NCBI GenBank assembly: GCA_020725195.1 | Contig: DYFL01000001.1 | Coordinates: forward strand, 1-64,000 | From: Hydrogenophilus sp. | GTDB taxonomy: Bacteria; Pseudomonadota; Gammaproteobacteria; Burkholderiales; Thiobacillaceae | Length of the DNA stretch: 64,000 nucleotides | Direction of reading: 5' to 3' | The notes under the pieces: model-generated | Databases searched by the model: none | Told to the model about the DNA's origin: nothing | What the model saw: only the letters and a program-made list of their open reading frames with translations | Made by a program: the position numbers and the translations under genes | Shown: positions 1-64,000 of the stretch, one piece after another | Layout of the letters: each line of letters starts with the position of its first letter | Numbering within the stretch: position 1 is the stretch's first letter

Positions 1-24
1 TAGGACATCGTCAGACTCCCCATC

Positions 25-55
25 AAAACCCCCTGCCAGAAAGGCAGGGGGTTTT
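25..55 (+). terminator. Rho-independent terminator of an upstream gene
   Basis: A perfect 13-bp stem (AAAACCCCCTGCC with GGCAGGGGGTTTT) encloses a 5-nt loop and ends in a T run. It lies upstream of the first complete gene and presumably ends a gene outside the window. Confidence 0.85.
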
Positions 56-73
56 GCATTTCCTGGCCTAGCC

Positions 74-101
74 TTGACAGTTGACGCGGCCCGCTTAGAC
101 T
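74..101 (+). promoter_or_regulatory. Sigma-70-like promoter of the CorC-type transporter
   Basis: TTGACA at 74-79 and TAGACT at 96-101 are separated by 16 bp. The expected transcript start near 108 lies about 25 nt before the TTG start at 133, which supports that start choice. Confidence 0.5.
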
Positions 102-132
102 AGCGCCAATCGCGACCCGGATCGTATTCCGC

Positions 133-1428
133 TTGGACAATATCCCTATCAGCGCACTGCTCACTGCGCTGGCTATCCTCCTGGTTTTATCCGCGTTCTT
201 TTCCAGCTCCGAGACCAGCTTGATGGCGGTCAACCGCTACAAGCTCAAGAGCATGGCCAGGGCCGGGCATCGCGGCGCCAAGCTCGCGATCCGCCTCCTG
301 AGCCGCACGGACAAGCTCCTCAGCGTGGTGCTGCTCGGCAACAACCTCATCAATGCGGCGGCGGCCTCCCTGGTGACGGTCATCGCCTTCCGCTTCTTCG
401 GGCAGAACGAGTGGGCGATGACCATCGCCACGGTAACGGTCACCTTCCTGATCCTGGTGTTCTCGGAGGTGACCCCCAAGGTGCTCGGGGCAACCTATCC
501 CGAGCGCATGGCCCCTGCGGCAAGCTACGTGCTGGCGCCCTTGCTGAAACTCGCGCAGCCGGCGGTGTGGTTCATCAATCTCTTCGTCAAGGCCCTGCTG
601 CGGTTGATGCGCCTGCAGGTGTCGGAGATCGGCAGCGGCAGCGTCATGGGGCTCGAGGAGCTGCGCACGCTGCTCACCGAGTCGGGGCATATCCTGCCGT
701 CGGCGCACAGGGACATCCTGCTCAACCTGTTCGAGCTGGGCAAGATCAAGGTCGATGACGTGATGCAGCCCAGGAGCCAGATCGAGGCCATCGATATCCT
801 GGCCACCGCCGAGGAGATCGACCAGCGGCTGTCGACCAGCCACCATGCGCGCCTGCCGGTCTATGAGGGCGAAATCGACAACATCGTCGGCGTGGTGAAG
901 GTGCGCCGGGTGCTTACGCATTTGCGCGGTGGCGGGATGGACATGGAGGCCTTCAGGTCGCATCTGAAGGATCCGTATTACATCCCGTCCGGCACGCCCC
1001 TGTTGACCCAGCTGCATCACTTCCGTGAAGCGCGCGAGACATTCGGGCTCGTGGTCGACGAATATGGCGATCTCAGAGGGCTGGTCACCGTGGAGGACCT
1101 GCTCGAGGAAATCGTCGGCGAGTTTGCCGCCGCTTCGCCCCTGGAGACCCTCGCGCTGCTGCCGCAGGCCGACGGCAGCTGGCTCGTCGACGGAGCGAGC
1201 AGCATACGGGACCTGAACCGGAAGCTGCGCCTGAGCCTTCCTGTCGAGACTTCGAGAACGCTCAACGGGCTGATACTCGAACAGCTGGAGGCCATGCCGG
1301 AACCCGGGGTCAGCGTCATGATTGCCGGCCATCCCATCGAGATCATTCAGGTCCAGGACAGGATGGTGAAGACGGCGCGCATCTACCCGAGGCTTCACGC
1401 GGGTGAAGAGGAGGCGGTACCGGAATAG
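133..1428 (+). CDS. HlyC/CorC (CNNM) family CBS-domain transporter
   Basis: This is a 431-residue inner-membrane protein of the CNNM/CorC family, which is linked to Mg2+/Co2+ homeostasis. The N-terminal ~180 residues form the hydrophobic DUF21/CNNM domain, with three to four membrane segments and the motif SSSETSLMAV. A pair of CBS domains follows at roughly 190-330 (VDDVMQPRSQ, then VVDEYGDLRGLVTVEDLLEE), and a CorC_HlyC domain closes the protein. The start is a TTG placed just after a good promoter; no strong ribosome site is visible. A YfjD-type protein next to pilus assembly genes is a typical betaproteobacterial arrangement. The transported ion cannot be read from sequence. Confidence 0.88.
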   Translation: MDNIPISALLTALAILLVLSAFFSSSETSLMAVNRYKLKSMARAGHRGAKLAIRLLSRTDKLLSVVLLGNNLINAAAASLVTVIAFRFFGQNEWAMTIATVTVTFLILVFSEVTPKVLGATYPERMAPAASYVLAPLLKLAQPAVWFINLFVKALLRLMRLQVSEIGSGSVMGLEELRTLLTESGHILPSAHRDILLNLFELGKIKVDDVMQPRSQIEAIDILATAEEIDQRLSTSHHARLPVYEGEIDNIVGVVKVRRVLTHLRGGGMDMEAFRSHLKDPYYIPSGTPLLTQLHHFREARETFGLVVDEYGDLRGLVTVEDLLEEIVGEFAAASPLETLALLPQADGSWLVDGASSIRDLNRKLRLSLPVETSRTLNGLILEQLEAMPEPGVSVMIAGHPIEIIQVQDRMVKTARIYPRLHAGEEEAVPE

Positions 1429-1470
1429 CGGCCGGCGTGCGGCGGGGCATCAAGCATGCGCTGCATGCCT

Positions 1471-1499
1471 TTGACTTATGCGGGAATGTTGCATTTAAT
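1471..1499 (+). promoter_or_regulatory. Sigma-70-like promoter of pilB
   Basis: TTGACT at 1471-1476 and TTTAAT at 1494-1499 are spaced 17 bp apart, 45 bp before the pilB start. No sigma-54 (GG-N10-GC) element was seen. Confidence 0.55.
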
Positions 1500-1543
1500 T
1501 GCCGTGGTAGACTTGTTCACTGCCCAAGATAGGTGATGCCTAG

Positions 1544-3262
1544 GTGGTCGCCGTCAACGTATCCAACACCCTTGCAGGCCTCTGCCGGGCCCTGGTTCAG
1601 CATGGCCTGTTGACGCAGGAGGAAGGAGAAAACCTGCAGGCGCGCGCGCTGGCGTCCGGGGAATCCTTCCTGGCCTATGCCTTCAAATCCCAACGCTTCA
1701 CGCCGGCACAGGTGGCGGCCTTTGCGTCGCATACCTTCGGATTGCCCTGCTTCGACCTGAATGCGGTCGATCCTGCGGATGTCCCCAGGATCGTCCCCGA
1801 CCCCGCGGTCCTGGCCAAGCACAGGGTGTTGCCCCTGGCGCAGAGGGGGAACCGTCTGTTCGTCGCGACCTCGGATCCGAGCAATCTGCAGGCGCTGGAT
1901 GAGATCAAGTTCCAGACGGGGCTGACCGTTGAACCCGTGGTGGTCGAGGACGACAAGCTCGGCCGCTACCTCGATCTCTATGCCCAGTCGGCGCCCACGG
2001 ACATCCTGAAATCCATCGAGAGCGAGGACCTGAACCTCGAGTTCACCGATGACGAGGCCCAGGGCGCGGCCGCGGAGGCGGCCGGCGACGTGGATGATGC
2101 GCCCGTCGTGCGCTACCTGCAGAAGATGATGCTGGATGCGATCACCTCGGGCGCGTCCGACATCCATTTCGAGCCTTACGAGAAGTTCTACCGCATTCGA
2201 TACCGGCTGGACGGGGCACTTTACGAAATCGCCCAGCCGCCCGTGGCCATCAAGGAGAAGCTGGCCTCGAGGATCAAGGTGATTTCCAAGCTCGACATCT
2301 CCGAGAAGCGGGTGCCCCAGGACGGCCGGATCAAGCTGGTCGTCTCCAAGAACAAGACCATCGATTTCCGGGTGAGCACCCTGCCCACGCTCTACGGCGA
2401 GAAGATCGTCATGCGGATTCTCGATGCCAGCACCGCCATGAAGGGCATCGAGACGCTGGGCTACGAGCCGGAGCAGCTGGAGGCGCTGCGCTACGCCATC
2501 GAGCGGCCTTACGGCATGGTGCTGGTGACGGGGCCGACCGGCAGCGGCAAGACCGTCTCCCTCTACTCCTGCCTGAACATCCTCAACAAGCCGGAGACGA
2601 ATATCTCGACGGTCGAAGACCCCGTCGAGATACAGCTCGCGGGCATCAACCAGGTCAACGTCAACGACAAGGCGGGGCTCAATTTCGCGGCGGCCCTGAA
2701 ATCCTTCCTGCGCCAGGACCCCGACATCATCATGGTGGGCGAGATCCGCGACCTGGAGACGGCCGACATCGCCATCAAGGCGGCCCAGACGGGGCATCTG
2801 GTGCTTTCCACCCTGCATACCAACGATGCCCCCTCGACGCTGACCCGCCTGGTCAACATGGGGGTGCCGACCTACAATGTGGCCGCCTCCGTGCTCCTGA
2901 TCACGGCCCAGCGCCTGGCGCGCCGGCTCTGCCCGACTTGCCGCAGGCCGGTGGACATCCCGACCGAGGCGCTCCTGAACGCCGGCTTCACCGAGGCCGA
3001 CCTGGACGGATCCTGGCAGGCCTATACGGCGGTGGGCTGCGATGCCTGCAAGCAGACGGGATACAAGGGACGTGCTGGCCTCTACCAGGTCATGCCGATC
3101 TCGGACGAGCTCAACCGACTGATCCTGAAGAACGCCTCCACCATGGACATCGCCGGGCAGGCGCGGCGCGAGGGGGTGCTGGACCTGCGCCAGGCAGGGC
3201 TGCGCAAGGTCAAGGCCGGCCTGACCTCGCTGGAAGAAGTGCTGGCCGTCACCAACGTATAG
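1544..3262 (+). CDS. pilB: Type IV pilus assembly ATPase PilB
   Basis: This is the 572-residue hexameric ATPase that powers pilin polymerisation at the inner membrane. An N-terminal T2SSE_N domain is followed by the secretion ATPase core: Walker A GPTGSGKT near residue 329, the Asp box, and the Walker B/His box region (IIMVGEIRD, TGHLVLSTLHTNDA). A zinc-binding four-Cys cluster follows (CPTC near 463, CDAC near 499), a hallmark of PilB/GspE that is absent from PilT. Start is GTG at 1544 with AGG about 10 nt upstream. pilC follows after 16 bp and pilD further on, so this is the pilus assembly operon. Length is normal. Confidence 0.95.
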   Translation: MVAVNVSNTLAGLCRALVQHGLLTQEEGENLQARALASGESFLAYAFKSQRFTPAQVAAFASHTFGLPCFDLNAVDPADVPRIVPDPAVLAKHRVLPLAQRGNRLFVATSDPSNLQALDEIKFQTGLTVEPVVVEDDKLGRYLDLYAQSAPTDILKSIESEDLNLEFTDDEAQGAAAEAAGDVDDAPVVRYLQKMMLDAITSGASDIHFEPYEKFYRIRYRLDGALYEIAQPPVAIKEKLASRIKVISKLDISEKRVPQDGRIKLVVSKNKTIDFRVSTLPTLYGEKIVMRILDASTAMKGIETLGYEPEQLEALRYAIERPYGMVLVTGPTGSGKTVSLYSCLNILNKPETNISTVEDPVEIQLAGINQVNVNDKAGLNFAAALKSFLRQDPDIIMVGEIRDLETADIAIKAAQTGHLVLSTLHTNDAPSTLTRLVNMGVPTYNVAASVLLITAQRLARRLCPTCRRPVDIPTEALLNAGFTEADLDGSWQAYTAVGCDACKQTGYKGRAGLYQVMPISDELNRLILKNASTMDIAGQARREGVLDLRQAGLRKVKAGLTSLEEVLAVTNV

Positions 3263-3278
3263 CGGAGGAGAGTAGCGC

Positions 3279-4499
3279 ATGGCTGTCGCAAAGGCTGCTG
3301 TCAAACAGCTCACCTTTCTCTGGGAGGGCACCGACAAGAGCGGCAAGAGGCTCAAGGGGCAGATGCTCGCCGGCGGCGAGGCCATGGTGCGCGATGTCCT
3401 GCGCCGCCAGGGCATCGCCGTGCAGAAGGTTCGCAAGCAGAGCGTCTTCGCCTCCGCCGGGAAGAAGATCTCGGAAAAGGACATCGCCCTGTTCACGCGG
3501 CAGCTGGCCACGATGATGAAGGCGGGGGTGCCGCTGCTCCAGTCCTTCGACATCACGGCCCGCAGCCATGCGAACCCGGCCGTCCAGCGTCTGCTCGGCG
3601 AGATCAAGGCGGACATCGAGACGGGTACCGGCCTGAGCCAGGCCTTCCGCAAGCATCCCAGGCATTTCGACGGCCTGTACTGCAACCTGGTGGCCGCCGG
3701 CGAGCAGGCGGGCATCATGGACACCGTGCTGGACCGGCTGGCCAACTACAAGGAGAAGATCCTCGCGATCAAGGGCAAGATCAAGTCCGCCCTCATGTAC
3801 CCGGCCATCGTGGTGGTGATCGCCTTCATCATCACCACGGGCATCATGCTGTTCGTGATCCCCGCCTTCAAGGACCTCTACGAGGGCAGCGGCAGCGAGC
3901 TGCCGGCGCTCACGCAGCTGGTCATCGACCTCTCGGACCTTTTCGTCGACTACTGGTGGCTGATCTTCCTGGCGATCGGGGGCGCCGTGACGGGCTTCAT
4001 GGAAGGGCTGAAGCGCTCGCCCCGCTTCGCCGCAGCGGTCGATGCCTGGATGCTCAAGCTGCCCGTCTTCGGCCCCATCATCCTCAAGGCCACGCTGGCC
4101 CGCTGGGCGCGGACCTTCGCATCGCTCTTCGCCGCAGGCGTGCCCATGGTCGAGTCCCTGGATTCCGTGGCGGGGGCGTCGGGCAACGCGGTCTATGCCG
4201 ATGCCACCCTCAGGATCAAGACCCAGGTCGCGACCGGCACGAGCCTGACCGCTTCCCTGCAGGAGGCGAAGATCTTCCCCAACATGCTCATCCAGATGGT
4301 GTCCATCGGCGAGGAGTCGGGCTCCCTGGACAGCATGCTCTCCAAGGTGGCCGACTTCTACGAGCGCGAGGTGGACGACGCCGTGGAGGGGATATCGAGC
4401 CTGATGGAGCCGCTCATCATGGTGGTGCTGGGGACCCTGATCGGGGGGATCGTGGTCGCCATGTACCTGCCCATCTTCAAGATGGGGAGCAACTTCTAG
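3279..4499 (+). CDS. pilC: Type IV pilus inner-membrane platform protein PilC
   Basis: PilC is the 406-residue polytopic platform that couples PilB to the growing pilus. Two copies of the T2SSF domain are seen, each ending in hydrophobic segments (around 170-200 and 365-400). Family features include DIALFTRQLATMMKAGVPL near 68-86 and the repeat RTFASLFAAGVPMVESL. A good ribosome site (GGAGGAG) lies 9-12 nt before the ATG. It sits between pilB and pilD in the same operon. Length and layout are normal for the family. Confidence 0.95.
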   Translation: MAVAKAAVKQLTFLWEGTDKSGKRLKGQMLAGGEAMVRDVLRRQGIAVQKVRKQSVFASAGKKISEKDIALFTRQLATMMKAGVPLLQSFDITARSHANPAVQRLLGEIKADIETGTGLSQAFRKHPRHFDGLYCNLVAAGEQAGIMDTVLDRLANYKEKILAIKGKIKSALMYPAIVVVIAFIITTGIMLFVIPAFKDLYEGSGSELPALTQLVIDLSDLFVDYWWLIFLAIGGAVTGFMEGLKRSPRFAAAVDAWMLKLPVFGPIILKATLARWARTFASLFAAGVPMVESLDSVAGASGNAVYADATLRIKTQVATGTSLTASLQEAKIFPNMLIQMVSIGEESGSLDSMLSKVADFYEREVDDAVEGISSLMEPLIMVVLGTLIGGIVVAMYLPIFKMGSNF

Positions 4500-4690
4500 C
4501 GGCTGCGCGGCGGGCCGTGGGGATCGCCCCGGCGTGAGCGGTAAGACGAGCCGATCGCGCCGCCCCCGGGACCGCGACTTCGTGGCCTCCTGCGCCCTGC
4601 CGGCTGGTCCAGCTGCAGGAGAGTGGGAGGAAGGGCGCCCTCGGCGCGATCTCCACGGCAACCCTTTCCAGCATTCTTCCAAGCCTCCTT
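4500..4690 (+). other. Gap between pilC and pilD
   Basis: These 191 bp contain no convincing gene, repeat or terminator. Short GC-rich self-complementary stretches occur but none is followed by a T run. pilD is probably co-transcribed from pilB. Confidence 0.4.
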
Positions 4691-5539
4691 ATGAGCCTGC
4701 TCCAGATCGACCCCGCCTATCTCGTCGCCCTCGCCGCCCTGTCCGGGCTGCTCCTGGGCAGCTTCCTCAATGTCGTCATCCACCGGGTGCCCATCATGCT
4801 CGAGCGCGAGTGGCGCGTGCACTGCGCCCAGCTCGCGGGGGGCGAGGCCGAGGCGCAGCCGCCGTTCAACCTCGTCGTCCCGCGCTCAGCGTGTCCGGGC
4901 TGCGGGCATGCGCTGGCGTGGTACGAGAACGTACCCGTCCTCAGCTACCTGATGCTGAAGGGGCGGTGTTCCGCCTGCGGGGCCCGCATCTCCCCCCGCT
5001 ATCCCGCGGTGGAACTGGTCACCGCCCTGGTGTTCGGCCTGGCGGCCTGGCATTTCGGGCCGGGCGCCCAGGCTTTGGCGGTCATGCTCCTGCTCGGCTT
5101 CCTGATCGCCCTGGCCTTCATCGATCTGGACGCCTACCTGCTTCCGGACGTGCTCACCCTGACCCTGCTCTGGATCGGCCTGTTCCTGAACCTGGACGGC
5201 CTGTTCGTCCCCGTCCACGAGGCCGTGCTCGGCGCCATCGCCGGCTACCTGTCGCTGTGGTCGGTCTACTGGCTGTTCAAGCTCGCCACCGGCAAGGAAG
5301 GCATGGGCTACGGCGACTTCAAGCTGCTCGCCGCCCTCGGGGCCTGGCTCGGCTGGAAGATGCTGCTGCCGATCGTGCTGCTGTCCAGCCTCGCCGGGGC
5401 CCTCATCGGCATCGGTCTGATCCTCGTGGCCGGGCGTGACCGTGCCAAGCCCATCCCCTTCGGCCCCTATCTCGTCCTCGGCGGCGTCATCGCCCTGTTC
5501 CTGGGCGATCGCCTGGCTGGCCTATATTTGCCCGGATGA
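4691..5539 (+). CDS. pilD: Prepilin peptidase/N-methyltransferase PilD
   Basis: PilD cleaves the leader of type IV prepilins and related pseudopilins and methylates the new N-terminus. The 282-residue protein carries the N-terminal DiS_P_DiS domain with two CxxC zinc motifs (near residues 67-70 and 93-96). Both catalytic aspartate sites of this A24 membrane protease are present: FIDLDAYLLPD near 142 and GYGDFK near 208. About eight membrane segments are predicted. Its last codons overlap coaE in an ATGA junction, so the two are probably translationally coupled. The pilB-pilC-pilD order fixes the assignment. Confidence 0.95.
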   Translation: MSLLQIDPAYLVALAALSGLLLGSFLNVVIHRVPIMLEREWRVHCAQLAGGEAEAQPPFNLVVPRSACPGCGHALAWYENVPVLSYLMLKGRCSACGARISPRYPAVELVTALVFGLAAWHFGPGAQALAVMLLLGFLIALAFIDLDAYLLPDVLTLTLLWIGLFLNLDGLFVPVHEAVLGAIAGYLSLWSVYWLFKLATGKEGMGYGDFKLLAALGAWLGWKMLLPIVLLSSLAGALIGIGLILVAGRDRAKPIPFGPYLVLGGVIALFLGDRLAGLYLPG

Positions 5540-6192
5540 GCGCAGCGGGGCGGGAGGCCGTCTCCGACAGAAGGCCGTACTGCGTCGGCCTGACGGGGGG
5601 CGTGGGCTGCGGCAAGAGCACCGTGGCGGGGCTGTTTGCGGCCCTCGGGGTCAGGGTGATCGACACCGACCAGATCTCGCACGAAGTCACGCGGCCCGGC
5701 GGCTCCGCACTGCCGGCCCTGCGGGCCGCGTTCGGGCCCGAGATGATCGGTCCCGACGGTGCCCTGGACCGGGCGCGCATGCGCAAGCGGGCCTTCGCCG
5801 ACCCGGAATCCCGCCGCCGGCTGGAGTCGGTCCTGCACCCGCTGATCCTCGCCGAGGTGCGGCGGCGCCTGAAGGCGGGCGGCGAAAGCCCCTACACGCT
5901 CCTGGTGGTGCCCCTGCTGGTGGAGACGGGCGCCTACCGCCATCTGGTCGACCGGGTGCTGGTGGTCGATTGTGACGAGGTGCAGCAGCTGCAGCGCACC
6001 GCGGGCCGCCCGGGGCTCGGGGTCGCGGATGCGCGCGCGATCATGGCGGCGCAGGCCCCGCGCGCCGCGCGCCTGGCCTGCGCGGACGACGTCCTGGACA
6101 ACCGCGGAGACCTGCCCGCCCTGCAGCGCCAGGTGGAGTCGCTGCACCGGCGCTATCTCGCGCTCGCGCGCCGCACCCCTGACGTTGCCTAA
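5536..6192 (+). CDS. coaE: Dephospho-CoA kinase
   Basis: CoaE phosphorylates the 3'-hydroxyl of dephospho-CoA, the last step of coenzyme A synthesis. The 218-residue sequence opens with a P-loop (GLTGGVGCGKST), followed by the conserved DTDQISHEVTRPGG region and HPLILAEVRRR. The start overlaps the pilD stop (ATGA). Clustering of coaE with pilD and zapD is common in beta- and gammaproteobacteria. Nothing is unusual. Confidence 0.95.
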   Translation: MSAAGREAVSDRRPYCVGLTGGVGCGKSTVAGLFAALGVRVIDTDQISHEVTRPGGSALPALRAAFGPEMIGPDGALDRARMRKRAFADPESRRRLESVLHPLILAEVRRRLKAGGESPYTLLVVPLLVETGAYRHLVDRVLVVDCDEVQQLQRTAGRPGLGVADARAIMAAQAPRAARLACADDVLDNRGDLPALQRQVESLHRRYLALARRTPDVA

Positions 6193-6249
6193 TCGGCCGG
6201 CCTTCCTGCACAATCAGGCCTTTAAGGCAAATCGCCCGGGACGCCCAGT

Positions 6250-7008
6250 TTGCCCTTCACCTACGAGTTCCCCCTCAGCGAACGCATCCGCACCTGGCTC
6301 CGGCTGGAGGAGCTGTTCGACAAGGCGCGCTTCTTCGTCGGCCTTGATAACCCGCGCGCCCATCATGCCGCCCTGCTGTCGATCTTCGAATTGGGCGACG
6401 TCACGGCGCGCCCGGAACTCAAGAGCGAACTCATCCAGGAGCTGGACCGGCAGCGCGTGGCCCTGGAGAACCTGCGCAGCAATCCCGCCGTCGATCCCGG
6501 GCGGCTCGACAGCGTGCTCGCGGAAATCGCCGCAGTGCTCGCCGGGCTGCACGGCATGAGCGGCAAGGTCGGGCAGCACATACGGGACAACGATTGGCTC
6601 ATGGGGATCAAGGGGCGCACGGGCCTGCCCGGCGGCGTGTGCGGCTTCGACGTGCCCTGCTACCTCTACTGGCTCAACAGCCCCGTGGCCGAGCGGGTGA
6701 CGGACCTCAACGCCTGGCTCGCCCCGCTCCAGCCCATCCAGAGGGCAGTGGCGGTGGTCCTGCGGATCCTGCGGGAGAGCGGCCAGCCGCAGCGCCACAT
6801 GGCCCAGGGCGGCCTCTTCCAGCTTTCCCTGGGCGGGCGCGCCGCCCAGATGGTCCGGCTGGAGGTGGTGGAGGGCATGGCCTGCGCCCCCGAGATCAGC
6901 GCCAACAAGTACGCCATCAACATCCGCTTCGTCCAGCCGGACAAGAGCCAGAAGCCCCGCCCGTGCACGCAGGACGTCGGCTTCGCCCTGACGCTCTGCA
7001 GCTTTTAG
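6250..7008 (+). CDS. zapD: Cell division protein ZapD
   Basis: ZapD (YacF) is a cytoplasmic FtsZ-bundling protein. The 252 residues match the family along their length: the N-terminal PLSERIRTWLRLEELF helix, the central LRSNPAVDPGRL region, and the C-terminal beta-rich part ending QDVGFALTLCSF. A TTG start is proposed because it puts the conserved YEFPLSERIRT motif at the usual distance from the N-terminus; no clear ribosome site is visible. The small zinc protein YacG that often follows zapD is missing here, and a repeat end lies downstream instead. Confidence 0.88.
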   Translation: MPFTYEFPLSERIRTWLRLEELFDKARFFVGLDNPRAHHAALLSIFELGDVTARPELKSELIQELDRQRVALENLRSNPAVDPGRLDSVLAEIAAVLAGLHGMSGKVGQHIRDNDWLMGIKGRTGLPGGVCGFDVPCYLYWLNSPVAERVTDLNAWLAPLQPIQRAVAVVLRILRESGQPQRHMAQGGLFQLSLGGRAAQMVRLEVVEGMACAPEISANKYAINIRFVQPDKSQKPRPCTQDVGFALTLCSF

Positions 7009-7104
7009 CTGCGCGCCAAGCCCCGAGTATCGCCATGTACGGCGCGCCCGCATCGGCGATGGCGTCCTCGCCCGGCTTCTCTCTGGCTGCGCCGAAGCTT
7101 CGTG

Positions 7105-7138
7105 TTCGCTTCGATTCTTCAAGTCCGACAGGCTGCTA
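7105..7138 (-). repeat. Solo end of the CTAG-type palindromic element, at the anmK stop
   Basis: Thirty bases (7105-7134) are identical to the right end of the full element at 58518-58664. On the minus strand the element starts CTAGCAGCCTGTCGG, and the TAG within it (7136-7138) is the anmK stop codon. No matching second end was found within the zapD-anmK gap. Confidence 0.8.
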
Positions 7139-8233
7139 GGCGGGGTAGATCGCCCCGAGCACGCGGGGGCCCTGGGCCCCCGTCACCTCCGGCAGGTTGC
7201 CCGGTTCGCCGCGCAGGGTCCTGTGGGCCAGCCAGGCGAAGGCATAGGCCTCGACCCAGTCCGCGGGCACCCCGAGCTCGCCGGTGAGGCCGATGCGCAC
7301 GGCCGGCAGGCGCTGCGCCAGCAGGCTGCGAAGCGTCCCGTTGTGGGCGCCGCCGCCGCACAGATAGACCTCCGCCGTGCCCGGGCAGTGGGCCCGGACG
7401 GCAGCGGCCATGGCTTCCACCGTGAACTCCAGCAGGGTGCGCATGACGTCTTCCGGCCGCTCCCTGCCCGAGAGCAGGCCCTCCAGCCAGGCCAGGTTGA
7501 ACTCCTCGCGCCCTGCGCTCTTCGGGGGGGCGGCGGCGAGGAAGGGGTGCGCCAGCAACCGCTCGCGCAGGGCCTCGATGCCTGTGCCGGTGCCCGCGAT
7601 GGCCCCGTCGCGGTCGTAGGCCAGGCCCCAATGGCGCTGCGCCCAGGCATCCATGAGCATGTTGCCGGGGCCGCAGTCGAAGCCGCGTATCGTGCCCGAC
7701 GGCGGCAGATCGGTGAGGTTGGCGATGCCGCCGACGTTCATGATCACGCGGTGGGCGTCCGGGCTGCGGAACAGGGCGGCGTGGAAGGCCGGCACCAGCG
7801 GCGCGCCCTGCCCGCCCGCGGCGATGTCCCGGCTGCGGAAATCCGCCACCACGCGGATGCCGGTGCGTTCCGCGAGCCTCGCCGCATTGCCGAGCTGCAG
7901 GGTGTAGCCGAGGGCGGGGCGGTGGCGGACGGTCTGGCCGTGGCAGCCGATGGCACGGATGCGTCTCGGATCGATGCCCTGGGTCGCCAGCAGCCGCGTG
8001 ACGGTCTCCGCATAGAGGTCGGCGAGCTCGTTGCCGAGCCGGGCCGCCCGGTCGAGTTCGTCGCCTCCCGGCTCGTGCAGGTCGAGGATCCTGCGTGCCA
8101 GCGCCTCCGGATAGGGCAGCCAGAGGCTGGCCAGCAGTGCGGGCTCGGGCTGCGTGGTGATCAATGCGGCATCGACCCCGTCCAGGCTGGTCCCGGACAT
8201 GAGGCCGATGTACAGATCGGGGGGGGCGGTCAA
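7136..8233 (-). CDS. anmK: Anhydro-N-acetylmuramic acid kinase
   Basis: AnmK converts anhydroMurNAc, released by lytic transglycosylases, to MurNAc-6-phosphate during murein recycling. The 365-residue protein starts YIGLMSGTSLDGVDAALI, the family signature, and has the ATP-site motifs VNVGGIANLTDLP and GFDCGPGNMLMDAW. The start is a TTG that overlaps the TGA of the upstream M23 peptidase (sequence ATTGA), which implies translational coupling. Longer upstream readings run inside that peptidase gene and are not real. The stop codon TAG belongs to a repeat end, so the extreme C-terminus may have been redefined by the repeat. Confidence 0.93.
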   Translation of the reverse strand: MTAPPDLYIGLMSGTSLDGVDAALITTQPEPALLASLWLPYPEALARRILDLHEPGGDELDRAARLGNELADLYAETVTRLLATQGIDPRRIRAIGCHGQTVRHRPALGYTLQLGNAARLAERTGIRVVADFRSRDIAAGGQGAPLVPAFHAALFRSPDAHRVIMNVGGIANLTDLPPSGTIRGFDCGPGNMLMDAWAQRHWGLAYDRDGAIAGTGTGIEALRERLLAHPFLAAAPPKSAGREEFNLAWLEGLLSGRERPEDVMRTLLEFTVEAMAAAVRAHCPGTAEVYLCGGGAHNGTLRSLLAQRLPAVRIGLTGELGVPADWVEAYAFAWLAHRTLRGEPGNLPEVTGAQGPRVLGAIYPA

Positions 8234-9510
8234 TCCAGCCTGGCGGTCCGGTTGTGGCGCAGCAGGTCCAGCCGGGCCGCCAGGGGCTGGGTGGCGGCGG
8301 CGAACTGGCCGCGATATTCGGGCGCCAGGGGGTAGGAGGTGGGCAGCTTCAGGGCCAGCGGATCCTTCTGCACGCCGGCGACCCGGAACTCGTAATGCAG
8401 ATGCGGCCCGGTGGCGAGCCCGGTGCTGCCGACGTAGCCGATGATGTCGCCCTGCCTGACCCGGGCGCCGTGCCTGATGCCCTTGGCGAAGCGCGACAGG
8501 TGGCCGTAGGCGCTGCTGTAGGGCTTCTGGTGGTCGAGCACGACCAGGTTGCCGTAGCCGCCCTGACGGCCGGCGAAGCCGACCACGGCATCCGCCACGG
8601 CACGGACCGGGGTGCCGGTCGGGGCGGCGTAGTCGATGCCCTTGTGCGCCCGCCATTCCTTGAGCACCGGGTGATAGCGGGCGCCGGAGAAGCCCGAGGA
8701 GATCCGGCTGAAGGGCATGGGCGACTTCAGGAAGGCGCGCTTGAGGCTCTGGCCGGAGGGGGTGTAGTAGCCCTCGCGGCCCTTCGGGTCCTGGAAGTAG
8801 ACCGCCTGGTAGGTCTTGCCGGCGTTGATGAATTCCGCCGCGAGCAGGCGGCCGGTCTTCACCGTGCTGCCGTTGTGGACGAAGGTCTCGTAGACCAGGG
8901 AGAAGCGGTCGCCGCGGCGCAGGTCGCGGTGGAAGTCGATGTCGCCGGAGAACACCTCGGCCATCTGCGAGGCGATGCTGTCGGGCACGTCCGCCGCGTC
9001 GGTGGCCCCGAAGAGCGAGCTCTGGATCTCGCCCGAGCGCATGACGAAGCGGACCTCGGGCTCGACGGCCTCCTCCTGCGTCTGGAAGCCGTCGCCCAGC
9101 CGCTGGATGGTGACCAGGCGCTGGTCCGCGGCCAGGTAGCGGAAGGTGATCAGGCGGCCCGTGGAGGTCACCCGCGCCAGGACCGTCTTGCCGGAGACCA
9201 GCCGGGCAAGCGCCCCGCTCTCGCGGCTCGCGGGGATGACGCGGCCGATCTCCTCTTCGGCCACCCCCAGCCGGCGCAGGAGCTGGGCGAAGGTCTCGCC
9301 GGAGCCGATGCGCTCCTCGCGCCAGAAATCGAAGCTGCCGCTGTCGGTGAGGGTGGGAGACGGCAGCTCTATGGACTGCGTCACGGTCTCCTGGGCGATC
9401 TCCTCGACCACCGTGTCCGGCGCCAGGCCGAAGGCCGCGACGACGCCGAACAGGGGCAGGGAGGCGAGAAAGAGGACCAGGCGTTTCCGTGTGTGCTTGA
9501 AATCAGACAT
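8230..9510 (-). CDS. M23 murein DD-endopeptidase, MepM-like
   Basis: This 426-residue zinc peptidase is predicted to cut peptide cross-links in the periplasm. It has an N-terminal membrane anchor or uncleaved signal (residues 10-30), a central OapA/LysM-like region, and a C-terminal M23 domain. The LytM motifs are present: HKGIDYAAPTGTPV, where H and D bind zinc, and TGPHLHYEFR with the catalytic HxH. It is co-transcribed with anmK from a promoter at 9597-9625. The order M23 peptidase-anmK is common in proteobacteria and ties cleavage to recycling. MepM is the closest functional label; substrate preference is inferred. Confidence 0.9.
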   Translation of the reverse strand: MSDFKHTRKRLVLFLASLPLFGVVAAFGLAPDTVVEEIAQETVTQSIELPSPTLTDSGSFDFWREERIGSGETFAQLLRRLGVAEEEIGRVIPASRESGALARLVSGKTVLARVTSTGRLITFRYLAADQRLVTIQRLGDGFQTQEEAVEPEVRFVMRSGEIQSSLFGATDAADVPDSIASQMAEVFSGDIDFHRDLRRGDRFSLVYETFVHNGSTVKTGRLLAAEFINAGKTYQAVYFQDPKGREGYYTPSGQSLKRAFLKSPMPFSRISSGFSGARYHPVLKEWRAHKGIDYAAPTGTPVRAVADAVVGFAGRQGGYGNLVVLDHQKPYSSAYGHLSRFAKGIRHGARVRQGDIIGYVGSTGLATGPHLHYEFRVAGVQKDPLALKLPTSYPLAPEYRGQFAAATQPLAARLDLLRHNRTARLD

Positions 9511-9596
9511 GCGTTCGTCCTGAGCGGTGTTATCGGGGGTGGGGCGGCGATGACCGCAGGAGAGCTCGACAGCGAAAGCCCGCCAAACGGTTGGGG

Positions 9597-9625
9597 ATTC
9601 TACACGGGCGGTCCCGTCGGATCAA
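9597..9625 (-). promoter_or_regulatory. Sigma-70-like promoter of the M23 peptidase-anmK operon
   Basis: On the minus strand TTGATC (9625-9620) and TAGAAT (9602-9597) are spaced by 17 bp. The transcript would have a leader of about 80 nt. Confidence 0.6.
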
Positions 9626-9660
9626 GTTAAGCCCTTGATTGGCTTGGAATCCCGCGCTCC

Positions 9661-10521
9661 TCAAGGCGTGAGCCGGACCGCGAGGCCGCTCGCCTGGCGG
9701 ATGCGTCCGGCGAAATCCTCCAGCCACTGCGGCGGCAGCTTGGACAGGCGGCCGGCCTCCGGCTGCAGGGAGGGGCGGGCCAGCCCGTAGAGCATCACCC
9801 CTGCCAGGGGCACGGCCTCGGACCTGGCCCGGGCGAGCAGCTCCAGATAGGCCGCGAGCTCGTCCTCGGGGGGCGGGTCGCCGTCGAGGGCGAAGACACA
9901 GGTCTGCACCCAGGTGGGGCAGAGCGCTGCGGCGGTCTTCAGGTTCTGGTAGGCCCGCTGCGGCCCGGCCTGCGTGCCGTTGACCAGGCGGAGGCCTTCG
10001 CGCGTGGCCCGGTCCAGCTTGAACCAGACCTCGCCGCCGAGGCCGGTCATGCGGCGCAGGCCCTCCTGCACATACGCCTTGTGCACGAGGCTGCCGTTGG
10101 TGATGAGCACCAGCCTGATGCGGCCCTTCAGGCCATGGGCCTCGATGGCGCGGCCGATGGCGGCCACGGCCTCGGGAAACTCGGGCGCGCTGGTCGGCTC
10201 GCCGTTGCCCGAGAGCGCCACGTCGTTGAGGCGGCGGGCCGCCTCGGGCACGTGCCGCACCATGAAGTCGCCCTCGACGATGTCGCCCAGCATCCGCCCG
10301 AGCTCTGCCTCCAGGCGCGCGAGGTCGAGGGGCGGCGGCCCGCCCCGGGTGAGCCCCGGCACCTGGCAGTAGATGCAGCGCCAGTTGCAGGCGTTGTTGG
10401 GGTTGAGGTTCACCCCCACCGAGACGCCGCCCGCGCGGCGGGAGACGACGGGATAGACATAGCGCATCCCGGCCGCATCGCGGGCGTGGTCTTGGACGCT
10501 GAGGAGGTTCAGTTCGGGCAT
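9661..10521 (-). CDS. Radical SAM protein (COG0731-like)
   Basis: This is a radical S-adenosylmethionine protein with the cluster motif CNWRCIYC, in the CxxxCxxC spacing, near residue 44. The fold resembles the Fe-S oxidoreductases of COG0731 (TYW1-related), but the product is unknown. The start at 10521 gives an N-terminus of MPELNLLSVQDHARDAAGM, which leads straight into the conserved region. A GTG 66 bp further upstream is also open and would add 22 residues that look non-conserved. It is divergent from the DUF3147 gene. No partner gene suggests its substrate. Confidence 0.8.
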   Translation of the reverse strand: MPELNLLSVQDHARDAAGMRYVYPVVSRRAGGVSVGVNLNPNNACNWRCIYCQVPGLTRGGPPPLDLARLEAELGRMLGDIVEGDFMVRHVPEAARRLNDVALSGNGEPTSAPEFPEAVAAIGRAIEAHGLKGRIRLVLITNGSLVHKAYVQEGLRRMTGLGGEVWFKLDRATREGLRLVNGTQAGPQRAYQNLKTAAALCPTWVQTCVFALDGDPPPEDELAAYLELLARARSEAVPLAGVMLYGLARPSLQPEAGRLSKLPPQWLEDFAGRIRQASGLAVRLTP

Positions 10522-10634
10522 GCTGGCATGACGCAGGTATCGAGGTCGGGGTTCCCCGCCGCGATGCGGCAGGACAGTCGACACCACGCATGGTAACCGC
10601 TCGGGGCCCCGGCGTCCCCCGGGAAGATCCGGGC

Positions 10635-10640
10635 TAGAAT
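10635..10640 (+). promoter_or_regulatory. Candidate -10 box upstream of the DUF3147 gene
   Basis: TAGAAT lies 30 bp before the ATG at 10671. No good -35 box is visible, so this is weak. Confidence 0.35.
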
Positions 10641-10670
10641 CCGGTCCATCCGATCCGCGCGGAATGTCCC

Positions 10671-11007
10671 ATGCTCCATGCCCTAGTCAAGGTCCTGATC
10701 TCGGCGGCGCTCATCGCGCTGATCTCCGAGATCGCCAGGCGCAGCAGCGTCGTCGCCGCGCTGCTCGCCTCGCTGCCGCTGGTCTCGCTGCTGGCCTTCG
10801 TCTGGCTGTACCTCGACACCGGCGACGTGGAGACGGTCGCGTCCCTGTCGGCGCAGATCTTCTGGCTGGTCCTGCCCTCGCTGGCGCTGTTTCTCGCCCT
10901 GCCCAGGCTGCTGCGCCTGGGGGTGGGCTTCTGGGCCAGCCTCGCGCTGGCCGTCCTGCTCACCCTGGCCTGCTACGGGGCCATGCTCTGGCTCCTGAGA
11001 CGCTTCG

Positions 11008-11021
<14 letters not shown>
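10671..11021 (+). CDS. DUF3147 family membrane protein
   Basis: This is a 116-residue integral membrane protein with four hydrophobic segments and short loops, matching the DUF3147 family, whose function is unknown. Features include the conserved ISEIARRSS region after the first segment and SLPLVSLLAFVWLYLDT. The C-terminus overlaps the mutY start by 14 bp in another frame. This overlap and the shared strand suggest an operon with mutY and the MgtE-like gene. Confidence 0.75.
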
Positions 11022-12056
<1,035 letters not shown>

Positions 12057-12060
<4 letters not shown>

Positions 12061-13028
12061 CCGCACGCCGGCACCGCAGCGAAGACGCCGCCCAGCACCT
12101 CACCGCGGCGGTGGCCCGGGCGCATCCCGAGGCGAGCGTCGAGGCGGTGCGCGCAGGCATCGGCGGGCGCGAGCTGGAGGACACCGAGCTCGTCTGCGTG
12201 GTGGACGACAACGACAGGCTGCTGGGCGTGCTCACCTTCGCCGAGCTCTATCGGCTGCCGGCCGGCACCGCCGTGGGCGAGGCCATGCAGGCGAGCCCGG
12301 CGGTGCTGGCGGGCGAGGACCAGGAGAAGGTGGCCTCCATCGCCCTGCACCACAGGCTCAACAGCGTGCCGGTCGTCGACGCCGGACACCGGCTCCTGGG
12401 CGTGGTGCCGGCGCAGGCCCTGCTGCGCATCCTGCGCCACGAGCACGTCGAGGACATCCATCGCCTGGCCGGCATCCACCGGGAGACCAGCGTCGCGCGC
12501 CGGGCGCTCGACGCGCCGCCGCTGCGCCGCGCCCGGGACCGGCTGCCCTGGCTCGTCATGGGTCTGGTCGGCAGCATGTTCGCCACCCTCATCATGAGCC
12601 GCTTCGAGGCGGCGCTGCACGAGAAGCTCGCGCTCGCCTTCTTCGTGCCCGGCCTGGTCTATCTCGCCGACGCCATCGGCACCCAGACCGAGGCGGTGGT
12701 GGTGCGCGGGCTGTCGCTCTCGCACGTCGGCATCGGCCGCCTGCTCGTCGGCGAGCTGCGCACCGGGCTCATCATCGGCATGGTCCTGGGCGGGCTGACC
12801 TTCCCCGTCGTCTGGCTCGCCTTCGGCGAGGCGCGCCTGGCCTTCGCCGTTTCCGGTGCCCTGTTCGCCGCCGGCGGCGTGGCCACCACCGTGGGGCTGC
12901 TCCTGCCCTGGCTGCTCGTCCGCATGAAGCGCGACCCGGCCTTCGGCAGCGGCCCGCTGGCCACGGTGATACAGGATGTGCTGACCCTGCTGGTCTATTT
13001 CGCCTTCGTGAGCCTGCTCTATGGCTGA
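12057..13028 (+). CDS. Short MgtE-like magnesium transporter (CBS plus membrane domain)
   Basis: This 323-residue protein combines two CBS motifs (about 45-150, e.g. LNSVPVVDAGHRLLGVVPAQ) with an MgtE membrane domain of five segments (about 165-320, WLVMGLVGSMFATLI at its start). Full-length MgtE proteins have about 450 residues and an N-terminal superhelical gating domain; that domain is absent here. It overlaps mutY by an ATGA junction, and its 3' end overlaps the convergent slt gene by 10 bp. Transport of Mg2+ or another divalent ion is inferred from the family. Confidence 0.82.
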
Positions 13029-14980
13029 TCCGCCGGGCCGGGGGCGGCGTCGTCGCCGCCGGCCGGCGCGCTGGCGCGCGGCGGGATGATGCCGAGCCGG
13101 GCCTTCAGGCTGGTCGGGGTGCCGAAGCGGTGGCTGTAGTGGACCGCGTTGGCGAGCACCTTCTTCACGTATTCGCGGGTCTCCAGGTAGGGGATGCTCT
13201 CCACGTAGACCGCCCCTTCCAGGGGCGAGTCCGCCTGCCAGCGGCGGGCCCGGCCGGGGCCGGCGTTGTAGCCGGCGGTGGCCATCACCGCGGAGCGCCC
13301 CAGGGAGTCGTGGATGTGCTTCAGGTAATAGGTGCCGAAGCGGATGTTGGTCTCCGGCTCCTTCACCGCGGCATGGGCGCGCTTTCTGTCCAGGCCGAGC
13401 TGGCCTGCGATCCATTGGGCCGTGGCGGGCATGATCTGCATCAGGCCCAGGGCCCCGGCCCCGGAGCGGGCGTAATCCACGAAGCGCGACTCCTGGCGCA
13501 TGAGGCCGTAGACCCAGGCCGGATCGAGGCCCTGCCGGCCGGCGTAGGTCTCGGCCAGGTCCCGGTAGGGGGTCATGTAGCGCAGGCCGAAGTCGTGCAG
13601 CTCGCGGGTCTTCTCGGCGGTGACGATGGCGCGGTCGTACCATTTTTCCCGGCTGGCGATCTCGGCCGCCGCCAGCAGCTGCTGGTCGCCCATCCCGCGC
13701 AGGGCCCATTCCCATTCCTCGGCCGCATTGGTGCCGAGGTTCAGCCGGCGCAGCAGCAGGGCCCGCTGCAGGCCCGGGTTGGCCTCGGCGGCGGCCAGCT
13801 CCGCCGGCGTGAGCCTGTGGTCGGCCGGGCGGGGTTCCAGCCTCGCCGGCAGTTCCTCCTCGGCGAGCAGGCCGTAGTAGTGATGCTCGGTGGACAGGCG
13901 CGCGAACAGGGCGTTGGCGGCGAAGCCCGAGCCCAGGGCCTTGAGCGCCCGGGCCTTCCAGTAGCGCCAGACGGCCTCCTCCTGCATGGCCTCGGGCATG
14001 GCGTTGATGCTGTAGAACACCTCCAGCCAGCGCCCTGCGCGCAGCGCCGCCCGGGTCTTCCAGAGCCGCTGGAACTCGGTGAGCTGCTCGCCGGCGCGGG
14101 CGAACCAGTCCAGGGCGTTCGGGTCGTGGCGGCGGGCGGCCGCCAGGGCGATCTGGCCCCAGCCGTGGCGGCGTTCATCCTCCGCGTAGGAGGCCAGATG
14201 GCTCTCCCAGAGCCGGGCCGCCGCAGCCGGGTCCGTCCTGGCCACCTGGCCCAGGGCGTAGAGGGCGGCCTCGCGCTGGGCCCGGCGGGGCGAGGCCTCG
14301 GCCACCAGGCCAGCGGGCGACTGCTGGGCGCGGGTGAGGGCATCCGGCCGCATGCGTTCGTCCTCCGGGAGCCTGGCGTCGAGCTCGCGGGCGAGCCTCA
14401 GGTTGCCCGTCTCCAGGGCGAGCCGCAGCCGGGTGTAGCGCTCCTCCTGGGTGAGGGCGCCGCGGGCGAACAGCTCCGCGAACAGGGGCTCGCAGGCGCT
14501 GGGCAGGTCGCGCGGGGTGAGATAGGACTCGGCGGCGGGGCGCTCCGCCGCCGCATCGCCCAGGGCGAGCCGGGCCCTGTAGCCGTGGCACCGGGTTTCC
14601 GCGTCCGTCTTCGCCAGCCTGCCGGCCTGGTCCAGCACGCCCTGCCAATCCCCGGACTGGGCGAGCCTGCGCACGAGGTCCTGGCGCAGGCGGTCGGACA
14701 GCGGCGTGTCGGGATGCTGCTCGATGAAGGCGAGCATCTCCGCCGGGCCGGGGTTGTTGCTCTTGAGCTGCCAGTAGCGGATGTAGGGCGACAGGAGGTG
14801 GTCCGCGGGAAACCGGGCCGCCTGCTTCAGGAACTGGGACATGCGGCCCTTGGCGTAGGCCTCCCGTGCGGCGAGGAAGTCCTTTTCCACGGAGGCGGCG
14901 GCCGGCAGGGCCAGGCCGGCGAGCCACAGGCCCCCCAGGCACAACCAGATCCGCACGCCCCGCACCGCTACCGATTCCAT
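13019..14980 (-). CDS. slt: Soluble lytic murein transglycosylase (Slt70-like)
   Basis: This is a 653-residue periplasmic lytic transglycosylase. A signal peptide (residues 1-30, ending ALPAAAS) is followed by a long alpha-helical superhelical U-domain. The C-terminal SLT domain carries the catalytic glutamate in GLMRQESRFV, then GALGLMQIMPATA and YNAGPGRARRW. The ATG at 14980 places the signal peptide correctly; a GTG 21 bp upstream is also open. Its products would feed AnmK. The gene ends tail-to-tail with the MgtE-like gene. Confidence 0.92.
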   Translation of the reverse strand: MESVAVRGVRIWLCLGGLWLAGLALPAAASVEKDFLAAREAYAKGRMSQFLKQAARFPADHLLSPYIRYWQLKSNNPGPAEMLAFIEQHPDTPLSDRLRQDLVRRLAQSGDWQGVLDQAGRLAKTDAETRCHGYRARLALGDAAAERPAAESYLTPRDLPSACEPLFAELFARGALTQEERYTRLRLALETGNLRLARELDARLPEDERMRPDALTRAQQSPAGLVAEASPRRAQREAALYALGQVARTDPAAAARLWESHLASYAEDERRHGWGQIALAAARRHDPNALDWFARAGEQLTEFQRLWKTRAALRAGRWLEVFYSINAMPEAMQEEAVWRYWKARALKALGSGFAANALFARLSTEHHYYGLLAEEELPARLEPRPADHRLTPAELAAAEANPGLQRALLLRRLNLGTNAAEEWEWALRGMGDQQLLAAAEIASREKWYDRAIVTAEKTRELHDFGLRYMTPYRDLAETYAGRQGLDPAWVYGLMRQESRFVDYARSGAGALGLMQIMPATAQWIAGQLGLDRKRAHAAVKEPETNIRFGTYYLKHIHDSLGRSAVMATAGYNAGPGRARRWQADSPLEGAVYVESIPYLETREYVKKVLANAVHYSHRFGTPTSLKARLGIIPPRASAPAGGDDAAPGPADQP

Positions 14981-15063
14981 AGGGCGCACTGTAACAGCCA
15001 CGGCCCGGCCCCTCCAAGGGCCGGGCCTCCCCCCCAGGGATTGCCGGCCTTGGCCGCCCGGGT

Positions 15064-15630
15064 TCAGTAGCGCTCGTCAACCTCGACGCGCGTCCTCACC
15101 CGCAGGGTGGCGCCCGGTTCGTAGGGCAGCACGGTCGTGTATTCCCGGCCCTGGTAGCGGTAGGTCACGTCGTAGCCCGTGATCCTTCTCGACCAGTTGT
15201 CCACCGTGCGGCAGCGCTCTTCGTACTGGGGGCTGCGGCGCACGGTGCGGCTGTCGCCGCTGTTGTCGATGTTGTCGCCGACGATGGCGCCGGTGGCCGC
15301 CCCCGCCGCGGTGGCGACCGCCTTGCCGGTGCCCTTGCCGACCTGGTGGCCGAGGATGCCGCCGGCGATGCCGCCGATGACGGCGCCGGCGTAGGAGCGG
15401 TCGCGGACGCTTTCCGTGCGGTAGCCCACCTGCTCGGTCCAGCATTCCTGGCGCGGGCTGTTGTACTCCTCGTAGATCGGGGTGCTGGCGACCACCCGGG
15501 CGGTGTCCCTGATCCAGCCCGGGTCATGCCGGGGACCGGCCTGGGCGGCGCCCGCCGCAAGGATGAGGGCCGCCGCGGCGGCCAGGCTGGCCGTCTTGCC
15601 GGTGCCGAGGGTCATTTCGTTCGTGCGCAT
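15064..15630 (-). CDS. Glycine-zipper 2TM domain envelope protein
   Basis: This is a 188-residue secreted protein with a signal peptide cleaved around AGAAQA. The middle (about 85-120) is a glycine zipper (AGAVIGGIAGGILGHQVG and AAGAATGAIVGDNI), as in the 17-kDa surface antigen family of outer-membrane-associated proteins. The C-terminal part (RYQGREYTTVLPYEPGATL) is typical of those homologues. A strong ribosome site (AGGAG) lies 6 nt before the ATG. No lipobox cysteine is seen. Function is unknown beyond envelope association. Confidence 0.8.
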   Translation of the reverse strand: MRTNEMTLGTGKTASLAAAAALILAAGAAQAGPRHDPGWIRDTARVVASTPIYEEYNSPRQECWTEQVGYRTESVRDRSYAGAVIGGIAGGILGHQVGKGTGKAVATAAGAATGAIVGDNIDNSGDSRTVRRSPQYEERCRTVDNWSRRITGYDVTYRYQGREYTTVLPYEPGATLRVRTRVEVDERY

Positions 15631-15693
15631 GGTGTACTCCTGGTGTCGAATGGATGCAGAAAAAAAATCAGTCGGGTGGGTTGGGGTGCGGGC

Positions 15694-16068
15694 TCAGCGC
15701 CGGCCGCCTCCGCGGGAGGGGCCGTGACCGCCTCCGGAGCGGCCGCCGGGGCCCTGCATGCCGCCCGGGGGCTCGCGCTCCCACTGGCGCTGCTCGAACC
15801 CCTGGCCGTAGCCGTGGCCTTCGTCGCGCCGGCGCTCGCGCTCGCCGAATTCCCGGCGCAGACGCTCGCGCTCCTCGACCGGGGTCTCGCGCCAGCGCTC
15901 CCGCAGCCGGGCCCGTTCTTCGGGCGACAGCTGCGCCGCCTGCATGGCCGGCATGGCGAAAAACCCCCCGCCGCCCGGCTCGGCGTATCGTCCTTGCTCC
16001 CCGGCCGCCGCCCCCAGGGGCAGGGCGGCGGCGAGGGCGAGCGTCAGGGTGAGTGTTCTGTGGTTCAT
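15694..16068 (-). CDS. Small secreted Arg/Glu-rich protein of unknown function
   Basis: This is a 124-residue protein with a clear signal peptide (residues 1-23, ending GAAAG). The mature part is dominated by charged helix (LSPEERARLRERWRETP, then RERLRREFGERERRRDEG), followed by a Gly-rich tail. The LSPEERxxLRxRW pattern resembles DUF3106-like periplasmic proteins, but I do not assign it firmly. It is divergent from the OmpR-like regulator gene, 103 bp away, and could be its target. Confidence 0.65.
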   Translation of the reverse strand: MNHRTLTLTLALAAALPLGAAAGEQGRYAEPGGGGFFAMPAMQAAQLSPEERARLRERWRETPVEERERLRREFGERERRRDEGHGYGQGFEQRQWEREPPGGMQGPGGRSGGGHGPSRGGGRR

Positions 16069-16171
16069 GTCGGTCTCCGTTCACTACGGTTCCCATGCTA
16101 GGCGCGAGCCGTTTCCCGTGGGTTTCCGCATCCTGTAAATTTGTAACAGTCTGTTTCTCTGGAGCCCGATT

Positions 16172-16885
16172 GTGCAGGACAAGCCGCTCATACTGGTGGT
16201 GGACGACGACGCCGGCATACGCGACCTGCTCGCCGACTACCTGCAGCTGCAGGGCTACGCCGTGGCCACCGCGGCCGACGGACGGGAGATGGACGCGCGC
16301 CTCGGGGAGGCGGCGCCCGCCCTGGTCGTCATGGACCTGATGCTGCCCGGCGAGGACGGCCTCGCGCTCACCCGCCGCGTGAAGGCCGCCGCCGGCTGCC
16401 CGGTGATCATGCTCTCGGCCCGGGGCGAGGACGTCGACCGCATCGTCGGCCTCGAGGTGGGCGCGGACGATTATCTCGCCAAGCCCTTCAACCCCCGCGA
16501 GCTCCTGGCGCGCATCCGCGCGGTGCTGCGCCGCCCGGCGGCGCAGGCCGGGCAGGCCGGGGAGGCCGGCGAGGTCTTCCGCTTCGGCCCCTACGCCCTC
16601 GACCTCGCCGCCCAGCAGCTCAGCCGCGAGGGCGAGGAGATCGCGCTCACCCAGGCCGAGTTCGCCCTGCTCAAGGTCTTCGTCGAGCACCCCAACCGGG
16701 CGCTCTCGCGCGACCAGATCATGGACTGGCTCAAGGGCTTCGAGCGCGACCCCTTCGACCGCTCCGTCGACGTGCGCGTGACGCGCCTGCGGCGCAAGAT
16801 CGAGGACGATCCCGCCCACCCCGCGTACATCCGCACCGTCTGGGGCCAGGGCTACCTCTTCGCGCCCAAGGGCAAGGGGGGATGA
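16172..16885 (+). CDS. OmpR-family response regulator
   Basis: This is a 237-residue two-component regulator. The receiver domain has the acidic pair VVDDDAG, the phospho-acceptor Asp in VVMDLMLPGEDG (near residue 54) and the conserved Lys in DDYLAKPFNPREL. The C-terminal winged helix (Trans_reg_C) contains LTQAEFALLKVF and RSVDVRVTRLRRKIEDD. The GTG start has GGAG about 8 nt upstream. The OmpR/EnvZ subtype is suggested by overall similarity and by the kinase that follows. The kinase gene is separated from it by a repeat element of about 150 bp. Confidence 0.9.
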   Translation: MQDKPLILVVDDDAGIRDLLADYLQLQGYAVATAADGREMDARLGEAAPALVVMDLMLPGEDGLALTRRVKAAAGCPVIMLSARGEDVDRIVGLEVGADDYLAKPFNPRELLARIRAVLRRPAAQAGQAGEAGEVFRFGPYALDLAAQQLSREGEEIALTQAEFALLKVFVEHPNRALSRDQIMDWLKGFERDPFDRSVDVRVTRLRRKIEDDPAHPAYIRTVWGQGYLFAPKGKGG

Positions 16886-16913
16886 GGCAGACCGAAGCCA
16901 GAGCCCAGAGAAA

Positions 16914-17066
16914 TCCACAGATGACACAGATGAACACAGACATGCCCCCTGCAGAATCGGGTTATTGCCGGACTCTCGCGGCTTACCATAACGGTTGGCG
17001 GCTGATGGGGCCGAGCCTTTGAAGCATCTGTGTAAATCTGTGTAAATCTGTGTTCATCTGTGGATT
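16914..17066 (+). repeat. Inverted 10-bp-unit element, copy 1 (regulator/kinase gap)
   Basis: The left arm (16914-16940) reads TCCACAGATGACACAGATG and onward; the right arm (17025-17066) consists of 10-bp units ATCTGTGTAA, ATCTGTGTAA, ATCTGTGTTC, ATCTGTGGAT. The arms are inverted and enclose an 84-bp core. A second copy with a homologous 84-bp core is at 49680-49814. Confidence 0.85.
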
Positions 17067-17111
17067 GCACCCTTTGGATTCAACCTGTGGCCATGTGGGG
17101 AGGGTCTTGTC

Positions 17112-18407
17112 TTGACCCTGCTGCCCCGCACCCTGTTCGGCCGCACCGCGGCCTCGCTGCTCGCGGCCTTCGCCGCGCTGCAGGCCATGGCCCTCGCCGT
17201 GGTCTGGGTGACCGTGATCGAGCCCCTGGCCGCGCGCTCGGCCGACGAGCTGGCGGCGCGCATGGTGCTCGCCGCGCAGACCTGGGTCGAGCTGCCGCCT
17301 GCCACGCGCACCGACTACGAGCTGGAGCTGTCCTTCCGGCATCAGCTGGAGCTGGGCGAGGTCCGGGCGCGGCTGCCCGAGGCCGAGGCGCCGAGCCTCT
17401 TCGGCGACCGGCTGGAAGAGGCCCTGGCCCGCCGCGCACGCCAGCCCGTGGAACTCAGGCAGGGCCCCGATCCCGCCTGGACCTGGGTGGAGCTGGACGT
17501 GGCCGGCACGCTGCTGCGCATCGGCTTCCTCAAGGAACGCTACCGGCTGGAGGCGCCGCTCGCCGCCGCCGCCATCCTCTTCGCCGGCGCCCTGCTCACC
17601 ACCGCCGTCGCCCTGCTCATGGCCCGCCGCACCAGCCGGCGCCTCAGGCGCCTGGCCGACTCCGCCCGCGAGGTCGGCCAGGGCCGGCTGCCCGAGCCCC
17701 TGCCGGAGACCGGCGCCGAGGAGCTGATGGAGCTCACCCGCGCCTTCAACCGCATGGCGGCGGAGGTGCAGGCCCTGCTGGAGAACCGCACCACCCTCCT
17801 GGCCGGCATCTCCCACGACCTGCGCACCCCGCTCACCCGCATGCGCCTGGCGCTGTCCCTGCTGCAGGGCGCGGACGAGCGGCTCGTGCGGCGTCTGGAG
17901 GGCGACCTGGAGGAGATCAACCGGCTCATCGACGCCATGCTCGCCTTCGCCCGCTCGCTGCGGGTCGAGGAGGCGCAGCCGGTGGACCTCGCGGCGCTGC
18001 TCGGCGAGATCGCCGGGGCCGCGAGCCGCCGGGAGGCGGTGCGCTGGCAGCCGGGACCGCCCTGCGAGGCGACCGTGGGCGTGCTCGCCCTGCGCCGCAT
18101 CGTCGGCAACCTCCTGGAGAACGCCCTGCGCTACGGCGCGGGCCGGCCGGTCGAGCTGGAGCTTCACTGCGCCGAGCGCGAGGCCGTGATCCGGGTCCTC
18201 GACCGCGGCCCCGGCATCCCCCCGGAGGAGCGCGAGGCGGTGTTCCGGCCCTTCTACCGCCTGGAGCAGTCGCGCTCGAAGGAGGGCGGCGGCAGCGGCC
18301 TCGGGCTCGCCATCGCCCGCCAGCTCGCCGACGCCTGGGGCTGGCGCATCGAGCTCAACCCCCGCGAGGGCGGCGGGCTCGCGGCGAGCCTGATCGTGCC
18401 GCGCTGA
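17112..18407 (+). CDS. EnvZ-like sensor histidine kinase
   Basis: This is a 431-residue membrane sensor kinase. Two membrane segments (about 12-34 and 150-172) enclose a ~115-residue periplasmic domain. A HAMP domain follows, then the H-box with phospho-accepting histidine (LLAGISHDLRTPLTRMR). The ATPase domain has the N-box (NLLENALRYG), G1 (DRGPGIP) and G2 (GSGLGLAIARQ). The start is TTG with GGGGAGG about 10 nt upstream. It presumably partners the OmpR-like regulator, from which it is separated by a repeat. Confidence 0.9.
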   Translation: MTLLPRTLFGRTAASLLAAFAALQAMALAVVWVTVIEPLAARSADELAARMVLAAQTWVELPPATRTDYELELSFRHQLELGEVRARLPEAEAPSLFGDRLEEALARRARQPVELRQGPDPAWTWVELDVAGTLLRIGFLKERYRLEAPLAAAAILFAGALLTTAVALLMARRTSRRLRRLADSAREVGQGRLPEPLPETGAEELMELTRAFNRMAAEVQALLENRTTLLAGISHDLRTPLTRMRLALSLLQGADERLVRRLEGDLEEINRLIDAMLAFARSLRVEEAQPVDLAALLGEIAGAASRREAVRWQPGPPCEATVGVLALRRIVGNLLENALRYGAGRPVELELHCAEREAVIRVLDRGPGIPPEEREAVFRPFYRLEQSRSKEGGGSGLGLAIARQLADAWGWRIELNPREGGGLAASLIVPR

Positions 18408-18446
18408 GGGGCCGGCATCGCCCGCAAAGACCGCGGGGAAATCCGG

Positions 18447-18452
18447 TAAAAT
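18447..18452 (+). promoter_or_regulatory. Candidate -10 box upstream of glyQ
   Basis: TAAAAT lies 34 bp before the glyQ ATG. No convincing -35 box accompanies it. Confidence 0.35.
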
Positions 18453-18485
18453 CCACGCCTTTGGCCCAACCCGATCCCCGCGACC

Positions 18486-19409
18486 ATGCCCAGTTTCCAG
18501 GACACCATCCTCACCCTGCAGCGCTTCTGGGGCGGGCAGGGCTGCGCGATCCTCCAGCCCTACGACCTCGAGGTCGGCGCCGGCACCAGCCACACCGCCA
18601 CCTTCCTGCGTTCGCTGGGCCCCGAGCCCTGGCGCGCCGCCTACGTGCAGCCCAGCCGCCGGCCCAAGGACGGCCGCTACGGCGACAACCCCAACCGCCT
18701 GCAGCACTACTACCAGTTCCAGGTGGTGCTGAAGCCCGCGCCGGAGGACATCCTGGAGCTCTATCTGGGGTCGCTGGAGGCCCTGGGTTTCGACCTCAAG
18801 GCCAACGACATCCGCTTCGTCGAGGACGACTGGGAGAACCCGACCCTCGGCGCCTGGGGTCTGGGCTGGGAGGTGTGGTTGAACGGCATGGAGGTGACCC
18901 AGTTCACCTACTTCCAGCAGGTCGGCGGGCTGGACTGCAAGCCCATCACCGGCGAGATCACCTACGGCCTGGAGCGCCTGGCCATGTACCTGCAGGGCGT
19001 GGAGGACGTCTTCGACCTGGAGTACGCGCCGGGGGTGAAGTACCGCGACGTCTTCCACCAGAACGAGGTCGAGCAGTCGGCCTACAATTTCGAGCACAGC
19101 GACGTGGAGTTCCTGCTCACCGCCTTCAACGCCCACGAGCGTCAGGCCAGGTACCTGATGGAAGAGCGGCTCGCCCTGCCCGCCTATGAACAGGTGCTCA
19201 AGGCCGCGCACACCTTCAACCTGCTCGACGCCCGCGGCGCGATCTCCGTGACCGAGCGCGCCGCCTACATCGGCCGCATCCGCAATCTCGCCCGCAGCGT
19301 GGCCCAGAGCTACCTGGACTCCCGCGCCCGGCTGGGCTTCCCCATGGCGCCCAGGGCCTGGGCCGAGGAGGTGCTGGCGAAGATGGAAGAGAAGGCTGCG
19401 AGGGCGTGA
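18486..19409 (+). CDS. glyQ: Glycyl-tRNA synthetase alpha subunit
   Basis: This is the catalytic alpha subunit (307 residues) of the bacterial alpha2beta2 GlyRS. It begins with the family signature [17 protein letters not shown] and carries [12 protein letters not shown] and [19 protein letters not shown]. glyS follows after a 102-bp gap that holds an inverted repeat. The gene is complete and normal in length. Confidence 0.97.
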
Positions 19410-19429
19410 GCATGGCCGCGATCTATGTC

Positions 19430-19500
19430 GTCATTCCCGCGAAAGCGGGAATCCAGGCGGCGTCAGAAAATACATGGATTCCCGCTTTCGCGGGAATGAC
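19430..19500 (+). repeat. dRS3-like inverted repeat pair between glyQ and glyS
   Basis: Two 26-bp arms (19430-19455 and 19475-19500) are perfect inverted copies. Each arm contains a self-complementary ATTCCCGCGAAAGCGGGAAT. That 20-mer fits ATTCCC-N8-GGGAAT, the form of the neisserial dRS3 repeat. Confidence 0.85.
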
Positions 19501-19511
19501 GGGGTTTGGCT

Positions 19512-21632
19512 ATGTCGAGTAAGAATCTGCTGGTCGAGTTGTTCGTCGAGGAGCTGCCGCCCAAGGCGCTGAAGGCCCTTGGGGAGGCTTTTGCCGATGG
19601 AATTGTCGATGGGCTCGTCAAGCGCGATCTCAAGCGGCGTGGGCCCGGCGTCCGGGCATTTGCCAGCCCGCGCAGGCTGGGGGTCCTGATCCCGGATGTC
19701 CTGGCAGCGGCCCCGGAGAGGACCGATACGATCAAGCTCATGCCGGCGAGCGTGGGGCTTTCCGCCGACGGCCAGCCCACCCCGGCGCTGCTGAAGAAAC
19801 TCGCCGCCCTGGGGCTTTCAGCCGCCGTCGTGCCGCAGCTCAAGCGCGCTGTCGACGGCAAGGCGGAGGCCCTGTTCTGCGACCGGGTCGTGCCGGGTGC
19901 CACCCTGGCCGAGGGGCTGCAGCAGGCCCTGGAGGAGGCGCTCGCCCGGCTGCCCATCCCCAAGGTGATGAGCTACCAGCTTCGTGACGGCTGGAGCACG
20001 GTCAATTTCGTGCGCCCCGCCCACGGGCTCGTCGTCCTGCACGGCGCGGAGGTGGTGCCCGTCGCAGTGCTGGGCCTCACGGCCGGCCGCGAAACCCGGG
20101 GCCACCGCTTCGAGGCCGCGGCGAATCCGATCGCCATCCGCGAGGCCGACGGCTACGCGGCGCAGATGGCGGAGGAGGGTGCCGTCATCGCCGGCTTTGC
20201 AGAGCGCCGCGCCGAGATCGCCCGCCTGCTCGAGGCCGCCGCCGCGGCGGTGGGCGGCGGCGTCAGGCCCATTGAGGACGCGGCCCTGCTCGACGAGGTC
20301 ACCGCCCTGGTGGAGCGGCCCAATGTCCTCGCCTGCCGCTTCGAGCCGGAGTTCCTCGCGGTGCCGCAGGAGTGCCTGATCCTCACCATGAAGGCGAACC
20401 AGAAGTACTTCCCGCTGCTGGACGCCGCGGGCAAGCTGACCAACCGCTTCCTCGTCGTCTCCAACATCCGCCCGGCCGACCCCTCGAACGTGATCGGCGG
20501 CAACGAGCGCGTGGTGCGCCCGCGCCTCGCCGACGCCAAGTTCTTCTTCGACCAGGACCGCAGGCGGCCGCTGGCCTCCCGGGTCGAGAAGCTCGCGGGC
20601 GTGGTCTACCACAACCGGCTCGGCACCCAGGGCCAGCGCATCGGGCGCCTCTCGAAGCTGGCCGCGGCCATCGCCCGCGAGCTTGGCGCCGACGAGTCCC
20701 TGGCGGCGCGCGCCGCGCTCCTGGCCAAGGCCGACCTCGTCACCGACATGGTCGGCGAGTTCCCCGAGCTGCAGGGCATCATGGGCCGCTACTACGCCCT
20801 CCACGACGGCGAGGATGCCCGGGTGGCCGAGGCCATCGAGGCGCACTACAGGCCGAGATTCGCGGGCGACGCCCTGCCCGAGGGCAACGTCGCCCTGGCC
20901 GTGGCGCTGGCCGACAGGCTCGACGCCCTGGTCGGCATCTTCGGCATCGGGCTTGCGCCCACCGGCGACAAGGACCCGTTCGCCCTGCGCCGCGCCGCGC
21001 TGGGCGTGCTGCGCATGCTGCTCGAGCGGCAGCTGCCGCTCGACCTCGTGCGCCTCCTGGAGACGGCCCATGCCCAGTTCGACCGGGAGCAGGTCGCCGA
21101 CAGCGTGGCCGTGGACGTCTTCCAGTTCATGCTCGAGCGCCTGCGCGTCTGGCTCAAGGACCAGGGCCGGGCCGCCGACGAGGTCGAGGCCGTGGTGGTG
21201 CAGAACCCGACCCGCATCGACCGCGTCGCCGCGCGGCTCTCGGCGGTGGCCGAGTTCCGCCGGCTGCCCGAGGCCGAGGCCCTGGCCGCGGCCAACAAGC
21301 GCATCCAGAACATCCTGAAGAAGGCGGGCGGGGCGGGCGGCGCGGTGAACGCCACGCTGATCGAGCCCGGCGCCGAGCACGCCCTCTACGAGGCCCTGCT
21401 CGCGGTGCGGCCCACCGTGGAGGCGGCGCTGGAGAACATCGACTACACCTACGCGCTCAGGGCCCTGGCCGGCCTGCGCGAGGCGGTGGACCGCTACTTC
21501 GACGAGGTCATGGTCATGGTCGAAGAGCCGCTGCTGCGCGCCAACCGGCTGGCCCTGCTCGCCGAGCTCGCGCGGACCATGAACTGCGTGGCCGACATTG
21601 CGCAGCTGACGGGCCGGCAGGGATCTGCTTGA
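19512..21632 (+). CDS. glyS: Glycyl-tRNA synthetase beta subunit
   Basis: The beta subunit (706 residues) is needed for tRNA(Gly) binding by the alpha2beta2 enzyme. Family motifs include [15 protein letters not shown] at the N-terminus, [35 protein letters not shown] and [12 protein letters not shown]. The C-terminal anticodon-binding-like region follows. The ATG at 19512 is preferred; a TTG two codons upstream is also open. An inverted repeat lies directly upstream. Confidence 0.96.
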
Positions 21633-21668
21633 GCCCGGCGGGCGACAGGACCACAATAGGATTCTCGT

Positions 21669-22232
21669 ATGCCCGGTGGCAGCAGCATGAAACTCGTGAT
21701 CCTGGACCGCAACGGGGTCATCAACTTCGACTCCGAACAGTTCATCAAGAGCCCCGAGGAATGGCGGCCCATCCCCGGCAGCCTGGAGGCGATCGCCGCC
21801 CTGCACCAGGCCGGCTTCCGGGTGGTGGTGGCCTCCAACGAGTCCGGCGTGGGCCGCGGCCTCTTCGACATGGCCACCCTCAACTCCATCCACGCCAAGA
21901 TGCACAAGCTCGTGGCCCAGGCGGGCGGGCGCATCGACGCGGTGTTCTTCTGCCCGCATGCGGCCGATTCCAAATGCGCCTGCCGCAAGCCCAAGGCCGG
22001 CCTGCTCGAGGACATCTCCGCGCGCTACCACATGGACCTCAAGGGCGTGCCGGCCATCGGCGACTCCCTGCGCGACCTGGAGGCCGCCGCGGCGGCCGGG
22101 GCCCGCCCCATCCTGGTGCGCACCGGCAAGGGCGGCAAGACCCTGGCCGCGAACGAGCTGCCCGAGGGGCTGCGCATCTTCGACGACCTGGCCGAGGCCG
22201 CCCGCACCCTCATCGCCGAAACCGCCGCATGA
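21669..22232 (+). CDS. gmhB: D-glycero-beta-D-manno-heptose 1,7-bisphosphate 7-phosphatase, altered HAD motif
   Basis: GmhB makes a heptose precursor of the LPS core. The 187-residue HAD phosphatase has the zinc loop CPHAADSKCACRKPK and the motif IGDSLRDLEAA. Motif I reads LDRNGVIN: nucleophile Asp13 is present, but the usual second Asp (general acid, DxD) is Asn15. The nearby SNESG has Glu where Gln is usual. The ATG at 21669 has an AGGA ribosome site; an internal ATG at 21687 would match homologues that begin MKLVILD. The stop overlaps plsC (ATGA). Activity may be reduced or the assignment may cover a variant. Confidence 0.85.
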   Translation: MPGGSSMKLVILDRNGVINFDSEQFIKSPEEWRPIPGSLEAIAALHQAGFRVVVASNESGVGRGLFDMATLNSIHAKMHKLVAQAGGRIDAVFFCPHAADSKCACRKPKAGLLEDISARYHMDLKGVPAIGDSLRDLEAAAAAGARPILVRTGKGGKTLAANELPEGLRIFDDLAEAARTLIAETAA

Positions 22233-22948
22233 TCCTGCTGCGCAGCGTCCTGTTCGCCGCGATCCAGGCGGCGATGACGGTGGTGTTCAGCTGCCTGGTC
22301 CTGCTAGCCTTCCCCCTGGCGCCCATCCCGCGCTACCGCCTGATCGCCCAGTGGGCGCGATTCATCACCTGGCTCTCGGGCTGGCTCCTCGGCATCCGCT
22401 ACCGGGTGGAGGGCCTGGAGCATCTGCCCGAGCGGCCCGCGGTCGTCCTGGCCAAGCACCAGTCGGCCTGGGAGACCATCGCCTTCCAGCTGATCTTCCC
22501 GCCGCTCTCCTTCGTGCTCAAAAGGGAGCTGCTGCGCATCCCCTTCTTCGGCTGGGGGCTGGCGCTGACCAGCCCCATCGCCATCGACCGCAACGCCGGA
22601 CGGGACGCGCTGAGGCAGATCGAGGAACAGGGGCGCCAGCGCATGGCCCAGGGCTTCTGGGTGCTGGTCTTCCCAGAAGGCACCCGGGTGCGGCCAGGGG
22701 AGCGGGGCCGCTACCAGATCGGCGGCGCCTGGCTCGCCGCCAGGACGGGGGCGCCGGTGGTGCCCGTGGCCCACAACGCCGGCGAGCTCTGGCCGAAGAA
22801 CGCCTTCCTCAAGCGGCCCGGCACGGTCACCGTGCGCATCGGCCCCACGATACACACCGAGGGGCGCAAGCCCGGCGAGGTGCTGGCCGAGGCCGAGGCC
22901 TGGATCGAGGCCGAGATGCAGCGCCTGCCCGATGCCCGCCAGGCGTAG
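22229..22948 (+). CDS. plsC: 1-acyl-sn-glycerol-3-phosphate acyltransferase
   Basis: PlsC makes phosphatidic acid at the inner membrane. The 239-residue protein has an N-terminal membrane segment (5-30) and the acyltransferase motifs: KHQSAWET, the variant of HX4D found in this subfamily, and FPEGTRVRPGE. VPVAHNAGE follows in the position of motif IV. The start overlaps the gmhB stop (ATGA), and the end overlaps the next gene by 17 bp. The cluster glyQ-glyS-gmhB-plsC is common in this group. Confidence 0.92.
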   Translation: MILLRSVLFAAIQAAMTVVFSCLVLLAFPLAPIPRYRLIAQWARFITWLSGWLLGIRYRVEGLEHLPERPAVVLAKHQSAWETIAFQLIFPPLSFVLKRELLRIPFFGWGLALTSPIAIDRNAGRDALRQIEEQGRQRMAQGFWVLVFPEGTRVRPGERGRYQIGGAWLAARTGAPVVPVAHNAGELWPKNAFLKRPGTVTVRIGPTIHTEGRKPGEVLAEAEAWIEAEMQRLPDARQA

Positions 22949-23654
22949 GCCCGTCGAGCGCCGGGAGGAGTGCGGCGAGCTGGCCCTGCACGACCGGCGC
23001 GTGCCCTACACCCTCAAGCGCAGCTCGGCCCGCCGCACCCTGGCACTCTCGGTGAGCGAGGCGGGGGCGGTGACGGTCAACGCCCCCCTGCGCATGGCCT
23101 GGCACCACATCGAGGCCTTCCTCTTCAAGCATGCCGCCTGGCTCGTCTCCCGACTGGAGCGGGTGCAGACGCCCGGCTTCGCCTGGCGGGACGGGGCGGA
23201 GCTGCCCTATCTCGGCGGCCTGCGTCGCCTGGCCCTGCAGCCGGAGGCCCTGCCCTTCGTCATGCCGCTGGGGGAGCGCCTGCTGGTGGGCGGTGCCCCT
23301 GCGGGCGTGCCTGCCCTGGTGGTGGACTGGTACCGGCAGGAGGCCCGGGGCCTGTTGCAGGAACGGCTCGCCCAGCATGCGGACCGTTTGGGTGGGCCAC
23401 TGCCGCGTTTCCGCCTGAGCGGCGCCGCCACCCGCTGGGGCAGCCTCTCGCCGCGCGGGGTCGTCAGCCTCAACTGGCGGCTCGTGAAGGCCTCCTGGGC
23501 CGAGATCGACTATGTCATCTGCCACGAGCTCGCCCACCTGCGCGTGCCCAACCACTCGGCCGCCTTCTGGCGCGAGGTGGCCGCCCTGCTGCCCGGCTAC
23601 GAGGCGGCGAAGGCCAGGCTGCGGGAACACGGCAGGCTGTATTTCCAGTTCTAG
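22932..23654 (+). CDS. YgjP-like metallopeptidase-domain protein
   Basis: This is a 240-residue protein of the YgjP/DUF45 family. The zinc site is HELAHLRVPNHSAAFW (HExxH with a third His), near residue 197. Upstream are RWGSLSPRGVVSLNWRL and other family-typical strands. It overlaps plsC by 17 bp; internal starts are possible. The stop TAG is the first part of a repeat end (CTAGGGGCCTGTCGG). The physiological substrate is unknown. Confidence 0.85.
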   Translation: MPARRRPVERREECGELALHDRRVPYTLKRSSARRTLALSVSEAGAVTVNAPLRMAWHHIEAFLFKHAAWLVSRLERVQTPGFAWRDGAELPYLGGLRRLALQPEALPFVMPLGERLLVGGAPAGVPALVVDWYRQEARGLLQERLAQHADRLGGPLPRFRLSGAATRWGSLSPRGVVSLNWRLVKASWAEIDYVICHELAHLRVPNHSAAFWREVAALLPGYEAAKARLREHGRLYFQF

Positions 23655-23680
23655 GGGCCTGTCGGACTTAAAGAATCGAA
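23655..23680 (+). repeat. Solo end of the CTAG-type palindromic element, at the ygjP-like stop
   Basis: GGGCCTGTCGGACTTAAAG and the following AATCGAA match the end of the element at 58518-58664 when inverted. The element starts at the TAG stop of the YgjP-like gene and also supplies the TAA stop (23668-23670) of the convergent DUF2892 gene. Confidence 0.75.
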
Positions 23681-23886
23681 CCATTCCCGGTCTTGCACGG
23701 AAGTTGCTCCTTGAACCCGAGTCTCTTCCACAACCAGAGATTGACGCAGAACCCGGTCAATCCTGCGAAGCCGGCGAAAACAACGGGCACGTAAAGCAGC
23801 CAGTGCACACGGTCGAAGCCTGTAAGCCAGATAGCGGCCAACATCACGGCGGCGAAAGACAGGTAGAGCATGCGGTTGGCGGTCAT
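23668..23886 (-). CDS. DUF2892 (YgaP-like) membrane protein
   Basis: This is a 72-residue protein with two membrane segments (about 6-22 and 28-50) and the pattern MLYLSFAAVMLAA, fitting DUF2892, the membrane part of YgaP-type proteins. The last residues and the stop codon come from a repeat end, so the C-terminus is probably not ancestral. It is the last gene of a four-gene minus-strand unit with a MerR regulator. Function is unknown; related proteins often sit near rhodaneses or metal-response genes. Confidence 0.7.
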   Translation of the reverse strand: MTANRMLYLSFAAVMLAAIWLTGFDRVHWLLYVPVVFAGFAGLTGFCVNLWLWKRLGFKEQLPCKTGNGSIL

Positions 23887-23895
23887 GGCGGCTCC

Positions 23896-24594
23896 TTATG
23901 TGCAGCGGGTGTCGAGTCGAATGGGATAGGGAATGTCTATTTCCAGGCTGCAGCGACAGTCCGAAAGCGCGAACTCGCCGTGCGCCTCGTGCCAGTCTTC
24001 GCTTAAGGCCCGTGCGTCGGCGCGTGCCAGGAGGGCTTGCAAAGCCGATCCCAGCGGTCCGCGCCGGGCGGGGTCCAAACCGCTGCGGCGGTATTGCGCC
24101 ATGGCCGCGTCGGCCATGGCGTGGCCGATATCGCGCAAACGCCGGAGCAGGGACAGGCGCAGCGCGTCTCGCCCCATGTGGTCGGCAAGGTAGTCGATGA
24201 CGGGACGATCTTCGCTCAGGTCTGGTGGCAGAAGGGCACGCAGTCCATCGGGCAGGAAGGTCCTCATCGACTCCCCCACGATGACGCCATGGATCAAATC
24301 CTCGTCCACCATCTGCATCAGATCAGGCTGCGGGTCGGCTCCGGTACGCAGGCCGAGCTGATGCAGGGCGATGGCCTCGTTACGGTGGCCGCCCAGGGCC
24401 AGGCCGCACAGGTGATGGTCGAGGATGTCGTGAACGAGTACCGAGGTGGGCAGCCTTCGGCCCGTCTCGGCCGTGGCGGCGATCACCTCGGGGTCGTCGA
24501 TCGCCACGTCCAGCTTCCAGCCGCGCGCGCCGTAGCCGTCTTGCCATTCAGCCTTATAGGTGACCGGTATGCGCACGCGCGTTTCAGGCACCAT
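23896..24594 (-). CDS. Uncharacterised 232-residue protein of the MerR unit
   Basis: I do not recognise this protein. It has no signal peptide or membrane segment. A His/Asp-rich stretch (VHDILDHHLCGLALGGH, near residue 54) could bind metal. The C-terminal quarter holds CRC and a final Cys in DTRCT. It overlaps merR by 11 bp and precedes the DUF2892 gene by 9 bp, so it belongs to the same unit and may be a target of the MerR protein. Codon use and the absence of stops support a real gene. Confidence 0.6.
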   Translation of the reverse strand: MVPETRVRIPVTYKAEWQDGYGARGWKLDVAIDDPEVIAATAETGRRLPTSVLVHDILDHHLCGLALGGHRNEAIALHQLGLRTGADPQPDLMQMVDEDLIHGVIVGESMRTFLPDGLRALLPPDLSEDRPVIDYLADHMGRDALRLSLLRRLRDIGHAMADAAMAQYRRSGLDPARRGPLGSALQALLARADARALSEDWHEAHGEFALSDCRCSLEIDIPYPIRLDTRCT

Positions 24595-25051
24595 GGCTCA
24601 CCTGGTCCCAGACTACATGCATGACGGAGCAGGCCAGCAGCTTGTCGGCTACCGGACAAGCGGCGCAGTTCTCGCGCGTGGGTCGAATCGGGCAGCCATG
24701 GCATCCCGCGAGCCTGTCTTGCGCACTTCGCAGGTCGGTCAAGGCGGTCCGAAGAATTTCGATGCGGGCCGTCAATCCGGCCTGCATCTCCTTCAGCACG
24801 GCCTCGACCTGGTGGCCGGCGGAATCGCCTGTGGGATTGCCCAGCCGGATGCTGGCCAGTTGCGCCAGGGTTTCGATGGGCACCCCGGCATGGATCAGGC
24901 CGACGATGGCCTGGAAGCGCGCCAATTCCTCCTCACCATAATGCCGCGTGCCCCGAGGTGAACGCCCGGCAAGGATCAGGCCGCGCTCCTCATACATGCG
25001 CAGCGTGGATATCGATACGCCGACTCGCTGCGCTACTTCGCCGATCTTCAT
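24584..25051 (-). CDS. MerR-family regulator with Cys-rich C-terminus
   Basis: This is a 155-residue MerR-type activator. The N-terminal winged helix reads MKIGEVAQRVGVSISTLRMYEERGLI, followed by the coiled-coil dimer helix. The C-terminus is rich in cysteine: C-x2-C-x9-C-x2-C-x7-C between about residues 117 and 141 (CHGC, CAAC, ACSV). This suggests sensing of a metal, an Fe-S cluster or a thiol agent, but the spacing is not that of MerR, CueR or SoxR as I know them. It starts 3 bp after the preceding reading frame ends and overlaps the next gene. Confidence 0.82.
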   Translation of the reverse strand: MKIGEVAQRVGVSISTLRMYEERGLILAGRSPRGTRHYGEEELARFQAIVGLIHAGVPIETLAQLASIRLGNPTGDSAGHQVEAVLKEMQAGLTARIEILRTALTDLRSAQDRLAGCHGCPIRPTRENCAACPVADKLLACSVMHVVWDQVSHGA

Positions 25052-25054
25052 CGC

Positions 25055-25282
25055 TCAGATCTCCACGATGCGCGCCTCGATACCGAGGCTTTTGGCAATG
25101 CCTGGCACCGAACGGATGTCAAAACGCTTGGGATCGTGACTAGACGAACAGCAGATTCGGCTTCGGTGCGGCGATCCGGGCATCGAGTACGCCGGGGCGT
25201 TCGGCCGGCTTGGCCGACAACCGGTTTTTGCATCGGGATGGTCGAGGGGAATCAGCATATCGATGGCCGTGGGTGGGTTCAC
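25055..25282 (-). pseudogene. HMA-like small metal-binding protein, apparently frameshifted twice
   Basis: A strong ribosome site (GGAGG, 6 nt before a GTG at 25282) marks a gene start, and the open frame ends 3 bp before merR. The middle of this frame (CRPSRPNAPAYS region) is not protein-like. The frame shifted by two reads LSAKPAERPGVLDARI and PKPNLLFV up to a TAG at about 25140, and the original frame then continues SHDPKRFDIRSVPG. Joined, this resembles an HMA-type ferredoxin fold (PGVLDARI, then NLLFVSHDP). Two compensating frameshifts, one near the AAAAA run around 25229 and one near 25140, are inferred. The usual CxxC is not seen. Sequencing error is an alternative. Confidence 0.5.
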
Positions 25283-25537
25283 GGCGTGCCTCCATATAAG
25301 TCGTCAGGACGCTATAAACCTACACCACGATATAGATATTGCAAGCAGTTCGAATACTTCGGCGCGGACCAGGCTCATCGCCAGGCCGTCGGTACGACCA
25401 ACCCGCCTCGGTTCGCGTCCTGCTCCATGATGTAAGTGATTAGTCAGTCTCTAAAAGGCGCGCGGCGTGGCGGACGTGACGCCTTTCCCCAATATCTGCT
25501 TATCTAATAATGAGCTGCAGGTAGCCAAAATCTGTTG

Positions 25538-25568
25538 TTGACAAATTGTCCGCCGGCACTAAGATAGT
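25538..25568 (+). promoter_or_regulatory. Promoter of the efflux operon
   Basis: TTGACA at 25538-25543 is a consensus -35 box. GATAGT at 25563-25568 (19-bp spacer) or AAGATA at 25561-25566 (17 bp) could be the -10. The ATG of the TolC gene follows at 25605 with GGAGG about 8 nt upstream. Confidence 0.5.
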
Positions 25569-25572
25569 AATC

Positions 25573-25583
25573 AGTGACTCACT
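25573..25583. promoter_or_regulatory. Candidate repressor operator of the efflux operon
   Basis: AGTGACTCACT is a perfect palindrome just downstream of the proposed -10 box, flanked by partly symmetric AT-rich sequence. Its position suits a TetR-type repressor. The TetR gene at 36891 is a possible source. Confidence 0.4.
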
Positions 25584-25604
25584 ATTAGGTGCCCGGAGGC
25601 AGGC

Positions 25605-27104
25605 ATGAAACTCCCCCGCTTGATGTTTGCATGGTCCTTCCTCGTGACGCTGCCGGCCGCCGCCTGGTCGGCGGACGCCCTCTCGCTCTGGGGGGCCATG
25701 GAGCGGGCCGCGCAGTCCAATCCGGAGATCAGGGCGCGCGAGGTCGAGGTGAGGAAGCAGGAGCTCGAACAGGAGATCGCCCGCGGTCAGCATCTGCCCA
25801 AGATCGACCTGAATGCCAGCTACACCCGTTACGCCTACCCGAGCCTGGTGACCCCGATCCGCCAGGCCGGGGTCTTCCCGCCGCTGGACCGCGACATCGC
25901 CGGCATCGGCCTGGCCCTGAACCTGCCGCTCTATGCCGGCGGCAAGCTGGTGGCCGGGGAGCTGCTCGCCGCGCAGGGGCGCGATGCGGCCTTCCAGGCC
26001 TTGCGCGCCACGGGCCAGGAGTTGCTGTTCAACGTCGCCGCCACCTTTACCAAGGCGCTGCAGTTCCGGCATCTGGCGGGCGCGCTCGACTCCCGCATCC
26101 GCACTCTGGAGCAGGAAGAGCGCAACACGGTTCAAAGAATCGAGCAGGGCCGGGCCGCCCGGCTGGAGTTGCTGCGGCTGCAGACCCAGCTCACGCAGGC
26201 ACGGCACGACCGGCTGACGGTGGCGCAGGGCGAGAAGGATGCCCTGGCCCTGCTCGCCTCCCTGCTGGGGACGTCTGGGAAGCTGCCGCCCCTGGAGGAA
26301 ATCGATGCGGCCCACCCGGTCGTGCCCGTCACGCTGGCCGAGGCGCTCGGAAGGGCCACGGCGAACCGCCCCGATCTGCTTGAGCTGCGGGCCCAGGGCA
26401 AGGCCGCCGAGGCCAAGACCGCCATTGCCCGCGGCGACCGGCGCCCCCAGGTCAATTTGCTGGGCAAGATCCAGGAGACGAGCGGCGGCGACTTGGACGG
26501 CTATGGCGACTGGCAGTTAGGGGTGGAGCTTTCCATGCCGCTCTACGACGGCGCCATCCGGGACAAGCGGCTGGACCAGGCCCGGATGGAGCAGCGCCAG
26601 AGCGAGATGCGGCTCGAAGATGCACAAAACCGCCTGGCCTCTGAGGTCGAGCAGGCGCTGGGCAGGCTGACCGAGGCCCGATCCAGGCTGGCGGTGGCCA
26701 ATCAAGGCCAGGTGGAGGCTGAGGAGGCCCTACGGATCGAGAGCTTGCGCTACGAGTCGGGCGAGTCCACCGCCACGGACCTGCTCGCCGCGGAGACCGC
26801 GTTCTGGGATGCCACCGTCAACCGCATCCAGGCGAACTACGATGTCACGGTGGGCGAGGCGCGCCTGTTGCGGGCCATGGGGGAGTTGTCTGCGCACAGC
26901 TTCAAGCCGGGCGCGGCCGGCAAGGCGGCCGGCGCCGGCCTGGTGTCGCCCGAGCCGGCCCCTTTGGGTCTTTACCTGTCTTGGCACGACAGCGCACTCG
27001 CCTGCGCCCAAGAAGGAGAGCGCATGCCGCTGCGCACCGCTACGCCCGGTGTCCGTGGCCGGCTTGAACCGGTCCGTTCCCTCAGTCAAGGAGTCGAGCA
27101 ATGA
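25605..27104 (+). CDS. TolC-family outer-membrane efflux protein
   Basis: This is a 499-residue outer-membrane channel of a tripartite efflux system. A signal peptide (1-23, ending AAAWSA) precedes two OEP repeats with long heptad-rich helices and the beta-barrel strands (LALNLPLYAGGKL, VELSMPLYDGAIRDK). The C-terminal 60 residues after ARLLRAMGEL are an extra, low-complexity tail. GGAGG lies 8 nt upstream of the ATG. It heads an operon and overlaps the HlyD-type gene by 4 bp. Confidence 0.9.
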   Translation: MKLPRLMFAWSFLVTLPAAAWSADALSLWGAMERAAQSNPEIRAREVEVRKQELEQEIARGQHLPKIDLNASYTRYAYPSLVTPIRQAGVFPPLDRDIAGIGLALNLPLYAGGKLVAGELLAAQGRDAAFQALRATGQELLFNVAATFTKALQFRHLAGALDSRIRTLEQEERNTVQRIEQGRAARLELLRLQTQLTQARHDRLTVAQGEKDALALLASLLGTSGKLPPLEEIDAAHPVVPVTLAEALGRATANRPDLLELRAQGKAAEAKTAIARGDRRPQVNLLGKIQETSGGDLDGYGDWQLGVELSMPLYDGAIRDKRLDQARMEQRQSEMRLEDAQNRLASEVEQALGRLTEARSRLAVANQGQVEAEEALRIESLRYESGESTATDLLAAETAFWDATVNRIQANYDVTVGEARLLRAMGELSAHSFKPGAAGKAAGAGLVSPEPAPLGLYLSWHDSALACAQEGERMPLRTATPGVRGRLEPVRSLSQGVEQ

Positions 27105-28105
27105 AGAAACCGATTGCGATCGCAGGGCTGGCGCTGGCCGCCGTCGCCGCTGTGGTGCTCTGGCAAGTCAGGCCGTGGTCGCCCGAGGCGGACACCGACA
27201 GGGTCGTCGCCTCCGGCACGGTGGATGCCACCGAGGTCGCGATCGCCTTTCGCGTATCCGGCACGCTCAAGAGCCGGCCCGTCGGGGAGGGCAGCCCGGT
27301 CGGCCCCGGCGACCCGATAGCCGCCCTGGACGAGCGCGAGGCGGCGGCCAGGGTGCGCCAGGCGGAGGCGGCCCGGTCGACCGCCGAGGCGCGCCTGAAG
27401 GACCTGCTGCAGGGCTACCGCCCCCAGGAGATTGCCGAGGCCCGGGCGCAGGCCGCACAGGCGCGCGCCAACCTGGAGAACCTGATGGAGGAGGCCCGCC
27501 GTTCGGAGGCCTTGTTCCAGGGCGGCGCCGTCAGCCGCCAGCGCCGCGACAAGGACCTGACCGCGGCGTCGGTGGCGGCGGAGCAGCGTCAGGCCGCCGA
27601 GGCCAGGCTGCGCCTGCTGGAAAGCGGCTATCGCCCTGGGAGCATCGAAGCCGCGCGGGCCCAGTTGAAGGAGGCGCAGGCCGCCCTCGAGGCCGCGCAG
27701 GTCGCCCTGGAGGACCTCGAGGCGAAGAGCACGCTGGCCGGCGTGGTGACCCGCACCCACGCGGAGGTGGGCGAGACCGTGGGCGCTGGGCGGCCGGTGG
27801 CGACCGTCACCGACATCTCCCGGCCCTGGGTGAGGGTCTACATCCCGGAAAACCAGATCGGCAAGGTGCGCATCGGGGCCCCCGCCGTGGTCAAGGTGGA
27901 CACCTACCCCGAGCGTGAATTCGCCGGCCGGGTGAGCTATGTCTCCTCCGAGGCGGAGTTCACGCCCAAGAACGTGCAGACTCAGGAGGAGCGGGTCAAG
28001 CTGGTGTTCGCGGTGAACGTGACCCTGGACAACCGCGACGGCACGCTCAAGCCGGGCATGCCGGCCGACGTCTGGATCGCGGCCGGGGACGGGGGCGGCC
28101 GGTGA
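27101..28105 (+). CDS. HlyD-family membrane fusion protein
   Basis: This 334-residue periplasmic adaptor is anchored by an N-terminal membrane segment (6-22). It has the biotinyl-lipoyl half motif VASGTVDATEVAIAFRVSG, a long coiled-coil hairpin (about 75-200), and a beta-barrel domain (TVTDISRPWVRVYIPE). The layout resembles YbhG, the adaptor of the YbhFSR exporter. It overlaps both neighbours (ATGA and GTGA junctions). Confidence 0.9.
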   Translation: MKKPIAIAGLALAAVAAVVLWQVRPWSPEADTDRVVASGTVDATEVAIAFRVSGTLKSRPVGEGSPVGPGDPIAALDEREAAARVRQAEAARSTAEARLKDLLQGYRPQEIAEARAQAAQARANLENLMEEARRSEALFQGGAVSRQRRDKDLTAASVAAEQRQAAEARLRLLESGYRPGSIEAARAQLKEAQAALEAAQVALEDLEAKSTLAGVVTRTHAEVGETVGAGRPVATVTDISRPWVRVYIPENQIGKVRIGAPAVVKVDTYPEREFAGRVSYVSSEAEFTPKNVQTQEERVKLVFAVNVTLDNRDGTLKPGMPADVWIAAGDGGGR

Positions 28106-28965
28106 TCCCTGCGGCCGACCTCTTCGAGACGGACAGGCAGACGCTGCGGCTGCTGGTGCGGCGCGACCGCGCGGCGCTGCTGCTCCATGCCGGCGCCGTC
28201 GTGGCGGTGGTCGTGGTGGGCGAGGCGCTCGCCTTTCATCTGGGCATGGCCGACCGCCTGGGATTCGTGCCGCTGATGCTGCGCGGCCTGGTCTACCTGC
28301 TGCTGAGCACGGCGATGTGGGCCGCCCTGCTGCGCGCCAACCGCCGCAGGGTGGTCGGCCTCATGCAGGAAAGGCACCGGAGCTACGAGGCCGTGCTGTT
28401 CGCCTACGACAGCGCCATCGCGCTCAAGGACAGCTACACCGGCGGCCACGGGCGCCGGGTGGCGCGCTATGCCCATCTGATCGCCACGGCCATGGGGCTA
28501 TCCGGGGCGGAGGCGGAGGCGGTGAGAGAGGCGGCCCTGCTGCACGACCTGGGCAAGATCGGCATGCCCGACCGCATCCTCAGCAACCCCTCGCGGCTCG
28601 ATGCCGCGGATTTCGCCAGTGTGCAGAGACACCCCGGCGCCGGCGCCGACATCCTCGAGGCCCTCCCGCCGCTGCGCCGCCATGCCCCGGCGGTGCGCCA
28701 TCACCACGAGCATTACGACGGCAGCGGCTACCCGGACGCGCTGATCGGCCTGCAGATCCCCTTCGAGGCACGCATCATCGCGGTGGCCGACGCCTTCGAC
28801 GCCATGAGCAGCCACCGCAGCTACCGTCGGGCCATCCTGCCCGGCGACGCCCTGGAGGAGATCGCCCGGGCCGCCGGCAGCCAGTTCGACCCCAAGGTCG
28901 TCGCCGCGGCCACGCAATCGCCCTGCCGCGACCGCCTGTGCGCGGCGTGGGAGGACATGACATGA
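28102..28965 (+). CDS. Membrane-anchored HD-GYP protein inside the efflux operon
   Basis: This 287-residue protein has two membrane segments (about 25-45 and 57-78) and a C-terminal HD-GYP domain. The metal-site HD is in ALLHDLGKIGMPDRIL (near 148), and the signature HHHEHYDGSGYP is intact near 200. HD-GYP proteins hydrolyse cyclic di-GMP, so an active phosphodiesterase is likely. The GTG start overlaps hlyD, and the stop overlaps the ABC ATPase gene (ATGA), so it is translated as part of the exporter operon. I know of no standard exporter with such a subunit. Confidence 0.88.
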   Translation: MIPAADLFETDRQTLRLLVRRDRAALLLHAGAVVAVVVVGEALAFHLGMADRLGFVPLMLRGLVYLLLSTAMWAALLRANRRRVVGLMQERHRSYEAVLFAYDSAIALKDSYTGGHGRRVARYAHLIATAMGLSGAEAEAVREAALLHDLGKIGMPDRILSNPSRLDAADFASVQRHPGAGADILEALPPLRRHAPAVRHHHEHYDGSGYPDALIGLQIPFEARIIAVADAFDAMSSHRSYRRAILPGDALEEIARAAGSQFDPKVVAAATQSPCRDRLCAAWEDMT

Positions 28966-29891
28966 GCGGCGTCGCCATCCGCACCCAGGGCCTCGGCCGC
29001 GCCTTCGGCGCGCTGTGGGCGGTGCGCGGGCTGGATCTGGAGGTGAGGCGCGGCGAGATCTTCGGCCTGGTCGGCCCGGACGGCGCCGGCAAGACCACCA
29101 CCATGCGCCTGCTGACCGGCATCCTGGCGGCCAGCGAAGGCGAGGCCGAGGTGGCGGGCTTCCCCATCCAGGGTGGCGAGGAGGCGATCAAGGCCCGCAT
29201 CAGCTACATGTCGCAGCGCTTCGGCCTCTATGGCGACCTCAGCGTGGAGGAGAACCTGCGCTTCTATGCCGACCTCTACGAGGTGCCGCGTCGCGAGCGC
29301 GAGCCCCTGGAAGAGCGCCTGCTCGGCTTCTCCAACCTGACGCCCTTCCGCAAACGCCTGGCGCGCAACCTCTCGGGCGGCATGAAGCAGAAGCTGGGGC
29401 TGGCCTGCGCCCTGATCCACAAGCCGGAGATCCTGTTCCTCGACGAGCCCACCAACGGCGTCGATCCGGTGTCGCGGCGCGACTTCTGGCGCATCCTCTA
29501 CGCCATGCTCAAGGAAGGGGTGACGATCTTCGTCTCCACCGCCTACCTCGACGAGGCCGAGCGCTGCTCGCGCGTCGGCCTGATGCACCGCGGCCGCCTG
29601 ATCCGGTGCGACACGCCGCAGAGGCTCAAGCAGGGCATCCCCGGCCTGCTGCTGGAGCTGGAGACCGACCGGCCGCGTGCCGCCCGGGAGATGCTCGCCC
29701 GCCACCTGGGCTGGAACCGCGTGAGCCTGTTCGGCGGCCTGCTGCACCTCTACGCCGGCGACGAGGCGGAAGCGGGGCAGGCCAGGCGCGTCCTGCACGA
29801 GGCCGGCATCGCCGTGCTGGCGCAAAAGGCGATCACCCCGACGCTGGAGGACGTGTTCATCCATCAGGTCACGCGGGACGAGGAGCCATGA
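28962..29891 (+). CDS. ABC transporter ATP-binding protein, first of two
   Basis: This is a 309-residue ABC ATPase. It has Walker A GPDGAGKTTT (Asp replaces the usual Asn), signature LSGGMKQKLGLA, Walker B ILFLDEPTNGVDP and the switch region. It matches one half of YbhF/RbbA-type exporters, in which two ATPase units act with ABC-2 permeases. The start overlaps the HD-GYP gene. A REP-like repeat separates it from the second ATPase gene. Confidence 0.92.
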   Translation: MSGVAIRTQGLGRAFGALWAVRGLDLEVRRGEIFGLVGPDGAGKTTTMRLLTGILAASEGEAEVAGFPIQGGEEAIKARISYMSQRFGLYGDLSVEENLRFYADLYEVPRREREPLEERLLGFSNLTPFRKRLARNLSGGMKQKLGLACALIHKPEILFLDEPTNGVDPVSRRDFWRILYAMLKEGVTIFVSTAYLDEAERCSRVGLMHRGRLIRCDTPQRLKQGIPGLLLELETDRPRAAREMLARHLGWNRVSLFGGLLHLYAGDEAEAGQARRVLHEAGIAVLAQKAITPTLEDVFIHQVTRDEEP

Positions 29892-29909
29892 AGCTGAATT
29901 CCGCTGTCG

Positions 29910-30035
29910 GAACGAGTGCCTCGCACTCGTTCACCCTCACCCGCCGCTACGCGTCGGCCTCTCCCGAAGGGAGAGGCGAAAAACTCCCCTCTCCCTTCGG
30001 GAGAGGGCAGGGTGAGGGTGCCAGGCGAAGCCTGG
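29910..30035. repeat. REP-like palindrome cluster between the two ATPase genes
   Basis: Hairpin GAACGAGTGC/GCACTCGTTC (29910-29932) is followed by CACCCTCACCC...GGGTGAGGGTG arms that enclose two CCTCTCCC/GGGAGAGG palindromes. A small hairpin CCAGGC-gaa-GCCTGG (30021-30035) closes the block. Related blocks occur at 35153, 44274 and 45975. Confidence 0.8.
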
Positions 30036-30080
30036 CCTGGGTTTCCACCATTTTGTGGCGTTTCAACTGAGGTTTTCAGG

Positions 30081-31037
30081 ATGAATCAAGAATACGCCGT
30101 GGAAGTGCGCGAGCTGACCCGGGTGTTCGGCGATTTCGTCGCCGTCGACCGCATCTCGCTCACCGTGGAAAAAGGCCAGGTGTTCGGCTTTCTCGGCCCC
30201 AACGGCGCGGGCAAGTCCACCACCATCCGCATGCTCTGCGGCCTGCTCCTGCCCAGTTCCGGCGAGGGCCGGGTAGCGGGCTTCGACGTCATGACCGAGT
30301 CCGAGACCATCAAGCGGCACATCGGCTACATGTCGCAGAAGTTCTCCCTCTACGACGACCTCACCGTGGAGGAGAACATCGACTTCTACGCCGGCATCTA
30401 CAACGTGCCCAGGATGAAGCGCGGCGAGCGCAAGGACTGGGTGCTGGAGATGGCGGGGCTCACCGACAAGCGCAAGGACCTCACCGGCTCCCTGGCCGGC
30501 GGCTGGAAGCAGCGCCTGGCGCTGGGCTGCGCGGTGCTGCACGAGCCGACGATCCTGTTCCTCGACGAGCCCACCTCGGGGGTGGACCCGCTGTCACGGC
30601 GCCAGTTCTGGGACCTGATCGCGCAGATGTCGCACCGCGGCACCACCGTCTTCGTCACCACCCACTACATGGAGGAGGCGGAATACTGCGACGAGCTGGC
30701 GCTGATCTACCGCGGCCGCATGATCGCCAAGGGCCGGCCTGCCGAGCTCAAGACCCTGATCCCGGAAGACATCCTCGAACTGCGTGTCGAGCGGCCGTTC
30801 GAGGCGCTGGAGCAGCTCGAATCCTCGGGGCTGGTGAAGGATGTCGCCCTGTTCGGCGACAACCTGCATGCGGTGGTCGACGACGCCGAGGCGGCCGCCG
30901 CCGCGGTGGGCGGGTTCCTCGCCGAACGCGGGCTGGCGGTAGAGGGCATTGCCCGCGTTCTCCCCTCGATGGAGGACGTGTTCGTCTCCCTGATCGAGCT
31001 CGAGGACCGCCGGCGCGAACAGGAGGCGCAGCCATGA
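30081..31037 (+). CDS. ABC transporter ATP-binding protein, second of two
   Basis: This is a 318-residue ABC ATPase with Walker A GPNGAGKSTT, the Q-loop segment YMSQKFSLYDDLTVEEN, and Walker B ILFLDEPTSGVDP. The signature reads LAGGWKQRLALG, with Ala in place of the usual Ser. The ATG at 30081 is chosen because the domain starts there; longer readings run into the REP block. It overlaps the permease gene by 4 bp. With the first ATPase it would form the split equivalent of YbhF. Confidence 0.92.
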   Translation: MNQEYAVEVRELTRVFGDFVAVDRISLTVEKGQVFGFLGPNGAGKSTTIRMLCGLLLPSSGEGRVAGFDVMTESETIKRHIGYMSQKFSLYDDLTVEENIDFYAGIYNVPRMKRGERKDWVLEMAGLTDKRKDLTGSLAGGWKQRLALGCAVLHEPTILFLDEPTSGVDPLSRRQFWDLIAQMSHRGTTVFVTTHYMEEAEYCDELALIYRGRMIAKGRPAELKTLIPEDILELRVERPFEALEQLESSGLVKDVALFGDNLHAVVDDAEAAAAAVGGFLAERGLAVEGIARVLPSMEDVFVSLIELEDRRREQEAQP

Positions 31038-32158
31038 AGCCGCGCGCCTTCTCCTGGATCCGCCTCAAGGCGCTGGTGAAGAAGGAGTTCATCCACATCC
31101 TGCGCGACCCGCGCTCGCTGGCGATGGCCTTCCTGATGCCGCTGATCCTGCTGATCCTGTTCGGCTACGCCATCACCATGGACATCAAGACGCTCAACCT
31201 GGCCGTCTACGACCAGGACAAGAGCGCGGCCAGCCGCAACTATGTGGAGGGCTTCCCGGCCTCCAGCTACTTCACGGTCGTGGCCTCGGTGGACAGCTAC
31301 GCCGCGGCGCGCGAGCTGATCGACCGCGGTGCGGCCCAGCTCGCCCTGGTGATCCCCCGGCATTTCGCCCGCGACCTGGAGCAGGGCCGCACGGCCCAGG
31401 TGCAGTTGCTCGCCGACGGCTCGGACGCCAACACCGCGACCATCGCCCTGGGCTATGCCGAGGCCATCACCCACCGCTACAGCGCGGGGCGGCAGGACAC
31501 GAAGGTCGAACTCGCCGTGGATAACCGCCTGCGGGTCTGGTACAACGCCGAGCTGAAGAGCCGCTGGTTCATCATCCCCGGTCTGATCGCCGTCATCATG
31601 ACCGTGATCACCGCGCTGCTCACCTCGCTCACCGTGTCGCGCGAGTGGGAGAGCGGCACCATGGAACAGCTCATCGCCACGCCGGTGCAGCCGATCGAGC
31701 TCTTCCTCGGCAAGATGGCGCCCTATTTCGTGATCGGCGTGGCCGACGTGCTGTTCTCGGTGGCCATGGGCGTATGGGTGTTCGACGTGCCGCTCAGGGG
31801 CAGCTTCGCCTTCCTGCTCGGCGTCACCGCCATGTTCCTGGTGGGGGGGCTGAGCCTCGGCATCATGGTCTCCACCATCGCCAAGTCCCAGCTGGTGGCG
31901 AGCCAGTTGGCGATGGTGGCGACCTTCCTGCCCGCCTTCCTGCTCTCCGGCTTCCTCTACTCCATCGACAACATGCCGCGCGCGCTCCAGGTGGTCACCC
32001 ATGTGGTGCAGGCGCGCTATTTCGTCGAGGTGCTGAAGAACATCTTCCTCAAGGCGAGCCCGCCCGCCTTCGTGGCGGACGATCTGATCTTCCTTGCCCT
32101 GTTCGCGGTGGTGGTGTTCGCCGTCGCGCTGGGCAAGTTCCGCAAGAAACTGAGCTGA
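31034..32158 (+). CDS. ABC-2 permease, YbhS-like
   Basis: This is a 374-residue membrane protein of the ABC-2 family. An N-terminal segment (about 25-47) precedes a large periplasmic domain (50-180), followed by five membrane segments. The family pattern REWESGTMEQLIATPVQPIE is present, as is KEFIHILRDPRSLAMAFLMP at the N-terminus. It overlaps the ATPase gene upstream and probably dimerises with the next permease. Confidence 0.9.
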   Translation: MKPRAFSWIRLKALVKKEFIHILRDPRSLAMAFLMPLILLILFGYAITMDIKTLNLAVYDQDKSAASRNYVEGFPASSYFTVVASVDSYAAARELIDRGAAQLALVIPRHFARDLEQGRTAQVQLLADGSDANTATIALGYAEAITHRYSAGRQDTKVELAVDNRLRVWYNAELKSRWFIIPGLIAVIMTVITALLTSLTVSREWESGTMEQLIATPVQPIELFLGKMAPYFVIGVADVLFSVAMGVWVFDVPLRGSFAFLLGVTAMFLVGGLSLGIMVSTIAKSQLVASQLAMVATFLPAFLLSGFLYSIDNMPRALQVVTHVVQARYFVEVLKNIFLKASPPAFVADDLIFLALFAVVVFAVALGKFRKKLS

Positions 32159-32169
32159 CGGGGCGCACC

Positions 32170-33297
32170 ATGTGGGAACGCATCTATCGCATGCTGGTGA
32201 AGGAGTTCATCCAGGTCTTGCGCGACCCGCGCATGAAGGCGCTGATCTTCGTCATGCCGGTGGTTCAGCTGATCATGTTCGGCTATGCCGTGACCACCGA
32301 CGTGGACCACATCAAGACGGCGGTGTGCGACCTCGACAAGAGCCCGCAGAGCCGGGCGCTGATCGAGCGCTTCACGGCCTCCGGCTATTTCACCGTGGTG
32401 GAGAACACCGACCGGCCCGAACGCCTGGGCGAGCTGCTCGACCGGGGCCGGGCGATCATGGGCATCCAGATCAACCGCGGCTTCGCCGAGGATCTGCGCT
32501 CGGGCCGGCCGGCTTCGATCCAGACGATCGTCGACGGCACCGACTCCAACACCGGCACGGTGGCGATGGACTATGCCCAGCGCATCACCCAGGCGTACTC
32601 CCGCGAGTGGTCGCCCCCGTCGGGGCTCGACGAGGCGGCCGCGGCGCAGACGGCCCCCGTCGAGCTGCGCACGCGGGCCTGGTTCAACCCCGACCTGAAG
32701 AGCCGCTACTACAACGTGCCCGGCGTCATCGCCGTGGTGGTGCTCCTGATCTCGCTGCTGCTCACCGCCATGGCGATCGTGCGCGAGCGCGAGATCGGCA
32801 CCATGGAACAGTTGATGGTGACGCCGATCCGGCCCCTGGAGCTCATCCTCGGCAAGACCCTACCCTTCGTGCTGATCAGCTTCGTCGACGTGCTGGTGGT
32901 GACCGCGATCGGGGTGAGCTGGTTCGAGGTCCCCATCCACGGCAGCCTCGGGCTGCTGCTGCTGGGTTCGGGGCTCTATCTGATGTCCACCATCGGGGTG
33001 GGGCTCTTCATCTCCACCATCTCCCACACCCAGCAGCAGGCGCTGATGTCCTCGTTCTTCTTCTACCTGCCGGCGGTGCTGCTCTCCGGCTTCATGTTCC
33101 CGATCTCGAACATGCCGGAGCCGGCGCAGTGGCTCACCTATCTCAACCCGCTGCGCTACTTCCTGGAGATCATCCGCGACATCTTCCTCAAGGGCAGCGG
33201 ACTGGAAATCCTCTGGCCCCAGTTCGCCGCCCTGGCGGTCCTCGGTGCCGCGCTCCTCACCATCAGCTCGCTTCGCTTCCAGAAAAGGATGGCCTGA
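32170..33297 (+). CDS. ABC-2 permease, YbhR-like
   Basis: This is a 375-residue ABC-2 permease parallel to its upstream neighbour: KEFIQVLRDPRMKALIFVMP at the N-terminus, a periplasmic domain, and REREIGTMEQLMVTPIRPLE before the membrane block. The ATG at 32170 is 11 bp after the previous stop. The pair completes the exporter; the substrate cannot be read from sequence, although relatives export drugs and other amphiphiles. Confidence 0.9.
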   Translation: MWERIYRMLVKEFIQVLRDPRMKALIFVMPVVQLIMFGYAVTTDVDHIKTAVCDLDKSPQSRALIERFTASGYFTVVENTDRPERLGELLDRGRAIMGIQINRGFAEDLRSGRPASIQTIVDGTDSNTGTVAMDYAQRITQAYSREWSPPSGLDEAAAAQTAPVELRTRAWFNPDLKSRYYNVPGVIAVVVLLISLLLTAMAIVREREIGTMEQLMVTPIRPLELILGKTLPFVLISFVDVLVVTAIGVSWFEVPIHGSLGLLLLGSGLYLMSTIGVGLFISTISHTQQQALMSSFFFYLPAVLLSGFMFPISNMPEPAQWLTYLNPLRYFLEIIRDIFLKGSGLEILWPQFAALAVLGAALLTISSLRFQKRMA

Positions 33298-33298
33298 C

Positions 33299-33739
33299 AT
33301 GAAACCCGACCGCACTCGATTTCCAAGCCTCGTCGCCTCGGTCTTCCTGATGCTCGCCGCGGGCGGTGCACAGGCCGCCGAGCCGCTCGCCCTGCAGAAG
33401 ATCATGAAGGACCTGGGCAGGCACATGCAGACCGTCGCCGATGGCATCTCTCGCGAGGACTGGGAGCTGGTCGCGAAGACCGCCCCCCTCATCGCCGAGC
33501 ACCCCCAGCCGCCCTTCGGCGAGAAGGCGCGCATCCTGGGCTTCGTCGGCGCCAACATGGGCAAGTACAAGGCCCACGACGGCCGGACCCACGACGCCGC
33601 CCTGGCCCTGGGCAGGGCCGCCAGGCTCAAGGACGGCCCGGGCGTGATTGCGGCCTTCGCGGAACTCCAGACCCGTTGCCACGACTGCCACCGCGAGTTC
33701 CGCAGGCCGTTCGTGGAGCACTTCTACGGGGCGCGCTGA
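33299..33739 (+). CDS. Monohaem c-type cytochrome (c'/c-556-like)
   Basis: This is a 146-residue periplasmic cytochrome. It has a signal peptide (1-27, ending GGAQA), four predicted helices and one C-terminal haem site CHDCH (CxxCH) near residue 130, the layout of cytochrome c' and c-556. No obvious axial Met is placed as in c-556, so the sixth ligand is uncertain. The gene starts one base after the permease stop, so it belongs to the efflux operon. Confidence 0.82.
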   Translation: MKPDRTRFPSLVASVFLMLAAGGAQAAEPLALQKIMKDLGRHMQTVADGISREDWELVAKTAPLIAEHPQPPFGEKARILGFVGANMGKYKAHDGRTHDAALALGRAARLKDGPGVIAAFAELQTRCHDCHREFRRPFVEHFYGAR

Positions 33740-33765
33740 ACTCGCACTTTGCATCGGAGACGATC

Positions 33766-34350
33766 ATGCACACAGACGACACGCAGGGATTCAGGCCGGA
33801 GCATCTGCAGGCGTGGTGGGAGGCCACGCGCTACTACCTCTTCGCGGATCCGGAAGCCCTGCCGGCCGCCGCCGCCCGGGCCGAAGACGACTGGGCGCCG
33901 CCCGGGACGCACAGCCAGGGCGGGCGTAAGCGATACCTCGCCCGCGCGCGGGGCCGGCTCATGCGCGCGGCCCGGTGCGGGGCGCCGGCCGATCCGCTGC
34001 GGGAGCTGGAATGCGCCTTCCAGCGGCTGATCGCCTTCATCGCCAGGCATCCCGACGTGCCCAGGCGCCTGTTGGCGTGGCTGGCGCAGGATGAGGATGC
34101 CCGCCTGCAGCGGCGCGTCCGGCGGGTCGTCGGCCACTACGCCGCCCGCCTGGCCCGGATCATCGACCGGGCCAAGCAGCAGGGCCTGGTCAGGGCCGAC
34201 GTCGAACCGCAGTCCTCGGCGATGCGCCTGGTCGGCCTGATCCAGGGGCTGGCGCTCAATCTCGGCCCCCGGCCCCGGGAGACGCTGTTCGGGGAGGCCG
34301 TCAGCGCGTTCGCCTTCTACCGGGCCGGACTGCTCCGGTCTCCGGAGTGA
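33766..34350 (+). CDS. TetR-like ligand-binding domain without DNA-binding domain
   Basis: This is a 194-residue protein. Residues about 75-190 resemble the C-terminal domain of the TetR protein at 36891: both have DPx-x-LE-x-xF, then a RHPDVPRRL/RHPAIPRLL block, then an SxxxRLVGLIQGL/ATMLYVSLIQGL block. The first ~70 residues contain no helix-turn-helix. GGAG lies 6 nt upstream of the ATG, and the gene follows the cytochrome gene by 26 bp. It could sense the efflux substrate or form inactive dimers with a TetR repressor; this is inference. Confidence 0.62.
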   Translation: MHTDDTQGFRPEHLQAWWEATRYYLFADPEALPAAAARAEDDWAPPGTHSQGGRKRYLARARGRLMRAARCGAPADPLRELECAFQRLIAFIARHPDVPRRLLAWLAQDEDARLQRRVRRVVGHYAARLARIIDRAKQQGLVRADVEPQSSAMRLVGLIQGLALNLGPRPRETLFGEAVSAFAFYRAGLLRSPE

Positions 34351-34394
34351 ACGAGGGCGGATGCAATGGAGCAGACGATGCAAAGGAGTGCGGG

Positions 34395-35132
34395 ATGGAA
34401 ACCCCCATGCAGGGCCTGAGGGCCGGGACGCGCCTCGGCGCTGGGATCGGGATCGGCCTCGCCTTGGCCGGCTGCGCCAGCCCGCCTGCGGCGCCGCCGA
34501 GCGGGAATGCGCCCGTGCCCGCGACCCCGGTGGCCCGGGAGACGCAGTCCAGGCCGGACTTCTCCGGCCGCTGGGCCCTCAATGCCAAGGCCAGCGATGA
34601 CCCGCAGGAGAAGGTCAAGGCGGCCATGCAATCGATGCAGCCGGCCATGGGCGGCGGGCAGGGGATGCGCGGCGGCATGGGCGGCGGGATGCGCGGCGGC
34701 ATGGGCGGCGGACGCCAGGGGCGCGGCATGGGGGAAGGCATGGCTGCGCGCAGCCCGCTGTCGCCGGAGGACAGGGCGGCGCTGACCGCCACGCCGGCCA
34801 GACTCGACATCACCCACGAGGACCCGATGCTGCTGATCGCCGACGAGAGCGAGCGGCGTCAGCGCCTGTACACCGACTTTCGCGGTGCCAGCGTTTCCGC
34901 CAAGGGCGGTCTGGATCAGAAGGTGACCCTTGCGGGCTGGGAAGGCCCCGTGCTGGTGGTCGAGACCACGATGCGCGGCGGCACCAGGCTGATCCAGAGT
35001 TACCGGATCGACGCCGGCACGGGCCAGCTCACGATCTCCAGCGTCGCCCAGGTTTCGGAGGCGAAGCCGATTGCATTCCGCCTCGTCTACGACCGGCTGA
35101 AGCCCGGCATGGAGGTCGGGAGCCGTTATTGA
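34395..35132 (+). CDS. Lipoprotein with Gly/Met-rich repeat linker
   Basis: This is a 245-residue predicted lipoprotein (lipobox LAGC near residue 31). Residues about 85-125 are a repetitive Gly-Met-Arg segment (GMRGGMGGG repeated). The rest is predicted beta-rich (LDITHEDPMLLIADESERRQ, GGLDQKVTLAGWEGPVLVVE). AAGGAG lies 8 nt upstream of the ATG. It may be the last gene of the efflux operon or separate. Methionine-rich linkers can bind copper, but nothing here proves that. Confidence 0.72.
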   Translation: METPMQGLRAGTRLGAGIGIGLALAGCASPPAAPPSGNAPVPATPVARETQSRPDFSGRWALNAKASDDPQEKVKAAMQSMQPAMGGGQGMRGGMGGGMRGGMGGGRQGRGMGEGMAARSPLSPEDRAALTATPARLDITHEDPMLLIADESERRQRLYTDFRGASVSAKGGLDQKVTLAGWEGPVLVVETTMRGGTRLIQSYRIDAGTGQLTISSVAQVSEAKPIAFRLVYDRLKPGMEVGSRY

Positions 35133-35152
35133 TGGGAAACGAGTCAACTTTA

Positions 35153-35265
35153 CACCCCCTCTCCCTCCGGGAGAGGGTGGGGGTGAGGGGGTGACGCCCG
35201 TCATGGCGCCTTTCGGCGCCCAAGCCCTCACCCGGCTTCGCCACCCTCTCCCGGGGGGAGAGGGT
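35153..35265. repeat. REP-like palindrome pair between two lipoprotein genes
   Basis: ACCCCCTCTCCC...GGGAGAGGGT (35153-35178) and ACCCTCTCCC...GGGAGAGGGT (35241-35265) form two hairpins, joined by inverted GGTGAGGGG/CCCTCACCC and a central GGCGCC-tttc-GGCGCC hairpin. There is no run of T. Confidence 0.8.
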
Positions 35266-35333
35266 CAAGTGCAGTCGTTTCGGATCGATAAACGGTGGCA
35301 CGACAGAACGCCGCGCCGGGACGGGAGGGCCGC

Positions 35334-36701
35334 ATGAACTACCTCAATCTGCTGATTCTGGCCGCCGTCCTGGCGTTCACGGGCTGCGCCCACTATCCGC
35401 CGAACCCGCCCCTGGCCCGGCACGACCCGGACTCCGGCTACCGATTCAAGAATCTCGCCAGCCCCGATAACTCCGACAGCCTGCTGGTCGTCGTCACCTT
35501 CTCGGGCGGGGGCACGCGCGCCGCCGCCCTGGCCTACGGGGTGCTGGAGCAGCTCGCGCAAACGGAGATCGTCTGGGAAGGAAAGAAAAAGCGCCTGCTC
35601 GACGAGGTCGACATCATCTCCTCGGTGTCCGGCGGCAGCTTCACCGCCGCCTACTACGCCCTCTACGGCGAGCGCATCTTCAGCGACTTCGAGGCGCGTT
35701 TCCTGAAGCGCGACGTCCAGGGCGAGCTCACCCGCAAGATCCTCGCGCCGGCCAATCTGGTGCGGGGCGCCTCGCCCAAGTTCGGCCGGATCGATCTGGT
35801 GGCCGAGTATCTCGACGCCGAGATCTTCCACCACGGCACCTACGGCGACCTGGTCGAGTCGGGGCGCCGTCCCTACGTCATGGTCAATGCCAGCGACATG
35901 AGCCTGGGCACGCGCTTCGAGTTCACCCAGGAGCAGTTCGACCTGCTCTGCTCCGACCTTGCGTCGTTTCCGCTGGCGCGGGCGGTCGCGGCCTCCAGCG
36001 CCGTGCCCATCGTGTTCAGCCCGCTCACCCTGCGGAACTACGCCGGGCGCTGCGGCTACCAGGCGGCGGCGCCGGCCGAGGCGCCCGGCGGCCCGTCGTC
36101 GCGCCGGATCTACAAGGCCGCCGAGGTGGGGTCCTACCTCGATGCCGAGGCCAGGCCCTATATCCACCTCCTCGACGGCGGCATCACCGACAACCTGGGC
36201 CTGCGCGGGATGCTCGATCGAGTGGCGAGCCGCGACGGCCCCATGGGCCTGGCCCGCGCCCTGAGCCTCGGCCGGCTGCGCAAGGCGGTGCTGATCGTCG
36301 TCAATGCCGAGACGGCCCCCGACCTGTCCTTGGACCGCAGGGAGGAGGTGCCTACGGTCGCCCAGGTGTTCAGGGCCATCAAGGACATCCCCATCAACCG
36401 CTATTCGTTCGAGACGACGGAACTGCTGAAGGCGAACTTCGAGGAGTGGGCCAGGCAGGCGCGTGCGCAAGGGGCCGATCTCCCACCCGGGGATTCGGCG
36501 GAGGCGGGTTTCGATTTCCATCTGGTCGAAGTGACCCTGGATGCGATCCAGGACCCCGCCGAGCGCGATGACTTCCGCGCCATCCCGACCTCGTTGAGCC
36601 TGCCTCCGGATACGGTCGACCAACTGCGCGCGCTCGGCCCCCGATTGATGCGCGAGTCGGCATCCTATCGGGGCCTGCTGCATGGGCTGTCGCGCGATTG
36701 A
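35334..36701 (+). CDS. Patatin-like phospholipase lipoprotein
   Basis: This 455-residue protein has a lipobox (FTGC near residue 18) and a patatin domain. The oxyanion motif is SGGGTRAAALAYG, the nucleophile elbow is SVSGGSF (GxSxG-type), and the catalytic Asp is in LLDGGITDNLG. An acyl hydrolase or lipase at the envelope is expected. GGGAGGG precedes the ATG. The TetR gene that follows may control it. Inserts in the second half (about 230-260) differ from plant patatins. Confidence 0.87.
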   Translation: MNYLNLLILAAVLAFTGCAHYPPNPPLARHDPDSGYRFKNLASPDNSDSLLVVVTFSGGGTRAAALAYGVLEQLAQTEIVWEGKKKRLLDEVDIISSVSGGSFTAAYYALYGERIFSDFEARFLKRDVQGELTRKILAPANLVRGASPKFGRIDLVAEYLDAEIFHHGTYGDLVESGRRPYVMVNASDMSLGTRFEFTQEQFDLLCSDLASFPLARAVAASSAVPIVFSPLTLRNYAGRCGYQAAAPAEAPGGPSSRRIYKAAEVGSYLDAEARPYIHLLDGGITDNLGLRGMLDRVASRDGPMGLARALSLGRLRKAVLIVVNAETAPDLSLDRREEVPTVAQVFRAIKDIPINRYSFETTELLKANFEEWARQARAQGADLPPGDSAEAGFDFHLVEVTLDAIQDPAERDDFRAIPTSLSLPPDTVDQLRALGPRLMRESASYRGLLHGLSRD

Positions 36702-36890
36702 GGGGCCGGCCGCGCTGCAGATCGAGCAGGCCGCAGGGGGCTGTTCGCCCGCCTGGCCCAGGGACGCGCGTGCGATGATACGAGGCGAGGCCGAGAACTT
36801 GCCCGAGTGGGGGCGCGGCGGCCATGCCGGCGTGCCGTCGGCGCGTGAGGATTTTCGGAAGGTAGGGGCAATGAGCATGGAAAGTGAGCG

Positions 36891-37496
36891 ATGAGCGGGC
36901 CTAGGCAGCGACTGTCGGCGGAAGAGCGCCAGGAGGAGATCATCAAGGCCGCGGTGGACCTCGCCGGCGAACACGGCGTGGACGCGGTGACGACGCAGGA
37001 CATGGCCAAGGCCGTGGGCGTGACCCAGGGGGCGATCTTCAGGCATTTCCCGAGCAAGGACCTGATCTGGCTCGGGGTGATCCATTGGGTGCGGGGGCGG
37101 CTGATGGCGGTCGTGGACATGGCGGCCAGCCAGGGCAGCGACCCGATCGATGCGCTGGAGCGCGTCTTCTTTGCGCACATCGGCTTCGTGGAGAGGCACC
37201 CCGCCATCCCGCGGCTGCTGTTTTCGGACCAGTTGCTCCGGAAGAATCCCAGGATCCGGCTCCTGATACGGGAGATCCTGGCGGGTTATGAGGCGAAGAT
37301 CCGGACGCTGCTCGCCGAGGCCAAGGCGCGGCAACAGGTCTCGGCCGACCTCGACGAGGCGCAGGCCACCATGCTGTACGTCTCGCTGATCCAGGGCCTG
37401 GTGATGCGCGTGTCCATCCTGGAGCAGAAGGGCTCGCTGCTCGACGAGGCGCGCAGGCTCTTCCCCTTCTATCTGCGCGCCATCGGCGCGGCCTGA
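36891..37496 (+). CDS. TetR/AcrR-family regulator
   Basis: This is a 201-residue regulator. The N-terminal helix-turn-helix reads AVTTQDMAKAVGVTQGAIFRHFPSKDLIW, and the C-terminal domain is of the type often found near YbhFSR-like exporters (CecR-like). The ATG at 36891 lies a short distance after an AAAGTGAG sequence. Its nearest possible targets are the efflux operon (palindrome at 25573) and the patatin gene. The gene ends 24 bp from the convergent sulfatase fragment. Confidence 0.88.
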   Translation: MSGPRQRLSAEERQEEIIKAAVDLAGEHGVDAVTTQDMAKAVGVTQGAIFRHFPSKDLIWLGVIHWVRGRLMAVVDMAASQGSDPIDALERVFFAHIGFVERHPAIPRLLFSDQLLRKNPRIRLLIREILAGYEAKIRTLLAEAKARQQVSADLDEAQATMLYVSLIQGLVMRVSILEQKGSLLDEARRLFPFYLRAIGAA

Positions 37497-37520
37497 ATCG
37501 GCGCACGCCGCCGGCCGGCG

Positions 37521-37853
37521 CTACTTCGCCTTCTGGCGCAGCTCGAGCTCGCCGCGCTTGAAGGCATGGAAGGCCTCCTGGTAGTAGGCCACGGCCTCCT
37601 TGAGCAGTTGCGGGTCCACCGGGGCGGCGGCGGCCTCGCCGGTCTTGGGGTCGACGCGGTAGGCCGCCGCCCGCTTCTTGAGCCCCAGCACGGTCAGGGT
37701 GTCGGCCTTGTAGTAGCCGAGCTCCTGGTAGTTGCTGAGGAAGGCGCGCGGGGCGTCGCCCGCCTGCTCGAACACGGACTTGCCGAAGAAGTGGTCGTCG
37801 CCGGGAAGGCCCAGGAGGTCGAGGACGGTGGGGGCGATGTCGATCTGGGGGCC
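37521..37853 (-). pseudogene. C-terminal fragment of a sulfatase/phosphoethanolamine-transferase-like protein
   Basis: Reading in one minus-strand frame from about 37853 gives QIDIAPTVLDLLGLPG, then DDHFFGKSVFEQ and a coherent C-terminus ending ELELRQKAK. The first part is typical of the end of sulfatase-superfamily (LTA synthase-like) enzymes. The catalytic N-terminal and central parts, with the nucleophile Thr/Cys and metal ligands, are missing. The break at about 37853 is close to the region upstream of gloA. This looks like a remnant of deletion. Confidence 0.7.
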
Positions 37854-37974
37854 GCATTATCCTGCAGGGGGCTTAAGCCTTGCTTAAGCGGCCAGCCTGA
37901 GGGCGGTGAGCGTGCCGCTTTGGAAACAGGGTCCGGTGGGGAACAATGACGTTTTTCGCTGAAAGGAGCAGGGC

Positions 37975-38370
37975 ATGCGCATGCTGCACACCATGATCCG
38001 GGTGGGCGATCTGGATCGCTCCATCGACTTCTACACCCAGGTGCTGGGGATGCGGCTCCTGCGCCGCAAGGACTATCCGGACGGCAAGTTCACCCTGGCC
38101 TTCGTGGGCTACGGCGACGAGGCCGCGCACACCGTGCTGGAGCTCACCTACAACTGGGGCGTGGAGCGGTACGACCCGGGCACGGGCTTCGGCCACATCG
38201 CCGTCGAGGTGGACGACGCCTACCGGGCCTGCGAGGAGGTCACGGCCAAGGGCGGCAAGGTCGTGCGGCCGGCCGGCCCCATGAAGCACGGGTCGACCGT
38301 CATCGCCTTCGTCGAGGACCCCGACGGCTACAGGATCGAGTTCATCCAGAAGGGCAGCCGCGGGGAGTGA
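37975..38370 (+). CDS. gloA: Glyoxalase I (lactoylglutathione lyase)
   Basis: GloA converts the glutathione hemithioacetal of methylglyoxal to lactoylglutathione. The 131-residue protein has all four metal ligands in place: His5 ([10 protein letters not shown]), Glu56 (TVLELTYNW), His74 ([11 protein letters not shown]) and Glu122 (YRIEFIQKG). GGAG lies 8 nt before the ATG. The 3' end is duplicated downstream (38438-38515). gloA beside ksgA is usual in betaproteobacteria. Confidence 0.94.
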
Positions 38371-38437
38371 CGGTCGACGGCAACCCCTCCGCTGGCCGAT
38401 CCCCCTTCGGGGGCCCCTCGGCCGACGGCTCCGGGGC

Positions 38438-38515
38438 GCCACCGTCATCGCCTTCGTGGAAGACCCGGACGGCTACAAGATTGAGTTCATTCAGAAGGGC
38501 ACCCGCGGGGGCTGA
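38438..38515 (+). pseudogene. Second, diverged copy of the gloA 3' end
   Basis: Twenty-five codons plus stop repeat the end of gloA (38293-38370) with conservative or synonymous changes: VEDPDGYKIEFIQKG here against [15 protein letters not shown]. The copy has no start and no upstream part of the gene. A 67-bp GC-rich spacer with palindromes separates the copies. Confidence 0.85.
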
Positions 38516-38539
38516 GCCTCTGCCTACCCCGGGAAATGC

Positions 38540-39313
38540 CTAATCCAGGGTTTCGCTGATGCGGGCGAAGTCCGCCACGCTGAGGGTCTCGCCCCGGCGG
38601 GTCGGGTCGATGCCCAGACTCTCTAGTGTCTCTGCGCTGACCAGGCCCTTGAGCGCGTTGCGCAGGGTCTTGCGGCGCTGCGCGAAGGCGCGGGCGACCA
38701 CTTCGGCGAAGGCCTTGGCATTCGTATAGGGCACCGCCTCCGGCGGCAGGGGGGCGAGCCGGACCACGGCGGAATCCACCTTGGGCGGCGGATTGAAGGC
38801 CCCGGGCAGGACGTTGAAGAGCTTCGTCACCCGGAAGCGGGCCTGGAGCATGACCGACAGCCGGCCATAGTCGGGGGTGTCCGGCCGGGCGGCCATGCGG
38901 TCCACCACCTCCTTTTGCAGCATGAAGTGCATGTCGCGGATGCCCCCGGCTGCCTCGGCCAGGTGGAAGAGCAGGGGCGTGGAGATGTTGTAGGGCAGGT
39001 TGCCCACGACCCGCAGCGGTGCACCCAGGCTGCCGAAATCGAACCTCAGGGCGTCGCACTCATGCACGCTGAGCCGCTCTGCCGGGTAGTCCCGGCGCAG
39101 CCGGGCGACGAGGTCGCGGTCCAGTTCCACCACGTGCAGGTGGCCCAGCTGCTCCAGCAGGGGCCGGGTGAGGGCGCCGAGGCCGGGGCCGATCTCCACC
39201 ATGAGGTCGTCCGGCTTCGGCGCGATGGCGGCGACGATCTTGGCGAGGATGCCGGGGTCGTGCAGAAAATGCTGCCCCAGCGACTTGCGAGGGCGGTGCC
39301 CCTCACTCCTCAC
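38540..39313 (-). CDS. ksgA: 16S rRNA dimethyladenosine methyltransferase KsgA
   Basis: KsgA dimethylates two adenines near the 3' end of 16S rRNA. The 257-residue protein has KSLGQHFLHDPGIL at the N-terminus, SAM motif VEIGPGLGALT and catalytic NLPYNIS. The only suitable start is a GTG at 39313, which lies within a tandem heptamer array; the array also supplies GAGG as ribosome site. The upstream pdxA stop is 4 bp away, so the two are coupled. Confidence 0.93.
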   Translation of the reverse strand: MRSEGHRPRKSLGQHFLHDPGILAKIVAAIAPKPDDLMVEIGPGLGALTRPLLEQLGHLHVVELDRDLVARLRRDYPAERLSVHECDALRFDFGSLGAPLRVVGNLPYNISTPLLFHLAEAAGGIRDMHFMLQKEVVDRMAARPDTPDYGRLSVMLQARFRVTKLFNVLPGAFNPPPKVDSAVVRLAPLPPEAVPYTNAKAFAEVVARAFAQRRKTLRNALKGLVSAETLESLGIDPTRRGETLSVADFARISETLD

Positions 39314-39336
39314 TCCTCACTCCTCGCTCCGCGCTC
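39302..39336. repeat. Tandem heptamer array at the pdxA/ksgA junction
   Basis: Five units are present: CTCACTC three times, then CTCGCTC and CGCGCTC (plus strand). On the minus strand these are GAGTGAG units, which contain the pdxA stop (TGA, 39319-39317) and the ksgA GTG start (39313-39311). Confidence 0.85.
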
Positions 39337-40330
39337 TTTGTTGAGCCATCCGCCAGGCGAGCTCGATGGCGACGCGCAGGCTGCCCTGGTGGATGCGGCC
39401 CGTGCCGGCGAGGTCCAGGGCGGTGCCGTGGTCGACCGAGGTGCGCACGACGGGCAGGCCCAGGGTGATGTTGACGCCGCCGCCGAAGCTGGCGTACTTG
39501 AGCACCGGCAGGCCCTGGTCGTGGTACATGGCGAGGACCGCGTCGGCCGCCTCGAGGTATTTCGGCTGGAACAGGGTGTCGGCCGGCAGCGGCCCGACGA
39601 GCTGCATGCCCTCGGCACGTAAGCCTTCCAGCACCGGCTCGATGACCTCGATCTCCTCCCGGCCCAAGTGGCCGCCCTCGCCGGCGTGGGGGTTGAGGCC
39701 GGCGACGAGGATGCGCGGCTCGGCGAGGCCGAAGTCGGCCTTCAGCGCGCGGTGCAGGATGCGCAGGGTCGCGGCCAGGGACTCGGGGGTGAGGGCGGCG
39801 GGGACTTCCTTCAAGGGCAGGTGGGTGGTGGCGAGCGCGACCCGGAGGCCTGCGCCCGCGAGCATCATCACCACCCGGGGCGTGCCGGTGAGCTCGGCGA
39901 GGTACTCGGTGTGGCCGGTGAAGGGCAGTCCCGCCTCGTTGATCACGCCCTTGTGCACGGGGCCGGTGACGAGGCCGGCGAATTCGCCGCGCATGCAGCC
40001 CTCCGCCGCCCGGCGCAGGCAGGCGAGCACGTAGGCGGCGTTGGCCGGATCGAGGCGGCCGGGCTCGGCCGGCGCGGCCAGGGGCAGGGAGAGGAGGCTC
40101 AAGGGGGCGGCGCGGCCGGGGGCGTAGTCGGGCAGCGCGAGCGGCAGCCCCAGCTGCCGGGCGCGGGCCTCGATCAGCCCGCGGTCGGCGAGGATGACCA
40201 GGGGGATGTCTGCAGGCGGGTCCTGCACCAGGAGCGCGCAGAGGTCCGGCCCGACCCCGGCCGGCTCGCCGGCGGTCAATACCAGGGGAGCGGGGACTGA
40301 GGGCCGAGGGCCGAGGGGGGCTCGGGTCAT
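39317..40330 (-). CDS. pdxA: 4-hydroxythreonine-4-phosphate dehydrogenase PdxA
   Basis: PdxA acts in pyridoxal phosphate synthesis. The 337-residue protein has the N-terminal [14 protein letters not shown] motif, the [20 protein letters not shown] site and [12 protein letters not shown] near the C-terminus, which contribute metal-binding His residues. The first ~16 residues ([12 protein letters not shown]) are encoded by a heptamer array, and the last residues (QRARSEE) and stop by another. Both termini have thus been shaped by repeats. Confidence 0.94.
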
Positions 40331-40367
40331 GGCTCGGCCCTCGGTCGCCGCGACTCAGTCCTCGGTC
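40294..40367. repeat. Inverted tandem heptamer pair at the surA/pdxA junction
   Basis: Left units: GGACTGA, GGGCCGA, GGGCCGA, GGGGGGC (40294-40321). Right units in the opposite sense: CTCGGCC, CTCGGTC, GCCGCGA, CTCAGTC, CTCGGTC (40333-40367). The core is about 11 bp and contains the pdxA ATG complement. The array encodes the PdxA N-terminus and the surA stop. Confidence 0.8.
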
Positions 40368-41674
40368 CTGTATTCCACATAGGCGCCGTCGCGCACCTGG
40401 CGCACCCAGCTCTCGAAGGCCTCGTCGCCCTTGCGTTCGCGGATGGCGCGGCGGGCCTCCAGGCGCCGGCGTTCCTGGGTCACGTCCTGGTCGCGCCGCT
40501 CGAGCGCCTGGATGAGGTGCCAGCCGAAGGGCGAGCGCACGGGCTCGGAGACCTGTCCGGGCTGCAGGGCGTCCATGGCGCGCTCGAAGTCGGGCACGGT
40601 GTCGCCCGGGTTGAGCCAGCCCAGGTCGCCGCCCTTGGAGGCGGAGAGGTCGTCGGAGTGCAGCCGCGCCAGCTCGGCGAAGTCCTGGCCGTTGTCGATG
40701 CGCTCCTTGAGCTGCAGCAGGCGGTTCCTGGCGTCCTGGTCGCTGACGATCTCGCTAGTCTTGATCAGGATGTGCCGGGCCCGGGTCTGCTTGATGATCA
40801 GGGTCTTGCCCGTGCCGCGCTGGTCCAGGAGCTTGAGGATGTGGAAGCCGTTGGGGCTGCGCAGCACCTCGGAGACCTGGCCTGGGCGCAGGCCCTTGAG
40901 GGCGCCGGCAAAGAGGTCCGGCAGCTGCGCGGCGTTGCGCCAGCCGAGCTCGCCGCCCTCGAGGGCGTTCTGGGCGTCGGAGTAGCCGGCGGAGACCTGG
41001 GCGAAATCGGCGCCGGCCTTGAGCTCGGCCAGCGCCTTCTCGGCCTTGGCCTTGAGGGCCTGGAGCCGGTCCGGGGAGGCGCCCTCCGGGGTGGTCACGA
41101 GGATGTGGGCGAGCCGGTACTCGTCCTGCTGCGCGGCCGCCAGGGCGGGGCTGGCGAGGTAGTTGTCGATCTCGGCGTCGGTGACGCTGATCTTGTTGTC
41201 GACCTCGCGCTCGCGCAGGCGGGTCACCATGATCTCGGCGCGGATCTGCTCCCGGAAGGCGGCGTAATCCACGCCCTCCCTCTCCAGGGCGGCGCGGAAG
41301 GCGGGCAGGTCCAGGTTATTCTGCTGGGCGATGCGGGTGATGGCGCGGTCGAGCTGGGCGCCGTCGACGCGGATGTTGGTCTCCTCCGCGAGCTGCAGCA
41401 GGGCCTTCTCCGTGATCATGCGCTCCAGCATCTGCCTTTCCAGCACGCGCCGGGGCGGCAGGGGGGTGTTCTGCCGGGAGAGCTGGCGCAGCGTCTGGGT
41501 CACGCGCGCCTGCAGCTCGTGTTCGGTGATGACGGCGCTGTTCACCACGGCCACGATGCGGTCGAGCGGCTCGGGCTCGCGGGGGGCCGCCAGCGACGCC
41601 GGCGGCTGCGCGAGGCCGGCGGCCGCGATCAGGGTCAATAGGCTACGGCAGATCAAGTTCGTCACTCTTTGCAT
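40355..41674 (-). CDS. surA: Periplasmic chaperone/prolyl isomerase SurA
   Basis: SurA escorts outer-membrane proteins such as LptD to the BAM complex. The 439-residue protein has a signal peptide (about 1-29), the SurA_N domain (LDRIVAVVNSAVITEHELQ), and two parvulin domains (around 190-290 and 300-400, e.g. ARHILIKTSEIVSD and GWHLIQALERRDQDVT). It overlaps lptD by 32 bp. The stop codon lies in a heptamer array shared with the pdxA start. Confidence 0.95.
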   Translation of the reverse strand: MQRVTNLICRSLLTLIAAAGLAQPPASLAAPREPEPLDRIVAVVNSAVITEHELQARVTQTLRQLSRQNTPLPPRRVLERQMLERMITEKALLQLAEETNIRVDGAQLDRAITRIAQQNNLDLPAFRAALEREGVDYAAFREQIRAEIMVTRLREREVDNKISVTDAEIDNYLASPALAAAQQDEYRLAHILVTTPEGASPDRLQALKAKAEKALAELKAGADFAQVSAGYSDAQNALEGGELGWRNAAQLPDLFAGALKGLRPGQVSEVLRSPNGFHILKLLDQRGTGKTLIIKQTRARHILIKTSEIVSDQDARNRLLQLKERIDNGQDFAELARLHSDDLSASKGGDLGWLNPGDTVPDFERAMDALQPGQVSEPVRSPFGWHLIQALERRDQDVTQERRRLEARRAIRERKGDEAFESWVRQVRDGAYVEYRTED

Positions 41675-43871
41675 ATCCTGGGATGCTCCGTTTCAAGACC
41701 TCCAGCGGGTTGGGGCCGAGCTGCGTCAGGTCGTGCAGCTCCAGCTGGAGGAAGAAGGCGTTGGTGGCCTCCGTCTGGGTGATGGCCAGGCGCTGGGCCA
41801 CCCCGCGCAGGGACCAGCATCCGGCGTTGTACTCGAAACCGAGCAAACCTTCCACAATGCGCTGGTCGTAGAAGGAGTAATTGAGCCGGCCGAGCCCGTG
41901 CCAGCGGGCCGCCAGCGGCCACTGCCAGGACAGGTCGACCTGGTCGATGTTGCCCGGGTCGTCGTAGCGGTAGTCCAGGTTGACCACCCGCCCCGGGCTG
42001 TGCCGGTACTGGGCCCCGAAACCCGTTTTGACCACATTTCCCGTATCGGTTCCCATCTGCAGGCCGGCGCGCAGGCGCAGCCGGTCGGTGATCTGGCCGG
42101 AGAGCTGGGCCAGGACGTCGCTGGCGTCGCTGTCGCGCGCCTTGCCGCCGGGCAGGACGACGCGCTGGCCGGCGAAGTAGTAGCGCTGGCCGAGGGTCAG
42201 CTGCAGGCGCTCCAGGCCGTTTTCCGGTTCCAGGAAACGGGTGGTGACGGCGAGCGTCAGCTGGTTGGCGTCGTTGATCCGGTCGACGCCGATGAACTGG
42301 TTCTCGCTGAACAGGGCGTCGAGGCTCACGTCCCGCAGGCCGGTGTCGAAGACCGGCAGGCCGCTCTGGTCCCGGTAGGGGATGTAGACGTAGTAGAGGC
42401 GGGGCTCCAGGGTCTGGAGGTAGCCGCGCCCGGCGAAGTGCCAGTCGCGCTCGAACTGCAGGCCCGAGTCCAGGCTGAGGATGGGCAGGCTGCGCGTCTC
42501 CTGCAGGAGCTGGGGGTTCTGGTCGTTGCGGTCGAGGTCGTAGCGGGTCAGGTGCCAGCCCAGCTTCGGCGTCAGATAGGCGTAGTGGGTGGCGAGCGGG
42601 AAGGTCACGCTCGGATAGGCGTATGTCCTGCGGCCCTGCGGCTGGGCGCCGGCCGGGTGCTCGAAGCTGACGAACTCGGCCGCGAGGCCGGCGTCCAGCG
42701 GGTAGCCGCCCGGCTCCATGCGGGCGGCGCTGAAGGTGAGCTGCGGCAGGCGCCGGAAGGGCTCCAGGATCGGCGCCGCCGGATCCTGCAGGGTCTGGAA
42801 GGACTGCACCCGCCCAGCGGCGGTCCACCAGCCGCCGCTGTAGCTGAGGAAGCCGTCGCGGGGCAGGTGTACCTGGGAGGTCTGGTTCACCAGGCTGGAC
42901 AGGTCGCGGAAGTAGGCGTCGTCGGAGGCGCGCTCCACGGTCAGGCCGCCGGAGAGCCGCGGCGTGAATCGCTGGCTGTGGCGGATGAGGCCGTGATAGC
43001 GGTCTCGGTCGGCCTGGGCGTCGCCGGGCAGGTATTCGAGGTTGAGGTCGCCGGCGTAGTCGGGCTCCAGGTAGCGGAACTGCGCCCCCAGCTGCAGGCC
43101 GCGCTTGGACATGTAGCGGGGGGTGAGGGTGGCGTCCCGGTTCGGCGCGATGTTCCAGTACCAGGGCGCGGTCAGCTCGATCCCGCGCTTGTCCGAGGCG
43201 CCGTAGGAGGGCGTCAGGAAGCCCGTCTTGCGGCTGCCGTCCAGGGCGAAGTCCAGCCAGGGGGCGTAGACGATGGGCACGCCCAGGTACTCGATCTTGA
43301 CGTCGCGGGCGACGCCCAGGTTGCGGATGTTGTCGAGTTCGAGCTCGCCCGCCCTGACCTGCCAGTCGTCGTTGCCCACCGGGCAGGTGGTGTAGGTGGC
43401 GGCGGCGAGCCGGTACTGGCCCTCGCCCTCGAAATGGAGCATGTCGGCCTCGCCGCGGCCGTATTCGCCCCGCGCGCCGCGCGCCTCGTAGCGGACGGCG
43501 CGCATCTCGCCGATATGGGTGGTGAGCTGCAGCGCGAGCTCCTCGCCCTCGATGCGGCGCCCATCCTGGACGACCACGACGTTGCCGCGGGCGCGCAGCC
43601 TGTCCTCCGGCTGGTCGTAGCGCATCCAGTCGGCCTGCAGGCTCTCGCCGCGGCGGCGCACGACCACCTCGCCCTCGGCCTCTATGTATCGGTCCTGGAC
43701 GCCGTAGAGCCGGTCCGCATCCATGAAGACCGGCAGGGTCTCCCTGTCGACCGCGGCCGGGGCGGCCAGCCTAGGGGTGAACCGGAGCGGGAAGCCGTCG
43801 TCGTCCGCCACGGCCCCGCCGCCGATCAGCGCCAGCAGGAGGGGGAGGGGCAGGAGGCGCGTGGGCGGCAT
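41643..43871 (-). CDS. lptD: LPS-assembly outer-membrane protein LptD
   Basis: LptD inserts lipopolysaccharide into the outer leaflet. The 742-residue protein has a signal peptide (1-22), the OstA/LptA-like jellyroll (ADRLYGVQDRYIEAEGEVVV) and a large C-terminal barrel. It shows the terminal family pattern NAGCWSLRGVAQRL with one of the disulfide cysteines; another is in TTCPVGNDDW. No clear ribosome site precedes the ATG, but the signal peptide supports it. It is first in lptD-surA-pdxA-ksgA. Confidence 0.95.
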   Translation of the reverse strand: MPPTRLLPLPLLLALIGGGAVADDDGFPLRFTPRLAAPAAVDRETLPVFMDADRLYGVQDRYIEAEGEVVVRRRGESLQADWMRYDQPEDRLRARGNVVVVQDGRRIEGEELALQLTTHIGEMRAVRYEARGARGEYGRGEADMLHFEGEGQYRLAAATYTTCPVGNDDWQVRAGELELDNIRNLGVARDVKIEYLGVPIVYAPWLDFALDGSRKTGFLTPSYGASDKRGIELTAPWYWNIAPNRDATLTPRYMSKRGLQLGAQFRYLEPDYAGDLNLEYLPGDAQADRDRYHGLIRHSQRFTPRLSGGLTVERASDDAYFRDLSSLVNQTSQVHLPRDGFLSYSGGWWTAAGRVQSFQTLQDPAAPILEPFRRLPQLTFSAARMEPGGYPLDAGLAAEFVSFEHPAGAQPQGRRTYAYPSVTFPLATHYAYLTPKLGWHLTRYDLDRNDQNPQLLQETRSLPILSLDSGLQFERDWHFAGRGYLQTLEPRLYYVYIPYRDQSGLPVFDTGLRDVSLDALFSENQFIGVDRINDANQLTLAVTTRFLEPENGLERLQLTLGQRYYFAGQRVVLPGGKARDSDASDVLAQLSGQITDRLRLRAGLQMGTDTGNVVKTGFGAQYRHSPGRVVNLDYRYDDPGNIDQVDLSWQWPLAARWHGLGRLNYSFYDQRIVEGLLGFEYNAGCWSLRGVAQRLAITQTEATNAFFLQLELHDLTQLGPNPLEVLKRSIPGYAKSDELDLP

Positions 43872-43887
43872 CGGGAGGTGGCGCGGG

Positions 43888-43896
43888 TGCTAGAAT
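43888..43896 (+). promoter_or_regulatory. Extended -10 promoter of amgK
   Basis: TGCTAGAAT is an extended -10 element (TGn plus TAGAAT). No -35 box is obvious. The transcript would start near 43903, some 23 nt before the amgK TTG. Confidence 0.5.
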
Positions 43897-43925
43897 GTTC
43901 GAGTTTGTTTGCAGGGGATTATAAC

Positions 43926-45026
43926 TTGGAACGCACGGATCCATCCGAACGCCTCGGCCGCCTGCGGCGATGGGCCGAAGAGGCCGCCCCCGCCCCGCTC
44001 CTGGCCCTCGAGGCGGCCTCGGCCGACGCCAGTTTCCGGCGCTACTTCCGGGTACGGACCGCGCGCGGCAGCTTCGTCGTCATGGACGCGCCGCCCGAGC
44101 ACGAGGACTGCCGCCCCTATCTGCACGTCGCCCGCCTGTTCCGCTCGGCCGGGGCCAACACCCCCGAGATCCTGGCCGAGAACCTGGACGAGGGCTTCCT
44201 GCTGCTCTCCGATTTCGGCAACACCACCTACCTCGCGGCGCTGACTGGCCGGAGTGGGGACACTCCGGCCAGTCCCCTCACCCCAACCCTCGCCCAGGGG
44301 GAGAGGGGGCAAACGCTGGACCCAAACCGAGTCGACGAGCAGACGGCCGACGGCCTCTACCGCGACGCCAACGACGCCCTGCTGAGGATCCAGCTCGCCA
44401 GCCGCGCCGGCGAGCTGCCGGACTACGACGGGGCGCTGCTCCTGCGCGAGATGCGCCTCTTCCCGGACTGGTACTTGGCGCGGCACCTCAAGGTCGAACT
44501 CACGTCCGCGCAGCAGGAGGTCATGGAGGCCGCCTTCCGGGCCGTGCTCGCCAACACCCTGGCCCAGCCCAGGGTCTACGTCCACCGCGACTGGCACTCC
44601 CGCAACCTCATGGTGACCGAGCCCAACCCCGGGGTGCTGGACTTCCAGGACGCGGTCTACGGCCCCATCACCTACGACCTCGCCTCCCTCTACAAGGACG
44701 CCTACATCCGGTGGGAAGAGGAGCGGGTGCTCGACTGGGTGATCCGCTACTGGGAGGCCGCGCGCCGCGCCCGGCTGCCGGTGGCCTCGGACTTCGCCGA
44801 TTTCTACCGCGACTTCGAATGGATGGGCGTGCAGCGCCACATCAAGGTGCTGGGCATCTTCGCCCGGCTCTGCCACCGCGACGGCAAGGACGGCTACCTC
44901 AAGGACATGCCCCTGGTGATGCGCTACCTGCGCCGGGCCTGCGAGCGCTACGCCGGCCTGCACCCCTTCCTCAATCTCCTGGATGCATTGGAGGGGAAGG
45001 CTCAGGCAGTGGGATACACCTTTTAG
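43926..45026 (+). CDS. amgK: N-acetylmuramate/N-acetylglucosamine kinase AmgK, with an in-frame repeat insert
   Basis: AmgK phosphorylates MurNAc at C1 in the murein recycling route that bypasses early MurA/MurB steps. The 366-residue APH-fold kinase has the catalytic loop HRDWHSRNLMV, metal site LDFQDAVYG and the N-terminal DASFRRYFRV. The start is TTG with AGGGGA about 9 nt upstream. Residues about 106-135 (SGDTPASPLTPTLAQGERG region) are encoded by a hairpin plus REP-like sequence and have no match to the normal fold. murU follows, as usual. Confidence 0.9.
   Translation: MERTDPSERLGRLRRWAEEAAPAPLLALEAASADASFRRYFRVRTARGSFVVMDAPPEHEDCRPYLHVARLFRSAGANTPEILAENLDEGFLLLSDFGNTTYLAALTGRSGDTPASPLTPTLAQGERGQTLDPNRVDEQTADGLYRDANDALLRIQLASRAGELPDYDGALLLREMRLFPDWYLARHLKVELTSAQQEVMEAAFRAVLANTLAQPRVYVHRDWHSRNLMVTEPNPGVLDFQDAVYGPITYDLASLYKDAYIRWEEERVLDWVIRYWEAARRARLPVASDFADFYRDFEWMGVQRHIKVLGIFARLCHRDGKDGYLKDMPLVMRYLRRACERYAGLHPFLNLLDALEGKAQAVGYTF
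44243..44308. repeat. Hairpin plus REP-like repeat inside amgK
   Basis: GACTGGCCGGAGTG and CACTCCGGCCAGTC form a perfect 14-bp stem with a 4-nt loop (44243-44274). The REP-like sequence CCCCTCACCCC...GGGGGAGAGGGG follows to 44308. The block is translated in frame in AmgK. Confidence 0.85.
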
Positions 45027-45030
45027 GCGA

Positions 45031-46045
<1,015 letters not shown>

Positions 46046-46054
46046 CCCGGCGCC

Positions 46055-47362
46055 ATGCAGCCTGATATAAACACCCACCGCGCCCGGCGCGAACGCGTCA
46101 TCGAGCGCCTGGGCGTAGGCGTCATGGTCATCGCCACCGCCCCCGAGGCCGTGCGCAACCGCGACGCCCACTACCCCTACCGCTACGACAGCTACTTCTA
46201 CTACCTCGCCGGCTTTCCCGAGCCGGAGGCGGTGGTGGTGCTGGTGGCCGGGGGAGAGCCGCGGCAGATCCTCTTCTGCCGGGAAAGACACGAGGAGCGG
46301 GAGATCTGGGACGGTTTTCGCTACGGCCCGGAGGCCGCCCGCGAGGCCTTCGCCTTCGACGAGGCGCGCCCCATCGCGGAGCTCGACGAGGCCATGGCCC
46401 AGATCCTGGAGGACCAGCCGCAGCTCGCCTACGCCATCGGCGCCGACCCCGCATGGGATGCCCGCGTGCTGGGCTGGCTCAACGCCGTGCGGGCCAAGGG
46501 CCGCAGCGGGGTGGCCGCGCCCGAGCGGCTGACCGATGCCCGGCGGGTGCTCGACGAGATGCGGCTCGTCAAGGACGCCCACGAGCTCGCCCTCATGCGC
46601 CGGGCCGCCGAGATCTCCGCCGCGGCCCACGTGCGCGCCATGCGCACGACCCGGCCGGGTCGGCACGAGTACGAGATCGAGGCGGAGCTCCTGCACGCAT
46701 TCCGCAGCCAGGGGGCCCTGGCCCCGGCCTACACCTCCATCGTCGCGGGCGGGGCCAACGCCTGCGTGCTGCACTACGTGACCAACAGCCAGCCCCTCAA
46801 CGCGGGCGAGCTGCTCCTCGTCGACGCGGGCGCCGAGTACGGCGGCTATGCCGCCGACATCACCCGGACCTTCCCGGTGAGCGGCCGCTTCAGCCCCGCC
46901 CAGCGCGACGCCTACGAGGTCGTGCTGGCGGCCCAGGCGGCGGCCATCGCTCGGCTGGCGCCCGGCGAGTCCTGGCACGCCCCGCACGAGGCGGCCCTCA
47001 AGGTGCTGACCCAGGGCATGGTGGACCTCGGGCTGCTCCAGGGCGAGGTGGACGGGCTCATCGAGGCCGAGGCCTACAAGCGCTTCTACATGCACCGCAC
47101 CGGCCACTGGCTGGGCCTGGACGTGCACGACGCCGGTGAATACAAGGTCGGCGGGGAGTGGCGGCCGCTCGAGCCGGGCATGACCCTCACCGTGGAGCCC
47201 GGGCTCTACATCCGGCCGGCACAAGACGTGCCCGAGGCCTTCTGGAACCTCGGCATCCGCATCGAGGACGACGCCCTGGTCACCGCGGAAGGCTGCGAGA
47301 TATTGACCGGGGGCGTGCCCAAGGCGGTGGCGGAGATCGAGGAGCTGATGCGGCATGACTGA
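46055..47362 (+). CDS. pepP: Xaa-Pro aminopeptidase PepP
   Basis: PepP releases N-terminal residues that precede proline. The 435-residue pita-bread metallopeptidase has the N-terminal creatinase_N domain and the five metal ligands: VDAGAEYGGYAADITRTF (two Asp), HRTGHWLGLDVHDAG (His), VEPGLYI (Glu) and RIEDDALVT (Glu). The start is 9 bp after murU, and the end overlaps ubiH by 8 bp. The amgK-murU-pepP-ubiH order is conserved in betaproteobacteria. Confidence 0.95.
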   Translation: MQPDINTHRARRERVIERLGVGVMVIATAPEAVRNRDAHYPYRYDSYFYYLAGFPEPEAVVVLVAGGEPRQILFCRERHEEREIWDGFRYGPEAAREAFAFDEARPIAELDEAMAQILEDQPQLAYAIGADPAWDARVLGWLNAVRAKGRSGVAAPERLTDARRVLDEMRLVKDAHELALMRRAAEISAAAHVRAMRTTRPGRHEYEIEAELLHAFRSQGALAPAYTSIVAGGANACVLHYVTNSQPLNAGELLLVDAGAEYGGYAADITRTFPVSGRFSPAQRDAYEVVLAAQAAAIARLAPGESWHAPHEAALKVLTQGMVDLGLLQGEVDGLIEAEAYKRFYMHRTGHWLGLDVHDAGEYKVGGEWRPLEPGMTLTVEPGLYIRPAQDVPEAFWNLGIRIEDDALVTAEGCEILTGGVPKAVAEIEELMRHD

Positions 47363-48512
47363 GCACGTGAATCTCGCCATCGTCGGCGGCGGCCCCGTCG
47401 GGGCCGCGCTGGCCACCGCCCTGGAGGGCAGCGGTCTCGGCGTGGCGGTGCTGGAAGCCAGAGAGCGCTTGGAGGCGCGCGATCCGCGCGCCATCGCGCT
47501 GTCCCAGGGGGCGCGCCTGATCCTGGAGCGGCTCGGGGCCTGGGCCCATCTGGAGGCCCGGGCCACGCCCATCGAGACCATCCACGTCTCCCAGCGCGGC
47601 GGCTTCGGCCGCGCCGAGTTCGCCGCCCGCGACATGGATGTGCCCGCCCTGGGCTACGTGGTCGAGTACGGCGACCTCTGCGCGGCGCTGGCGGCGCGGC
47701 TCGCGGCCACCGGGGCGCAGCTGCTCACCGGGGCCCGGGTCGAGGCCGTGCGCGCCACCGGGGGCTACGGCGTGGTCGAATACCGGCAAGGGGGCGAGGC
47801 GCATCTGCTCACCGCGGACCTCGTCGTCCTCGCCGAGGGGGGCCGGGGCCTGCCCGCCCACCGCCAGGAGGTGAAGGACTACGGCCAGACCGCGGTGGTC
47901 TGCACGGTGGCGACCGAGCTGCCGCATGCCCGTCGCGCCTACGAGCGCTTCACGCCCGAGGGGCCCATGGCGCTGCTGCCCCTGGATGCGGGCTACGCCC
48001 TGGTCTGGACGCTGCCGCAGGCGAAGGCCGAGCGCATCCTGGGCCTCGACGACGCGGCCTTCCTCGCCGGGCTGCAGGCCCGCTTCGGCGAGCGCCAGGG
48101 CCGCTTCCTCGCCGCCTCGGCGCGGGCCGCCTTCCCGCTGCGGCGGGTGACCGCCAGCCCGGAGCCGCGGCCGCGCTGCCTGCGCATCGGCAACGCCGCC
48201 CAGACCCTGCACCCGGTGGCCGGCCAGGGCTTCAACCTGGGCCTCAGAGACGCCTGGAAGCTGGCGCAGCTCGCCTGGGAGACGCCCAGGGATGAGCTGG
48301 GCGGCGCGCGCCTCGCCGCCGCCTACCGGGCCGGCCGCCGCACCGACGTGCGGGCCGGGTTGGCCATGACCGACCTGCTGGTGGAGCTCTTCTCCAACGA
48401 CCACGCCCTGCTGCGCCTCGGGCGCGGCGCGGGGCTCGCGCTGCTGGACCTGGCACCGCCGCTGAAGACGGTCTTCGCCCGCAAGATGATGTTCGGGGGG
48501 CAGGCATGGTAG
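47355..48512 (+). CDS. ubiH: 2-octaprenyl-6-methoxyphenol hydroxylase-type FAD monooxygenase UbiH
   Basis: This is a 385-residue flavoprotein hydroxylase of ubiquinone synthesis. It has the Rossmann motif IVGGGPVGAALATALEGSG, the DG-like LVVLAEGG segment and the FAD motif GNAAQTLHPVAGQGFNLGLRD. The position after pepP indicates UbiH rather than UbiI or UbiF. The next gene, a paralogue, overlaps by 7 bp. Confidence 0.9.
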   Translation: MTEHVNLAIVGGGPVGAALATALEGSGLGVAVLEARERLEARDPRAIALSQGARLILERLGAWAHLEARATPIETIHVSQRGGFGRAEFAARDMDVPALGYVVEYGDLCAALAARLAATGAQLLTGARVEAVRATGGYGVVEYRQGGEAHLLTADLVVLAEGGRGLPAHRQEVKDYGQTAVVCTVATELPHARRAYERFTPEGPMALLPLDAGYALVWTLPQAKAERILGLDDAAFLAGLQARFGERQGRFLAASARAAFPLRRVTASPEPRPRCLRIGNAAQTLHPVAGQGFNLGLRDAWKLAQLAWETPRDELGGARLAAAYRAGRRTDVRAGLAMTDLLVELFSNDHALLRLGRGAGLALLDLAPPLKTVFARKMMFGGQAW

Positions 48513-49672
48513 AGCATCCGGACAGGGCCGGGCGCTACGACATCGTCATCGTCGGCGGCGGCCTGACCGGCGCGGCGCTCGCCCTCGCCCTGCGCGGCGG
48601 CGCCTGGCGGGTCGCCGTGGTCGAGCCCAGGCCGCCCCGGCCACCCGAAGAGGCATGGGATGCGCGGATATTCGCCTTCAGTCCGGGCAATGTGGCCTGG
48701 CTGCGGCAGATCGGGGGGTGGACGGAGGCCGTGCGCGCCCAGCCGGTCCATGCCATGAAGATCGCGGGCGATGCCGGCGGGCGGCTCGCCTTCGATGCCC
48801 TGGAGGCGGGGCTGCCCGAGTTGGCCTTCATCGCCGAGAACGGCCGCCTGCAGCACGCCCTGTGGCGGGCGCTCGCCGATGCGGCCAATGTCGACCTGAT
48901 CCGGGGCGAGGCCGAGGCGGTCGCCTGGGGGGAGACCCGGCACCGGCTCCTGCTCGCGGACGGCCGCCGGCTTGAGGCCGAACTGCTGGTGGCGGCGGAC
49001 GGGGCGCACTCCTGGCTGCGCGGCCAGGCCGGCATCGGGCTCGCCGTGGAGGACTACCGCCATGTCGGCGTCGTGGCCAATTTCGAGACGGCGCGCCCGC
49101 ACCGGGGCACGGCCTGGCAGTGGTTCCGCCCCGACGGGGTGCTGGCCTGGCTGCCCCTGCCCGGGAACCGGATCTCCATCGTCTGGTCCACTCCCCCTGA
49201 GCATGCCGAGGCGCTGAAGGCCCTGCCCGCGGATGGATTCGGCGAGCGGGTGACGGAGGCGGGCGGCGGCGTGCTGGGCGCCCTGCGGCAGCTCACGCCG
49301 CCCCAGGGCTTCCCCCTCAAGCGCCGCCGGGCCGAGGCCTGGGTCAGGCCGGGGCTCGTGCTCGTCGGGGATGCGGCCCACACGGTGCACCCCCTGGCCG
49401 GGCAGGGGGTCAACCTGGGCTTCCGGGATGTCCGCCTGCTGGCGGAGGTCCTGCAGGACGCCGGCCGCTCACCGGGCGAGTTCGGCCGGCTGCAGGCCTA
49501 TGCCCTGCGCCGCACCGAAGACGTGGCCTCGATGCAGTGGGTCACGGGCGGCTTGAAGAAGTTGTTCGGCAATGCCGACCCCGGCCTGCGCCGGGTTCGG
49601 AACACGGGGCTCGCCCTCGCCGACCGGCAGGGCTGGCTGAAACAGGCGCTCCTGCGCCATGCGGTTCAATGA
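48506..49672 (+). CDS. UbiH/UbiF/VisC-family FAD monooxygenase
   Basis: This is a 388-residue paralogue of the preceding protein. It has the FAD motif IVGGGLTGAALALALRGG, an intact AADGAHSWLRGQ, and GDAAHTVHPLAGQGVNLGFRD. It probably hydroxylates another position of the ubiquinone ring (UbiI- or UbiF-like); the exact site cannot be told from sequence. It overlaps ubiH by 7 bp. A repeat element follows directly. Confidence 0.88.
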   Translation: MVEHPDRAGRYDIVIVGGGLTGAALALALRGGAWRVAVVEPRPPRPPEEAWDARIFAFSPGNVAWLRQIGGWTEAVRAQPVHAMKIAGDAGGRLAFDALEAGLPELAFIAENGRLQHALWRALADAANVDLIRGEAEAVAWGETRHRLLLADGRRLEAELLVAADGAHSWLRGQAGIGLAVEDYRHVGVVANFETARPHRGTAWQWFRPDGVLAWLPLPGNRISIVWSTPPEHAEALKALPADGFGERVTEAGGGVLGALRQLTPPQGFPLKRRRAEAWVRPGLVLVGDAAHTVHPLAGQGVNLGFRDVRLLAEVLQDAGRSPGEFGRLQAYALRRTEDVASMQWVTGGLKKLFGNADPGLRRVRNTGLALADRQGWLKQALLRHAVQ

Positions 49673-49679
49673 GCCTGAT

Positions 49680-49814
49680 ATCCGCAGATGAACACAGATA
49701 TATTGCCTGCGCAATCAAGGTTTTTACCTGGCATCTCCGGCTTGCCCTCAGGGTTGAGCAGTGGAGGGTTCAAGTCTTTGCCTCATCTGTGTAAATCTGC
49801 GTGCATCTGTGGAT
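49680..49814 (+). repeat. Inverted 10-bp-unit element, copy 2 (upstream of dsbC)
   Basis: The left arm ATCCGCAGATGAACACAGAT (49680-49699) and right units ATCTGTGTAA, ATCTGCGTGC, ATCTGTGGAT (49785-49814) enclose an 84-bp core. This core aligns with the 84-bp core of the copy at 16914 (shared CCTGC..AATC, CGGCTT.CC, GGTTG and CTTTG). Confidence 0.85.
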
Positions 49815-49848
49815 GACTGTTTTTTTTTAGGATGAAAGAGGAAGAAAC

Positions 49849-50595
49849 ATGCGTTTGATGATGGTATTGCTGACGGCGGCATTCATGACGGCTGCCTGTG
49901 CCGGCGACAAGGACAGCACGGGACAGCCCAAGGCGGGCGCCGGGAAGCAGGGGGTCGGCCAGGCCTTCGAGGCGCGCTTCCCGGGCGCCAAGGTCGACAG
50001 CGTGAGCAAGACGCCGATGGCGGGCGTCTACGAGCTGGTGGTCGACGGCAACCAGGTGGTCTACACGGACGAGAAGGCCGAATACCTGCTGCTCGGCGAG
50101 ATGGTGGACGCCCAGTCACGCAAGAACCTCACCCGCGAGCGGGTCGAGGCGCTCATGGCGATCCGCTTCGACACCCTGCCGCTGCAGAACGCCATCAAGG
50201 TGGTGAAGGGCGACGGCAGCCGCAAGCTCGCCGTGTTCTCCGACCCCGACTGCCCCTTCTGCCGCAAGCTGGAGCCGGAGCTCGCCAAGCTCGACAACGT
50301 GACCATCTACACCTTCCCCTACCCCCTGCCCATGCATCCGGACGCCGGGCGCAAGTCCAAGCTGGTCTGGTGCAGCCAGGACCGGGCGAAGGCCTGGGAA
50401 GACCTGATGCTGCGGGGCAAGCTGCCCGAGAAGGGCAAGACCGACTGCGCCAACCCCGTGGACGACAACGTCGCCCTGGGCCAGAAGCTGCGCATCGACG
50501 GCACCCCCGCCATGGTCTTCGTCAACGGCAAGCGGGCACCCGGCTACATGCCGGCCGCCCAGATCGAGGAGCTGCTCGCCGCCGCCGGCAAGTAA
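49849..50595 (+). CDS. DsbC-family thiol:disulfide interchange protein
   Basis: This is a 248-residue periplasmic disulfide isomerase. A signal sequence of ~20 residues precedes the N-terminal dimerisation domain (VYELVVDGNQVVYTDE) and a thioredoxin fold with active site CPFC (DPDCPFCRKLEPEL). The cis-Pro segment is IDGTPAMVF. A second Cys pair, typical of DsbC, is in LVWCSQDRAKAW and TDCANP. Cys17 in TAAC makes a lipoprotein conceivable but the lipobox is poor. GAGGAAGAAAC precedes the ATG; a repeat lies 34 bp upstream. Confidence 0.92.
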   Translation: MRLMMVLLTAAFMTAACAGDKDSTGQPKAGAGKQGVGQAFEARFPGAKVDSVSKTPMAGVYELVVDGNQVVYTDEKAEYLLLGEMVDAQSRKNLTRERVEALMAIRFDTLPLQNAIKVVKGDGSRKLAVFSDPDCPFCRKLEPELAKLDNVTIYTFPYPLPMHPDAGRKSKLVWCSQDRAKAWEDLMLRGKLPEKGKTDCANPVDDNVALGQKLRIDGTPAMVFVNGKRAPGYMPAAQIEELLAAAGK

Positions 50596-50604
50596 GCCGG
50601 CGGC
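50581..50604. terminator. Hairpin across the dsbC stop codon
   Basis: GCCGCCGGC and GCCGGCGGC form a perfect 9-bp stem with a 6-nt loop that includes the TAA. There is no T run, so it may be a weak or bidirectional terminator between two convergent genes. Confidence 0.4.
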
Positions 50605-50640
50605 GCCTGCTCGACGGCGTGCCCGCGAGAGCGGGACGCC

Positions 50641-51426
50641 TCAGCGGCAGCTGCCGTCCCGGCCGAGCCGCATCCAGCGGCCGAGCCACTCCTGCACCCG
50701 CTGCCGGGCGTGGCGCGTGGCGATCTTCTCCTCGGGCGACTGGTCGCTGCGGAAGTCGAAGGCGCGCCGGGCCATGGGGTAGACCTGGTACTCCACCGGC
50801 ACGCCCCGCTCCCACAGGGCATAGAAGGCGCGGCCGCCGTTCATGCGCCTGAGCTCGTAGTCCGCCTCCCCGATCAGGAAGAGCATGGGCGTGGTGATCT
50901 GCATCACCTCCGGCGCCACCCGGAAGAGCTGGTCCGGCTCGGGGGCGTTGGGGTTCTGCATGTGGCCGTAGTAGCTCGCGATGGCGGCGATGTCCCGGCC
51001 GCGCTTGGCCGCCAGGCGGATGGCGTAGTAGGGGCCGCGCGACTGGCCCACGATGCCCACCGGGATCCTGCAGGCCAGGGGGTGCCGCATCAGGTGGTCG
51101 AGCCCCGCCTCCACGTCCAGCTCGGTGGCCGGGTCGTGCTCCGAGGGCCAGCGCTCGATCATGCGGCCGCTCTGCCAGTCGGGGGCGACCACCAGGAAGC
51201 CCTGCCCGGCGAGTTCCGCGATGTGCCTGCTCTCGGGCTCCTCGTAGCCGCGCTTGGCGTGGATGAAGAGCACCGGCGGGAAGGGCCCCTTGCCCGCCGG
51301 CACGGCCACCTCGGCGGGCACCTCCGTGTCGCCCGACTTCAGCGTGACCTTCTGGATCTGCACCCCCGATGCCCAGGCCGGGGCGGCGAGGGCGAGGACG
51401 GACAGGGCGTATGCGCGCATGCTCAT
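50641..51426 (-). CDS. Secreted dienelactone-hydrolase-family protein with altered triad
   Basis: This 261-residue alpha/beta hydrolase has a signal peptide (1-20, ending PAWAS). The nucleophile elbow is VGQSRGPYY (G-x-S-x-G), and the acid site is GEADYELRR. Where the family has a catalytic His (HAF), this protein reads YPMARRAFDF, with Arg in its place. Either it is inactive or another His substitutes. The ATG at 51426 has GGAAGAAG upstream. Its substrate is unknown. Confidence 0.78.
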   Translation of the reverse strand: MSMRAYALSVLALAAPAWASGVQIQKVTLKSGDTEVPAEVAVPAGKGPFPPVLFIHAKRGYEEPESRHIAELAGQGFLVVAPDWQSGRMIERWPSEHDPATELDVEAGLDHLMRHPLACRIPVGIVGQSRGPYYAIRLAAKRGRDIAAIASYYGHMQNPNAPEPDQLFRVAPEVMQITTPMLFLIGEADYELRRMNGGRAFYALWERGVPVEYQVYPMARRAFDFRSDQSPEEKIATRHARQRVQEWLGRWMRLGRDGSCR

Positions 51427-51502
51427 GGGCTTCTTCCTCCGGTTGGGGCGACCATTATGTGCAGGAACCGGCCGGCCGGCCTGAGCCATTTATACTGCGC
51501 CC

Positions 51503-52204
51503 ATGGCCACCCCCGCCCATCCCGGCCCGCCCCGGGGCCTCCTGAGGACGCCGCTCGCGCGCGGCCTTTACCTGTCCCTGAGCCTGCATCTCGCGCTGCT
51601 GGCGTTCGTGCAGGTGCAGCCGCAGCCGCTCCGGGAAGGGATGCCCGCCGCGGTGCTCGATGTCCGCCTCATGGCCGCGGCCGCTTCGCAGCGGCCGGTG
51701 CCGGAGGCGCCCAGGCCGGCCGGGCCGCCATCCGGGGCGGCGCAGGCCGGCTTCGGCAGGCCCGGCGACCCGGCGCCGCCCCTGCCCGGGGCGATGCCCG
51801 CATCGGCGCCCTCGGACGGCCCGCAGCCGACCGTGTCCGGTGGGGCGGCGCCTGCGAGCGAGCCGTCGCCGGAAGAGGGGGCGCACATGCCGGAGCTCGC
51901 GGATACCCGCTGGTATGGCGCCAGGGAGGTGGACCTGCACCCCAAGGCCCTCCAGAGGTTCAAGCCGCCGTATCCGGAGGAGGCCCGCAGGCGGGGCCAG
52001 GAGGGCTCGGTGAGGCTGCGCATCCGGATCGACGAATCCGGGCGGGTCCGGGAAGCGGAGGTGGTGCAGGGCCATCCGCCCGGCGTGTTCGACGCAGTGG
52101 CGCTGGAGGCCATCAGGAAGGTCGGCTTCGAGCCGGCGAGAAAGGCCGGGAAGCCCGTGCGCTATGACGGGGAGTTCTGCTGCTACAGGTTCGAGCTGGA
52201 CTGA
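51503..52204 (+). CDS. TonB-like energy transducer
   Basis: This 233-residue protein has an N-terminal membrane anchor (about 20-40), a Pro/Ala-rich periplasmic spacer (65-130) and a C-terminal TonB domain (KPPYPEEARRRGQEGSVRL, then AVALEAIRKVGFEPA). It would couple the proton motive force to outer-membrane receptors. No exbB or exbD is near. CC residues in the final GEFCCYRFEL are unusual. Confidence 0.85.
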   Translation: MATPAHPGPPRGLLRTPLARGLYLSLSLHLALLAFVQVQPQPLREGMPAAVLDVRLMAAAASQRPVPEAPRPAGPPSGAAQAGFGRPGDPAPPLPGAMPASAPSDGPQPTVSGGAAPASEPSPEEGAHMPELADTRWYGAREVDLHPKALQRFKPPYPEEARRRGQEGSVRLRIRIDESGRVREAEVVQGHPPGVFDAVALEAIRKVGFEPARKAGKPVRYDGEFCCYRFELD

Positions 52205-52399
52205 GCGCTTGTGAGTAAACCTGCTGCGCGTCCCGGTAGTTGCGTTGGGCGGCGTTGGCTGCGGCCGCTTCGCTTAACTTCGGCAAGGCCGAAGTTAGCC
52301 TGCGCCGAAGCTCGCCGAGCTCGTTTTCTCGTCGCTGCGTTCCGTCCGCCTTGCTCTCGGGCCGCTCGCTACGGTTTCTTCACGAGCCCTGAGCCCGGC
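52205..52399 (-). repeat. TAAC-stem-GTTA hairpin element in the tonB/yjfB gap
   Basis: At 52275-52297 a perfect 10-bp stem (TAACTTCGGC with GCCGAAGTTA) has a 3-nt loop. On the minus strand it sits in a context GGCTAAC...GTTAAGC...CGGCCG shared with two elements near argF. The rest of the 195-bp gap has no gene; GC-rich short palindromes fill it. Confidence 0.75.
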
Positions 52400-52606
52400 T
52401 CAGGCGTAGGTGTCGACGGCCTGGCCCAGGTGGGGCGGGTTGGAGGAGGCGCCGTCGGAAGGCTCGGCGGGCTGCACCTGCCGGGTCTGCTGCGCGGCCA
52501 GATCGGCCGCCTGCTTCTCCGACTCCACGGTGTTCTGGATGGCGATCACGCTCGCCTGGGCGGCGTACCTGGCCTGGCTCTCGGCGAGTGAGGAGACGGC
52601 TTCCAT
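52400..52606 (-). CDS. YjfB-family small protein
   Basis: This is a 68-residue protein that matches the putative motility protein YjfB family: an amphipathic N-terminal helix (SSLAESQARYAAQASVIAIQ) and the conserved ending PHLGQAVDTYA. It has no signal or membrane segment. The ATG at 52606 is chosen because the domain begins there. Function is unknown; it is 31 bp downstream of mltA. Confidence 0.75.
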   Translation of the reverse strand: MEAVSSLAESQARYAAQASVIAIQNTVESEKQAADLAAQQTRQVQPAEPSDGASSNPPHLGQAVDTYA

Positions 52607-52637
52607 GGCAGCACCTGTGCGGATGACGACGCCTCCA

Positions 52638-53960
52638 CTATAGGCCTTTTTCTCGGTTGCCGCCATTCAGGGGATAGTCCCTGGGCAACAGCACCCACAT
52701 GCGTCCCTTCTGTTTCATCGCCCCGGCCAGATGCCCGGCGGCCTCGCCGAAGCCCCAGAAGAAGTCGGCCCGCACGTTGCCGCGGATGGCGCCGCCGGTG
52801 TCCTGGGCCAGCATGAGCCGGTTCAGGGGCTCGGGGGAGTTGGGGCGGGTGGTGGCGAGCCAAACGGGCGCGCCCAGCGGGATGGCGCGGGGGTCGACGG
52901 CGATGCTGCGCTCGGCGCTCAGGGGCACGCCCAGGGCGCCCAGGGGGCCGCCCTGCTGGTTGGGCAGCTCGCGGAAGAAGACATAGCTCGGGTTGGCGTT
53001 GAGCAGCTCCGCCAGCTTCTCGGGGTTCCTCAGGGCCCAGTCCTTGATGCCCTGCATGGAGGCGCGGTCCAGGGTGAGCTCCCCCCTGTCCACCAGCCAG
53101 CGGCCGATGGAGCGGTAGGGGTGCCCGTTCTGGTCGGCGTAGCCGATGCGCAGGACCTCACCGTTCTCCAGCTGCACCCGGCCCGAGCCCTGGACCTGGA
53201 GGAAGAAGAGCTCCACGGCGTCGTCCACCCAGACGAGCTCCTTGCCCTGCATGGGGGCGCTGCCGTCCTCGATCTCGGCGCGGGTGAAGTAGGGCACCAC
53301 CCGCTTGCCCTGCAGCCGGCCGCGCAGGCGCAGGCTCTTCAGCTCCGGGTAGAGGCTCGCCAGATCCACGACGATGAGGTCGTCCGGGGGGGCGTACAGC
53401 GGGTAGCGGTATTTCCCGTCCTGGCTGCGGCTGCCGCGCAGCAGCGGCTCGTAGTAGCCGGTGACCAGGCCCTCGGTGCCGCCCTCGGCCTGGAAGACCT
53501 GGTAGGGCTGGAAGTGCTGCTCGAAATAGCTGCGGGCCGCGGCGGCGCTGGGCGGCTTCTGCTGCGCGGCCGCCTGGCACACCCGGGACCAGGCCGCCTG
53601 GCTCTTCAGGCCGCGGCAGGATTCCAGCAGGGCGGCCCAGGCCTGGGCGGGGTCGTCGTCCTTCCAGCCCGGCAGGTCCCGGAAGCTCGCGGCCTTCAGC
53701 CAGGGCATGGGGAAGGGGGCCCCCTTGGCCGGGGCGGCCTGCGCAGGGGGGGGTTCCGCCGCGGCCGTCGCCGCGCCGGCGGACGCGCCCGGTTCGGCAG
53801 GGGCCGGGTCAGGCTGCGGTGCCGGGGGGGCGGCGGGCCTCGCCTGGGCGCCTGCCGAAGGGGGCGTGGCCACCTGGGCGCCGACGGTCTGGGCGGGTTG
53901 CGTGGCGCAGCCCACGAGCAGGGCTGCCAGGAAGGGGAGGGAGAAAAGGCTGCGGATCAC
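52638..53960 (-). CDS. mltA: Membrane-bound lytic murein transglycosylase A
   Basis: MltA is an outer-membrane lipoprotein that cleaves glycan strands to anhydroMurNAc ends. The 440-residue protein has a lipobox (LVGC near 18), a Pro/Ala-rich linker (25-80), and the MltA domain (GLVTGYYEPLLRGSR; FFLQVQGSGRV). The C-terminal 3D domain ends with the catalytic Asp (LAQDTGGAIRG) and ADFFWGFGEAAG. The order mltA-apaG, divergent from rpe, is betaproteobacterial. Confidence 0.95.
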   Translation of the reverse strand: MIRSLFSLPFLAALLVGCATQPAQTVGAQVATPPSAGAQARPAAPPAPQPDPAPAEPGASAGAATAAAEPPPAQAAPAKGAPFPMPWLKAASFRDLPGWKDDDPAQAWAALLESCRGLKSQAAWSRVCQAAAQQKPPSAAAARSYFEQHFQPYQVFQAEGGTEGLVTGYYEPLLRGSRSQDGKYRYPLYAPPDDLIVVDLASLYPELKSLRLRGRLQGKRVVPYFTRAEIEDGSAPMQGKELVWVDDAVELFFLQVQGSGRVQLENGEVLRIGYADQNGHPYRSIGRWLVDRGELTLDRASMQGIKDWALRNPEKLAELLNANPSYVFFRELPNQQGGPLGALGVPLSAERSIAVDPRAIPLGAPVWLATTRPNSPEPLNRLMLAQDTGGAIRGNVRADFFWGFGEAAGHLAGAMKQKGRMWVLLPRDYPLNGGNREKGL

Positions 53961-54024
53961 GGTGCTGGGAAGGATTGCGTGCAGGTCGTGAGGGCCGGGC
54001 GGGCGCCGTCGGGTTCCGTTCCGG

Positions 54025-54408
54025 TCAATGCAGGGTGCGCGGCACGCTCAGCAGGAACTCCGGGATCTCCGCGTCGAACTGGTGGCCGTCCTCCGCCACC
54101 ATGCGGTAGCTGCCCTTCATGGTGCCCATGGGGGTGGCAAGCGAGGTGCCGCTGGTGTACTCGAAGCTCTCGCCCGGCTGCAGCAGGGGCTGCTCGCCGA
54201 CGACGCCCAGGCCGCGCACGTCCTGGACCTCCTGGTTCGCGTCGGTGACCTGCCAGTGGCGCGAGATCAGCTGCGCGGCCACCTGCCCGGTGTTGGTGAT
54301 GGTGATGGTGTAGGCGAAGATGTAGCGGTCCGCCGCCTCGTCCGACTGCTCGGGGATGTAGCTGGCGACCGGCGTGACGGTGATGTGGTATTTCCTGCTG
54401 TCGGCCAT
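54025..54408 (-). CDS. apaG: ApaG protein
   Basis: ApaG is a 127-residue fibronectin-III-like beta-sandwich protein. It has the conserved FAYTITITNTGQVAAQLISR and GVVGEQPLLQPGESFEYTSG, and ends in FLLSVPRTLH. The role is linked to magnesium or diadenosine nucleotide homeostasis but is not settled. The ATG at 54408 is the only sensible start. Its separation from apaH/ksgA differs from enterobacteria. Confidence 0.95.
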   Translation of the reverse strand: MADSRKYHITVTPVASYIPEQSDEAADRYIFAYTITITNTGQVAAQLISRHWQVTDANQEVQDVRGLGVVGEQPLLQPGESFEYTSGTSLATPMGTMKGSYRMVAEDGHQFDAEIPEFLLSVPRTLH

Positions 54409-54481
54409 GGGTATCGGGCGCTTCCGGGCCCGCCATTGCACACGATTTGCCCCGGCCTGTCCAGATGGCGGCCCGTGCGGA

Positions 54482-54487
54482 TAGAAT
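54482..54487 (+). promoter_or_regulatory. Candidate -10 box upstream of rpe
   Basis: TAGAAT lies 26 bp before the rpe ATG at 54514. No good -35 box is seen. Confidence 0.35.
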
Positions 54488-54513
54488 GCGCCTTTTGACC
54501 GAGGGAAGCCGTC

Positions 54514-55200
54514 ATGCCGCAATTCCGTATCGCCCCCAGCATCCTCTCCGCCGACTTCGCCAGGCTGGGCGAGGAGGTGGACCGGGTTCTCGCCGCCGGC
54601 GCGGACATCGTGCACTTCGACGTGATGGACAACCATTACGTGCCCAACCTGACCATCGGCCCCCTGGTCTGCGAGGCCTTGCGCAAGCATGGCGTCACCG
54701 CCCCCATCGACGTGCACCTCATGGTCAAGCCCGTGGACCGCATCATCCCCGACTTCGCCAAGGCGGGCGCGACCTACATCACCTTCCACCCCGAGGCCTC
54801 CGAGCACATCGACCGCACCATCGGGCTGATCCGCGACTGCGGCTGCAAGCCCGGCCTGGTGTTCAACCCGGCGACCCCCCTGGACGTGCTGGAATACACC
54901 CTGGACAAGATCGACATGGTCCTCTTGATGAGCGTCAACCCCGGCTTCGGCGGCCAGAAGTTCATCCCCTACGTGCTCGACAAGGCCCGCCGCGTGCGCC
55001 AGATGATCGCCGAGCGCGGCCTCGACGTCAGCCTCGAGATCGACGGCGGCGTCGGCCCGGGCAACATCCTGGAGGTGGCCCGCGCGGGGGTCGACACCTT
55101 CGTCGCCGGCTCGGCCGTGTTCGGCGCCGGCAAGGACAGCGACCCCAACCGCTACGACAGCGTCATCGCCGCGATGCGCGCCGAGCTCGCCAAGGCCTGA
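54514..55200 (+). CDS. rpe: Ribulose-phosphate 3-epimerase
   Basis: Rpe interconverts ribulose-5-phosphate and xylulose-5-phosphate. The 228-residue TIM barrel has the metal ligands in [16 protein letters not shown] and VHLMVK, and the catalytic Asp in [16 protein letters not shown] lies 5-6 nt upstream of the ATG. gph follows after 6 bp. Confidence 0.97.
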
Positions 55201-55206
55201 GCGCGC

Positions 55207-55917
55207 ATGAAGGCGCCAGCGCTCAAGCCGGGGGTCCGCTTTCCCCTGGCCGTGAAGGCCGTGGTCATCGACCTCGACGGCACCCTGCTGCACACCGCGC
55301 CCGACCTGGCCGCGGCCGCCCGGCGCATGGCCGAGGAGCTCGGGCTGCCGCCCATCGACGAGGCGACCGTCAAGGCCTACATCGGCAACGGCGTCTCGCG
55401 CCTGGTCAAGCGCGTGCTCACCCGCGACATGCAGGCCGAGCCCGAGGCGGCCCTGTTCGAGCGGGCCCTGCCGGCGTTCGAGCGGCATTACCTGGAGGGC
55501 GTGAGCCGCCAGAGCCACCCCTTCCACGGCGTGCCCGAGGGGCTCGTCGCTCTGCGCGCGGCGGGCTACCGCCTGGGCTGCATCACCAACAAGGCGGAGA
55601 AGTTCACGCTGCCGCTCTTGAGGGATACGGGGCTCTCCGGCTTCTTCGACCTCATCCTCTCCGGCGACATCCTGCCGAAGAAGAAGCCCGATCCCCTGCC
55701 GCTGCTCCACGCCTGCGAGGAGTTCGAGATCACGCCCGCCGAGATGCTGCTCATCGGCGACTCCCTCAACGACGTCCAGGCCGCGCGCGCCGCGGGCTGC
55801 CACGTCTTCGTGGTGCCCTACGGCTACAACCGGGGCCGCCCGGTGGACGAGCTCGACGTGGATGCCGTGGTACCCAGCCTGATCGAGGCCGTGAAACTGA
55901 TTGCCGTGAAGAAATGA
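55207..55917 (+). CDS. gph: Phosphoglycolate phosphatase
   Basis: Gph removes phosphate from 2-phosphoglycolate. The 236-residue HAD protein has motif [18 protein letters not shown], motif [10 protein letters not shown], the Lys in [13 protein letters not shown], and motif [19 protein letters not shown]. The first ~14 residues are an N-terminal extension before the fold; later starts are not obvious. It forms an operon with rpe. A heptamer array follows the stop. Confidence 0.93.
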
Positions 55918-55929
55918 ACCGTCTGATGG

Positions 55930-56018
55930 GGGAAATGGGAAACGGGAAAAGGGAAACGCGCATGCCGTTTCGATGGCGCAGGCGCTTCGCGTTTCCCGTT
56001 TCTCTTTTCCCGTTTCCC
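55930..56018. repeat. Inverted tandem heptamer pair between gph and trpE
   Basis: Left: GGGAAAT, GGGAAAC, GGGAAAA, GGGAAAC (55930-55957). Right: GTTTCCC, GTTTCTC, TTTTCCC, GTTTCCC (55991-56018), the inverse. The 33-bp core (55958-55990) contains GCGCATGCCG. It is the same unit as the amgK/murU array. Confidence 0.9.
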
Positions 56019-56032
56019 CGACAGGATGGCAC

Positions 56033-57508
56033 ATGACCGAGCAGGAATTCATCGAACTCGCCCGCCAGGGCTACAATCGCATCCCGGTCTCCCGCGTGCT
56101 GCCGGCGGACCTGGACACCCCGCTGTCCGTCTACCTCAAGCTCGCCAACCGGCCCTACACCTATCTCCTGGAGTCGGTCATCGGCGGCGAGCGCTTCGGG
56201 CGCTACTCCTTCGTCGGCCTGCCGGCCCGGACGGTGCTCAGGGTGCACGGCCACTTCGTCAGCATTGAGAAGGACGGCCAGCCCGTCGAGCAGTGCGACA
56301 GCGCCGACCCGCTCGCCTTCATCGAGGACTGGTTCTCGGGCTTCAGGGCGGCCAGCGTGGCGGGTCTGCCGCGCTTCCCCGGCGGGCTTTCCGGCTATTT
56401 CGGCTACGACACGGTGCGCTACATCGAGAAGCGCCTCGCTCATGCCGCGAAGCCGGACCCGCTCGCCACCCCCGACATCCTGCTCCTGCTCAGCGACGAG
56501 CTCGCCGTGGTGGACAACCTCACCGGCAAGCTCACCCTCATCGTCTACGCCGATCCCATGGAGGAGGGGGCCTACCTCCAGGCCCAGCTGCGGCTCAAGG
56601 AGCTCGCGCGCGAGCTGAGAAGGCCGGTGATCCCGCCCCGGGACGAGGCCGGCGAGCCCGCCGAGGCCGAGTCCGAGTTCGGCGAGGCCGCCTTCAAGGC
56701 GGCGGTGGACAGGGCCAAGCGCTACATCTACGAGGGCGACATCATGCAGGTGGTGCTCGCCCAGCGCATGAGCCGGCCCTTCCACGCGCATCCCCTGTCG
56801 CTCTATCGGGCCTTGAGGAGCCTCAACCCCTCGCCCTACATGTTCTACTACGACATGGGCGGCTTCCAGGTGGTGGGCGCCTCGCCCGAGATCCTGGTGC
56901 GCCTGGAGGGCGACACCGTGACCCTGCGGCCCATCGCCGGTACCCGCCCGCGCGGCCTCACCCGCGAGGAGGACCTGCGGCTGGAGGAGGAGCTCCTGCG
57001 TGACCCCAAGGAGCGCGCCGAGCACGTCCAGCTCATGGACCTCGGGCGCAACGACGTGGGGCGCGTGGCGCAGACGGGCACGGTGAAGGTCACCGAGAAC
57101 ATGGTGGTGGAGCGCTACTCCCACGTCATGCACATCGTCTCCAACGTGGAGGGCAGGCTCAAGCCCGAGCTCACCGCCATGGACGTGCTGCGCGCCACCT
57201 TCCCCGCAGGCACCGTCTCCGGCGCGCCCAAGGTGCGGGCCATGGAGATCATCGACGAGCTGGAGCCCTCGAAGCGCGGCGTCTATGCCGGGGCGGTCGG
57301 CTACCTGGGCTTCAACGGCGACATGGATCTGGCCATCGCCATCCGCACCGCGGTGGTCAAGGATAAGACCCTCTACGTGCAGGCGGGTGCGGGCATCGTC
57401 GCCGATTCCGTGCCCGAGAACGAATGGATCGAGACCCGCAACAAGGCCCGCGCCGTCGTCCGCGCCGCCGAGTTGGTGCAGCTGGGGTCCGAGGGGGAGG
57501 CCGAATAG
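56033..57508 (+). CDS. trpE: Anthranilate synthase component I
   Basis: TrpE makes anthranilate, the first step of tryptophan synthesis. The 491-residue protein has the N-terminal regulatory motif [16 protein letters not shown], the chorismate-binding core ([39 protein letters not shown]) and the final [15 protein letters not shown]. The ATG at 56033 has AGGA upstream; earlier starts would translate a heptamer array. miaA follows instead of trpG. Confidence 0.96.
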
Positions 57509-57555
57509 CGCAGCCCTCGAGGGCATCGGACGGGCCCCGCCCCGCGGAGGGGGGG

Positions 57556-58518
57556 CTGCCCCCCGCCGTCTTCCTCATGGGCCCCACGGCCTGCGGCAAG
57601 ACCGATCTCGCCGTGGCCCTGGCCGAGCGCCTGCCGCTCGAGATCATCAGCGTCGACTCCGCCCTCGTCTACCGCGGCATGGACATCGGCACGGCCAAGC
57701 CCGACGCCGCCACCCTGGCGCGCGCGCCGCACCACCTCGTCGACATCCTCGAGCCCACCGAGCGCTATTCCGCCGGCCGCTTCCGGGCCGACGCCCTCAA
57801 GCTCATGGCCGAGATCACCGCGCGCGGCCGGGTGCCGCTGCTGGTGGGCGGCACCATGCTCTACTTCAAGGCCCTGAAGGCGGGGCTCGACGCCCTGCCC
57901 CGGGCGGACGCGCGCCTGCGCGCCGAGCTCGACGCGCGCGCCGCGCGCGAGGGCTGGCCCGCCCTGCATGCGGAGCTCGCGCGCCTGGACCCGGCCACCG
58001 CCGCCCGGCTGCCGCCCACCGACGCCCAGCGCATCCAGCGGGCGCTGGAGGTGTGCCTCGTCACCGGCCGGCCCCTGTCCGCCCTGCAAGGCGGGGCGCG
58101 GGGCGGGGCGCTGCCCTACCGGCTCATCGAGATCGCGCTCCTGCCCCACGACCGCGCCGCCCTGCACGCGCGCATCGACGCCCGCTTCCGGGCCATGCTG
58201 GCGGCCGGCTTCGTCGATGAGCTCCGGCGCCTGCGCGCCGACTACGACCTGACCCCCGACCTGCCCTCCATGCGCTGCGTGGGCTACCGGCAGGCCTGGG
58301 ACCATCTGGACGGAAAATGCAGCCCGGAAGAGCTCTGCGCGCGCGGTGCGGCGGCCACGCGCCAGCTCGCCAAGCGGCAGATGACCTGGCTGCGGGGCTG
58401 GCAGGGGGTCGAGGTCTTCGACTGCCTGGACCCGGGGCTGGCCGGGCGGGTGACGGCATGGCTCGCCGGGCGCCTGCAGGGTTCTTCAGGCCCTGGCGCG
58501 GCGACGGACCCTGTCTAG
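57556..58518 (+). CDS. miaA: tRNA dimethylallyltransferase MiaA
   Basis: MiaA prenylates A37 of tRNAs that read UNN codons. The 320-residue reading has P-loop [31 protein letters not shown] and [10 protein letters not shown]. No ATG, GTG or TTG gives a normal N-terminus: the first ATG (57577) begins inside the P-loop strand and the previous one (57424) lies within trpE. A CTG at 57556 with GGAGG 5-6 nt upstream gives the usual length and is proposed as start. The stop TAG coincides with the start of a repeat. Confidence 0.88.
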
Positions 58519-58664
58519 GAGCCTGTCGGACTTAAAGGAAATCGGCTGCAAATTCGGCGGAACGGTCCATATTTCGCCGCTTTCTTGGGCAATAGTGCGA
58601 CTATTGCCCGGCGAAATCGCCAAAACTCCGTTTTCGCTTCGATTCTTCAAGTCCGACAGGCTCC
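58518..58664. repeat. Full CTAG-type palindromic element (MITE-like)
   Basis: Terminal inverted repeats of 20 bp, GGAGCCTGTCGGACTTAAAG and its inverse with one mismatch, bound 147 bp. The centre is a perfect hairpin GGGCAATAGT-gcg-ACTATTGCCC (58587-58609) within ATTTCGCCG/CGGCGAAAT arms. No reading frame for a transposase fits. Solo ends occur at 7105 and 23655. Confidence 0.88.
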
Positions 58665-58675
58665 CAGCCAGGGCG

Positions 58676-59518
58676 TCAGAACAGCGCGGCGTGCAGCTCG
58701 CCGACCTCCTTGAGGGCGGCATGCAGGACTTCGGCCTGGGCATCCTCGGCGAGCAGGCGCTCGGGGATCACCGGCTGCTGCCGGCCGCGCAGCACCGACG
58801 GGGCCCAGTCGGCCGTTCTTTGGGCGAGCCGGTCCGCCGCCGCCAGGATCTCCGGCCAGCGGTGCAGCGTGGCGATCTCGGCGAGCGATTCGTGTTCCTG
58901 CACCGCCTCGGTGACGTCTTCCGGCTGCCCCAGGGCGGTGAGCAGGGCGTGCCCGATGCCGTCGTGCCATTCGTAGAGCAGTCCGGTGAGCTCCGCCTCG
59001 TCCGCGGCCAGGACCTGGTCCGCGGCACAGCGGAACAGCAGGTAGAAGGCCCCGATGTCGTGCACCATGCCGATGAAGAAGGCCTTGTCGGCGCTCATCC
59101 CGGAACGCCGCGCCAGCTGCCTGGCGATGGCCGCCACCAGGAGGCTGTGCTCCCAGATCCGGTGCGACAGGCCCTGATAGCGGGCCATCTGCTTGGAGCG
59201 CACCAACTGCTCGACGGCCACCGTGTAGGACACCGTGCGCACCACCTCCAGCCCGACGCGCAGGATGGCGGCCCGTAGCTCGGTGACCGCCTGGCCGCCC
59301 CCGCGCAGGGCCACGGAGTTGGCCAGGTGGAGGAGCTTGGCGCTCATCAGCGGTTCGGTGCTCAGGAGGTCGGCGAGCCTGTCCAGGGCGAGATCCGGAT
59401 CCTTGAGCAGGGTGTGCACCCGGATCGTGACATCGAAGCAGGTCGGGAACACCACGTCGGGTGCCGAGAGTTCCTGTGCGATGTGCGCCAGCAGCAGGCC
59501 GGGTTCTTGGTCGGGCAT
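58676..59518 (-). CDS. HDOD-domain protein
   Basis: This is a 280-residue protein with an HDOD domain (about 30-230): FDVTIRVHTLLKDPDLALDRL, LLHLANSVALRG, and the degenerate HD segment GMVHDIGAFYLLF. HDOD proteins act in signalling and usually lack phosphodiesterase activity. The ATG at 59518 begins just before the conserved region; an earlier in-frame start exists. No effector domain or partner gene is seen. Confidence 0.82.
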   Translation of the reverse strand: MPDQEPGLLLAHIAQELSAPDVVFPTCFDVTIRVHTLLKDPDLALDRLADLLSTEPLMSAKLLHLANSVALRGGGQAVTELRAAILRVGLEVVRTVSYTVAVEQLVRSKQMARYQGLSHRIWEHSLLVAAIARQLARRSGMSADKAFFIGMVHDIGAFYLLFRCAADQVLAADEAELTGLLYEWHDGIGHALLTALGQPEDVTEAVQEHESLAEIATLHRWPEILAAADRLAQRTADWAPSVLRGRQQPVIPERLLAEDAQAEVLHAALKEVGELHAALF

Positions 59519-59601
59519 GGGACGTTCTACGGTCCAGGCAGGGTTGTCGGGTCGGTATTTCCGGGCGGCCCCGCCATGATAGTCCGTGGCCGGCCCTCGC
59601 G

Positions 59602-60963
59602 TCATTCATCGAGGCGCGGCGCCCCGCCGGGCGCCCTCACCCGGCTGACCCTGGCCTGCGCGCCGCCCCGGGCCAGGGTGATGTCGACCTCCGCGCCCAC
59701 GGCCAGCGCGGCGCTGTCGCGCACGACCGCGCCCCGCTCGTCGCGGACGATGCTGTAGCCCCGCGCCAGCACCGCGTCGGGGTTGAGGTGGGCGAGGTGG
59801 CCGGCGAGGCCGGCGAGGCGTTCGCGCAGCAGGCGCAGGCGCAGCTGCTCGCTGTGCTGCAGGCGCAGGCGCAGGTGCTCGACGGCCTGCAGGCGGCGGG
59901 CCGTTTCGGGCCGGCGGGCCTGCAGCCGGGCCGCCAGGCGCTCCCGGCGCCGATGCGCGTCCTGCAGGCGGGCGGCGAGGGCGCGGCGCAGGCGCAGGCC
60001 CAACTGCTCCAGGTGCCGGCGCCGGGCCTCGATGCGGGTGGCGGGGTGCTGCAGGCGCCGGCCGAGCCCGTCCAGCCGCTGCGCCAGGGTCTCCAGGCGG
60101 CGGCGCTGGGTGAGGCCGAGGCGGCGGCGGAGCCGGGCCAGGTGCTGGGCCAGCTCCGAGCGGTCCGGGGTGGCCATCTGCGCGGCGGCGGTGGGGGTGG
60201 GGGCGCGCAGGTCGGCGGCGAAGTCGGCGATGGTGAAGTCCGTCTCGTGGCCCACGCCGCAGACCACCGGGATGGGGCAGGCCGCGACGGCGCGGGCGAC
60301 GGCCTCCTCGTTGAAGGCCCAGAGGTCCTCGATGCTGCCGCCGCCGCGCACCAGGAGCAGCACCCCGCACTCGGCCCGCTCGCCGGCGGTGCGCAGCGCG
60401 GCGGCGATCTGCGCGGCGGCGCCCTCGCCCTGCACCGGGGTGGGGTAGAGCACCACCCGGGCCGCCGGCCAGCGGCGCGCGAGGGTGGTGAGCACGTCGC
60501 GCAGCGCCGCCGCCTTGGGCGAGGTGACCACGCCGATGCACCCGGGATGGCGGGGCAGGGGGCGCTTGCGCGCCGGGTCGAAGAGCCCCTCCTGCTCCAG
60601 CCTGGCCTTCAGGCGGCTGAAGGCCTCGAACAGGGCGCCCAGCCCGGCCCGGCGCATGAACTCCACGGTGAGCTGGAACTCGCCCCGCGGCTCGTACAGG
60701 GTGGCCTGGGCGCGGACCTCGACGCGGTCGCCCTCGCGCGGCTGCCAGTCGAGGAACTGGCTGCGGTTGCGGAACATCGCGCAGCGCACGCTGGCCTGGG
60801 CGTCCTTCAGGGTGAAATACCAGTGGCCCGAGGGGGCGCGGGTGAGGTTGGAGATCTCGCCCGCCACCCAGCTCGAGGGGATCTGGCCCTCGATGGCGCG
60901 GCGCGCCAGCCGGTTGAGCTCGGAGACGGTGAGGACGGCGGGCTCTGCGGGGGCGAAGGGCAT
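59602..60963 (-). CDS. xseA: Exodeoxyribonuclease VII large subunit
   Basis: XseA is the catalytic subunit of exonuclease VII. The 453-residue protein has the N-terminal OB fold (LTVSELNRLARRAIEG, WVAGEISNLTRAPSGHWYF), the catalytic core (VVTSPKAAALRDVL, VRGGGSIEDLWAFN, GVGHETDFTIADF) and a long coiled coil (about 260-400). It ends with the LARGYSIVRDERG repeat. The ATG at 60963 is chosen; 17 codons upstream are open but not conserved. xseB is not in the window. Confidence 0.95.
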   Translation of the reverse strand: MPFAPAEPAVLTVSELNRLARRAIEGQIPSSWVAGEISNLTRAPSGHWYFTLKDAQASVRCAMFRNRSQFLDWQPREGDRVEVRAQATLYEPRGEFQLTVEFMRRAGLGALFEAFSRLKARLEQEGLFDPARKRPLPRHPGCIGVVTSPKAAALRDVLTTLARRWPAARVVLYPTPVQGEGAAAQIAAALRTAGERAECGVLLLVRGGGSIEDLWAFNEEAVARAVAACPIPVVCGVGHETDFTIADFAADLRAPTPTAAAQMATPDRSELAQHLARLRRRLGLTQRRRLETLAQRLDGLGRRLQHPATRIEARRRHLEQLGLRLRRALAARLQDAHRRRERLAARLQARRPETARRLQAVEHLRLRLQHSEQLRLRLLRERLAGLAGHLAHLNPDAVLARGYSIVRDERGAVVRDSAALAVGAEVDITLARGGAQARVSRVRAPGGAPRLDE

Positions 60964-61223
60964 CGGGCGATTATCGCGCAAACGGCCGGGCCGGAGTGGG
61001 CGGATTGCGGACAACCGGCGTATCCATGCGGCCCGGCGGGCTTGTCAAGGGCCGACTTAATCCACAGTCATCAAAATGTAAATGAATTGTGTCGCGCAAC
61101 TCCATGACGCCTAAAGGCAATTTCGTAAGTCATTGATTCTGAATGCGCCTTACAATCGCCCAAAAAATAGCCGGGACGGGGAATGCGCTGTTCGGACGGC
61201 CCTTCAGGCCCTCTGTCCCGGCA

Positions 61224-61244
61224 TTATGCACAGAGTTATCCACA
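61224..61244 (+). promoter_or_regulatory. Pair of DnaA-box sequences
   Basis: TTATGCACA (61224-61232) and TTATCCACA (61236-61244) both match the DnaA-box consensus TTATNCACA, with start points 12 bp apart on the same strand. A one-mismatch box (TAATCCACA) is near 61059. Confidence 0.6.
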
Positions 61245-61398
61245 GAAGCTGTGGAAGATTCCCGGCGCTCCGGTCTCGGCCCGCCCGGGAGGGATGCGCG
61301 CCGCCAGGCGGCTGCGGCCGCCGAAGGCAAGGCCTGCACCCGCGGCTCGCCCCGCTTCCGCTTTCCGGGAGAATCGGTTTATAGTTGGCGCTTCCCCT

Positions 61399-61431
61399 AC
61401 GGCGGCGCTGAGCCGCCGTTGTGTTTTGTTT
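61399..61431 (+). terminator. Terminator-like hairpin in the argD leader
   Basis: ACGGCGGC and GCCGCCGT (8-bp stem, 5-nt loop) are followed by T-rich TGTGTTTTGTTT. It ends about 20 bp before the argD ATG, so it may act as an attenuator, or end transcription from further upstream. Confidence 0.5.
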
Positions 61432-61451
61432 CGAATGCAGTGGAAAGGCCG

Positions 61452-62624
61452 ATGTCCGATTTCCTGATGCAGACCTATGCCCGCCAGCCCCTGGCCTTCG
61501 TGCGCGGCGAGGGCGTGTGGCTCTATGACGACAAGGGCGACAAGTACCTGGACGCCGTGGCCGGCGTGGCCGTCAACGGCCTGGGCCACGGCCACCCCAA
61601 GCTCGCGGCGGCGCTGTGCGAGCAGGCCGGGCGTCTCATCCACACCTCCAACCTCTACCGCATCCCCGAGCAGGAGCGGCTGGCCGAGCGGCTGTGCGGC
61701 CTCTCGGGCCTGGAGCGCGCCTTCTTCTGCAACTCCGGCGCCGAGGCCAACGAGGCGGCCATCAAGATCGCCCGCCTCCACGGCCACAACAAGGGCATCG
61801 ACAACCCCGCCATCGTGGTCATGGAGAAGAGCTTCCACGGCCGCACCATGGCCACCCTCTCGGCCACCGGCAGCCGCAAGGTCCAGGCCGGCTTCGAGCC
61901 CCTGGTCTCGGGCTTCGTGCGGGTGCCCTACAACGACGCCGGGGCCGTCGAGAAGCTGGCCGAGCACCACAACAACATCGTCGCCGTCCTGGTCGAGCCC
62001 TATCAGGGCGAGGGCGGCGTGCAGATCCCCGAGGCGGGGTATCTGGCCGGCCTGCGCCGCATCTGCGACGCCAACGGGTGGCTGCTGATGCTCGACGAGG
62101 TGCAGACCGGCATCGGCCGCAGCGGCAAATGGTTCGCCTTCCAGCACACGGCTGTGGTGCCCGACGTGATGACCCTGGCCAAGGGCCTGGGCTCCGGCGT
62201 ACCGGTCGGGGCCTGCCTCGCGCGCGGTGTGGCGGCCGAGACCTTCACCCCCGGCAGGCACGGCTCCACCTTCGGCGGCGGCCCGCTCGCCTGCACGGCG
62301 GCGCTCACCACCCTCAAGGTCATGGAAGAGGACGGCCTGCTCGGCAACGCCGAGGCCCTGGGCGCCTACATCCGGCAGGACCTCGCCAAGCGGCTCCAGG
62401 GCGTGGCCGGCGTCGTCGAGATCCGCGGCCAGGGGCTGCTCATCGGCATCGAGCTCGACCGGCCCTGCGGCGACCTGGTCGGCATGGCCCGCGAGCGCCA
62501 TCTGCTCGTCAACGTCACCTCCGACACCGTGGTGCGCCTGCTGCCGCCCCTGGTCCTGAAGCGGGAAGAGGCCGCGCAGCTCTGCGAGAAGCTCGCCGCG
62601 CTGATCCGGAATTTCCTCGCCTGA
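61452..62624 (+). CDS. argD: Acetylornithine aminotransferase
   Basis: ArgD is a PLP enzyme of arginine synthesis. The 390-residue protein has the family pattern GHGHPKLAAALCEQAGRLIHTSNLY, FCNSGAEANEAAIK, LLMLDEVQTGIGR, and the PLP lysine in TLAKGLGSGVPVGA. The ATG at 61452 starts the conserved region; longer readings extend through the leader. argF follows after 9 bp. Confidence 0.95.
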   Translation: MSDFLMQTYARQPLAFVRGEGVWLYDDKGDKYLDAVAGVAVNGLGHGHPKLAAALCEQAGRLIHTSNLYRIPEQERLAERLCGLSGLERAFFCNSGAEANEAAIKIARLHGHNKGIDNPAIVVMEKSFHGRTMATLSATGSRKVQAGFEPLVSGFVRVPYNDAGAVEKLAEHHNNIVAVLVEPYQGEGGVQIPEAGYLAGLRRICDANGWLLMLDEVQTGIGRSGKWFAFQHTAVVPDVMTLAKGLGSGVPVGACLARGVAAETFTPGRHGSTFGGGPLACTAALTTLKVMEEDGLLGNAEALGAYIRQDLAKRLQGVAGVVEIRGQGLLIGIELDRPCGDLVGMARERHLLVNVTSDTVVRLLPPLVLKREEAAQLCEKLAALIRNFLA

Positions 62625-62633
62625 GGTGCCCTC

Positions 62634-63563
62634 ATGGCCCAGCAGCCGATCAAGCATTTCCTCCAGTTCAAGGACTTCAGCCGGGAAGAGTTCGAGCACC
62701 TGTTCCGGCGCACCGGCATCATCAAGGAGCGCTTCAAGCGCTACCAGCCCTACCACCCGCTCGCGGACCGCACGCTCGCGATGATCTTCGAGAAGAGCTC
62801 GACGCGCACGCGGCTCTCTTTCGAGGCGGGCATGCACCAGCTGGGCGGGGCGGCCATCTACCTCAACACCCGCGACACCCAACTCGGCCGCGGCGAGCCG
62901 GTCGAGGACGCCGCCGAGGTCATCTCGCGCATGGTCGACGCGGTCATGATCCGCACCTTCGACCAGGAGATCGTCGAGCGCTTCGCCTCCCACTCGCGGG
63001 TGCCGGTGATCAACGGGCTCACCAACGAATACCATCCCTGCCAGATCCTGGCGGACCTCTACACCTTCCTCGAGCACCGCGGCCCCATCCGGGGCAGGAC
63101 CGTGGCCTGGGTCGGCGACTCCAACAACGTCTGCAACACCTGGCTGCAGGCCGCGGAGGTGTTCGACTTCAACGTCCACGTCTCCACCCCGCCCGGCTAC
63201 GAGGTGGAGCCCGAGCGCGCCGGGCTCTACGGCACCGACCACTACGAGCAGTTCGCCGACCCCATGGAGGCCTGCCGCGACGCCGACCTGGTCACCACCG
63301 ACGTGTGGACCAGCATGGGCTTCGAGGCGGAGAACGAGGCGCGCAGGCAGGCCTTCGCCGACTGGCAGGTCGACGCCGAGATGATGCGCGTGGCCCGGCC
63401 CGACGCCGTCTTCATGCACTGCCTGCCCGCCCACCGCGGCGAGGAGGTCGAGGCCGCCGTCATCGACGGCCCCCAGAGCGTCGTCTGGGACGAGGCTGAA
63501 AACAGGCTCCACACCCAGAAGGCCCTGTTGGAGTACCTGCTTTTGGGGCGGGTGGAAGAGTGA
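62634..63563 (+). CDS. argF: Ornithine carbamoyltransferase
   Basis: ArgF makes citrulline from ornithine and carbamoyl phosphate. The 309-residue protein has the carbamoyl-phosphate site SSTRTRLSFE, the HPCQILADL motif, WVGDSNNVCNTW and the ornithine-site FMHCLPAHRGEE. It is in an operon with argD. The 3' end (16 residues plus stop) is repeated 143 bp downstream. Confidence 0.96.
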   Translation: MAQQPIKHFLQFKDFSREEFEHLFRRTGIIKERFKRYQPYHPLADRTLAMIFEKSSTRTRLSFEAGMHQLGGAAIYLNTRDTQLGRGEPVEDAAEVISRMVDAVMIRTFDQEIVERFASHSRVPVINGLTNEYHPCQILADLYTFLEHRGPIRGRTVAWVGDSNNVCNTWLQAAEVFDFNVHVSTPPGYEVEPERAGLYGTDHYEQFADPMEACRDADLVTTDVWTSMGFEAENEARRQAFADWQVDAEMMRVARPDAVFMHCLPAHRGEEVEAAVIDGPQSVVWDEAENRLHTQKALLEYLLLGRVEE

Positions 63564-63595
63564 TTCGGGCAAAGGGTGGAGCCTGTTTCAGTGAA

Positions 63596-63633
63596 GGCTA
63601 ACCTGCGCAGCAGGTTAAGCGCGGAACGCGCGG
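63596..63633 (+). repeat. TAAC-stem-GTTA hairpin element, first copy after argF
   Basis: TAACCTGC-gca-GCAGGTTA (63599-63617) is a perfect 8-bp stem with a 3-nt loop, within GAAGGCTAAC...GTTAAGC and followed by GCGCGGCCG. Confidence 0.75.
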
Positions 63634-63653
63634 CCGGAACTAAAATCGCCCGC

Positions 63654-63706
63654 ACACCCAAAAGGCCTTGCTGGAGTATCTGCTTCTCGGCCGAGTGGAA
63701 GAGTAG
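63654..63706 (+). pseudogene. Second, synonymously diverged copy of the argF 3' end
   Basis: The 53 bp encode TQKALLEYLLLGRVEE and a stop, identical in protein to the end of ArgF (63511-63563) but with about nine base differences, nearly all at third positions. The rest of the gene is absent. Confidence 0.88.
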
Positions 63707-63740
63707 CCGTTAAGGCCACGGTGCAATCTATTCCGGCGAA

Positions 63741-63783
63741 GGCTAACATCGCGCAGCGATGTTAAGCCGCGCAGCGGCGGCCG
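63741..63783 (+). repeat. TAAC-stem-GTTA hairpin element, second copy after argF
   Basis: TAACATCGC-gca-GCGATGTTA (63744-63764) is a perfect 9-bp stem with the same loop as the first copy but a different stem sequence, within GAAGGCTAAC...GTTAAGC and followed by GGCGGCCG. Confidence 0.75.
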
Positions 63784-63825
63784 TAGCCAAAACGGGCCGT
63801 GTGCCCAACTGAGCCTGAGAAAACT

Positions 63826-64000
63826 ATGAACATCGCCTACTTCAAGGACCAGGATGCCCTCTACATCGAGCTTTCGCCCGAGAACCCGGCCCATGCCTGG
63901 GAGGCGCAGGCGGGCATCGTCCTCAACCTGAGCGAGGACGGCCGGGTGGTGGGCATCGAGATCGAGCGTGCCAGCCAGATGACCGACCTCAAGATGCTGC
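63826..64000 (+). CDS. DUF2283-family protein (partial, runs off the window)
   Basis: The first 58 residues are present: MNIAYFKDQDALYIELS, then GIVLNLSEDGRVVGIEIERA. This matches DUF2283, a family of small proteins of unknown function, some next to toxin-like genes. The gene continues past the window end. No clear ribosome site is visible upstream. Confidence 0.75.
   Translation, partial: MNIAYFKDQDALYIELSPENPAHAWEAQAGIVLNLSEDGRVVGIEIERASQMTDLKML

Follow-up and report, generated by a model that had tools for sequence, protein, structure and literature searches.

An HD-GYP phosphodiesterase-type gene conserved between the adaptor and ATPase genes of an ABC-2 exporter operon, a probable link between cyclic-di-GMP signaling and export

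The position of an HD-GYP gene inside an exporter operon raises the question of whether a signaling enzyme has become part of a transport machine or simply shares its transcript. The usual substrate of HD-GYP proteins is cyclic di-GMP (c-di-GMP), a messenger whose effect on drug tolerance is known mostly to act via transcription. To address this question, we analyzed a stretch of 64,000 nucleotides of Hydrogenophilus sp. DNA (contig DYFL01000001.1), hereafter the window, on the plus strand of which the genes run in the order tolC-hlyD-HDGYP-ABC-ABC-permease-permease-cytochrome c', with the HD-GYP gene third (Table 1). A first-pass annotation of the same DNA had described an intact HD-GYP gene with two membrane segments, joined on both sides to its exporter neighbors, and both points hold. 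The reading frame begins with GTG and has no internal stops; the hlyD stop and the HD-GYP start share the letters GTGA (28102-28105), and the HD-GYP stop and the start of ABC ATPase 1 share ATGA (28962-28965), each a 4-nt overlap. The tolC-type gene and hlyD overlap by 4 nt as well.

Table 1. Features of the exporter operon and its downstream neighbor in the window
Feature	Position	Strand	Evidence and remarks
tolC-type outer membrane efflux protein (OEP), first gene of operon	25605..27104	+	Pfam OEP 5e-47; TIGR01844 2.6e-45
hlyD / YbhG-like periplasmic adaptor	27101..28105	+	Pfam HlyD_D23 4.6e-21; NCBIfam PRK03598 2.6e-65, below its cut-off
HD-GYP phosphodiesterase-type protein, 287 aa, two N-terminal TM helices	28102..28965	+	Pfam HD_5 1.3e-38
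ABC ATPase 1 (YbhF N-half / DrrA / RbbA-like)	28962..29891	+	Pfam ABC_tran 5.2e-28; RbbA 1.4e-77, below cut-off
ABC ATPase 2 (YbhF C-half / DrrA-like)	30081..31037	+	Pfam ABC_tran 7.5e-31; drrA 2.3e-87, below cut-off
ABC-2 permease 1	31034..32158	+	Pfam ABC2_membrane_3 1.2e-50
ABC-2 permease 2	32167..33297	+	Pfam ABC2_membrane_3 3.1e-56
Cytochrome c'-like protein	33299..33739	+	Pfam Cytochrom_C_2 6.4e-06; position conserved
TetR C-terminal-domain-like protein	33766..34350	+	Pfam TetR_C_13 3.4e-06 only

The operon contains, colinearly, the HlyD adaptor, two ABC domains and two ABC-2 permeases of a YbhGFSR/RbbA-type ABC-2 exporter. It shares these parts with the Escherichia coli exporters of that type and differs from them in that the ATPases are two genes, that it has its own tolC and cytochrome c' genes, and that the HD-GYP gene lies between adaptor and ATPase. 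The exporter genes score below the cut-offs of the NCBIfam equivalog models, so no named equivalog was assigned. E. coli YbhFSR is involved in tetracycline and dye efflux (PMC7190983), and the family resemblance suggests a multidrug cargo here.

Several other genes accompany exporters of this kind. The cytochrome c'-like gene directly follows permease 2 in six of them (the window's genome, G000, and G324, G220, G130, G353 and G080; loci L131-L135). At least three genomes, G130 and G080 among them, encode a TetR-C-like protein beside the exporter (in addition to the window, L133:3213-3800 and L135:4912-5496), and Pfam detected no TetR_N helix-turn-helix in the proteins of the window, G130 and G080. 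A patatin-like phospholipase gene is located close to the exporter or immediately after it in three genomes, one of which belongs to another order (window 35295-36701, L135:1650-3002 and L202:13422-14990); it might hint at a lipid-like cargo. The window also has inverted pairs of a palindromic repeat, CCTCTCCCTTCGGGAGAGG, between the two ABC genes (29958-30006) and downstream (35158-35263), with four matches where 0.01 are expected. This element looks like an insertion in the window's genome, because the two ABC genes overlap in relatives (e.g., L131, L132 and L134).

HD-GYP genes are common as such, with nine places in the window's genome matching the protein, and it is the position in an exporter operon that is unusual. 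The first-pass annotation had proposed a search for the same gene string elsewhere, and the string proved to recur in six other genomes, spanning families and two orders. Within the same family, 117 genomes searched with the protein gave no second full-length ortholog. Among 399 genomes of the order, a search with HlyD found six relatives at 70 to 73% identity (G324, G220, G130, G353, G488 and G080), the remaining matches reaching at most about 46%. Four of the six (G324, G220, G130 and G353), all from one other family of the order, carry the HD-GYP gene in the corresponding slot; in G488 and G080 hlyD is joined directly to the first ABC gene. A profile built from the five orthologs then in hand gave no more in the 399 genomes of the order and, in 369 genomes of the class, another four full-length proteins (G597, G720, G844 and G847). 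The nine orthologs score at least 290 bits (E of 1e-86 or lower) and all other HD-GYP proteins at most 204. No ortholog at an E of 1e-60 was found beyond the window's genome among 299 genomes sampled across the phylum; the genome profile search scores few candidates per genome at its first pass, so misses are possible. Scanning genome contigs with the single protein gave only generic HD-GYP proteins (34 to 53% identity), the orthologs coming from the genome searches, and none of the 229 plasmid records matching HD-GYP covers 80% of the protein, so that the idea of spread on plasmids was rejected.

In G597 and G720, which represent another order and were its only genomes searched, the gene again lies between hlyD and the first ABC gene, bringing the filled slots to seven genomes. 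The HD-GYP gene overlaps the ATPase gene by 4 nt in all seven; it overlaps hlyD by 4 nt in five and lies 1 nt from it in two. The idea of an insertion unique to the window's genome, which the first-pass annotation had paired with an inactive product as the outcome that would tell against its reading, is thus ruled out by the six further genomes, and the predicted catalytic residues are invariant, as described below. Efflux genes also neighbor the two orthologs that lie elsewhere, which counts in favor of a link to export. The G847 gene, on a short contig, comes about 200 nt after two genes, a fused ABC-ABC-permease (RbbA-like) and a second permease. G844 has an ABC exporter with no HD-GYP gene in the slot, and its ortholog is encoded on the opposite strand some 1.8 kb downstream of it, with an RND pump gene on one side and a gene for a trypsin/PDZ protease on the other; a weak cytochrome c' homolog (30% identity) closes this RND cluster at its far end.

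The recurring position goes beyond chance, both by the six other genomes with a filled slot and by a comparison with other HD-GYP genes. At 149 other HD-GYP loci, an exporter-type gene occurs within 1.5 kb in four and exporter genes flank both sides in none, a rough figure since flanks were short at many of the loci. Similarly, 23 more distant exporters (L108-L130) have the adaptor gene followed by the ATPase gene with no HD-GYP gene between them. On a Planctomycetota contig, a generic, nonorthologous HD-GYP gene (L093:206-1802) precedes an ABC ATPase gene on the same strand by about 220 nt. Rfam gave no matches on L200, L202 and L203. In G597, a 378-aa protein encoded between tolC and an RND pump gene and lacking a Pfam or NCBIfam match (L202:5050-6186; single-sequence AF2 model with a pLDDT of 38) was considered as a degenerate GGDEF protein, which would make a second c-di-GMP gene, and rejected, as its score against a GGDEF-type profile does not exceed that of shuffled copies; that profile comprises 22 fragments of loci selected solely on a GGDEF/GGEEF motif, and one or more of the fragments look unrelated.

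The protein itself has the makings of an active enzyme. Its cytoplasmic HD-GYP domain spans residues 105 to 268 (Pfam HD, E = 1.4e-17, in addition to HD_5), with the HDLGKIG, HHEHYDGSGYP and ARIIAVAD motifs intact. When active-site residues of the orthologs were mapped onto PmGH (PMC4159591), the seven metal ligands common to both HD-GYP subgroups (H116, H148, D149, H177, H201, H202 and D230) were invariant in all nine. The window protein also keeps D110/K152, Y210 and R239, and PmGH residues D183, K225, D308, GYP, I294 and R314 have identical counterparts in every ortholog; the K317 position is Arg or His. In PmGH, D183 and K225 are both required, and mutation of the matched residues abolishes activity (PMC4159591). 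Since the position of the eighth PmGH ligand, E185, is Tyr (Y112) in all nine, the orthologs are placed by sequence in the Y/F subgroup; membership in the E/D-T-G trinuclear subgroup of PmGH and TM0186 was rejected, there being no E/D bridging ligand. A degenerate enzyme is ruled out on residues, all seven shared ligands being kept, and the protein probably breaks down c-di-GMP. One substitution counts against this picture: the Asp of DGxGYP is Asn in two of the nine orthologs (G324 and G220).

In the membrane part, two hydrophobic segments cover about residues 25 to 46 and 55 to 79, and the AF2 model (nine sequences, pLDDT 79) predicts a helix from residue 4 to 46, a short turn and a second helix from 55 to 113 that runs from the membrane into the HD-GYP domain, with a pLDDT of 63 to 66 in the linker region. 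The periplasmic part is a loop of about 8 to 10 residues with no sensor domain. Because so little is exposed to the periplasm, the protein is unlikely to sense a periplasmic ligand alone. Mean identity across orthologs is 0.40 to 0.47 in the membrane part versus 0.61 in the HD-GYP domain, and E41, G54, P57, R61 and Y65 of the membrane pair are invariant. Foldseek with the AF2 model gave DvhD, PA4781 (two metals) and the PmGH HD-GYP domain as best matches (9rbz, 4r8z and 4mcw; E about 1e-8), while the closest solved structure by sequence is V-cGAP3 (1e-38). The protein resembles the phosphodiesterases PmGH, RpfG and PA4781 in its HD-GYP fold, the seven shared metal ligands, the D/K pair and the GYP loop, and differs from them in having Tyr for E185, two TM helices only, no REC, GAF or PAS domain, and a place in an exporter operon.

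Phylogenetic comparison provides a further view of the association. The ten close exporters form one supported clade (99/96 in the HlyD tree and 99/99 in the ABC1 tree), within which exporters with and without the gene are intermixed; both a single early gain followed by losses and repeated gain fit the trees. The nine HD-GYP orthologs likewise form one clade (99/100) relative to 25 other HD-GYP proteins, and the pairs G130/G353, G324/G220 and G597/G720 are seen in both the HD-GYP and HlyD trees. The gene is under purifying selection, with dN/dS (NG86) of 0.10 to 0.58 among orthologs (0.58 for the closest pair), values that, with dS partly saturated, are evidence of constraint rather than a measure of rate. 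Among relatives, HD-GYP identity is 56 to 63%, compared to 84 to 89% for ABC1 and 87 to 90% for the permeases, a divergence that weakens the case for a tightly bound subunit. The slot is filled in seven of the ten exporters, and because three closely related exporters (G488, G080 and G844) lack the gene there, the HD-GYP protein is an accessory part with which the pump can dispense.

Taken together, the evidence is best explained by a catalytically competent, membrane-tethered phosphodiesterase of the Y/F subgroup, probably with two metals, that would serve the tripartite ABC-2 exporter (TolC-HlyD-ABC-ABC-permease-permease) as its own accessory subunit, a reading to which we assign a probability of roughly 0.45. 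The tight gene spacing suggests that the protein would be made in a fixed ratio with adaptor and ATPase. We infer c-di-GMP as the substrate, physical contact and the direction of coupling; as the TM pair passes into a long helix leading to the HD-GYP domain, contact with the exporter within the membrane may switch the enzyme, and hydrolysis beside the pump would couple messenger level to pump state by the logic of a trigger phosphodiesterase. The first-pass annotation had proposed that messenger breakdown is wired to exporter assembly; this is supported in part, by the recurring gene string, purifying selection and invariant catalytic residues, while the wiring itself and a local action at the pump would be further steps. 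The most specific form of this idea, in which the two-helix protein is a stable subunit that gates transport by both binding and destroying c-di-GMP, is speculative and, in our estimate, doubtful.

The chief rival is simple co-expression with no contact, in which the phosphodiesterase would be made when the exporter is induced, the general c-di-GMP pool would fall and the chemically stressed cell would change its lifestyle. We consider this unlikely but the alternative to take most seriously, as it accommodates an intact active site, overlapping genes in a single operon, exporters that do without the protein, its fast divergence relative to the transporter subunits and the G844 ortholog sitting with an RND pump instead. 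What co-expression alone leaves unexplained is why the slot between adaptor and ATPase is kept across orders and why five residues of the membrane pair are invariant. Far less probable is a neutral passenger that fell into the operon and has no role in export; its rarity overall and its absence from three of the ten exporters would suit such a gene, whereas a slot conserved across two orders, purifying selection and an invariant active site would not.

Two further alternatives concern what the domain does with its ligand. The substrate could be another nucleotide, either a different cyclic dinucleotide such as 3'3'-cGAMP or else pGpG. V-cGAP3 is a 3'3'-cGAMP phosphodiesterase that also has Tyr for E185, and the bimetallic fold is like that of PA4781; the V-cGAP3 match, however, reflects overall HD-GYP similarity, R239 and Y210 are counterparts of PmGH substrate contacts, and c-di-GMP is what such domains usually cleave, making a different substrate improbable. 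Slightly less probable still is a nonenzymatic receptor like DvhD or LapD, in which binding of c-di-GMP would shift the stalk helices and switch a membrane partner. The predicted long stalk helix of a membrane-anchored HD-GYP protein recalls this arrangement, and DvhD, among the best structural matches, works in this way (PMC13090378). DvhD, however, is inactive, having lost the HD and HH metal ligands that are invariant here, and the exporter-linked protein has no periplasmic dCache domain.

Known systems lend the dedicated-phosphodiesterase reading some context. DvhD, an inactive receptor with SQ for HD and with dCache and PAS domains, controls a protease (PMC13090378) and, like LapD, belongs to an adhesin-secretion operon. 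The likeness is a membrane-bound c-di-GMP-type module (HD-GYP in DvhD) within a surface-protein operon, which shows by analogy that operons related to secretion can incorporate an HD-GYP module. Large adhesins, rather than ABC-2 exporters, are what Lap-type systems serve, and the window protein keeps all seven shared ligands. PdeR and PdeL, the trigger phosphodiesterases, have EAL domains and target transcription factors or promoters (PMC5052742); the likeness would be one of proposed principle, an active phosphodiesterase whose contact with its target depends on c-di-GMP turnover. A full-text literature search, judged by the titles and abstracts listed, turned up no account of an HD-GYP gene located within an exporter operon of this kind, which is not proof of absence. 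Each half of the system is known, and the combination looks new.

Signaling and export are probably linked at this operon, as judged from sequence and gene order. The HD-GYP orthologs constitute a small, testable subfamily, with nine members here, and very similar exporters that have or lack the gene serve as natural controls. If the enzyme is exporter linked, it would form a direct hardware link from a lifestyle messenger to a pump, and if it is indeed a trigger phosphodiesterase for that pump, the export of drugs or metabolites would be directly controlled by the messenger of biofilm formation.

Follow-up and report, generated by a model that had tools for sequence, protein, structure and literature searches.

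A dispersed palindromic insertion in Hydrogenophilus sp. and GxxExxY nuclease genes enclosed by the same kind of arms

The palindromic element that precedes dsbC in this Hydrogenophilus genome is a dispersed insertion of about 165 bp, which is present in about 50 copies in short gaps between neighbouring genes. The same kind of palindromic arms encloses GxxExxY genes in many bacteria and some archaea. With a probability of roughly 0.55, we regard the element as a non-autonomous, MITE-like relative of GxxExxY elements, with the nuclease as its likely mobiliser; it is termed a non-autonomous relative, and not a full GxxExxY element, because the copy in the window lacks the nuclease gene. The window denotes the whole stretch of 64,000 nucleotides that was analyzed.

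The element before dsbC and its copies in the genome

The element lies between two genes; these genes and all parts described here are on the forward strand. The upstream gene (48506–49672), taken from the list of open reading frames, encodes what we take by resemblance to be a UbiH/VisC-like FAD monooxygenase (hereafter ubi). The downstream gene (49849–50595), presumably dsbC by resemblance, was assigned from the same list and from synteny in relatives. Inspection of the sequence, together with a comparison of ends over copies and of empty sites, places a TGA at either end of the insert: the left one (49670–49672) coincides with the ubi stop codon and the right one is found at 49833–49835, in the manner of a target-site direct repeat. 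If TGA is the duplicated target, the inserted element measures 163 bp (49673–49835). The arm pattern and the alignment of copies delimit a left arm of two iterated units (49680–49699) and a right arm of three 10-bp units ATCTGTGTNN that closes with CTGTGGAT (49785–49814). The arms flank an 85-nt core (49700–49784), which is homologous among 33 aligned copies and has no supported RNA structure. A tail made of a T-run and an AGGA end (about AACYGCTTTTTCWAGGW; 49815–49832) follows the right arm and is conserved in many copies. The distance from the right arm to the ATG of dsbC at 49849 is 34 nt, the spacing given in an earlier note on this DNA.

The order of ubi and dsbC is kept in relatives, and the query has at least a partial match in 35 of 41 genomes. 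The stretch between the ubi stop and the ATG that follows is element-free and 11 to 67 nt long in all 12 relatives read, compared with 176 nt here; the junction in genome G022 is as short as in the other relatives. The second copy of the element in the window, detected by its profile match (16913–17065), is located between genes that presumably encode an OmpR-type regulator and a sensor kinase. At this site 12 relatives have 5–109 nt between the aligned gene ends, compared with 226 bp here (16885 to 17112). Because the junctions are short and element-free in 12 of 12 relatives at both sites, the copies in the window are insertions. Removal of the insert before dsbC would leave an ordinary short intergenic gap and a ribosome-binding-like stretch.

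Within the window the arm pattern has 9 matches versus 0.22 expected. In the assembly (2.84 Mb in 108 contigs), the two-unit pattern with at most two mismatches is matched 49 times in the forward and 47 times in the reverse orientation, whereas the reversed control gives 0 and 1 matches. A profile scan of 44 stretches around these matches and of the window gave 62 non-overlapping hits, among which 49 copies score 55 or more; this number is a minimum for the genome, as the scan covered the stretches around pattern matches only. The arm-to-arm length ranges from 95 to 153 nt in the 40 copies measured. The median pairwise identity of the 33 aligned copies is 65% overall and 48% in the core, and in one subfamily the cores are up to 94% alike, which points to a fairly recent spread. 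Three further genera of the family (genomes G021, G004 and G001) also have copies with a homologous core.

Neighbouring genes were called with a gene caller trained on seven genes judged real. Of the 48 copies with genes called on both sides, 42 lie between co-directional genes, 5 between convergent genes (one of these copies overlaps a predicted gene) and 1 between divergent genes; one further copy has no called left neighbour. Co-directional neighbours are not significantly over-represented (42/48 versus 216/275, p = 0.18), and the scarcity of divergent neighbours is of borderline significance (p = 0.06). Thirty copies are oriented with the transcription of both neighbours and 12 against it (p = 0.008). 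The common orientation relative to the flanking genes that the earlier note described is thus correct for both copies in the window, but is not a rule over the 49 copies.

A T-N-A repeat can be parsed at both ends in 14 of 37 anchored copies and does not parse in the other 23; the middle base is equal in 11 of the parsed copies and different in 3 (permutation p = 0.003). Short terminal sequences, TTSAWCCT, are found outside the arms. For the flanks of two copies in stretch L059, no orthologous junction was found in 12 relatives. A separate repeat with many matches in the relative G010 adjoins one copy of the element in this stretch (L059:4591–4662), and copies are paired side by side in each of two other stretches (L054:2454–2739 and L060:2367–2723).

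The window also contains repeats of other kinds. At 45031–45236, near a nucleotidyltransferase-like gene, arrays of the heptad (CGGGAAA)n make up a long inverted repeat together with their reverse complement; a related stretch is located at 55983–56021. A second dispersed family (TTCGATTCTTCAAGTCCGACAGGCT) occurs at 7090–7157, 23651–23680, 58497–58537 and 58618–58673, and forms an inverted pair at 58509–58673 with 107 nt between its arms. A perfect 27-nt inverted repeat, CGTCATTCCCGCGAAAGCGGGAATCCA, with a spacing of 19 nt, is present at 19429–19501.

Homology of the cores and RNA structure

The core of the copy at 16913–17065 comprises 84 nt (16942–17025) and is identical to that of the copy before dsbC in 57 of 87 alignment columns. 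The alignment score is 39, whereas shuffles average -17 (sd 8), and none of 2000 shuffles scored as high. Clear end sequences are missing in window copy 1. These data confirm the homologous cores and shared arms of the two copies, which had been noticed from the letters of the window. The unit had also been called a true element, which agrees with the alignment of 33 copies across the core, with the homologues in three other genera and with the absence of the element from 12 of 12 relatives at both sites. Slippage or a simple tandem repeat, already doubted in the earlier note, is ruled out as the origin by the homologous core. The cores had been described as equal in length; we find a strong tendency (82–85 nt in 21 of the 33 aligned cores) rather than strict equality (range 60–85 nt).

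The conserved length had further been read as a sign of a selected structure or an RNA. The whole unit does fold better than its shuffles (z -2.73), because of its arms. RNAalifold on the 33 copies returned 22 pairs, all in the arms and none in the core. The arms pair in 97.2% of cells, and 28 cells are changed on both sides, a count that 0 of 500 shuffles reached; arms with a common unit type would covary in this manner even without any RNA. Seven cores folded like their shuffles (z -1.76 to 0.45), the best core hairpin displayed covariation no better than that of shuffles (118 of 500 as high), and an Rfam search of the window found no family at the gathering score. In the tests by single folding, RNAalifold, pair counting and an Rfam search, only the arms stood up, and an RNA element was rejected as a candidate. 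The proposed structure therefore stands for the arms and falls for the core. Random core length and missing base-pair covariation had been named together as signs against the proposal: the length is not random, and covariation in the core is absent. The conserved core length is explained, without an RNA, by the shared ancestry of a dispersed insertion.

GxxExxY genes between palindromic arms

On contig C74 of the same genome, arms of inverted ATCTGTG units enclose a frame of 150 residues that matches TIGR04256 (GxxExxY, E = 3e-40) and PF13366 (E = 1e-36). Its neighbours are presumably porA and porB, which we take to encode two subunits of a 2-oxoacid oxidoreductase. The junction is a 23-bp gap in genome G010, and the gene-bearing element is present in G021, a genome that also contains copies of the short element. 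No transposase-type gene lies between the arms of this C74 copy, the one gene-bearing copy that was read whole. In the stretches read around arm matches, the gene enclosed by matching arms is the GxxExxY nuclease. A second GxxExxY gene of this genome is found near a contig end (L176; G000:C42:1-2500), with a CTTTGTG-type arm downstream.

The gene between window-type arms therefore belongs to the family of TIGR04256 and PF13366 (PDDEXK_3), whereas the element in the window is gene-less; the library entries name only the motif or the fold. The open reading frame list and a tblastn search of the cores revealed neither a GxxExxY gene nor a convincing remnant in the copy before dsbC. In the search for a GxxExxY relic in the core (83 rows, E up to 1), the best match displayed has an E value of 0.008 over 31 residues and is not convincing. 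The active-site residues of the PD-(D/E)XK nuclease (D, E, K and Q) do not vary within the aligned sets. The predicted structure has a pLDDT of 97.5; its nearest solved fold is SSO0001 (Z 9.6), which we take to be a Cas4, and Foldseek points to lambda-type exonucleases. The best solved folds are thus those of the Cas4/lambda-exonuclease branch of PD-(D/E)XK enzymes, from which the GxxExxY nuclease differs as a single domain of about 115 residues with no significant match in a PDB sequence search (best E 0.48). Viral contigs contained only 5 relatives of the nuclease.

Among 398 genomes surveyed within the phylum, 65 have a GxxExxY gene and 46 have the ATCTGTG arm pattern. Twenty genomes have at least three arm matches, and 17 of these 20 carry GxxExxY, versus 65 of 398 overall (p = 5e-12, uncorrected for relatedness). 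The association is weaker inside family f51 (16/19 versus 29/55, p = 0.03). The arm-rich genomes with no GxxExxY hit are G159, G303 and G306, and GxxExxY was not found in G001 and G004, although copies with a homologous core are present in both. In the family of Hydrogenophilus sp. itself, GxxExxY occurs in 21 of 117 genomes and the ATCTGTG pattern in 6 of 117, and only the genome studied here is rich in the pattern.

Inspection of 30 GxxExxY flanks revealed arms of other unit types too. Inverted flanks were found at 60 of the 80 named-genome loci, which represent the best 80 of 560 in the scan. The flank test covered 109 of 111 loci, two being left out with a contig end too near. The median score of the inverted flanks was 39 for the 109 loci, compared with 17 for 1681 windows from the same loci. 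The score is at or above 27 for 83 of the 109 genes, that is, above the 99th percentile of the control, 26, and is below the threshold for the remaining 26. In a control aligned to genes, these 83 of 109 GxxExxY genes compare with 5 of 221 other open reading frames at the same loci (p = 6e-48). All 10 own-family loci read have inverted flanks (scores 29–59). The median arm-to-arm span of the gene-bearing elements is 466 bp, and at 67 of the 83 loci the open frame overlaps the 5' arm. At loci L131, L133 and L142 a short unit, complete with both arms and core, follows the gene, giving three arm blocks. In one family, many GxxExxY genes occupy a single junction, presumably trpD-trpC, a pattern more in keeping with vertical inheritance than with frequent movement.

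A tree was built from the nuclease domain only (100 columns) for the 68 loci with a clear unit class; 15 of the 83 armed loci were left out, 7 with no unit match and 8 with only one match or different letters. On the tree, the initial letter of the unit (A or C) changes twice, whereas shuffles require 22.5 changes on average and 16 at minimum. Host phylum changes 22 times versus 28.4 in shuffles (41 named rows, 14 phyla), and both first letters occur in six of the 14 phyla. The tree is short and many of its forks are open; in a fuller tree, support for the C side (37 rows) is 97. Arms and nuclease have therefore been inherited together across hosts. Such co-inheritance would be expected from recognition of the arms by the nuclease, and equally from simple linkage within one element.

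Origin of the element

According to the reading that we prefer, a GxxExxY element would be a compact unit of about 460 bp, in which the gene for the nuclease of about 115 residues lies between arms of iterated 8–11-bp units. The nuclease may recognise the units of its own arms, and may bind and cut them, perhaps in hairpin form. Whatever DNA lies between matching arms, gene-bearing or gene-less, could then be moved by cut-and-paste or copied. The element inserts into short intergenic gaps, often at a TGA stop codon, and would leave a 3-bp T-N-A direct repeat. The main doubts about the nuclease as mobiliser are the gene-less copies in gene-free genomes, a terminal repeat that is patchy among copies and a possible role of the nuclease as a mere passenger.

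Palindromic repeats of the ERIC, BIME, REP and Correia types lie in operons and are transcribed as hairpins. The element resembles them as a palindromic repeat within operons, but differs in that its arms are made of iterated units and its partner gene encodes a nuclease and not the REP-associated transposase. Effects of these repeats in operons are described in PMC3049150. The same paper describes MITEs, such as the pneumococcal RUP and BOX, as short and usually gene-less sequences with terminal inverted repeats and target duplications, dispersed in intergenic or transcribed positions. The element in the window is likewise short, gene-less and multi-copy, with terminal inverted repeats and empty sites in relatives. 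In contrast to RUP and BOX, its arms are iterated 10-bp units that are common to a nuclease gene family and not to a known transposase. In a literature search with most subscription papers outside its reach, nothing was found on the sequences of the arm units, and among the papers listed on MITEs, stop codons and nucleases no link between GxxExxY and repeats was noticed; a passage of PMC8934634 on GxxExxY is not about repeats.

An unlikely alternative is that an unrelated transposase moves the copies, as ordinary MITEs, and that GxxExxY genes were captured as cargo between the same ends. The MITE-like form and size, the TTSAWCCT sequences outside the arms and the core-bearing copies in two genomes with no GxxExxY would suit such an origin. 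It has to contend, however, with one gene family that is joined to many unit sequences in 14 host phyla, with the unit type tracking the gene lineage, so that repeated capture would have to match the specificity each time; the gene-bearing copy read whole, from this genome, also has no transposase between its arms. Less probable still is a homing-type selfish gene that consists of GxxExxY and its arms and spreads only to matching junctions, the short elements being decayed or deleted forms. The use of the same junctions in many genomes of one family, the nuclease as sole gene and an open frame that reaches the 5' arm in most armed loci are consistent with homing. Homing to a single site does not explain, however, why short copies (at least 49) are scattered over different junctions and have their own core, and these cores contain no recognisable GxxExxY remnant.

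We consider it very improbable that selection maintains the element as an RNA device that is transcribed and, as a hairpin, would protect, cut or attenuate the mRNA of operons. The long arm hairpin, the covariation in the arms, the location between neighbouring genes and the 30:12 bias in orientation could all be read in this manner, but the core has no structure, no Rfam family was matched, and 12 of 12 relatives do without the element at both window sites. Effects on RNA may instead be side effects of insertion. The non-autonomous relative of GxxExxY elements thus remains our best explanation.

The finding offers a testable role for the widespread and unexplained GxxExxY family, and explains the iterated palindromic repeats (with units such as ATCTGTG, CTCTGCG or CTTCGTG) beside its genes. 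The arms inside the open frame at the start of the gene bear on the annotation of the protein start. More tentatively, GxxExxY and its arms may constitute a new minimal class of mobile elements in bacteria and archaea, with a Cas4-like nuclease domain, iterated palindromic arms of its own and no transposase, in which the arm code would evolve with the nuclease and gene-less copies would be spawned. A unit code that tracks the nuclease lineage leads to a straightforward binding experiment, and the arrangement suggests that mobility may require no more than a single PD-(D/E)XK nuclease and arms that match it.
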